Below, piece after piece: positions 1 through 23,840 of a stretch of 23,840 nucleotides of DNA. The translations under genes and the position numbers were made by a program. The DNA is from a virus. The notes beneath the pieces are model-generated. The model did not search any database, was not told the DNA's origin, and saw only the letters and a program-made list of their open reading frames with translations. Within the stretch, counting starts at the first letter, position 1. The number at the start of each line of letters is the position of its first letter. The stretch is from IMG/VR virus record IMGVR_UViG_3300048997_000278, positions 1 to 23,840 of that record. The stretch is one strand, 5' to 3'.

Positions 1-131
1 GCGATCGCGATCGCCGTTGCCGTTGCGCTGATGCCCAGAAAACCGAGCGCGAGCGGTGCAAGGTAGGGCGCGGCGATCGCGATCGCCACGGCCGCGACGA
101 TGCCGACGATCGCCGCGACCGTCTTGCCCAT
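1..131 (-). CDS. Tail-tip/central tail protein, N-terminus only (runs off left edge)
   Basis: The minus-strand frame opens with ATG at 131 (MGKTVAAIVGIVAAVAIA...) and stays open to base 1, giving 43 codons. The visible part is a hydrophobic Ala/Ile/Val/Gly-rich segment. Short MG-plus-hydrophobic openings of this kind are common on the large central tail or host-specificity proteins of lambda-like and GTA-like phages, and that is also what is expected after an NlpC/P60-type gene. A good ribosome binding site (GAGGTG, 6 bases before ATG) supports the start. It begins 9 bases after the stop of the preceding gene. The identity rests on position and the hydrophobic start only; a small membrane protein such as a holin is an alternative. 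Confidence 0.5.
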   Translation of the reverse strand, partial: MGKTVAAIVGIVAAVAIAIAAPYLAPLALGFLGISATATAIAI

Positions 132-140
132 GAATTCACC

Positions 141-482
141 TCACTTGATGCGCCATGCGCAGTCCGCTCGCCCGATCGGCTGCATCCGGTCGATGCACTC
201 GACGAGCTCACCGCGGACGATCCCGAGTGCGCCGTCGACCATTGCGACGTCGTTGCGCCGCGCGTGCTTGCAGGCGATCGGCGCTCCCAGCACTGCCGTC
301 ACCGCGTCCTTGAGGTTGGTGACGCCGAGCCTCCGATAGAGGTCGGCCGCCTCGCGCCACGATCGAGGGCATCCACCGAGCGCCGCCCACGGATCCTCGC
401 CCGTCGCCTTCAGGACCTGCTCGGCCGCGGGCTCCGCGCAATGACGGGTCCGCCAGTCCGGGTCAGCGCATCGGGCTGTCAT
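141..482 (-). CDS. DUF6950-like tail protein (NlpC/P60-like position)
   Basis: This 113-residue protein starts MTARCADPDWRTRHCAEP. The ATG at 482 lies inside the end of the upstream minor tail gene (20-base overlap); longer in-frame starts exist but would overlap it more. The pattern 'HCA.PAAEQVLKATGEDPWAALGG', a helical middle, 'LGAPIACKHARRNDVAMVDG', then a short 'LGIV' strand resembles the DUF6950 family, which sits at the NlpC/P60 peptidase position between the minor tail protein and the tail-tip protein in lambda-like and GTA-like tails. Relatives usually have an Asp-Cys pair after a Trp-Gly; here it reads Arg-His-Cys. The family call is from memory of the pattern, so moderate; its role in tail-tip assembly is inferred from position. 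Confidence 0.5.
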   Translation of the reverse strand: MTARCADPDWRTRHCAEPAAEQVLKATGEDPWAALGGCPRSWREAADLYRRLGVTNLKDAVTAVLGAPIACKHARRNDVAMVDGALGIVRGELVECIDRMQPIGRADCAWRIK

Positions 483-1122
483 AGCTGAAGCGCGCCCCGC
501 CATCGCTCCCGCCGCCGCCACTGCCGCCGCCGACCGGTGCCGCGCTTTGCTCGGCTTTGGCCCACAGGATCGAGACCTCGGTCAGCCCGGGCACATATTC
601 GAAGAACAGGTCGCCCGGATATTTGCGCTGCTGATATTCATTCGTGAACCGCTTGATCGCCGGGCGGCGCTGGTCGATCGCCCGCGATTCGCCGGTCACC
701 TCGACGCTCAGCGTCGTCCCCGCGTCCGTGATCGTATATTTGTCGAGCCGCCCCTTCCACAGCAGCGCGACCCCGTCGATCTGCTGGAAGGTCTCGTTGA
801 GCGCGCCGACATAGAGCTCGAAAAGCACCCCCCGCACCGCCTGGTCGGCGATGTCGTCCCGGAACTCCGCCGGCACCTTGAGCAGGGTTGCTCGAACGCC
901 GGTCGCGCTTCCGTCGGTCGCTTCGCCGACCGTGTCGATCGCCCCGAACTCGCCCACTCCGATCCAGTTGCGGCTGTTGCCGTCGGCATCGTCGAAGATC
1001 AGCCTTCCCGTTCCACTCCAGCCATAGACAGGGTCCGGTGTCTCGAGCCGCAGCGCGAAGAACGGGCGGACCACCGGCGCATCGATCGCGTCCTGGAGGC
1101 CCGTCGGGATAGGCCGCGGCAT
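463..1122 (-). CDS. Phage minor tail protein
   Basis: The protein has 219 residues and is beta-rich (MPRPIPTGLQDAIDAPVVRP..., later 'LLWKGRLDKYTI', 'LSVEVTGESRAIDQRRP', 'RFTNEYQQRKYPGD..FEYVP'). The last segment, a charged RFT.EYQQ..YPGD motif followed by 'YVPGL', is typical of minor tail proteins encoded upstream of the NlpC/P60-type gene in lambda/HK97-like and GTA-like operons (lambda gpL or GTA gp13 position). The C-terminus is a Gly/Ser-rich flexible tail (about residues 198-212). It starts with ATG one base after the preceding gene's stop. It probably joins the distal tail hub to the tip. I do not recognise a specific named family, so only the general role is claimed. Confidence 0.65.
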   Translation of the reverse strand: MPRPIPTGLQDAIDAPVVRPFFALRLETPDPVYGWSGTGRLIFDDADGNSRNWIGVGEFGAIDTVGEATDGSATGVRATLLKVPAEFRDDIADQAVRGVLFELYVGALNETFQQIDGVALLWKGRLDKYTITDAGTTLSVEVTGESRAIDQRRPAIKRFTNEYQQRKYPGDLFFEYVPGLTEVSILWAKAEQSAAPVGGGSGGGGSDGGARFSYDSPMR

Positions 1123-1123
1123 G

Positions 1124-1405
1124 TCAGAGCCTGCCCATCAAATGTTCGATCCCGAGCGCGGTGACGCCGCAGAGGATGCCCAGCGCCCATGGCGCTGCGC
1201 GCTGCCCCAGCGTCGGGGGCGGGGCCGGTCCATAGCCGACAAATCGCGGGCCATATTCGCCGCACAGCAGCGGCTCGCCTGGCGCCGGCGGTGTCGGGCG
1301 CTCGAGGCGCACCGTTGTCGGGTCGCGGGGCGCAATCGGCGACAGGCTGCGCGGCAGCTTCGTCAGGTCGACCGTCGCTGCGGCGGCGTCGATCGCGACG
1401 TTCAT
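1124..1405 (-). CDS. Small phage protein with one C-terminal membrane segment
   Basis: This 93-residue protein (MNVAIDAAAATVDLTKLPRS...) starts at ATG 1405, overlapping the tape measure stop as ATGA, with a GGAGGG site upstream, so it is translationally coupled. The middle is proline-rich (PTPPAPGEPLL, GYGPAPPPTLG). The last 25 residues form a hydrophobic helix (about WALGILCGVTALGIEHLMG). The same frame continues open far upstream, but that is a shadow of the tape measure gene. It lies between the tape measure and minor tail genes, where GTA-like operons carry distal tail components. The function is not recognised; a small tail-associated membrane protein is a guess. Confidence 0.65.
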   Translation of the reverse strand: MNVAIDAAAATVDLTKLPRSLSPIAPRDPTTVRLERPTPPAPGEPLLCGEYGPRFVGYGPAPPPTLGQRAAPWALGILCGVTALGIEHLMGRL

Positions 1406-3927
1406 CCGCGCGCCCTCCGCCGTGCGTCCTCTCGGATCGCCTGGACCGCTCCGTACTTGGCCATCAGACCCATCTGCTGCACCTCTTCCCGTGTCGCGGC
1501 GTTGCCGGCGAAATTCGGCGCGAAGGACTGGTGGACGTTGTAGGTCGTGCCTCGGTCGTTCGCGGCGCGCGGCATATTGATCCGCGGCACGCGCGGCAGG
1601 ATCACGCCGTTGGTGTTCGGAACGAACAGTTCCGGGAAGCCGCCGTCGCCGACGATGATCGGCTGACCGGCCCCAGCTGGTCCGCCGGCCGCGCGCTTTG
1701 GCACGTGGAGCGCCGACAGGATCGCTCCTTCGGCCACGTCCAGTCCCAGCCTGAGAAGCATGCCGACGACGTCGCCGAGCGCTCCCTTCAGCCCGAGCGC
1801 CTTGGTCGTTGCGCTCACCAGATCGTCGTTGAGCTTCCTGAGGCCCTCGACCTTGATCTCGTCGAGCCGCTCTTTCACCTGATCGAGTTCGTGAGGCAGC
1901 TCGCTGTTGTAGGCTTCGAGCGGGCCCATGGTGCCGCGTTCGACCCGCGACTTGTCCTGCGCCTTCTCGGTGGGCAGGCGGTCGATCTGCGCCTGGATCG
2001 AGCTCGCCTGGTTTTGCAGGTCGATCGACGTCGCGAAGTCTTTGTTCGACTCGATCGTCTTCTTCAGCCGCTCGAGGTCCGCCTCTTTCTGCCGATATTG
2101 AATGTCGAGGATCTCGAGCTGCAGCTTGCGGTGCGCGCCCTGGGTCTTCGCCATGTCGTCGGCGAACTTGAGGTCGTCGATCTGGAACCCGGTGGCCTGC
2201 GCGGCCGCCGCCGCCGCCTGCTGCAGGCCTTCGACATACTTGCGGTGTGCGACGACGGCTTCCTTGGCCGCTGCGAGGTCGTCGACCTGCAGCCTGAGGC
2301 CTTCCGCCTGGGCTTGTGTGATCTGCTTTGCGTCGAGCTGGTGCTGGATCGAAGCGAGCCGGCCCTTGCGCTCGGCCTCGATCTCCTCCGCCGCGAGCTC
2401 GGCTTGTGTGTCGTAGCCGCCGATCAGCTGCCTGCGCGCCGCCAGCGTCTCGACGTCGAGCTGCGCGCTTTCCCTGGCGAACTGGTCGTCGTCGGTCAGC
2501 TGCTTTTGGGCCGCGCGCGCGGCGGCGCTCTCGGCCGACGCAGCCTGCGAGCGGCTTCCCTCGATGTGGAAGTGCCCCTTCTCCTTGTAGACCGCGCTGA
2601 GGCTCACGCCCTGTGCGCCGTAGAGCTTCTTCAGCTTCTCGGCCGACAGACCAGGAGCGAAGGCGATGTCGAGCGCCCACTTGCCGTTCACACCCTCGTG
2701 CGCGCTGGTCCCTGGCGCCGCGACCGGATTGCCCGGCCTGCGCACGCTCGGATCATTGTACAGCTCGGCCTGGTGCGCGGTGCTTCGGTAGCCGCTGGTA
2801 ACCGTCAGTCCCGCAGCCTTGGCGATCGCCTCGGCGTCGGCGAAACCGATCTGCTTGCCGAACTCGCCGCTGCCCTTGCGCCCATGTTCCTGGGCCGCCT
2901 TGACCGCGGCTTCCTTCTGCCGCTCGAGCGTCGCGATCTGGCGGATCAGCTCGTCGCCGACCTTGTGCTCGGCAACCGCGCGCTGCCGGGCTTTCTCGAT
3001 CAGCTGGTCGTAGTGCTTCTTGATGAGCTCGACCGGGTCCTCGGTGGTGGCCGCCTGCTTGAAGACCGCCGACGTGGCCTCCTCGATCTGCTGGTTCGCC
3101 GTGACGAGGTCGCCTCTGGCCTTGGCCAGCTTGCTCTCGAATGCGTCGAGCGCGCCGAGTTTCGTGTCCAGCCCTAGCGAGGCAATTTCACCGCGCTGAC
3201 CGGGTCCGGAAGATCGCGCCTTCTGGACCTCGTATAGCGACCTGGCGAGCGAGATGTTGGCGGATGCCTCGCTGATGATCGCCTCGAGGCGGAGCTTGGC
3301 GGTGATCGCCGCCGCAAGGGTCTTCTCGGCCTGCGAATGCTCGGCATCGTTGACCTTGTCGAGCGCCTCCTTGTTCTTTCGGAGCGCATCCTCGACGCCC
3401 TCGAGCGTATTTTGCCAGACGCGGTTGGCTTGCTCGTTGAGCTGCGCCTGGTGCGCCTGCTGGCGCATCTTTTCGACCAGGCCGCCGATCGACTCCGACG
3501 CGCCGCCGGTCCGCGCGATGAGCTGGGTGAGCACGCTGACGCCAAGCAAGACGGCGATGCCCCACGGGCCGCCCATGAATCCGGCAAGCTTGCCCAGCAC
3601 GCCGCCGCCGCCCGACCCGCCGAGAAACGTCGCCGCCTCGGCCAGTCGGCCCATCTCAAGCGTCATGATGCGCAGCGGCGAGAAGCCCGCCGCGTACGCG
3701 TCGACGCTCGCCGTGACGACGTGGCTCAGCTCCATCTGCGCGATTCGCGTCTGGCCGAATGCCCGCCCGAGGCGCTGGTGCGCGACTTCCGACGTGGCCA
3801 GCGAAGTGTTCATGTCGCCGGTGCTCTGGCGGACCACTCGCGCGAGGTTTTGGAGCTCGCGCTGGGCGACCGCGATGTTGGCGTCGACCTGGAGGACGAG
3901 CTGGGCGATCTGGCGGTCGCTCGCCAT
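1402..3927 (-). CDS. Tail tape measure protein with embedded M15/VanY-like peptidase domain
   Basis: At 841 residues this is the longest gene here, as expected for a tape measure protein that sets tail length. It is mostly helical and coiled coil (about 1-60, 150-350, 460-700), with a Gly-rich hydrophobic segment (about 102-135) that may insert in membrane. Residues about 355-457 look like a D-Ala-D-Ala carboxypeptidase/VanY (peptidase M15) domain: 'TSGYRSTAHQAELY', then S-x-H410 with D420 in 'WALDIAF', then 'GHFHIE' with H452 and H454, matching the zinc-binding His/Asp/His layout. The C-terminus carries the Gly/Pro-rich 'GEXGF.ELFVP' type segment common in tape measure proteins (here GDGGFPELFVP). 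ATG has a strong AAGGAGG site and follows the chaperone stop by 2 bases. The peptidase probably locally opens peptidoglycan during DNA injection (inferred). Confidence 0.92.
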   Translation of the reverse strand: MASDRQIAQLVLQVDANIAVAQRELQNLARVVRQSTGDMNTSLATSEVAHQRLGRAFGQTRIAQMELSHVVTASVDAYAAGFSPLRIMTLEMGRLAEAATFLGGSGGGGVLGKLAGFMGGPWGIAVLLGVSVLTQLIARTGGASESIGGLVEKMRQQAHQAQLNEQANRVWQNTLEGVEDALRKNKEALDKVNDAEHSQAEKTLAAAITAKLRLEAIISEASANISLARSLYEVQKARSSGPGQRGEIASLGLDTKLGALDAFESKLAKARGDLVTANQQIEEATSAVFKQAATTEDPVELIKKHYDQLIEKARQRAVAEHKVGDELIRQIATLERQKEAAVKAAQEHGRKGSGEFGKQIGFADAEAIAKAAGLTVTSGYRSTAHQAELYNDPSVRRPGNPVAAPGTSAHEGVNGKWALDIAFAPGLSAEKLKKLYGAQGVSLSAVYKEKGHFHIEGSRSQAASAESAAARAAQKQLTDDDQFARESAQLDVETLAARRQLIGGYDTQAELAAEEIEAERKGRLASIQHQLDAKQITQAQAEGLRLQVDDLAAAKEAVVAHRKYVEGLQQAAAAAAQATGFQIDDLKFADDMAKTQGAHRKLQLEILDIQYRQKEADLERLKKTIESNKDFATSIDLQNQASSIQAQIDRLPTEKAQDKSRVERGTMGPLEAYNSELPHELDQVKERLDEIKVEGLRKLNDDLVSATTKALGLKGALGDVVGMLLRLGLDVAEGAILSALHVPKRAAGGPAGAGQPIIVGDGGFPELFVPNTNGVILPRVPRINMPRAANDRGTTYNVHQSFAPNFAGNAATREEVQQMGLMAKYGAVQAIREDARRRARG

Positions 3928-3929
3928 GC

Positions 3930-4049
3930 TCAGTCCTCCTTCGGGCAGTTGATCATCCGCCAGCCTTCATAGCCGGCGAAGAACTCGTGGCTGGTCGCAT
4001 CCATGAACTGGCGCGCGCTCCATCCCAGCGCGGCCAGAGCGAAGCCCAT
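3930..4049 (-). CDS. Small tail assembly chaperone (GTA gp10.1/Phage_TAC_6-like)
   Basis: This 39-residue ORF (MGFALAALGWSARQFMDATS...) begins in a TGATG stop/start overlap with the preceding chaperone-like gene and ends 2 bases before the tape measure ATG. Its pattern, a short helix, a 'GW...F...T..EF....EG' core and a charged end, fits the DUF2376/Phage_TAC_6 family that sits immediately upstream of the tape measure gene in alphaproteobacterial GTAs. Tail assembly chaperones coat the tape measure protein before the tube polymerises. Placement and coupling are clear; the family call relies on the weak W/F/T/E pattern in a very short protein. Confidence 0.65.
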   Translation of the reverse strand: MGFALAALGWSARQFMDATSHEFFAGYEGWRMINCPKED

Positions 4050-4492
4050 CAGGCGGCGGTCGGGGTCGGCTCCGTCGTCGTCATCCCCGCCGCCTTCACT
4101 TCCCCCGACGCGGTATATCCGCCGGCGATCGCGCCGGTGAAGATGACCGCTAGCCGGCGCGAAACCTCGACCGGCCCGGCCTCATAAATGAGGTCGGCGC
4201 AGCGCTCGGGCTTGGCGCCCTTGTAATCGGCCGCCGCTTCCGGATCGAAGGCGCCGTAGGCGCGCATCAGCTCGGCGACGCAGACGCCGAGATCTCCAAC
4301 GGACAGCGCCAGCGATCCGGCCTGCACGGTGAGCTGGGTCAGGGACTTGCCCAGCAGCTCCTCGATGTTGGTGATTGCCTGGCGCGCCGGGCGCAGCTTG
4401 TACCGGCTGCCCCCGAGGTCGACGCTGAGCTGCCCGAGCAGGTCGAGCGTCGGCTCGGCCGCCGTTTCGGCCTCAGGCTTGCTCTTCGCCAT
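4049..4492 (-). CDS. GTA gp10-like tail assembly protein (Phage_TAC_11-like)
   Basis: The protein has 147 residues (MAKSKPEAETAAEPTLDL...). It has a beta start ('LSVDLGGSRYKLRPARQAITNIEELLGKSL') followed by helices ('LSVGDLGVCVAELMRAYG'), resembling the GTA gp10 family encoded between the major tail protein and the tape measure protein. The ATG at 4492 is chosen because a GGAGG site lies 6 bases upstream; an ATG at 4498 would abut that site. It overlaps the previous gene by 20 bases and the next by TGATG. Proteins at this position act as tail assembly chaperones in related systems; the exact role here is inferred. Confidence 0.7.
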   Translation of the reverse strand: MAKSKPEAETAAEPTLDLLGQLSVDLGGSRYKLRPARQAITNIEELLGKSLTQLTVQAGSLALSVGDLGVCVAELMRAYGAFDPEAAADYKGAKPERCADLIYEAGPVEVSRRLAVIFTGAIAGGYTASGEVKAAGMTTTEPTPTAA

Positions 4493-4808
4493 TGGCATCC
4501 TCCAGCGAGTCATCGCCCTCGGCGGAGCCGGCGTCGGCCGCCGGCTCGCTGGCGGGCTCGTCGTCGCCGTACAGCTCGCGCACCAGCGCCCGCACTTCGG
4601 CGACACCGGCATGCTCGATCCGCACGGCCAGGTCGTGCACATCGTGCTCGGCCTTGAGGCATGCGTGGAGCGCCTTTGCGACGATACCGGCGAACAGGTT
4701 GCCGTCGAGCAGCCGGCGCATCGCTGCGACCGATTGCCCGCTGCTCTCGACCAGGCGCTCCGGATCGGGAGCGCCGACTTTCAGCTTCAGCTGACCGATT
4801 TGGATCAT
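4473..4808 (-). CDS. Hypothetical tail-region protein with acidic C-terminus
   Basis: The protein has 111 residues and starts ATG at 4808, 4 bases after the major tail protein stop. The first 80 residues are helical with conserved-looking hydrophobics (FAGIVAKALHACLKAEHDVHDLAV, VRALVRELYG). The last 30 residues are strongly acidic and Ala/Ser-rich (GDDEPASEP..., EGDDSLEDANGEEQA). It lies between the major tail and GTA gp10-like genes, where tail chaperones are found, so a chaperone or tube-associated role is plausible. I do not recognise the family. Ribosome binding site is weak (GAGCTAGAGCG). Confidence 0.6.
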   Translation of the reverse strand: MIQIGQLKLKVGAPDPERLVESSGQSVAAMRRLLDGNLFAGIVAKALHACLKAEHDVHDLAVRIEHAGVAEVRALVRELYGDDEPASEPAADAGSAEGDDSLEDANGEEQA

Positions 4809-4812
4809 CGCT

Positions 4813-5235
4813 CTAGCTCAGCGCGTCGGTCGTCGGCGCCGCGGCCGACACAAGCGTGCCCGTCGCCTTGACCGCGTCGTTCATGTCGAACGTCGTGTTG
4901 AGGTCGGTGCAGTACAGCGAGCCTAGGAACACGACCGTCGAGCCCTTCTTGATCTGGAAGTTCTTCGGCGTCGAGCTCGAGGCCAGCGCGAACGTCTCGA
5001 ACGCGGTGTAGCCAAGCGCGTCGGGAAGGTCCGGGATCAGCGCGAACGCGATCGACAGGGTGCGCAGGCCAGGCGCCTGCGTGCCGTAAGGCGCATTGTC
5101 CTTGGTCGACGTGTCGATCGTCGCGCCGTTGCGCGTGATCGAGAGGTTCTGCTGGCCCTTGATCTCGGTGAAGACCTCGGGGCCGGCGCCGTCGCCGATG
5201 AACAGGCGGTAGTCATTGCCGAGCTTCTTGGCCAC
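4813..5235 (-). CDS. Major tail tube protein
   Basis: The protein has 140 residues (MAKKLGNDYRLFIGDGAG...). The opening 'KLGNDYRLFIGDG...FTEIKGQQNLSITRNGATIDTSTKDN' and the following beta-rich segments are characteristic of TP901-1/GTA gp9-type major tail proteins, which polymerise into the tail tube. The start is GTG at 5235, chosen over an out-of-frame ATG at 5240 because the GTG frame is the long one and a GGAG site sits 7 bases upstream. Upstream lies a hairpin/T-run and a 24-base block shared with the major capsid gene leader. It is followed after 4 bases by a small tail gene. As in other siphophages it should be one of the most abundant virion proteins. Confidence 0.9.
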   Translation of the reverse strand: MAKKLGNDYRLFIGDGAGPEVFTEIKGQQNLSITRNGATIDTSTKDNAPYGTQAPGLRTLSIAFALIPDLPDALGYTAFETFALASSSTPKNFQIKKGSTVVFLGSLYCTDLNTTFDMNDAVKATGTLVSAAAPTTDALS

Positions 5236-5240
5236 GACAT

Positions 5241-5264
5241 TTCTCCAAAGAAAAAGCCCGCCGG
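5241..5264. repeat. 24-base leader element, copy 1 (before major tail gene)
   Basis: Identical over all 24 bases to 12755-12778. On the minus strand it contains the second arm of a GC hairpin, a five-T run and the GGAG ribosome binding site for the gene that follows. The two copies precede the two main virion structural genes, major tail (here) and major capsid. Confidence 0.85.
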
Positions 5265-5274
5265 TGGCGGGCTT
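5251..5274 (-). terminator. Intrinsic-terminator-like hairpin before the major tail gene
   Basis: On the minus strand the stem AAGCCCGCC/GGCGGGCTT (5254-5262 with 5266-5274, 9 bp, 3-base loop) is followed by TTTTT-type sequence (5251-5255). Structurally this is a Rho-independent terminator. It ends only about 15 bases before the GTG of the major tail gene, leaving no room for a promoter in between. A weaker second hairpin, CCCCG/CGGGG (5298-5302 with 5308-5312), lies further upstream in the same 99-base gap. Confidence 0.7.
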
Positions 5275-5334
5275 GGTTGAGGTAGGTGGCTTGCCTCCCC
5301 CGATGGCCGGGGTTTGCCGTGTGGCGGATCTTAA

Positions 5335-5742
5335 TCAGGCGGGCTGGACGAACATCTCGAACAGCAGCTTGTCGAAGTAGGTTTCGCCGTCTTCCATCAG
5401 CTCGGGGTCGGCCGACAGGAACACGGGTCTTCCGAGCTCCGCGCCGGTCGCGGTGATGACCTGTCCCTCGAGCGCGGTGCGGACCGCGCTGTTGAGCGCG
5501 TAGAGCTCGGTCGCATCGGGCCTGCGCACGTAGGTGAACACCGGGACCGTCGCCTTTTCGAAGCCGCCGTCCTTGGCCTCGGGGGCGATGAGCGCGACCA
5601 GGCCGATGATGACCAGCCCTTTCGCCACCAGATCGGCGTCCTCGGGCGCATTCTGCCACACGTCGCCGAGCGAAGTGACGCCGCTGCTGCCCTCGAGGGC
5701 CGTGAACACGGCCTCCTGGACGGCGGTCTGGAGGTCAATCAT
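5335..5742 (-). CDS. DUF3168 tail completion/terminator protein (GTA gp8-like)
   Basis: The protein has 135 residues (MIDLQTAVQEAVFTALEG...). The order 'L..AV..AL......V...VWQNAPEDAD...VIIG', 'Y.RRPDATELYALNSAVRTAL', then a beta/alpha end with 'F.MFVQPA', fits the DUF3168 family, whose GTA and SPP1-like members cap the tail tube and join it to the head. It starts ATG at 5742, 23 bases after the gp10-like stop, without a clear ribosome binding site. It is the last gene before the hairpin gap leading to the major tail gene. Confidence 0.8.
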   Translation of the reverse strand: MIDLQTAVQEAVFTALEGSSGVTSLGDVWQNAPEDADLVAKGLVIIGLVALIAPEAKDGGFEKATVPVFTYVRRPDATELYALNSAVRTALEGQVITATGAELGRPVFLSADPELMEDGETYFDKLLFEMFVQPA

Positions 5743-5765
5743 CGCGCGGCGATCGGCTCGAACCG

Positions 5766-6290
5766 TCAGTCATCGGAAGCTCCCGCCACGGCGCGCTGCA
5801 GCGCTCGGCCCCAGATCTTGCGGAAGGGGCCATAAATCTCCTCGCGGCTCACCGTGTAGAGGAACGGGTGCGGGGGGACGCCGTTGAGCCGGACGTCGCG
5901 CCGGCGGCGCGCTCTGAGCAGCCGCCCGCGAATCCCCGTTGCGGTAATCTTTTCCTGCTTCTCGAGCGTGTTGCCCCGGAAGCCGATCCGGTGGCCGTGC
6001 TCGACCAGGTAGCCGTAGAACAGCTTCTTGTTGACCGCCTTGCCGACCAGCCCGACCTTGAGGCTCAGCCGCTTGGGCGGCACCCGGTACGACAGCCCCG
6101 ATTTCAGCGCGCCTGGCGGCAAACCCTTGCGCTTCTTGCCCGAATAGACCGGGACCTTCGACTGCGCCCTTGCGAGCAGCATCTTCCCCGTCGCGTTCAT
6201 CTGCTTGCGGATCTCGTCGGCGACGTCATCCGGCAGCTGCTTGATGATCCTGGCGAATGAGCGCTCGCCGCGAATCCGTCTCCCGGGCAT
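5766..6290 (-). CDS. HK97 gp10-like tail/head-tail joining protein
   Basis: The protein has 174 residues, starting MPGRRIRGERSFARIIKQLP at ATG 6290 in a TGATG overlap with the previous stop; earlier in-frame starts would overlap that gene. 'RIIKQLPDDVADEIRKQMNATGKMLLARAQSKVPVYSG' followed by 'GALKSGLSYRV', 'YGYLVEHGHRIG' and 'PHPFLYTVSRE' is the HK97 gp10 layout: an N-terminal helix, the P...G.LK(R)S core, the VE.G motif and 'PHPFL'. Members sit at the head-tail interface or tail completion step. The basic insert 'RGRLLRARRRRDVRLNG' (about 132-148) is unusually arginine-rich. Confidence 0.85.
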   Translation of the reverse strand: MPGRRIRGERSFARIIKQLPDDVADEIRKQMNATGKMLLARAQSKVPVYSGKKRKGLPPGALKSGLSYRVPPKRLSLKVGLVGKAVNKKLFYGYLVEHGHRIGFRGNTLEKQEKITATGIRGRLLRARRRRDVRLNGVPPHPFLYTVSREEIYGPFRKIWGRALQRAVAGASDD

Positions 6291-6634
6291 CAGCTCGCCG
6301 AGCCCTGCGGCGCCAGCGTGCTCGCCTGGATCATTGTCCACTGGCGCGTGCCCAGCTTGTCCTCGGCCACGTGGATGTTGAGCTCGCGTGCGTCCCACAC
6401 GATCTGGTCTGCCGGCTTCAGGTCATCGCGGAAGCGGATCCGGATCTCGAATGTCGAGATGCCCTGGAGCACGTGGCCAATGACGGCCTCGCGGCCGTTG
6501 AGGCTGACCACCTCGGCCGAGAGATTGGCGGCGACGGTCGTCCAGCTTCGGTCCTGCCCGCCGCGGGCATTTTTGACGTTGACCTGGCGCCGGATCGTGA
6601 TCCGCTCGCGCAACCTGCCGGCGTCGAAATTCAT
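6290..6634 (-). CDS. Head closure protein (SPP1 gp16/Phage_H_T_join-like)
   Basis: The protein has 114 residues: 'AGRLRERITIRRQVNVKNARGGQDRSWTTVAANLSAEVVSLNGREAV' then 'ISTFEIRIRFRDDLKPADQIVWDARELNIH'. This is the typical head-tail adaptor pattern of G.LR.RI.I.R....N..GG....W, A.V..L.GRE, and I.YR..I...D.I.W..R..NI. Members close the capsid after packaging. ATGA overlap with the preceding connector gene and TGATG overlap with the following one make a three-gene coupled connector set, as in GTA and HK97-type operons. Confidence 0.88.
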   Translation of the reverse strand: MNFDAGRLRERITIRRQVNVKNARGGQDRSWTTVAANLSAEVVSLNGREAVIGHVLQGISTFEIRIRFRDDLKPADQIVWDARELNIHVAEDKLGTRQWTMIQASTLAPQGSAS

Positions 6635-7431
6635 CGCCGGAAGTTCGCGAGCAGTGCCGTCACCGCATGCGGCAGTTCGGTCGGGATGCCGCGCACGTCG
6701 ACCGCGACCGGCGACCGGTTGTCATACCAGAGGTGGATGAGCAGCAGCATCGCCCGGATCACCGGCCGCGGCACCGCGGTGTAGCCGACGACCGCGTTGA
6801 CCCGCACCGCGTCCTCGCACGCGCGGACCGCCGGGAAGGTCTTGTTGAAGCCGAGGCGGATCCGCGGCCGAAGCACGTCGGAGTCGACCGCGACCATCTC
6901 GTAGACCGCCGGATCGAGCAGCTGCTCGGCGCCGGCCGAGTCCAGGTAGCGGACGTCGACGATCGACTGCACCGGCGCCTGGGTCAGCCGCTCGAGCGCG
7001 GCGCAGCTTGGAAAAGTCATCCGCACCGCCGCCGGCGCAACGCGGATCCCGCAATAGGCTTCGACATGCTCGCGCGCCGACTGGATCAGCTCGAGCAGAT
7101 AATCGTCGTCGGCCGTTGTCCCTTCGGCCCGGACCTGGCGCTTGGCCATGTCGAGGCTGACGGGCTCCTCGCCGATCGGGAGGATCGCCGTCTCGGCATA
7201 GGTGCGGTTGAGGCTGGTGGTAATGGAGCAGGTGACGATGCCTGGCGCGCCCAGCGTCCCGCCGGCTAGCCAGGCGAGTATCTTCTCGCCGGCGATCGCA
7301 TCGCTGTTCCTGGTGACTCCGGTCGCGGTGACCGTTCTGGTGGAGATCGTCTCTCCGGCCTCGAGCACGGCCGAGAAGTCGAATTCAAAGTCCTCGACCT
7401 CGCCGGGCGCCTTGGGCGGCCAATAGATCAT
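6631..7431 (-). CDS. Fused adaptor-domain plus gp6-like head-tail connector
   Basis: The protein has 266 residues, about twice the usual size for a gp6-like connector. Residues about 1-87 form a beta-rich domain ('PGEVEDFEFDFS..L..GETIS', 'GVT..SD', 'WLAGGTLG...IVTCSITTS'), resembling the small fibre-tail adaptor-type proteins usually encoded as a separate gene. Residues about 88-266 open with 'EPVSLDMAKRQVRAEGTTADDDYLLELIQSAREHVEAYCGI' split as family motifs and are a clear HK97 gp6/Phage_connect-type connector that binds below the portal. ATG 7431 overlaps the previous stop as ATGA with a GGAGGG site, so the fusion is one reading frame with a sound start. The connector call is strong; the N-domain identity is moderate. 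Confidence 0.85.
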   Translation of the reverse strand: MIYWPPKAPGEVEDFEFDFSAVLEAGETISTRTVTATGVTRNSDAIAGEKILAWLAGGTLGAPGIVTCSITTSLNRTYAETAILPIGEEPVSLDMAKRQVRAEGTTADDDYLLELIQSAREHVEAYCGIRVAPAAVRMTFPSCAALERLTQAPVQSIVDVRYLDSAGAEQLLDPAVYEMVAVDSDVLRPRIRLGFNKTFPAVRACEDAVRVNAVVGYTAVPRPVIRAMLLLIHLWYDNRSPVAVDVRGIPTELPHAVTALLANFRR

Positions 7432-9269
7432 GCCACCCTCCTGCCTCGCGACACTGCTGCACTCCGGCCGTTGCGCGAGCTCGCGCCCGTCCGTTGCGGC
7501 GCGGCAAGTATTGCAACCCGTCCCGCCGGCCTGCTCGGCGGAAAGGCCGGCGCGACCCTGCCCTCGGCATTGGCCGCGCCGATCGCCGCGGCGGCCCCGA
7601 CCGCTTGCGCGATTGATTGGCCCATGCCGACGGCGACGCCGAAGCCGGCCGAGAGGCCGACGCCTGTGAAATAGGCGCGTCCCTGCCCGGCCGCGGTCGA
7701 CGTTGCAGCCGCATTTCCGGTAGCCGCGGCCAGGCTCGATCCTGTTGCCGCGACCGTCGAACTCGCGCCGGCGGAACCGGAACCGGTCGCCAGCGGGGAG
7801 CCGGTGCCGCCGGCCGTCGAGACGCCGGACGCGGAGCCCACCGACGGCGATCCCGCCGTCGAACTGATGCCGCTTGCCGATCCTAGACCAGCTGCCGAAC
7901 CGGTCCCTTTTGCCAATGCCGCGCCGGTCGCCGAGGCTGCGCCGACGCCGGCGGAAGAACCGCCGGCTTGAGCCGTCGACCTTCCGGTGCCGGCAGCGGT
8001 CGACGTTCCTGCTGCGGAGCCAGGCGAAACAGCTTGCGACTGCCCAACGCCTGAAGCCGCTCCGCTTCCAGCTGACGTTCCGGGCGAGAGTGCTGACGAA
8101 GCGCCAACGCCGCTTGCTACGCCACCGCCCGATGCACTGCCGTTAACAATCGGAACTGCGGAAGACGAGCCGCTGCCACTTGCCAAACCTGTAGCGAGCG
8201 CGAGGCTGGATCCGATGCCGGAACCAGTACCTGCACCGCTTGCCGATCCCGGCGAAACGGCGGTCGATTGCCCGGCACCCGACGCGCTTCCTGTACCAGC
8301 GGCTGAACCCGGCGAACTCGCCGTCGCGAGCCCGACTCCGGATGCGCTTCCGCTACCGGAAGCCGACCCGATGCCCATGGCGACCGCGTTGGCCGCCGAG
8401 GTGCCCGCTGCCGATCCGGACACGATTGGGACAGCAGCTGCGGTGCTCGTGCCAGTAGCGGCGCCGGTGCTGGCGTCGGTCGTCGCGGTATTGAAGCCGT
8501 CCAGAAAGGCAGCACCGGGACTTGCATCTGCGCTGAATAGCGCCGCGCCGATCGCAATCTTGCCACTCTTAACGGAAAGCGACCCGCTGAAGGTTTCCGA
8601 AGCCCGATCCGTCCAATCGCCTGGCGCTGGAGGATCGGAAGCCGAGCTCGGCGCCGTTTCGAAGTGAATGCTGTTGTCGGATGACTGATGCCTGATCCTG
8701 AACCAGGCGTGCGTGGTCGCATTGTAGGCAATGTTGAGGAGATCGGTGTTGACCCCAGCAACGCGTCTGCGAGCAATGATAACCCCGCCCGCCCCAAGGC
8801 TGCTCGCGCCGACCAGCCAGGTATAGTAATTATTGTCGTTGGGCCCATGCGACAGATAGGCGATCTCGTCGGCACTGAACGCGGCGACATTCGACACTCG
8901 AACATAGATGGCGCCGTCGGTGAGGTCGTAAACGCTCGTCGAAACATAGCCGGTCGCGCGGACGGCGCTCGCGGTCGGGGTTGCTTCCAGCCGCTGGTTC
9001 GTCTCGCTTGCGGTCCCGCCGGTTGTCGCCCCTTCGTAGAACCCGGCCGAGTTCCACTTGGTTGCGTCGAGGCTGTTGTCGTCGAAATTGTCGGTGAGCG
9101 CTGACGCGACGGGCGCTGGCGCGGCGCGTTGAGGCCCGGAAGGGCTTGCTGACTGCGGCGATGGGTCGAACGAAGCGCCGCCGTCAATCAGGATGGTCTG
9201 GACGAGAAGAAAGTTACCTTGAAGCCCTGCCGATCCCGGGATTGCCAGAATGATCGGGCCGCTCGGCAT
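7428..9269 (-). CDS. Lectin-like domain protein with about 15 Gly/Ala/Ser 20-residue repeats (candidate head fibre)
   Basis: The protein has 613 residues. After a short hydrophobic start (MPSGPIILAIPGSAGLQ) and a Pro/Ser linker, residues about 58-262 read as a concanavalin A-like lectin/glucanase fold: 'DNFDDNSLDATKWN' opening, alternating strands, 'YLSHGPNDNNYYTWLV', 'AWFRIRHQSSDNSIHFET', 'KIAIGAALFSAD'. Residues about 285-570 are roughly fifteen 20-residue repeats on a GSAxGxGxAxGxG theme. The C-terminus is basic and Arg-rich. The gene lies among the head genes, between a small structural protein and the connectors, so a capsid-attached fibre or decoration that binds sugars is my inference; a tail fibre is the alternative. 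It couples to the next gene by ATGA. The function is not proven by the sequence. Confidence 0.75.
   Translation of the reverse strand: MPSGPIILAIPGSAGLQGNFLLVQTILIDGGASFDPSPQSASPSGPQRAAPAPVASALTDNFDDNSLDATKWNSAGFYEGATTGGTASETNQRLEATPTASAVRATGYVSTSVYDLTDGAIYVRVSNVAAFSADEIAYLSHGPNDNNYYTWLVGASSLGAGGVIIARRRVAGVNTDLLNIAYNATTHAWFRIRHQSSDNSIHFETAPSSASDPPAPGDWTDRASETFSGSLSVKSGKIAIGAALFSADASPGAAFLDGFNTATTDASTGAATGTSTAAAVPIVSGSAAGTSAANAVAMGIGSASGSGSASGVGLATASSPGSAAGTGSASGAGQSTAVSPGSASGAGTGSGIGSSLALATGLASGSGSSSAVPIVNGSASGGGVASGVGASSALSPGTSAGSGAASGVGQSQAVSPGSAAGTSTAAGTGRSTAQAGGSSAGVGAASATGAALAKGTGSAAGLGSASGISSTAGSPSVGSASGVSTAGGTGSPLATGSGSAGASSTVAATGSSLAAATGNAAATSTAAGQGRAYFTGVGLSAGFGVAVGMGQSIAQAVGAAAAIGAANAEGRVAPAFPPSRPAGRVAILAAPQRTGASSRNGRSAAVSRGRRVA
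7560..8417 (-). repeat. 60-bp coding repeats (20-residue Gly/Ala/Ser units)
   Basis: Within the 613-residue protein, repeat units start near residues 285, 301, 321, 341, 361, 377, 397, 417, 437, 457, 478, 498, 518, 538 and 558, nearly all 20 apart (one 16, one 21). The consensus is about G-S-A-A-G-T-G-S-A-S-G-V-G-Q-S-T-A-V-S-P. Odd positions are almost always Gly, Ala or Ser while even positions vary. The DNA copies are diverged, so they are not a fresh tandem array. Confidence 0.85.
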
Positions 9270-9271
9270 GA

Positions 9272-9730
9272 CTATTCATCCCAGACGAACGAAGCGCCCA
9301 ATGTCCCCAGGGTCGCGCCCGCGGCCGACACCTGGTTCACCATCAACCCGCCCGAGGCCGCGATCACGAGCGGGCGGTTAGTGAAGTCCCAAATCCAGCC
9401 GGAACCGATGCTCGCCGCCAACTGGCAGCGGCGCAAGCCGAGAGGAGTGCCGAGGCGCGTCGGGCGTAACGTGGCCCAGGCGGTTTCCAGCACGGCGGCG
9501 CCGGCACTGTCGCCTGGGTCCGCGGCGGCGGCGGCGGTCGAGGTGATCGTGCCGGTGCCGACCGCATTCATTCGCTCGAGCTGAAGCGTCAACGGGGTCG
9601 TCGACGCGACTTCGACCCAAACTGCAATCTCGATCAGACGAATGCGGTTCGCCGCCGCCGCCTTCAAATTGGCGAGGATCGTGTTCGCGGTGTTGACGCC
9701 CGCGACCGAGATTGTTGCTTGCTGGATCAT
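9272..9730 (-). CDS. Hypothetical beta-rich structural protein
   Basis: The protein has 152 residues (MIQQATISVAGVNTANTIL...). It is predicted beta-rich, with 'RIRLIEIAVWVEVASTTPLTLQLERMNAVGTGT' and an ending 'RPLVIAASGGLMVNQVSAAGATLGTLGASFVWDE' that looks like the strands of a small beta-sandwich. Such proteins are common next to fibre or decoration genes of siphophages; I do not recognise the family. It begins in an ATGA overlap with the preceding 48-residue ORF and ends 3 bases before the lectin/repeat protein, so the three are probably one functional set. Confidence 0.7.
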   Translation of the reverse strand: MIQQATISVAGVNTANTILANLKAAAANRIRLIEIAVWVEVASTTPLTLQLERMNAVGTGTITSTAAAAADPGDSAGAAVLETAWATLRPTRLGTPLGLRRCQLAASIGSGWIWDFTNRPLVIAASGGLMVNQVSAAGATLGTLGASFVWDE

Positions 9731-9873
9731 GGGGCGCGCCCCTCACTGGCTAGAGGAATCAGGTGTGGCGGACGGGGCAGCGTCACGTCGGGCGTGTCGC
9801 CGCTAAGCACGCTGCGTGAGGCGACGAACGCGCCGTCCACCGTCCCGGTGGCGCTGATCTTGGTGTCGGCCAC
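9727..9873 (-). CDS. Small (48 aa) phage protein, 'ADTKIS' type
   Basis: A GTG-started ORF (VADTKISATGTVDGAFVASR...) fills the gap between two larger genes exactly: it begins 3 bases after one stop and its TGA overlaps the next ATG as ATGA. A GGGAG site lies upstream of the GTG. 'ADTKIS' openings are frequent on phage fibre-like structural proteins that begin 'MADTKISALT'; here only a short Pro-rich segment follows (LPRPPHLIPLASEGRAP). It may be a shortened version of such a protein or a small linker. Support is from spacing, coupling and the N-terminal motif; function unknown. Confidence 0.6.
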   Translation of the reverse strand: MADTKISATGTVDGAFVASRSVLSGDTPDVTLPRPPHLIPLASEGRAP

Positions 9874-9876
9874 GTC

Positions 9877-10329
9877 CTATCTCCCGAACAAGGAGCGCAT
9901 CGTCTTTTCGCGGGCTGCCATCATTCTCGGGCGGACGATCAGCGGGTCGGTGTCGCCGTTGGCGTAGCAATCGGCGACGACGTCCTCCATCGCCTTCCGG
10001 ACCTCGATCATCGCCGGCTTCATGACCGGGTTGCGGCAGTTGACGCTGATCCCGACGCCCTCGACGACCCGCGAATAGACGCGTTCGGCCGAAGGCTTCA
10101 GCCGATCGGGCAGGGCGGAAGGCAGGTCGCGCTCGGTCAGCCAGCGATGCGACCAGGCGCGCGCCTTGAAGCTCACCGTCTCCGCCTGCGTCCGCGCGTG
10201 GTGCATCACCGTTTCCGCCTGCTCGGCGGTCTTCGGCTGCGGCAGGTGCGGGAACCAGGCCGACCACATGCGCCGCAGCAGGCGCACGTCGCCGGCCTCG
10301 AGCGCCGCTCGGAAGTCCTCGTGCCGCAC
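9877..10329 (-). CDS. Hypothetical helical phage head-region protein
   Basis: The protein has 150 residues (MRHEDFRAALEAGDVRLLRR...), with GTG start at 10329, 4 bases after the preceding stop. The sequence is helical and basic: 'WSAWFPHLPQPKTAEQAETVMHHARTQAETVSFKARAWSHRWL', then 'VVEGVGISVNCRNPVMKPAMIEVRKAMEDVVADCYANGDTDP', and 'MRSLFGR' at the end. It has two Cys and no signal or membrane segment. It lies downstream of the capsid gene cluster. I do not recognise it; scaffold, accessory head protein or fold-helper are all open. Confidence 0.7.
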   Translation of the reverse strand: MRHEDFRAALEAGDVRLLRRMWSAWFPHLPQPKTAEQAETVMHHARTQAETVSFKARAWSHRWLTERDLPSALPDRLKPSAERVYSRVVEGVGISVNCRNPVMKPAMIEVRKAMEDVVADCYANGDTDPLIVRPRMMAAREKTMRSLFGR

Positions 10330-10333
10330 GAAA

Positions 10334-10699
10334 CTAGTCCGCCTTGCGATAGACGGTGCCGTTTTGCTCGAACACGCCGTTGCCGAGGTCGACCGGTTCG
10401 TCCTTGGGCACGTCGGCGAAGCTCACTTCGACCTTGCCGGGCCCGAAAGGCCCGTCGACGCGGCCGAGGCAGACTTCGTGCTCGGGATCGCCGCCGTAGA
10501 AAGCGACGTGCGCGATCGCCGACTTCGCCGTGAACTCGGCCACCCCGTCGGCGAGCTCGTCCTCGACGACCGGATTGTGCACCTCGTGCGTCACATTGAC
10601 CTTTTGGATGGCGACAGAGCCGTCGCCCTGCTCGACCGGGATTTCTCGGCGGCTGAGCGCATTGGCGGCGGCGTAGGCGCGGAAGCGTTCTGGATTCAT
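10334..10699 (-). CDS. Hypothetical head-region protein
   Basis: The protein has 121 residues (MNPERFRAYAAANALSRREI...), with ATG at 10699 and a strong AAGGAG site. The first 20 residues are helical, followed by beta-rich sequence ('SIAHVAFYGGDPEHEVCLGRVDGPFGPGKVEVSFADVPKDEP' type, with many Gly/Pro/Asp). It ends 4 bases before the next gene. It lies between the gp80-like protein and another unknown in the head region. No family recognised; a small virion or assembly protein is likely only from context. Confidence 0.7.
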   Translation of the reverse strand: MNPERFRAYAAANALSRREIPVEQGDGSVAIQKVNVTHEVHNPVVEDELADGVAEFTAKSAIAHVAFYGGDPEHEVCLGRVDGPFGPGKVEVSFADVPKDEPVDLGNGVFEQNGTVYRKAD

Positions 10700-10753
10700 G
10701 GGATGCTCCTTGAGGCTGGCGAGAGGGTTGGCGTGCGGCCGAGGTCAGCCAAC

Positions 10754-11191
10754 TCAATCCAACGTCATGGTGGTGGAGGTCGACAGCTGCGGCGTGACGC
10801 CGTTGCCGGTCACGATGTTCGGCGTGACCGTGCCGCTGAACAGGATCGCGGTGGCGCCGCCGCCGGTCTTGCCGGTCGCGAAGTTGGTCACCGTGCCGGA
10901 TCCGCCAGTGCCCGCGGGGAATGCGATCGTCGCGACCGGAGCGACCTGCGTTGGCGCGGTGCCGCTGACCGTCCAGCCGCCGGTCGTCCGCGCCACGTTG
11001 ACGCGGGCATAGCTGGTATAGGTCGCCTCCGACGTCGACATCGTGCCGGCGTCGCCGGGATCGGCGGTGGACAGCGCGACATGAATGTTGGTCTGCGGCG
11101 TCGTCGCGGCGTTGTCGGCATAATTGCCCCACGCCGTCGCGCAGAAGATCAGCGCGAGAAGCGCGTTTTCGGTGGTGTCTGAGATCGACAT
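10754..11191 (-). CDS. Gp80-type phage fibre/decoration-like protein
   Basis: The protein has 145 residues: 'MSISDTTENALLALIFCATAWGN', then 'NIHVALSTADPGDAGTMSTSEATYTSYARVNVART..GW.VSG', 'IAFPAGTGGSGTVTNFATG' and 'ILFSGTVTPNIVTGNGVTPQLS'. This layout (helical S.SD..EN.LL..IF, then V.L.TADPG, YARV.V, A.I.FP, G.VT.F and GDG-like end) matches a widespread siphophage family named after mycobacteriophage gp80 and often annotated 'tail fibre'. Next to capsid genes it may instead be a head decoration. It follows the 64-residue DUF7302-like gene by 4 bases. An imperfect GTTGGC/GCCAAC inverted repeat (10727-10753) lies just after its stop. Confidence 0.8.
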   Translation of the reverse strand: MSISDTTENALLALIFCATAWGNYADNAATTPQTNIHVALSTADPGDAGTMSTSEATYTSYARVNVARTTGGWTVSGTAPTQVAPVATIAFPAGTGGSGTVTNFATGKTGGGATAILFSGTVTPNIVTGNGVTPQLSTSTTMTLD

Positions 11192-11195
11192 TTGG

Positions 11196-11390
11196 TCAGC
11201 CCTCGCTCTTGTTTGCGCGCTGCTCGGGCGCTTGGGACTTGGTCGCCTTTTCGGCCGCCTTGGCGGCGACAGGCACGGCGAAGCCGGCTTCGATTAGCCG
11301 GATGGCCTCGGCCTGCTCGTATTCGTGCTCCTCGCCGGCGTGACGAGCCTCGTCCGGGTTGGCGAGGCTGGTGGTTAGTTTGACGCGCAT
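11196..11390 (-). CDS. DUF7302-like small head-region protein
   Basis: The protein has 64 residues: 'MRVKLTTSLANPDEARHAGEEHEYEQAEAIRLIEAGFAVPVA' then an Ala/Lys-rich end with 'ANKSEG'. The opening (M.VKLTTS.A.....PG...E....EA.RLI.AGFA.PV) is the pattern of a small phage family often found near the capsid gene. It is preceded by two hairpins that separate it from the major capsid gene, with GGAGACAGCG before ATG. A role in head assembly or completion is inferred from location only. Confidence 0.75.
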   Translation of the reverse strand: MRVKLTTSLANPDEARHAGEEHEYEQAEAIRLIEAGFAVPVAAKAAEKATKSQAPEQRANKSEG

Positions 11391-11406
11391 CGCTGTCTCC
11401 TCTTCG

Positions 11407-11426
11407 GAGCGCCGCTCACGGCGCTC
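11407..11426. other. Perfect hairpin in the leader of the 64-aa gene
   Basis: GAGCGCCG-CTCA-CGGCGCTC, 8-bp perfect stem with a 4-base loop. On the minus strand it lies just upstream of the GGAGACAGCG ribosome binding region of the gene ending at 11390's start and just downstream of the terminator after the capsid gene. It could be an mRNA processing or stability element; no T-run follows. Confidence 0.6.
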
Positions 11427-11434
11427 GGAAGAAG

Positions 11435-11460
11435 AGAGGGCGGGCTGAAGCCCGCCCTCT
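11435..11460 (-). terminator. Terminator-like hairpin after the major capsid gene
   Basis: On the minus strand an 11-bp perfect stem (AGAGGGCGGGC with GCCCGCCCTCT, 11435-11445 and 11450-11460) and a 4-base loop lie 12 bases after the capsid stop, followed by the pyrimidine-rich TCTTCTTCC. The T-run is weak, so it may be partial, letting some transcription continue to the downstream head genes. Confidence 0.7.
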
Positions 11461-11472
11461 GCCAGTTGGTGG

Positions 11473-12750
11473 TTACGCGAGCTTGAGGTGCTTGATCGCC
11501 GCGGCGTCCATCAGGTTGCCGTCGAAGCGGATCCACCCGGCGATGCCGAAGCCCGGCCAGAAGTCCTTGTCCTGCAGTGCGCCGACAAGCGGGGCACCGA
11601 CCTTGCGGACGAAGTACTTGCTGAAGTCGCCGAACAGGATGAGCTTCTGGCCAGTGGTGAAGGCCTGGCTCATCGCCTGGTTGACCTCATAGCGGCGGCC
11701 GTTGAGCGAGCCGGGGACGCCCTGCTGCACGTTTCCGTGCTGCCACAGGTAATTGCCCTGGCCGTCCTTGAGCTTGCGCAGCGCCTGGAGGACCGGGTCG
11801 CTGAACATGTACATGGCCGAGGGCGAGGCCCGGTAGGCGGGGTCGACGCTATGCTCGAGGTCGATGACCTCGTCATAGACGATCGCCGTCGCCGAAGCGG
11901 CGGTCTTGCCGGTTGCCGACGCGACGACGATGCCGTTCGGCGCGGTCGTGCCGACGCCGACGGTCAGCTGGCTGTTGGCCAGCCGGCCGAGGCGCTCGCC
12001 AAGCAGCGAGCCGAGCAACGCTTCCATCGCGAACAGCGAATCGTCAGCGAGCTCCTTCGACACGCGCAGCCACGGCGTCGCGAAGCTGAACGCGCCGAGA
12101 GACTTCTGGGCGAACACGACGTCGCCCGAGCCGTCGTCGGTCAGCGTCACGCCCTGCGTGGTCGCGGCGCCCGTATTGGCGGTGTCGTCGACCGTCGGGA
12201 ACGGCAGCGAATAGCCGCCGCTGGTGACGATCTCGCGCGTCACGCCCGGATCGTACATCGGGCCGAAGAGCTTCATCGTCCGGATGATCTCGGCCTGAAG
12301 CTCGACCGGGACGGTGTAGCCGCCGGCGGCGTTCGTGGTCGTTTGGGCGCGCTGCTCGACCGTCTGGTAGCCGCGCTGCAGGACTGCACGCTCCTCGGGG
12401 CTGAGCAAGGCGACCTGGCCCTCCGCTCGGAGATAGGCGTGGAAGGCAGCGCGATACGCAACCTCGTTGGGAGCGTCAGCGGCGGATGCGCCGGTGACGG
12501 GCTCGATCGGGCGCCTGTCGCGCACCTCTCGCTCGCGGCGCTCGGCAAGTGACCGTTCGGCGGCGGCGACACGCTCTTCGCGCGCAATCTGCGCATCGAG
12601 CGTATCAAGCGCGGTCATGGCCGCGTCGTGCTGCGTTTCGAGCTCGGCAGCGCGGCTCTCGTCGGTGTTGGTATTGATCTGGTCGAGGCGCTCGCGCGCG
12701 GCGGCGACCAGGGTTTCGCGCTGCTCCTGCAGCTCACGAAGAGTGGGCAT
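11473..12750 (-). CDS. Major capsid protein, HK97 family
   Basis: The protein has 425 residues. Residues about 1-80 are a charged coiled-coil delta/scaffold domain (MPTLRELQEQRETLVAAARE..., ending in Arg-rich 'RREREVRDRRPIEP') that the prohead protease would remove. The mature fold follows, with 'AGGYTVPVELQAEIIRTMKLFGPM', 'LPFPTVDDTANTGA', 'VSKELADDS', 'ALRKLKDGQGNYLWQ', and 'ILFGDFSKYFVRKVGAPLVGALQDKDFWPGFGIAGWIRFDGNLMDAAAIKHLKLA' split across the end, all HK97-type. ATG 12750 is preceded by GGAG at 6 bases; an in-frame TTG at 12762 is less likely. It is flanked by a terminator-like hairpin on each side. Cut site not identifiable by eye. Confidence 0.95.
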   Translation of the reverse strand: MPTLRELQEQRETLVAAARERLDQINTNTDESRAAELETQHDAAMTALDTLDAQIAREERVAAAERSLAERREREVRDRRPIEPVTGASAADAPNEVAYRAAFHAYLRAEGQVALLSPEERAVLQRGYQTVEQRAQTTTNAAGGYTVPVELQAEIIRTMKLFGPMYDPGVTREIVTSGGYSLPFPTVDDTANTGAATTQGVTLTDDGSGDVVFAQKSLGAFSFATPWLRVSKELADDSLFAMEALLGSLLGERLGRLANSQLTVGVGTTAPNGIVVASATGKTAASATAIVYDEVIDLEHSVDPAYRASPSAMYMFSDPVLQALRKLKDGQGNYLWQHGNVQQGVPGSLNGRRYEVNQAMSQAFTTGQKLILFGDFSKYFVRKVGAPLVGALQDKDFWPGFGIAGWIRFDGNLMDAAAIKHLKLA

Positions 12751-12754
12751 TGCA

Positions 12755-12778
12755 TTCTCCAAAGAAAAAGCCCGCCGG
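12755..12778. repeat. 24-base leader element, copy 2 (before major capsid gene)
   Basis: Identical over all 24 bases to 5241-5264 in the leader of the major tail gene. On the minus strand it contains the end of a GC stem, a five-T run, and the GGAG ribosome binding site 6 bases before the capsid ATG. The similarity stops sharply on both sides. Confidence 0.85.
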
Positions 12779-12785
12779 AGCGGGC
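12765..12785 (-). terminator. Intrinsic-terminator-like hairpin before the major capsid gene
   Basis: On the minus strand GCCCGC-TCCG-GCGGGC (12770-12775 with 12780-12785) is followed by TTTTT (12765-12769). It lies 29 bases past the protease stop and 15 bases before the capsid ATG, so no promoter fits between the hairpin and the start codon. Confidence 0.7.
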
Positions 12786-12813
12786 GTGATCATTGGGCCG
12801 TGGCGGGGAGCGC

Positions 12814-13407
12814 CTAGGCTTTACTCGCCAGCCTGCGGGCTCGCAGGTCGACGGTCATCTTCCTCGCCACGCGCTTCGCGGCGGCGTTGAAATTCTTGGC
12901 TTTTCGGGCGCTGCGAGCTTCCTCGAGCGAGCGCATGCCGATCTCGGTGTCTTCGTAGGCAGGATCGGCGGTGATCGTGACCTCATAGAGGTCCACGGCC
13001 TTGATCGTGCGCGTCGGCGGCGTGACGGTCTCGTCCCATTCCTGCTTTGTGACGCAAAAGCCGAACGACATGCCCTTGAGATCGCCGCGCTGAACCAGCA
13101 CGCCGACGTCGCGGCCGTCGCTGGTGTCGGGGAGGTCGATCTCGACCGCCAGGCCTTTGTCGTCCTCGCTCAGCCGGAGTGTGCCCGCGCTCTCGCGGCC
13201 GAGCAGGCGCTCGAGCTCGTGGCTGTACAGGGCCAGGACGTCGCGCCCGCTGCTCAGGGTCTCCGTGAAGGCGCCGGCTTCGACCACCTCGGTCCACAGG
13301 CCGCAAATATCGGTCGGGCTGTTGAACACGGCCGCGTAGCCGGCGATGGTCTTGCCGTCGCTCTGGCTCTGGACCGGCTGTGCGCTAGCCCTGATTTCCT
13401 TCGGCAT
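12814..13407 (-). CDS. HK97-family prohead protease
   Basis: The protein has 197 residues. 'GKTIAGYAAVFNSPTDICGLWTEVVEAGAFTETL' opens the fold; 'VLALYSHELERLLGR' supplies His63; 'GDLKGMSFGF' supplies Ser114; 'VDLYEVTITADPAYEDTE' carries a likely acidic Glu142 and the usual 'EVS.V..PAY..T' block. This is the standard HK97 gp4-type serine protease pattern for cutting the capsid delta domain. It begins inside the end of the portal gene (23-base overlap) and precedes the capsid gene. The basic C-terminus (AKRVARKMTVDLRARRLASKA) may be trimmed during maturation. Confidence 0.93.
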   Translation of the reverse strand: MPKEIRASAQPVQSQSDGKTIAGYAAVFNSPTDICGLWTEVVEAGAFTETLSSGRDVLALYSHELERLLGRESAGTLRLSEDDKGLAVEIDLPDTSDGRDVGVLVQRGDLKGMSFGFCVTKQEWDETVTPPTRTIKAVDLYEVTITADPAYEDTEIGMRSLEEARSARKAKNFNAAAKRVARKMTVDLRARRLASKA

Positions 13408-14668
13408 TCGCGCCGCCTCCGTTGTCGATTGGTGGGGATGCCGGCGCCGGCGTCGTGCCGAGCTCGACGGTCGCGCCTTGCATGAAAAGCTCGTCGGCCT
13501 TGGGATTCGGGTGGTCGGGCAGTCCCTCGGACCGGCGGGCTTCCTGGGGCGTCCGGATCGCGCCCTGGACTGACCGTGCCAGGCCCTCCATGCGCGTCTT
13601 GAAGTCGCCGCGCAGGAGGGTGTCGAGGTCGTGGCGCACGTAGCGCCGGCCGTTCATCTGCCCGAACAGCTTGAGGTTGCACTCCTGCTCGAGCGCGCTG
13701 CACCAGTGGCTGACCGTATGCTTGACGAGCTGCAGGTCCTGCTGCTCGGCGTTCGAATAAGTGAGTTTCGACAGATCCTGGATGAAAACCGGCGGAACGC
13801 CGAGGCCCCGCGCGATTTCCTCGTTTTGAAGGCGCCGCGCTTCCGTCATCTGGCCCTTGGCCGGGTCGTAGCCGATCTGCGTGAGCTTGTGGTCCGGCGG
13901 CATCGAGAAGAACGGCTTGCCGCTGTCCTTCGCGTCCTTGATCGCGAGCTCAACGTCGCCCGCACGGCGCTTCAGGGCGTCAGGTCCTTGTGGAATTGGC
14001 CCCTCGAGCGCGAGCGGCGGGACGCCGCCACCGGCGAAGAAGTTGCAGCCATATTCCTGCATCGCGAGCGCCAGCTGCAGTGCCTTCTCGCCGATCGTGA
14101 TCGGGCTCAGCACGTTGACCATGTTGGTGGCCAGCATGAAGGGCACGTCGATGACGTCGGCCGCGCCGAAGGTCTTGCCCGGCAGCGGCTCTCCAGTGGA
14201 GCTCGTGACGGTGTAGGTCTTGTGCCCGAACTGATCCATGGTCACCCGGACGGCGGGCACGTTCATTGGCCAGATCTCGTAGGGCTGCCCGTTCAGCCGC
14301 AGGATCGCGAAGAGCCCGCGCCCGTGGATGAACAGATTCTGCCAGAAGAAGACCCTGGCGCCATAGCTCGACCATTCGGGGTTGGGGGCGTCGCGAACCA
14401 GCACCTGCAGGCGGCCGCTGATCTTCTCCGGACCCTTCTTCGTCTCGCGAAAGGCTTCGAAGGTCGGGGTCGCCAGGGTCCGCGCAAGAAAGTTCACGCT
14501 CGCCGCGAAAGCCGGCACCCGAAGCGCGCTTTGCACCGTGACCGACGGGAGCCGGAGACCGTCCACGCCAAAGAAGGCGAGCACCTCCTCCCGAGTGGCA
14601 TTCTGCGTGATCTGGACCGCGCGATGCTCGGCGCGCGCGCGGTTGATGTCGAAGCCCAGCAGCCTCAC
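13385..14668 (-). CDS. Portal protein, HK97 family
   Basis: The protein has 427 residues from GTG at 14668, which overlaps the terminase stop as GTGA; upstream in-frame sequence is terminase shadow. Landmarks of HK97-type portals are 'VPAFAASVNFLARTLATPTFEAF' near the start, 'FFWQNLFIHGRGLFAILRLNGQPYEIWPMNVPAVRV', 'DVIDVPFM' and the stem/crown region 'EARRLQNEEIARGLGVPPVFIQDLSKLTYSNAEQQDLQLV' (broken here for length). It ends with a flexible Gly/Pro/Asn-rich tail 'PASPPIDNGGGANAEGNQG'. It forms the dodecameric vertex channel for DNA. The order TerL-portal-protease-capsid is standard. Confidence 0.95.
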   Translation of the reverse strand: MRLLGFDINRARAEHRAVQITQNATREEVLAFFGVDGLRLPSVTVQSALRVPAFAASVNFLARTLATPTFEAFRETKKGPEKISGRLQVLVRDAPNPEWSSYGARVFFWQNLFIHGRGLFAILRLNGQPYEIWPMNVPAVRVTMDQFGHKTYTVTSSTGEPLPGKTFGAADVIDVPFMLATNMVNVLSPITIGEKALQLALAMQEYGCNFFAGGGVPPLALEGPIPQGPDALKRRAGDVELAIKDAKDSGKPFFSMPPDHKLTQIGYDPAKGQMTEARRLQNEEIARGLGVPPVFIQDLSKLTYSNAEQQDLQLVKHTVSHWCSALEQECNLKLFGQMNGRRYVRHDLDTLLRGDFKTRMEGLARSVQGAIRTPQEARRSEGLPDHPNPKADELFMQGATVELGTTPAPASPPIDNGGGANAEGNQG

Positions 14669-16410
14669 GCGGTCACCAGCTTGTAATTCGGGTCGTCCCA
14701 GGGCGAAGTCGCCACAGCTTCCTCCTCGCCCTTCATCGCCACTCCGAGCGCGCTGATCAGCGCGACCGGACTGTCGATCTTCGCCTCTTCGCGAGGCTTG
14801 TTGGGGTAGACGTTGTCCTTCTTGTCGACCGCCGCGACGACGTTCGACATCTCCCATTCCATCACCGGGCAGCCGCCGTGGGCGATCGTCCGCGCCTTGG
14901 TCAGCGCGTCGAGCTCCTTCATCGGCTCGGAGAAGTTGAGCACGACCGGGCGGTACTCGACGACCGGGAAGCCCTCCTTCACCATCGTGGTCACCATCAT
15001 GGTGGCCTGGTGAGGGTCGTAGGCGACCATCTCGAGCTGGAAGTGCCCGCGGAGCTCGCGGAGCGTCTCCAGGATCTCGTCATAGTCGATGATGTCACCG
15101 TCGGTGACATTGAGCAGGCCCTGCGCGTCCCAGGCTGCGTAGGCCGGGACCAGCTGCACCCGAGCCGACGGCACGAAGTAGAAGCCGATCCGGATGTACG
15201 GATCCTCGCGCGTCGCTTTCGCGCCGATCGGCAGGATCAGCAGCTCGAGCGCCGCGATGTCGACCTTCGACGCAAGGTCGAGACCGGCGATGCAGCGGCG
15301 GCCGCGAAGCCGCTCGAGCAATGCCGCGTCGACGCCTTTGATCGGGATCGTCGGATCATGGCAGCGGCGCCAGGCTTCGACGTCGAACCAGGCTGCCTTG
15401 GCGGCGACCCACAGGTTCAGGTGCTTGGTCTTGAACACGCCGGCCTTGCGCGGCATCGCGATCGCGTCGCGCTGCCGGGCGAGGAGGAAGTCGCCGGAGA
15501 CCGAGATGTCGTAATTCGGGTTGGCCTTGCGCAGAGCGGCTTCCGACTTCCAGTCGTCGCCCTCGTCGATGGTGTACTCGAGGAAGAAGGTCTCGTCGGC
15601 GATCGGCGGCCCGCCGGTTTGCGCAAGCTTGTTTCGTTCGTCCTGGACCCGGGCGTAACACGGGCCCGCCAGATTATCGCCGGCGGTGGTGATCAGCACC
15701 TGGAGGGGCTGCTGGCGCGCGCCCATGCCGGTCTGCATCGTGTCGACCTGGCCGTCGTCGTTATGCTCGTGATATTCGTCGTGGAGCGAGCAGCTCGGGC
15801 TCTGCCCGTCGCCCGGATCTCCGGTGATCGTCTCGAATTTGCTCTCGTCGTCGACCCGCACCAGCGACCGGGCGTTGACGTCGACGCCGAACTTCGCGCG
15901 CAGCGCCGGCGTCCGCAGCGCCATCAGGCGCGCCGGCCCGAAGACCTCCCACGCCTGCTTCTCGTTGGTCGCGCCCGAATAGATCTCGGCGCCGAACTCG
16001 CCGTCGGCGCACAGCATGTAGAGCCCGATACCCGCCGACAGCGCCGACTTGCCGTTCTTTCTCGGCACGATGATGAACAGCACCCGGAAGCGCCGCAGGC
16101 CATCGGCCTTGCGCAGCCACCCGAATGTGCAGGCGAGCGCGAAGACCTGCCACGGCTCGAGCCGGATCGTTTCCTTCGCCCGGGCCCATTTGCCCTTCGA
16201 GTGCGGCAGCCGCTCGATGAACCGGCAGACTCGCGACGCCTTGTCGACGTCGAACCGGAACGGAAAAGCCCGCCGCTTCTGGAGCTTGAGCTCCTTCAGG
16301 AAACGCTTCGCCTGCAGCCGGATCGACTTGCACGCGGGAATCACCCCGCTGGTTACGTCGCGCGCATAGCCTTCCGCGATCGCGGCGTACGGCCGCGCTT
16401 CGATCGACAC
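14665..16410 (-). CDS. Terminase large subunit
   Basis: The protein has 581 residues, from GTG 16410. The ATPase part has a Walker A-like 'IVPRKNGKS' (about 114-122), the adenine-binding 'LEPWQ' (85-88) just before it, and Walker B 'SCSLHDEYHEH' with Asp211-Glu212. The nuclease part has acidic residues in 'GLDLASKVD' (Asp378, Asp384), 'AYDPHQA' (Asp465) and 'KIDSPVALISAL' (Asp546), the usual RNase H-like metal ligands. It drives packaging and cuts the concatemer. The start has only a weak AGGCGA site; an ATG at 16412 is out of frame. The next gene overlaps its stop. Confidence 0.95.
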   Translation of the reverse strand: MSIEARPYAAIAEGYARDVTSGVIPACKSIRLQAKRFLKELKLQKRRAFPFRFDVDKASRVCRFIERLPHSKGKWARAKETIRLEPWQVFALACTFGWLRKADGLRRFRVLFIIVPRKNGKSALSAGIGLYMLCADGEFGAEIYSGATNEKQAWEVFGPARLMALRTPALRAKFGVDVNARSLVRVDDESKFETITGDPGDGQSPSCSLHDEYHEHNDDGQVDTMQTGMGARQQPLQVLITTAGDNLAGPCYARVQDERNKLAQTGGPPIADETFFLEYTIDEGDDWKSEAALRKANPNYDISVSGDFLLARQRDAIAMPRKAGVFKTKHLNLWVAAKAAWFDVEAWRRCHDPTIPIKGVDAALLERLRGRRCIAGLDLASKVDIAALELLILPIGAKATREDPYIRIGFYFVPSARVQLVPAYAAWDAQGLLNVTDGDIIDYDEILETLRELRGHFQLEMVAYDPHQATMMVTTMVKEGFPVVEYRPVVLNFSEPMKELDALTKARTIAHGGCPVMEWEMSNVVAAVDKKDNVYPNKPREEAKIDSPVALISALGVAMKGEEEAVATSPWDDPNYKLVTA

Positions 16411-16416
16411 ATTCGC

Positions 16417-16665
16417 CTATGCCGGGCTGACGCTGATCGTCGCCGTCGTGACGTTGTAGCTGCCCGGGCCCATGCACAGATGCCCGTGCCCGGAGATGTT
16501 CACGGGAACGTCGGGCCCCTGCGCCAGGTCGTTCACCAAGCCGTCAATCCCGGCAGCGATGTAGCTCTTGACGCAATCAGGCAGATACGGGTCGGCTTCG
16601 ATTGCCTGCTTTGCCTCTGACGCCGGCACGCCGCTGAAGTTATTGGGATTGATCGACCAGGACAC
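16417..16665 (-). CDS. Small hypothetical protein between terminase subunits
   Basis: The protein has 82 residues from GTG at 16665 with a strong GAGGAG site 7 bases upstream (MSWSINPNNFSGVPASEAKQ...). An upstream extension of the frame would run into TerS. 'DPYLPDCVKSYIAAGIDGLVNDLA' is helical; 'VNISGHGHLCMGPGSYNVTTATISVSPA' is beta-like and contains a His-x-His-x-Cys run. Small proteins opening 'MSWSI' next to terminase genes are common in phages, but I know no assigned function. The gene sits 11 bases after TerS and 6 bases before TerL. Confidence 0.7.
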   Translation of the reverse strand: MSWSINPNNFSGVPASEAKQAIEADPYLPDCVKSYIAAGIDGLVNDLAQGPDVPVNISGHGHLCMGPGSYNVTTATISVSPA

Positions 16666-16676
16666 ATTGCTTCTCC

Positions 16677-17177
16677 TCAGAATTCGTCGAAGGCCCCGGC
16701 CTGCGGCTTGTGTCCGCTGGCGATCCGCAACGCGGCCGATGGGTTGAGCATCAGCTCGCCGATCAGCGACTGCGCGTGGCGCAGCGCGTCGGACAGCATC
16801 GCGATCTCGGGCCTGGCGCGGACCATTCGGCCGCCGGCCGCGGTGCGCGTCTCGTAGGTATCGCCCTCGGTCTCGATGACCGCCTGGAACCGCTGGACCT
16901 GCTCGAGCCGCTGGGCGAGCAGCGCGACGCACTGCGCATATTCCGGCGCCGCCCGTCCCTGCTTCTCGAGCAGGCCGGCGAGATCGCCGAAGATCAGCTG
17001 AGCCAGGTCCGACAGGTGCATGGGGCACACCATCGGCTCGACGCCATTGCCCGCCGGTACCGGCAGCTGCGCCGCCGGCGGTGGATCGCGATCCTTGCGG
17101 AGCGTGCCCGCGAGTTTCTTTAACTCCGGCGCCTTGCGCTTCCGCCCGGCGTTGGGCCGGGGACCACCTCGGGCCAT
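16677..17177 (-). CDS. Terminase small subunit, P27 family
   Basis: The protein has 166 residues. The opening 'MARGGPRPNAGRKRKAPELKKLAGTLRKDR' is the hallmark of P27-type small terminases (RGG.P.....LK.L.GT.R..R), followed by 'PVPAGNGVEPMVCPMHLSDLA..IF.DLA.LL' and helical sequence to 'SLIGELMLNPSAALRI'. The small subunit recognises the packaging site and hands it to TerL. It is just upstream of TerL and downstream of an HNH gene, the order found in cos-type packaging modules. The ribosome binding site is weak. Confidence 0.9.
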   Translation of the reverse strand: MARGGPRPNAGRKRKAPELKKLAGTLRKDRDPPPAAQLPVPAGNGVEPMVCPMHLSDLAQLIFGDLAGLLEKQGRAAPEYAQCVALLAQRLEQVQRFQAVIETEGDTYETRTAAGGRMVRARPEIAMLSDALRHAQSLIGELMLNPSAALRIASGHKPQAGAFDEF

Positions 17178-17180
17178 TCG

Positions 17181-17444
17181 CTAACGCCAGCGCGCCGCGA
17201 CTCGGCCGACCAAAGTCTCCTCGAGGACGACCCCTTTGCGCATCGCCATGGTGATCGGGCCGGTCCGGTGCCGCTTGTAGGCGAGCGCTCGGACCCAGCC
17301 TTCGTCGATGTTGTAGGCCACCGGGGAAAAGACGCTCTTGCCGTCGACGCGGATCAGGACTCGGTCGATGATCCTGGCGAGGACCGGATCGTAGTCCGGA
17401 TCGCTCGCCCGGGTTGAGCCGAAGCGGGGGATGGTCAGAGCCAT
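17181..17444 (-). CDS. Hypothetical protein upstream of terminase
   Basis: The protein has 87 residues (MALTIPRFGSTRASDPDYDP...), starting at ATG 17444 with a GGAGGG site. It has alternating hydrophobics ('VLARIIDRVLIRVDGKSVFSPVAYNIDEGWVRALAY') and a basic end 'VGRVAARWR'. It stops 3 bases before TerS. It could aid packaging, but I recognise no family. The frame upstream of the chosen start is non-genic. Confidence 0.65.
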   Translation of the reverse strand: MALTIPRFGSTRASDPDYDPVLARIIDRVLIRVDGKSVFSPVAYNIDEGWVRALAYKRHRTGPITMAMRKGVVLEETLVGRVAARWR

Positions 17445-17554
17445 TGTTCCCTCCGCTGCAGTTTTACCCTTTGAATTCGACCGCGAAAAAATTTGGGTGC
17501 ACAGCCGGTGTCCGCCAGGGCCGGCGCCGACTTTTACCCACCCCCCCCGGTGGG
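17445..17554. other. Non-coding gap with C8 hairpin, candidate packaging-site region
   Basis: The 110-base gap between the HNH and 87-aa genes holds an A6 tract (17487-17493 region), a GC palindromic stretch around GGCCGGCGCC and an ACCCACC/GGTGGGT hairpin (17536-17542 with 17549-17555) whose loop is a run of C. The total C tract is 8 bases (17541-17548). In HNH-terminase phages the cos site lies near this position, so it is a reasonable candidate; the cut site cannot be read from one sequence. The hairpin has no T-run and is probably not a terminator. Confidence 0.4.
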
Positions 17555-17875
17555 TCAGCCGGCGGCGGCCCGTCTCGCGGCAGCAGCCTCGATCGCGGTC
17601 TTCGCCTTGTGGCAGGGCTTGCACAGCGCCTGCTTGTTCGCGCGCGCTTCAGTGCCGCCCAGGCTGAGCGGGACGATGTGGTCAACCTCTTCGCTGGGCG
17701 TGACGATGTCGACCTCGTCGCATCGCCGGCACGTCGGCTCCTCGGCGAGGATCCGTGCGCGCTCTCGCTGCCCGGCGCGTCCGCGCAGTCGTGTGTCGGT
17801 GTACTTGGTGGGCCGCACCCATGCCTGGCGCGGCGCCCGCTTGACGAATGCGAACCGCGGCGGTTGCGTCGGCAT
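17555..17875 (-). CDS. HNH endonuclease (terminase-associated)
   Basis: The protein has 106 residues with a complete HNH nuclease motif: zinc Cys pair C49/C52 ('CRRC'), 'EEVDHIVPLSLGG' with Asp65-His66, Asn80 in 'EARANKQALC', Cys85/Cys88 and His89 ('CKPCHK'). Proteins of this type next to TerS/TerL are known to help terminase cleave cos ends in HK97-like phages (Kala and co-workers). It is preceded by a 71-aa unknown gene (1 base gap) and followed by a C-rich hairpin gap. The N-terminus is basic (PPRFAFVKRAPRQAWVRPTKY). Confidence 0.9.
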   Translation of the reverse strand: MPTQPPRFAFVKRAPRQAWVRPTKYTDTRLRGRAGQRERARILAEEPTCRRCDEVDIVTPSEEVDHIVPLSLGGTEARANKQALCKPCHKAKTAIEAAAARRAAAG

Positions 17876-17876
17876 G

Positions 17877-18092
17877 TCAGTCGATCGTCACGCCGAGATC
17901 GCGCAGCCGTGCTTCGATGTCCTCGATCGTCCGCCTGAGTTCGAGCCGGATTGACCGCGACACCATGTCGACGAATGGGCGGTTCTGGTACTCGCCGTTG
18001 ATCGAGACCTCGATGCGCTTGTCGAGCAGGCCGAGCAGATGGGCTCGCCGGTTGATCAGCGGCTCGGCCCGCAGCCAGCTGCTGACGCGCAC
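17877..18092 (-). CDS. Small hypothetical helical protein
   Basis: The protein has 71 residues, from GTG at 18092 (MRVSSWLRAEPLINRRAHLL...). It contains 'LDKRIEVSINGEYQNRPFVDMVSRSIRLELRRTIEDIEARLRDLGVTID', largely a charged helix that could be a coiled coil. It begins 13 bases after the Gam-like gene and ends 1 base before the HNH ATG. Not recognised. The start has a modest upstream GAGG; the gene is supported mainly by its tight fit between neighbours. Confidence 0.6.
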   Translation of the reverse strand: MRVSSWLRAEPLINRRAHLLGLLDKRIEVSINGEYQNRPFVDMVSRSIRLELRRTIEDIEARLRDLGVTID

Positions 18093-18105
18093 GTCGCCGC
18101 CAGCC

Positions 18106-18621
18106 TCAGCCAGCGATGGTGCGGTCCTGCTGCACCCTTTCGATGTAGAACGCGTCCACGCCTAGCTTGATCGAGAAGCCCAGCGCGGCAATGCCGGCAC
18201 CTGTCTTGCCGCCGACCTCGAGCAGCTTGAGCGTGGGGATACGATCGAGGGCTACTTTCAGCCTGGTCGTGTGTCTCCGATAGGGCGATTTGAACAGCGC
18301 GAGCGCAGCCTGATCATCGGTTTCGAAGCTGTGGGTGAGGCTGTCCCGGGACTTCTTGGTCCCGATGATGCACCCGCCGAGCTGCACCGATTTCTTGCCG
18401 CCGGCGATAAGCGGCGCCGCATGCGGCCACCAGCTCTCAACGGCCGCCGCGATCGCGGTCCTGCGTTCGAGCATCGGCGTCGCGGCCGCGTCGGCGCGCT
18501 GGTTCGCCGAAGCGATCGCTTTCGCGCGCTCCTCTTCGACCAGCGCAATGCGCCCGTCGAGATCGGCATATTCCTCTAGCAGCTTGGTTGCGGCCGCCTG
18601 CGACTTGGGAATCGCGGTCAT
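18106..18621 (-). CDS. Host-nuclease inhibitor Gam-like protein
   Basis: The protein has 171 residues from ATG 18621, overlapping the previous stop as ATGA. The N-terminal half is a coiled coil ('ATKLLEEYADLDGRIALVEEERAKAIASANQRADAAATPMLERRTAIAAAVESWW' split), followed by 'GGKKSVQLGGCIIGTKKSRDSLTHSF', matching the Gam core of a helix pair followed by KT..L..G..G.R. Gam dimers bind double-stranded DNA ends and block host exonucleases such as RecBCD/AddAB, protecting linear phage DNA. The rest, 'TLKLLEVGGKTGAGIAALGFSIKLGVDAFYIE', is beta-like. Mu-type Gam is the closest remembered family; I did not compare it by alignment. Confidence 0.75.
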   Translation of the reverse strand: MTAIPKSQAAATKLLEEYADLDGRIALVEEERAKAIASANQRADAAATPMLERRTAIAAAVESWWPHAAPLIAGGKKSVQLGGCIIGTKKSRDSLTHSFETDDQAALALFKSPYRRHTTRLKVALDRIPTLKLLEVGGKTGAGIAALGFSIKLGVDAFYIERVQQDRTIAG

Positions 18622-18752
18622 TGCCGTGTTTCCCGGGCGCGGCGCGCGGCGAGCTCGCTGAGGTCGCGTTCGACCTCCTCGAGCCAGTTCCGGCTGACAG
18701 TAATGACGTCCTTCTCGGCGAGCTTGCGTCGCACCTGCTGGAGGTCGACCAT
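18618..18752 (-). CDS. Small (44 aa) helical protein
   Basis: The ORF runs from ATG 18752 (MVDLQQVRRKLAEKDVITVS...) for 44 residues and ends in an ATGA overlap with the Gam gene. It is a single highly charged helix, probably coiled coil. It lies 2 bases after the 51-aa ORF stop. The longer frame upstream of this start continues through non-genic terminator sequence. Its function is unknown; support is the coupling on both sides. Confidence 0.6.
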   Translation of the reverse strand: MVDLQQVRRKLAEKDVITVSRNWLEEVERDLSELAARRARETRQ

Positions 18753-18754
18753 CG

Positions 18755-18910
18755 CTACCACCAAGCCTTGCCATCGCGGATCCACAACGGTGGATGCTCG
18801 GCAGCCGGCTCGGCGCTTGGCCGCTCGCGTGTCGCTTGAATTGAGGGGCGCCCGCAGGCCGGACCAGAGGCGGCGCGGGCGCCCAGCGGCGGCACGGATG
18901 AGTGGAACAT
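18755..18910 (-). CDS. Small (51 aa) phage protein
   Basis: The ORF runs from ATG 18910 (MFHSSVPPLGARAASGPACG...) to a TAG. A strong GGGAGG ribosome binding site sits 6 bases before the start. The middle is low-complexity Pro/Ala/Arg, but the end reads 'PPLWIRDGKAWW', a hydrophobic motif I have seen on small phage proteins. It follows a terminator plus a palindromic hairpin in its leader, and couples closely to the 44-aa ORF. It starts the Gam/HNH transcript as judged from the sequence. Function unknown. Confidence 0.6.
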   Translation of the reverse strand: MFHSSVPPLGARAASGPACGRPSIQATRERPSAEPAAEHPPLWIRDGKAWW

Positions 18911-18925
18911 CGGCACCTCCCGCTT

Positions 18926-18943
18926 CACGCCGCAAGCGGCGTG
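18926..18943. other. Perfect palindromic hairpin in the 51-aa gene leader
   Basis: CACGCCGC-AA-GCGGCGTG, 18 bases, symmetric. On the minus strand it lies between the 18950-18981 terminator and the GGGAGG site of the 51-aa gene. It could be an operator for a dimeric regulator or an RNA stem controlling translation; which is not decidable here. Confidence 0.55.
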
Positions 18944-18949
18944 GATGAC

Positions 18950-18981
18950 AAAAAGCCCGCGGGGGGAAATCCGCGGGCTTT
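18950..18981 (-). terminator. Intrinsic terminator at end of the regulator operon
   Basis: On the minus strand an 11-bp perfect stem (AAAGCCCGCGG with CCGCGGGCTTT, 18952-18962 and 18971-18981), 8-base loop, followed by a five-T run. It lies about 108 bases past the stop of the 81-aa gene. It can end transcription coming from the wHTH/212-aa/81-aa genes. The 106-base gap 18982-19088 between gene and terminator holds no recognisable gene. Confidence 0.8.
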
Positions 18982-19088
18982 CGTGGAACCAACGGTGCGG
19001 GGCCGGCGCCTTGTGGGCGGCGGGCGCAACTGTGGAGGGGTCGGTTTGGCCCGTTTCGTGGCCGCTGCGCAGTCCTTTTCTCGTTACC

Positions 19089-19334
19089 TTAACGGAATTC
19101 GGAACGCTCCACGACCGCGCGCCCGATCGCCACCATCTGGTCGAAGTTGGGCGGCAGGCTCGTCCGCACCGCCTCGAGCAGCCGACGCATCTGCCCGAAG
19201 GTGATCAGCGGCAACCGGTCGGTTCGCGCTTCCCACAGGAACGCCTCGTCGACGGCTTTGCCATCGTCGCTGATCGCGAAGGTCAGCAGCAGCTCGTGGA
19301 TCGCGGCGCACGGCTCGCACGGCGTCCGGTTCAT
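19089..19334 (-). CDS. Hypothetical 81-aa protein
   Basis: It begins ATG at 19334 in an ATGA overlap with the 212-aa gene. The protein reads MNRTPCEPCAAIHELLLTFA with a CxxC pair (Cys6, Cys9), then 'DGKAVDEAFLWEARTDRLPLITFGQMRRLLEAVRTSLPPNFDQMVAIGRAVVERSEFR', which is helical and compact. The CxxC could bind a metal. It is the last gene before the 18950-18981 terminator. I do not recognise the family; location beside a putative regulator suggests a regulatory or partner role but nothing more. Confidence 0.65.
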   Translation of the reverse strand: MNRTPCEPCAAIHELLLTFAISDDGKAVDEAFLWEARTDRLPLITFGQMRRLLEAVRTSLPPNFDQMVAIGRAVVERSEFR

Positions 19335-19969
19335 GCCGCAAGCCGCGCATGGGCCCGCGCCAGGTCCCTCTCGTCGACTTGCTTGAACGCCCGGCCGAGG
19401 ACCTCCGGCCAAAGGTCGAGCGCATGCAGCAGTAGTCGGCGGGCTCGCCGATTGTGCATCCGGTAGCGCTTGGCGACGACGGTGAATCCCACCGGCTCCC
19501 CGACCAGCATGTCGAGCACCGGCGCCGGGCAGGGCAGCTGCTGTCGCCACTCGGTGTAGGCGACCTCGCGCCGCACCTGACCGAGCCGCTCGAAGAAGCC
19601 GCCGTCGCCGCCGCCGTTGTCGACCCGGGTCTCAAGGCTGGCGCTGCGCACCGCGACGTCGCGGCCGATGCGCTCGGCGACCAGCGCGATCTCGACCGCG
19701 GCGGCGAGTTGCTCGGCGTCGAGCGTTCCCGATTTATAGAGCTGGACGAGCGCGCCCTGGTTGCGCCGTGAGGCCTGCTCGTGCGTCTCGGGCGTACCCT
19801 CGTTCTTGTGCTTCCACCGGTCGACGAGCTCGGCACGCGCCTTGCGCAGCGCTCGCTCGGCCGACGCGATCTCAGGGTGAAGCCTTGCCCAGGCGGTCCT
19901 GATCTCGGCCCGCCGCTCGTCGAGCTGGCGCTGCAGATCGCGCGCCTGCCCGGCCTTTGTTCTCCCCAT
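19331..19969 (-). CDS. Coiled-coil protein with C-terminal HTH-like segment (possible late regulator)
   Basis: The protein has 212 residues from ATG 19969 (GGAG 9 bases upstream). The N-terminal 110 residues are strongly charged helices ('RDLQRQLDERRAEIRTAWARLHPE...'). The C-terminal part (about 158-192, 'EPVGFTVVAKRYRMHNRRARRLLLHALDLWPEVLG') reads like a DNA-binding helix-turn-helix of the sigma/antiterminator type (V..RY..HNRRARR.L..AL..W). It overlaps the upstream wHTH gene by 98 bases and the 81-aa gene by 4. A role as activator or antiterminator of the late operon is an inference from position and HTH-like pattern. Confidence 0.7.
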   Translation of the reverse strand: MGRTKAGQARDLQRQLDERRAEIRTAWARLHPEIASAERALRKARAELVDRWKHKNEGTPETHEQASRRNQGALVQLYKSGTLDAEQLAAAVEIALVAERIGRDVAVRSASLETRVDNGGGDGGFFERLGQVRREVAYTEWRQQLPCPAPVLDMLVGEPVGFTVVAKRYRMHNRRARRLLLHALDLWPEVLGRAFKQVDERDLARAHARLAA

Positions 19970-20429
19970 GCTTCCCCGCTCCGGTCGCCTCGTCCGGATC
20001 ATGGTCGAGGTCGACCAGCGGCGGCAGTCCCTTTTCCGTTAACGTCGCGACCAGCGCATCCGCGACATGGTCGAGCTCGACGACGGGCGGCTGCAGCACG
20101 TTGCCGCCGGCGGCGATCGTCCATCCGGACCGCGCCAGGCGCACCAGCACGTCGGCCTCGCTCAGCTCCTCGGTGCGGTCGATGAGCCGGATCCCGCGCG
20201 TCTTGCCAGCGGTCACCTCGAGCATTCGCTCGTCGGCCAGCTGGTGGACCAGGTCGTACGCCCGCTTGTTGCTGACGCCGAGCTCGGCGGCGAGCTCGCC
20301 GAGCGTCGGCGACTGGCCCCAACTCGCGAAATAGCGCTTGATGAAGTCGTGCGCGAGCAGCTTGCGGCTCGACATGGTGCGGGTCAGCCGCGGCGCGCCG
20401 TCGCCCTGCTCGATCCGGTCAACGCCCAC
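19872..20429 (-). CDS. LexA-like winged-helix DNA-binding protein, no peptidase domain
   Basis: The protein has 185 residues from GTG 20429, chosen because GGAGG lies 7 bases upstream; the internal ATG at codon 19 has no such site. Residues about 21-84 carry a winged helix strikingly like LexA's N-terminus ('HDFIKRYFASWGQSPTLGELAAELGVSNKRAYDLVHQLADERMLEV' and the wing 'TAGKTRGIRL'). No S24 Ser/Lys dyad follows; the rest has 'LQPPVVELDHVADALVATLTEKG' and a low-complexity basic tail overlapping the next gene. It probably regulates phage or host SOS-type promoters; target unknown. Confidence 0.75.
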   Translation of the reverse strand: MGVDRIEQGDGAPRLTRTMSSRKLLAHDFIKRYFASWGQSPTLGELAAELGVSNKRAYDLVHQLADERMLEVTAGKTRGIRLIDRTEELSEADVLVRLARSGWTIAAGGNVLQPPVVELDHVADALVATLTEKGLPPLVDLDHDPDEATGAGKHGENKGRAGARSAAPARRAAGRDQDRLGKASP

Positions 20430-20504
20430 TCCCGCACCTCCGTCACCCCGCGCGCAATGTAATGCAGGAGCGATGAACGGAGAAGCTACGCGGGAAGCAG
20501 GTCG

Positions 20505-20870
20505 CTAGAGGCAGGCTTCGACTTGGCCCACGAGCTTGTGGTTCACGCCCCACATGCTGGTGATCGCGTGGAGAACGACCTTGCGGCTTGCTCCTTCGTC
20601 CGTGATGTCGATCACCCAATTGACGTATCGGCCCAGGTTGGCCGACGGGCCCCAGCTGTACGTCTCGCCGTGTTCGGTTGGAGCGTAGACCACCGGAAAC
20701 GCGGATTTGTCGAACTGGGGCAGGAAGCAGCTCCTGAATTGAGCAATCGTCTTGGGTGTCACCCGCACCAGCGTCGGAGGGTCGTCTCGCCGAGTTGCGA
20801 CCGTTGAGCAGCTCGCCAGAGCTGCAGCGACGGCTGTAAGCAGCATCGCGCTTAACGCGAAAAGGCGCAT
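20505..20870 (-). CDS. Small lipoprotein, candidate superinfection-exclusion/lysogenic conversion factor
   Basis: The protein has 121 residues. It opens with a classic lipoprotein signal: MRL, a hydrophobic core, then the lipobox L18-A19-S20-C21 (LASC). After Cys21 the mature part is soluble ('RRDDPPTLVRVTPKTIAQFRS...', 'WGPSANLGRYVNWVIDITDEG', 'VLHAITSMWGVNHKLVGQVEACL'). ATG 20870 is inside the end of the HIRAN gene (19-base overlap), so it is read with the repressor operon. Lipoproteins made by prophages often block superinfection or alter the envelope; that is an inference from location, not a family match. A longer start upstream would remove the signal. Confidence 0.7.
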   Translation of the reverse strand: MRLFALSAMLLTAVAAALASCSTVATRRDDPPTLVRVTPKTIAQFRSCFLPQFDKSAFPVVYAPTEHGETYSWGPSANLGRYVNWVIDITDEGASRKVVLHAITSMWGVNHKLVGQVEACL

Positions 20871-21208
20871 GTCCCGATTTCCCCTGGCTTGACATTGACA
20901 CTCACCACGACGCCGGCGCCGTGCTCGCCAGGGTGTATCGCGAAAATGATCGCTTCGCAGCACTGGCCCTCGTCATGGATCGCGGTGCGAAGCCAACTAT
21001 CGCGGGCAACATAGCCGAGCGTCGCCCCGCCCGCGGTTTTTGCGACGAGTGCCTGGTCGTCGTAGGGATTGCCGATGTCGTGAAGCACCTCGACGCGGTC
21101 ACCCGGCCTCGCGTCGAGAATCGCACGCTGGTAATTGAGCTCGCCCACGAGGCCGACGGGGTAGCTGCCCGGCGGCCAGTCTTCGTCGTCCACGCCGTAG
21201 TCGCTCAT
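20852..21208 (-). CDS. HIRAN-domain protein
   Basis: The protein has 118 residues, essentially one HIRAN domain: 'YPVGLVGELNYQ' (18-27), 'ARPGDRVEVLHDIGNPYDDQALVAKTAGGATLGYVARDSWL' with the typical NPYD (47-50) and 'GYVAR' (65-69) features. HIRAN domains bind 3' DNA ends or small DNA substrates in Rad5/HLTF-type proteins and also occur alone or in mobile elements. The ATG overlaps the CI stop as ATGA with AGGAGG in CI's last codons. It is probably lysogen-expressed with CI. A DNA-end sensing or defence role is plausible but not shown. Confidence 0.8.
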   Translation of the reverse strand: MSDYGVDDEDWPPGSYPVGLVGELNYQRAILDARPGDRVEVLHDIGNPYDDQALVAKTAGGATLGYVARDSWLRTAIHDEGQCCEAIIFAIHPGEHGAGVVVSVNVKPGEIGTCAFSR

Positions 21209-21867
21209 ATCCTCCTCACCACGCCGACCACGCGCCCGATGACCTGCGCCTCACCTTCATAGGCGATGATCGGCGAGACCGCCGCATTGTCGCTGTTGAT
21301 CTGCAAACTGCCGTCGGGCAGCGACCGCAGTCGCTTGATCATTCCCCACCCGCCATAGCTCAGCGCCCAGATCCGATCCTGCTGCTTCGGCGTGTTCTGC
21401 GCCCGGTCGATGATCACCAGGTCCTGGTCGAGGATCGTCGGCATCATCGAATCGCCGTCGCCGCGCGCGACCATCAATTGGTCGGCCGAGCTCGTGGTGA
21501 GGCCGCGCAGCCATGACCGGCTGAATGGCACCATCTGCACCACTGGCCAATCCTCGAGCACCGATCCGCCGCCCATGCTGAGGCCGACCTGCACCTCCGG
21601 GATCAGCACCGCGTCGAGCTGCTCGGCGATGTCCTGGGCTTTCGGCGCCGGCAGCGCGCCTTCGGTCGCGTCGTCGGTCTCGCCGGTCAGGTACGCTGGC
21701 GTCGTGCCGAGCTCGCGCGCAATGAGGTGGAGGTGTTTCGAACCGTACGACTCGCCCGTCGCTAGCTTGCCGATGGCCTGCTGGCTGATGCCTACGCGCC
21801 GAGCCAGTTCAGCCTGGCTTAGGCCGACGACCGCAAGTCGCTGACGGAACCGGGCAGCATCAAACAT
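21205..21867 (-). CDS. CI-like phage repressor (HTH plus S24 peptidase)
   Basis: The protein has 220 residues from ATG 21867, chosen because it is next to the divergent operator; upstream in-frame codons cross that region. Residues about 1-60 form an XRE helix-turn-helix ('LSQAELARRVGISQQAIGKLATGES'). Residues about 95-220 are an S24 peptidase/dimerisation domain, with Ser140 in 'GDGDSMMPTI' and Lys178 in 'WGMIKRL' forming the catalytic dyad. Where LexA/CI have Ala-Gly there is 'LSMGGG', so self-cleavage at that site cannot be assumed. It keeps the prophage silent and transcribes left with HIRAN and lipoprotein genes. Confidence 0.93.
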   Translation of the reverse strand: MFDAARFRQRLAVVGLSQAELARRVGISQQAIGKLATGESYGSKHLHLIARELGTTPAYLTGETDDATEGALPAPKAQDIAEQLDAVLIPEVQVGLSMGGGSVLEDWPVVQMVPFSRSWLRGLTTSSADQLMVARGDGDSMMPTILDQDLVIIDRAQNTPKQQDRIWALSYGGWGMIKRLRSLPDGSLQINSDNAAVSPIIAYEGEAQVIGRVVGVVRRI

Positions 21868-21967
21868 ACAACCATGCCTATCACCATAGTTGTTGGCGAC
21901 AGCGACAAGGTTTGTTGTTGACAGCATCTCAACCGGAGTTGTAGCTGTTCGACTCGTGGACCAGGCG
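21868..21967. promoter_or_regulatory. Divergent CI/Cro operator-promoter region
   Basis: The 100 bases between the CI ATG and the Cro-like ATG hold one ACAAC (21868-21872) and three GTTGT half-sites (21889-21893, 21914-21918, 21938-21942). ACAACCAT and ATAGTTGT (21868-21875 with 21886-21893) form an imperfect inverted repeat, and CAAC-CGGA-GTTG (21930-21941) is a second inverted pair. This is what a CI/Cro operator set looks like; which copies bind which protein is inference. Confidence 0.7.
21918..21945 (+). promoter_or_regulatory. Candidate rightward early promoter (PR)
   Basis: A consensus -35 TTGACA (21918-21923) is followed 16 bases later by TGTAGC (21940-21945), a weak -10. The -35 overlaps a GTTGT site and the -10 a second one, so repressor binding would block it. 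It points to the Cro-like gene, ATG 21968. Confidence 0.5.
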
Positions 21968-22327
21968 ATGACACCTCAACAGGCGCTCAGCCAAGCCGTC
22001 AATCGGATCGGCTCTCAGGCTGCCATGGGCCGCCTGCTCGGCGTTTCGCAGGCGGCAGTTTGGAAATGGCTCGAGGAGGGCATGGCCCTTCCTGCCGAGC
22101 ACGTACTCAAGGTCGAGCGCGCGACCAACGTGTTGCGCCACGACCTCCGTCCCGATCTCTACCCCCGCGGCCTCCAGGACGACGTCCCCTTCAACCCTGA
22201 CGGGGGTTCGGCGACCGCTGACGATCTTCCCCTCACCCCGCCCCCCGAATGGCCGATAGCAGGCGCACACGGCGAGAGCGCGGAGAATAGCGAAGCCGAA
22301 TTCCAAGCGGCCGGAGGCGCGCGATGA
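21968..22327 (+). CDS. Cro/YdaS-like HTH regulator
   Basis: The protein has 119 residues. The start ATG 21968 is chosen because it follows the candidate promoter; the frame upstream belongs to the operator. Residues 1-65 are a YdaS/Cro-type helix-turn-helix ('TPQQALSQAVNRIGSQAAMGRLLGVSQAAVWKWLEEG' then 'LPAEHVLKVERATNVLRHDLRPDLYP'). The tail (about 66-119) is Asp/Pro/Glu-rich and low in structure. It is divergent from CI, so it should act as the early repressor/lytic switch protein. It ends in an ATGA overlap with the next ORF. Ribosome binding site weak (GGACCAGG). Confidence 0.88.
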   Translation: MTPQQALSQAVNRIGSQAAMGRLLGVSQAAVWKWLEEGMALPAEHVLKVERATNVLRHDLRPDLYPRGLQDDVPFNPDGGSATADDLPLTPPPEWPIAGAHGESAENSEAEFQAAGGAR

Positions 22328-22452
22328 CACCCCGCGCCCTTCGGCCAACCAGCAACGCCGGCGATCAGCTTGCCGTCGGCGTTGGCGCGGCGGTCGATGA
22401 GGCATTACGCCGACCTGCCGCCGCGCTTTCATCCAAGGAGAACCGCCGGTGA
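22324..22452 (+). CDS. Coupled small ORF (42 aa) in the early operon
   Basis: The ORF starts in an ATGA overlap with the Cro-like stop and ends in a GTGA overlap with the next GTG, exactly bridging the two genes (MTPRALRPTSNAGDQLAVGV...). Composition is Ala/Arg-rich, with no recognised motif. It may be a real small early protein or only a translational bridge; the perfect coupling on both sides is the reason to list it. Confidence 0.5.
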   Translation: MTPRALRPTSNAGDQLAVGVGAAVDEALRRPAAALSSKENRR

Positions 22453-23015
22453 CCAAGATCAGAGCTGCATTCACCTTCGAGAACGCGCTAACCAAGGTCG
22501 CCGCGCACATCGGCTGGACCGAGGTCGCGCGGATCTGCGACGCCGCCGAAAGTACGGTCCGCAATTGGTCGGACCCGGACACGACCGCGTCGATCACCCT
22601 CGACGCCGCGCTCAAGCTCGACCGAGCCTGGCACGAGGTCACCGGCGGCGACAGCGCGCCGTTCCTCACCTGCTACGCGATGCGCTTCGACGTCGAGAGC
22701 CTTGCGACGGGCCCCGGCCGCGCGGCGCTGCTGACCAGCGTCGCCAGGGCTGCCAAGGAAAGCGGCGAAGCGGTTGCCGCGACGCTCAACGCCGCCGGCC
22801 CGACGGCCGATCGTGCCGACTTCGCCATCGCCGAGCGCGAGATCGAGGAATCGGTCGAGGCGCTCAAGAATTCGCTGACCGCGCTCCGCGCGCGTCGCAA
22901 GGCCGTCGAAGAGGGCGACGCCGACTTCAACAGCAGCTTCCAGGAGCGAAACGAGGGAGCGGACACCACCGCTCGGGCGCCGGAGGTCGCCCCACCCCCG
23001 ACAGTGACGGCCTGA
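22449..23015 (+). CDS. Putative CII-like phage regulator
   Basis: The protein has 188 residues from GTG 22449, coupled to the small ORF by GTGA and preceded by AAGGAG (8 bases). The N-terminus ('ALTKVAAHIGWTEVARICDAAESTVRNWSDPDTTASITLDAALKLDRAWHEVTGGDSAPFL', split) is a helix-turn-helix type common on phage early regulators of the CII/CP76 kind. The C-terminal half is a charged coiled coil ('EIEESVEALKNSLTALRARRKAVEEGD') with a Pro/Thr tail. Third gene of the early operon, where CII-type regulators sit. Family assignment is by position and HTH pattern. Confidence 0.6.
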   Translation: MTKIRAAFTFENALTKVAAHIGWTEVARICDAAESTVRNWSDPDTTASITLDAALKLDRAWHEVTGGDSAPFLTCYAMRFDVESLATGPGRAALLTSVARAAKESGEAVAATLNAAGPTADRADFAIAEREIEESVEALKNSLTALRARRKAVEEGDADFNSSFQERNEGADTTARAPEVAPPPTVTA

Positions 23016-23047
23016 CGCTTAGCGTCCGTCGCTGACCTGACCTGACC
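23014..23047. other. Palindrome and CTGAC repeats in early intergenic gap
   Basis: Just after the CII-like stop are GACGCT-T-AGCGTC (23014-23026) and a three-fold CTGACC direct repeat (23032-23047). The palindrome is too tight for a stable hairpin loop, so an operator is more likely than a terminator. The remaining gap to 23121 shows no promoter I can defend. Confidence 0.45.
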
Positions 23048-23121
23048 AGACTCTCTTAGCCCACCGACCGACGCGCCCGGCCTGATTCCGGGAGCGCCAT
23101 TGCTTTGCCTGGAGAATGCCG

Positions 23122-23316
23122 ATGAACGCCCAGTTCCGAACGCTCCGGACCCACCGACCGGTGGTCGGCGATCCGATCCATCCGGCGTGGTGCAGCTGCT
23201 CCGATTGCACGCTCGACCGACGCCACAGCTTCCGCCTCGACCTGCTCGTCCTGGGCCTCGGCGCCGTCGCCGCGCTGCTCGCAGTCGCGACCATCCTGCT
23301 GCTCGGAATCAAGTGA
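23122..23316 (+). CDS. Small Cys-rich single-pass membrane protein
   Basis: The protein has 64 residues. The ATG at 23122 is preferred over one at 23116 because the GGAG site lies 7 bases before the former. It has a 'CSCSDC' cluster (Cys24, Cys26, Cys29) on a soluble N-terminus, then a transmembrane helix (about 40-62, 'DLLVLGLGAVAALLAVATILLLG'). It ends in a TGATG overlap with the zinc-ribbon gene. Orientation and function are unknown; an early phage membrane factor is a guess. Confidence 0.65.
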   Translation: MNAQFRTLRTHRPVVGDPIHPAWCSCSDCTLDRRHSFRLDLLVLGLGAVAALLAVATILLLGIK

Positions 23317-23822
23317 TGGTGTGGGGCACCCATGGCGCGAGGCGCCAAGAACCGCTGCCGTCGTGCGCGACGATCGACATCCCGCCGCCGCGGCTGATCC
23401 GCTGCGTCAATTGCGAGAGCCAATTCGTCCTGCTCCCGGGACAGACACTGCCGCCGCGCTGGAAACTGATCGGCGGCGAGCCGGTCTGCACCGACTGCGC
23501 AACGCCCGAGAAAGGCGCACTGCGCGCTGCCACCGGGCGAATGCCCAGGGTCGAGCCGGCGAGCACCAGGTCGATCGGAGTGACTGAGCAGCCGCGCAAA
23601 TATCACGGCTACCGGATCGGCTACGAGATCGCGCTCGGTTTCGCCGCCATCCAGATCCGCGCCGGGTCGAAGCCGCCGCCAGGGCGCGACGAGGCGGTCC
23701 AGTTCATGCTCGACCGGCACGAGCTCGACGATCTCGTCATCCACTTGAGCACCATCCGTGCCGAGCTCGTCGCCTCGCAGACGCCCGGCACCGCCGCGCG
23801 GGAAGGCCGGCTCAATGGCTAG
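23316..23822 (+). CDS. Zinc-ribbon-like early phage protein
   Basis: The protein has 168 residues from ATG 23316 in a TGATG overlap; the same frame upstream is non-genic. It has two CxxC pairs spaced like a zinc ribbon: 'LIRCVNCESQF' (Cys30, Cys33) and 'EPVCTDCATPEK' (Cys58, Cys61). After a linker, 'RIGYEIALGFAAIQIRAGSKPPPGRDEAVQFMLDRHELDDLVIHLSTIRAELVAS' is helical. Such proteins are common small early phage genes; partner or nucleic acid unknown. It overlaps the next, edge-cut gene by 8 bases. Confidence 0.65.
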   Translation: MVWGTHGARRQEPLPSCATIDIPPPRLIRCVNCESQFVLLPGQTLPPRWKLIGGEPVCTDCATPEKGALRAATGRMPRVEPASTRSIGVTEQPRKYHGYRIGYEIALGFAAIQIRAGSKPPPGRDEAVQFMLDRHELDDLVIHLSTIRAELVASQTPGTAAREGRLNG

Positions 23823-23840
23823 CCGCGCGATCGAAGCGGG
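23815..23840 (+). CDS. Start of next early gene (cut by right edge)
   Basis: ATG at 23815 overlaps the previous stop by 8 bases and opens MASRAIEAG to the window end. Coupled start and in-frame continuation suggest a further gene of the early operon, but 8 complete codons are not enough to name it. The ribosome binding site would be the GGAAGG just upstream. Confidence 0.4.

Follow-up and report, generated by a model that had tools for sequence, protein, structure and literature searches.

Hundreds of copies of the capsid and tail-tube proteins are made from one long late transcript, and this is usually ascribed to Shine-Dalgarno (SD) strength alone. The leader of T7 gene 10, which encodes the major capsid protein, contains a hairpin, a U-rich stretch and a strong SD, and makes use of its own promoter and of RNase III processing. 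Cluster K mycobacteriophages carry 11–19 copies of the SAS, a fixed 13-bp sequence (GGGATAGGAGCCC) placed before start codons, and the inverted repeats of the Extended SAS (ESAS), found upstream of about half of these, are said not to support hairpins (PMC3203893). Ratios can be set by partial terminators lying between genes, and in E. coli translation ceases to suppress termination once the distance from stop codon to hairpin exceeds ~27 nt (PMC4824070). Strong terminators can also raise the mRNA level upstream (PMC11696848). Terminators upstream of capsid genes are not described as an arrangement in the open-access literature searched.

We analysed a 23,840-nt virus contig (the window, by which we mean this whole stretch of DNA) in which the minus-strand 24-nt sequence CCGGCGGGCTTTTTCTTTGGAGAA occurs identically at 5264-5241 and 12778-12755, both copies lying on the coding strand of the late genes. 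A first-pass annotation had reported this perfect match, had called the genes behind it major tail and major capsid, and had placed within each copy the U-run of a GC hairpin and the SD of the gene that follows. We confirmed all of this, the tail gene matching PHROG 1407 and PF06199 and the capsid gene PF05065. The features are as follows.

4813..5235, minus strand: major tail (tail tube) protein, MTP, 140 aa, GTG start; PHROG 1407, PF06199
5241..5264, minus strand: repeat copy 1, CCGGCGGGCTTTTTCTTTGGAGAA, with loop end, 3' arm, U-run and SD, before the major tail gene
5243..5246, minus strand: Shine-Dalgarno GGAG of the MTP gene, 7 nt before GTG 5235
5247..5255, minus strand: MTP-leader U-run, TTTTTCTTT
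5256..5272, minus strand: MTP-leader hairpin, 5' arm GCCCGCC (5272-5266), loop ACC, 3' arm GGCGGGC (5262-5256)
5335..5742, minus strand: tail-completion (gp17-like) protein, upstream of MTP; Pfam match slightly under the curated cut-off
11473..12750, minus strand: major capsid protein, MCP, 425 aa, HK97 family, ATG start; PF05065
12755..12778, minus strand: repeat copy 2, CCGGCGGGCTTTTTCTTTGGAGAA, before the major capsid gene
12757..12760, minus strand: Shine-Dalgarno GGAG of the MCP gene, 6 nt before ATG 12750
12761..12769, minus strand: MCP-leader U-run, TTTTTCTTT
12770..12785, minus strand: MCP-leader hairpin, 5' arm GCCCGC (12785-12780), loop TCCG, 3' arm GCGGGC (12775-12770)
12814..13407, minus strand: prohead protease, upstream of MCP, its stop 28 nt before the MCP hairpin

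In both hairpins the U-run (8 T in 9 nt) begins at the 3' base of a GC-rich stem (7-bp and 6-bp GC), which is the shape of an intrinsic terminator, and the two leaders are the best two terminator-like sites of the window coding strand. Flanking A-T pairs lengthen the MTP-leader hairpin to 5274-5254. The folded leaders have modest z-scores (-1.4 to -1.8), and on rough gene calls the start region behind the MCP leader is the most accessible, tied with one doubtful call, with that of MTP among the top few. MTP homologues begin ATGGCNAAG at the codon equivalent to the window GTG at 5235. The stop of the gp17-like gene lies 62 nt from the MTP hairpin; for MCP, the script used to measure such distances overlooks some stops and returned 69, where direct reading gives 28. 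The scanned regions of the window contain no sigma-70-like promoter, from which host promoters may differ, and since the SD starts within 10 nt of the 3' arm there is no space for a promoter between hairpin and gene. There were no Rfam matches at gathering score in the window and six related loci. A CI-like repressor (21205-21927) and a Mu Gam-like protein suggest that the phage is temperate. In the window 7.5 kb separates the MCP start from that of MTP, as compared with about 3-6.6 kb in relatives, and the extra DNA (within 5236-11472) includes a 613-aa ORF (7428-9269) with a weak PHROG match only and a Gp80-like protein (10754-11191).

The exact two-copy match was expected zero times in 100 dinucleotide shuffles of the genome, and the window holds no third copy with three or fewer mismatches. 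A shuffled genome as the only null is, however, the wrong null, and we replaced it by matching modules against one another. The pattern GCCCGC-N2-8-GCGGGCTTTTT-N0-8-GGAG has at least 120 matches in IMG/VR, and an ORF begins 4-10 nt after the GGAG at 111/120 unique module sites among the matches listed; hairpin-T5-SD modules are common in phages. Among the listed matches, 1.15% of 6341 pairs of hairpin-T5-GGAG modules, taken from different IMG/VR contigs and unrelated genes, agree over at least 24 nt through the T-run, so that the identity seen in the window is about a 1-in-100 event given the architecture. The exact 21-mer GGCGGGCTTTTTCTTTGGAGA itself recurs ahead of different genes in some five unrelated contexts, with its own 5' arm in each. 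Nor does the similarity end sharply at the borders of the block, as had been claimed: the 5' arms are also alike (GCCCGCCAccgg and GCCCGC-Tccgg) and the 3' side resumes past a 1-nt indel (GGAGAAATG and GGAGAA-TG), making a similar stretch of ~35 columns with two indels and one mismatch. The same annotation was right that this is not leftover gene duplication.

Relatives allow the block to be divided into its components. In the MTP leader of L286 the window flank is kept through CCTCAA and continues directly into TCTTTGGAGA, and in the MCP leader of L082 the segments GTAAAGCCTA...CGGCCCAAT are common with the window and are followed by CTCTTTGGAG; the hairpin is absent from both, and in both the lineage SD context TCTTTGGAG survives. 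Six further leaders (L051, L077, L083, L103, L105 and L022) carry different hairpins at the same point, between conserved flanks. On this basis, the 24-nt block consists of a common terminator arm, T5 and the lineage SD context at both genes and, as DNA sequence, is nothing special. General homogenisation of modules within a genome was considered and rejected, the linkers being different in most multi-module contigs.

To follow the leaders across phages, sets of MTP and MCP homologues were picked by protein similarity and not by leader, with ORF starts chosen by script. Of 38 MTP leaders (that of the window plus those of 37 IMG/VR homologues), 30 have a hairpin and T-run adjoining the SD; dinucleotide shuffles have them in 1.05% of cases, and other SD-bearing ORF starts on the same contigs in 6/237, three of these six being MCP genes. 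Five of the eight MTP leaders outside the 30 keep a hairpin without the T-run (judged by eye), and the hairpin thus outlasts the terminator property. The combination is found in 19/87 MCP leaders against 2/306 other ORF starts, namely the MTP gene of L038 and a tape-measure gene; most MCP homologues, some close ones included, are without a hairpin of this terminator type (T-type). The corresponding Fisher p-values (7e-27 for MTP and 1e-11 for MCP) ignore relatedness and are optimistic, because homologues are not independent. In 29/30 MTP leaders the hairpin ends 20-22 nt ahead of the start codon, and among the matches listed from an independent IMG/VR sample this spacing has its peak at 20-24 nt. 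Stem letters vary with pairing kept (GCCCCGC/GCGGGGC, GCCGCGC/GCGCGGC, CCCGCC/GGCGGG); a MAFFT alignment of the MTP leaders for pair counting misplaced the 5' arms and was dropped. We conclude that the shape and position of the hairpin are under selection and that its letters are not.

In the window, L018 and L038 a hairpin and U-run lead MCP and MTP alike, as they also do, on direct reading of the leaders, in L284, L303 and L280, a Sphingobium prophage. Within L018, L038 and L280 the MCP and MTP copies are unlike each other. The first-pass annotation had proposed a shared RNA leader, possibly served by a common regulator. Its first part survives in altered form, since this type of leader recurs at MCP and MTP in relatives, and a leader type common to capsid and tail genes is supported, but a common sequence is not kept. 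Indeed, the exact block is absent from close relatives, an outcome which that annotation had itself listed as counting against its proposal. A common regulator that reads the shared sequence finds no support, given that the copies differ within those three phages, that the 21-mer also stands before other genes, that the hairpin is kept as its letters turn over, and that sister phages use a different RNA. Named phages also carry the module, at the tail-tube gene (8028) of Rhizobium phage 16-3 and the major tail gene of Labrenzia phage vB_LagS-V1. Phage 16-3 also has, right after the capsid gene, a strong hairpin without a U-run, GGCGGGGC-ATTTA-GCCCCGCC (L267:5364-5422), directly before the SD of p007. 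The reverse strand of L280, a Sphingobium wenxiniae prophage, carries three hairpin and T-run leaders, all different in stem or linker, which precede MCP, a tail-tube-like gene (MTVRTSAG) and another ORF.

Many MCP relatives without the T-type hairpin carry instead a leader that we call R1, made of two short hairpins and lacking a U-run. The first, P1, has a 4-bp stem with a bulged C and UU-GGGC-AA, and is followed by a spacer ending in GAA; the second, P2, is CGYN-GTGA-NRCG, followed by TCC..TCCCTTAGAWGGAGSCC and the start codon. The loops UUGGGCAA and GTGA (GNRA-like) are conserved, as is the sequence up to the SD. In 18 MCP and MTP copies 98% of cells pair and 29 cells have changes in both pairing partners, compared with a mean of 11 after shuffling and 0-3 for slid structures; covariation stands at 0.44 vs 0.13. 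These statistics lean towards structure because the seed copies were partly picked by pairing. The R1 pattern, in a scan that detects exact matches only, has at least 120 matches in IMG/VR. Among those listed, 83/84 unique sites have an ORF behind them, P1 beginning 59-68 nt upstream of its start codon, and the 76 downstream products scanned comprise 30 Phage_tail_2, 17 Phage_capsid and 10 Phage_tube_2 proteins, the remainder being mainly TTP_11/12 tail-tube and GP7 and P22 coat capsid families. The genes behind these sites nearly all encode major capsid or tail-tube proteins, drawn from unrelated families. A covariance model of R1 gave 62 matches in the MCP-relative loci and none in the window up to E=1. 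R1 also precedes the annotated major tail protein of cyanophages Pan4 and Mae-JY02; it has no relevant match in Rfam 15, and none was found in 190 alphaproteobacterial genomes. R1 may merit a study of its own more than the original repeat does. Its sites are:

L036, L039, L043, L048, L049, L053, L060, L061, L063, L067, L068, L069, L070, L071, L084: R1 before both MCP and MTP (15 sister contigs)
L319-L434; L435/L436:6001-6069: further R1 sites

Scored by leader type as MCP/MTP (R, R1; T, terminator-type), the combinations are R/R 15, R/none 4, R/T 1, none/R 3, T/T 3, T/none 7, none/T 1 and none/none 17, with Fisher p=3e-6 for R1 and p=0.046 for the T-type, relatedness being ignored in both.

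Among relatives of the window capsid and tail genes the T-type module occurs chiefly at MCP and MTP. Its range over all phages is wider and takes in tape measure, tail fibre, J and endolysin genes, besides MCP and tail tube; in named phages it precedes an amidase gene, an endolysin gene and genes of the tail. In 99 Sphingomonadaceae genomes a hairpin with T5 occurs 43 times, six of these being copies of one dispersed repeat; 6 of the other 37 sites have a GGAG, each with a prophage-type gene behind it (MCP twice, MTP twice, holin-like twice). The strict pattern has only three matches in 190 Alphaproteobacteria, and a looser one picked up some host genes too in 396 Sphingomonadales genomes. The view of the module as an ordinary bacterial terminator feature was rejected, the strict pattern being rare in bacteria and found at prophage-type genes. 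The dispersed repeat (L232, L236-L240) belongs to one Sphingomonadaceae genome, where its six copies carry CCCGCTCTGCGGGCTTTTTTGCGGTGGAG with no ORF behind and are possibly a mobile element end. Six Sphingomonadales prophages (L230, L231, L254, L259, L262, L263) have 64-aa holin-like genes directly after the module, two of these leaders carrying the exact TTTTTCTTTGGAGAA. In L250 and L257, also from Sphingomonadales genomes, genes of predicted 3'-5' exonuclease type (PF10108 in L250), which may be host genes, follow a hairpin, U-run and SD. In many Pseudomonas and other phages (L111-L227) the linker from T-run to SD is often CATGCCYGGAG-like or TTCGCCTGGAG, and its GCCYG could pair with the hairpin 3' arm to give a putative alternative hairpin beside the SD; as a switch for the window this was discarded, the linker being absent there.

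The reading of the hairpin leader that we favour, at a probability of about 0.5, is that it serves the two most abundant virion proteins at the level of RNA. Each copy would be the leader module of one late gene, composed of GC hairpin, U-run and SD. Ending ~20 nt before the start codon, which would coincide with the upstream edge of the 30S ribosome footprint, the hairpin may shield the ribosome-entry site from GC-rich mRNA upstream and mark or stabilise an mRNA end, while the U-run and SD would present an open, strong site for ribosome entry. Its terminator shape indicates that the hairpin probably also pauses or partly terminates polymerase. The anatomy, conserved position, sequence turnover and concentration at MCP and MTP come from computation, and we infer every functional step. 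An RNA-level role is favoured because R1, which for want of a U-run cannot be an intrinsic terminator, occupies the same two slots, and because some MTP leaders retain the hairpin without its U-run. Termination may nonetheless well be the selected function, as most leaders with the hairpin also retain the U-run, and the modules are not reserved for the most abundant proteins, as similar ones stand elsewhere before lysis, tape-measure and fibre genes.

Guard terminators are the nearest competitor, in our estimation less likely than not but close behind. Here the hairpins would be true intrinsic terminators within the late operon, halting stray host transcription in the lysogen ahead of the most strongly translated or harmful genes, and would be read through late via antitermination or a high transcription-translation flux. 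The canonical shape of both window hairpins and U-runs, the apparently temperate lifestyle (CI-like repressor), the module before holin-like genes of Sphingomonadales prophages and lysins of named phages, and stop-to-hairpin distances of 28 and 62 nt, beyond the E. coli suppression range of ~27 nt (PMC4824070), are all consistent with this. Yet without antitermination, for which no antiterminator was identified, a succession of two efficient terminators would leave the tail genes short of transcript, and neither R1 nor the five MTP leaders with a lost U-run fits a guarding role. We consider it unlikely that the hairpins are partial intra-operon terminators, which would set expression ratios or supply a stable 3' end to the upstream transcript and be gated by ribosomes finishing the upstream gene. 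The usual distances from upstream stop to hairpin (median 19 nt among the matches listed from the IMG/VR sample, 24 nt in the MTP family) do lie within the ribosome-repressible range of E. coli (PMC4824070), but they come from the script that misses some stops, the window spacers are too long for such gating, and partial termination would lower the downstream gene, the one most needed.

The remaining alternatives address the identity of the two copies. Recent copying or gene conversion between leader sites, or a linker for recombination where two genes meet, would make the identity functionless; paired modules in L117 and L194 have a common loop and arm beyond need, and the hairpin behaves as a presence/absence cassette, but the 5' arms in the window differ by an indel and a substitution, the downstream SD context exists independently at both sites in relatives, and a 24-nt match is a ~1% event even between unrelated modules, so that this explanation appears improbable. 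Least credible, and already largely refuted, is recognition of the 24-nt sequence at both genes by some factor of phage or host: the exact match between two distant genes speaks for it, but relatives do not keep the sequence, capsid and tail copies diverge within L018, L038 and L280, the same 21-mer precedes other genes of unrelated phages, and TCTTTGGAG is retained without the hairpin.

Returning to RNA-level control, a wider proposal, to which we give slightly less than even odds, is that tailed phages commonly place one RNA leader type at exactly MCP and MTP and control both at the RNA level. The T-type hairpin and R1 would be alternative occupants of these slots, and R1 a new cis-acting RNA family across unrelated capsid and tail-tube families, to which a common factor probably binds. 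If this is true, the leader slot, mainly confined to MCP and MTP and filled by different RNA structures according to lineage, would form a layer of control that is general and can be tested, and the loops and compensatory changes of R1 across unrelated MCP/MTP families would make its RNA reader directly approachable. If the T-type hairpins are instead working terminators, antitermination is predicted in many prophages in which none is known.

Compared with described systems, the window leaders most resemble intrinsic (Rho-independent) terminators, including the partial intergenic ones (PMC4824070), with which they share a GC hairpin, an immediate U-run and a location between genes of the same operon; in the window, however, the U-run runs straight into the SD of the next gene, and termination is predicted from shape. 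The T7 gene 10 leader likewise has a hairpin, a U-rich stretch and a strong SD ahead of a major capsid gene, but no homology to it is known, and the window U-run belongs to a terminator-like hairpin. SAS and ESAS are likewise short repeated elements just before start codons within one phage genome, whereas the window leader has another sequence and two copies only, and it is structure rather than sequence that is kept, mainly at MCP and MTP. R1 is like the window leader in occupying the same MCP and MTP slots, in placing hairpins before an SD and in serving both genes with one leader type, and unlike it in having two hairpins, conserved loops and sequence up to the SD, and no U-run.
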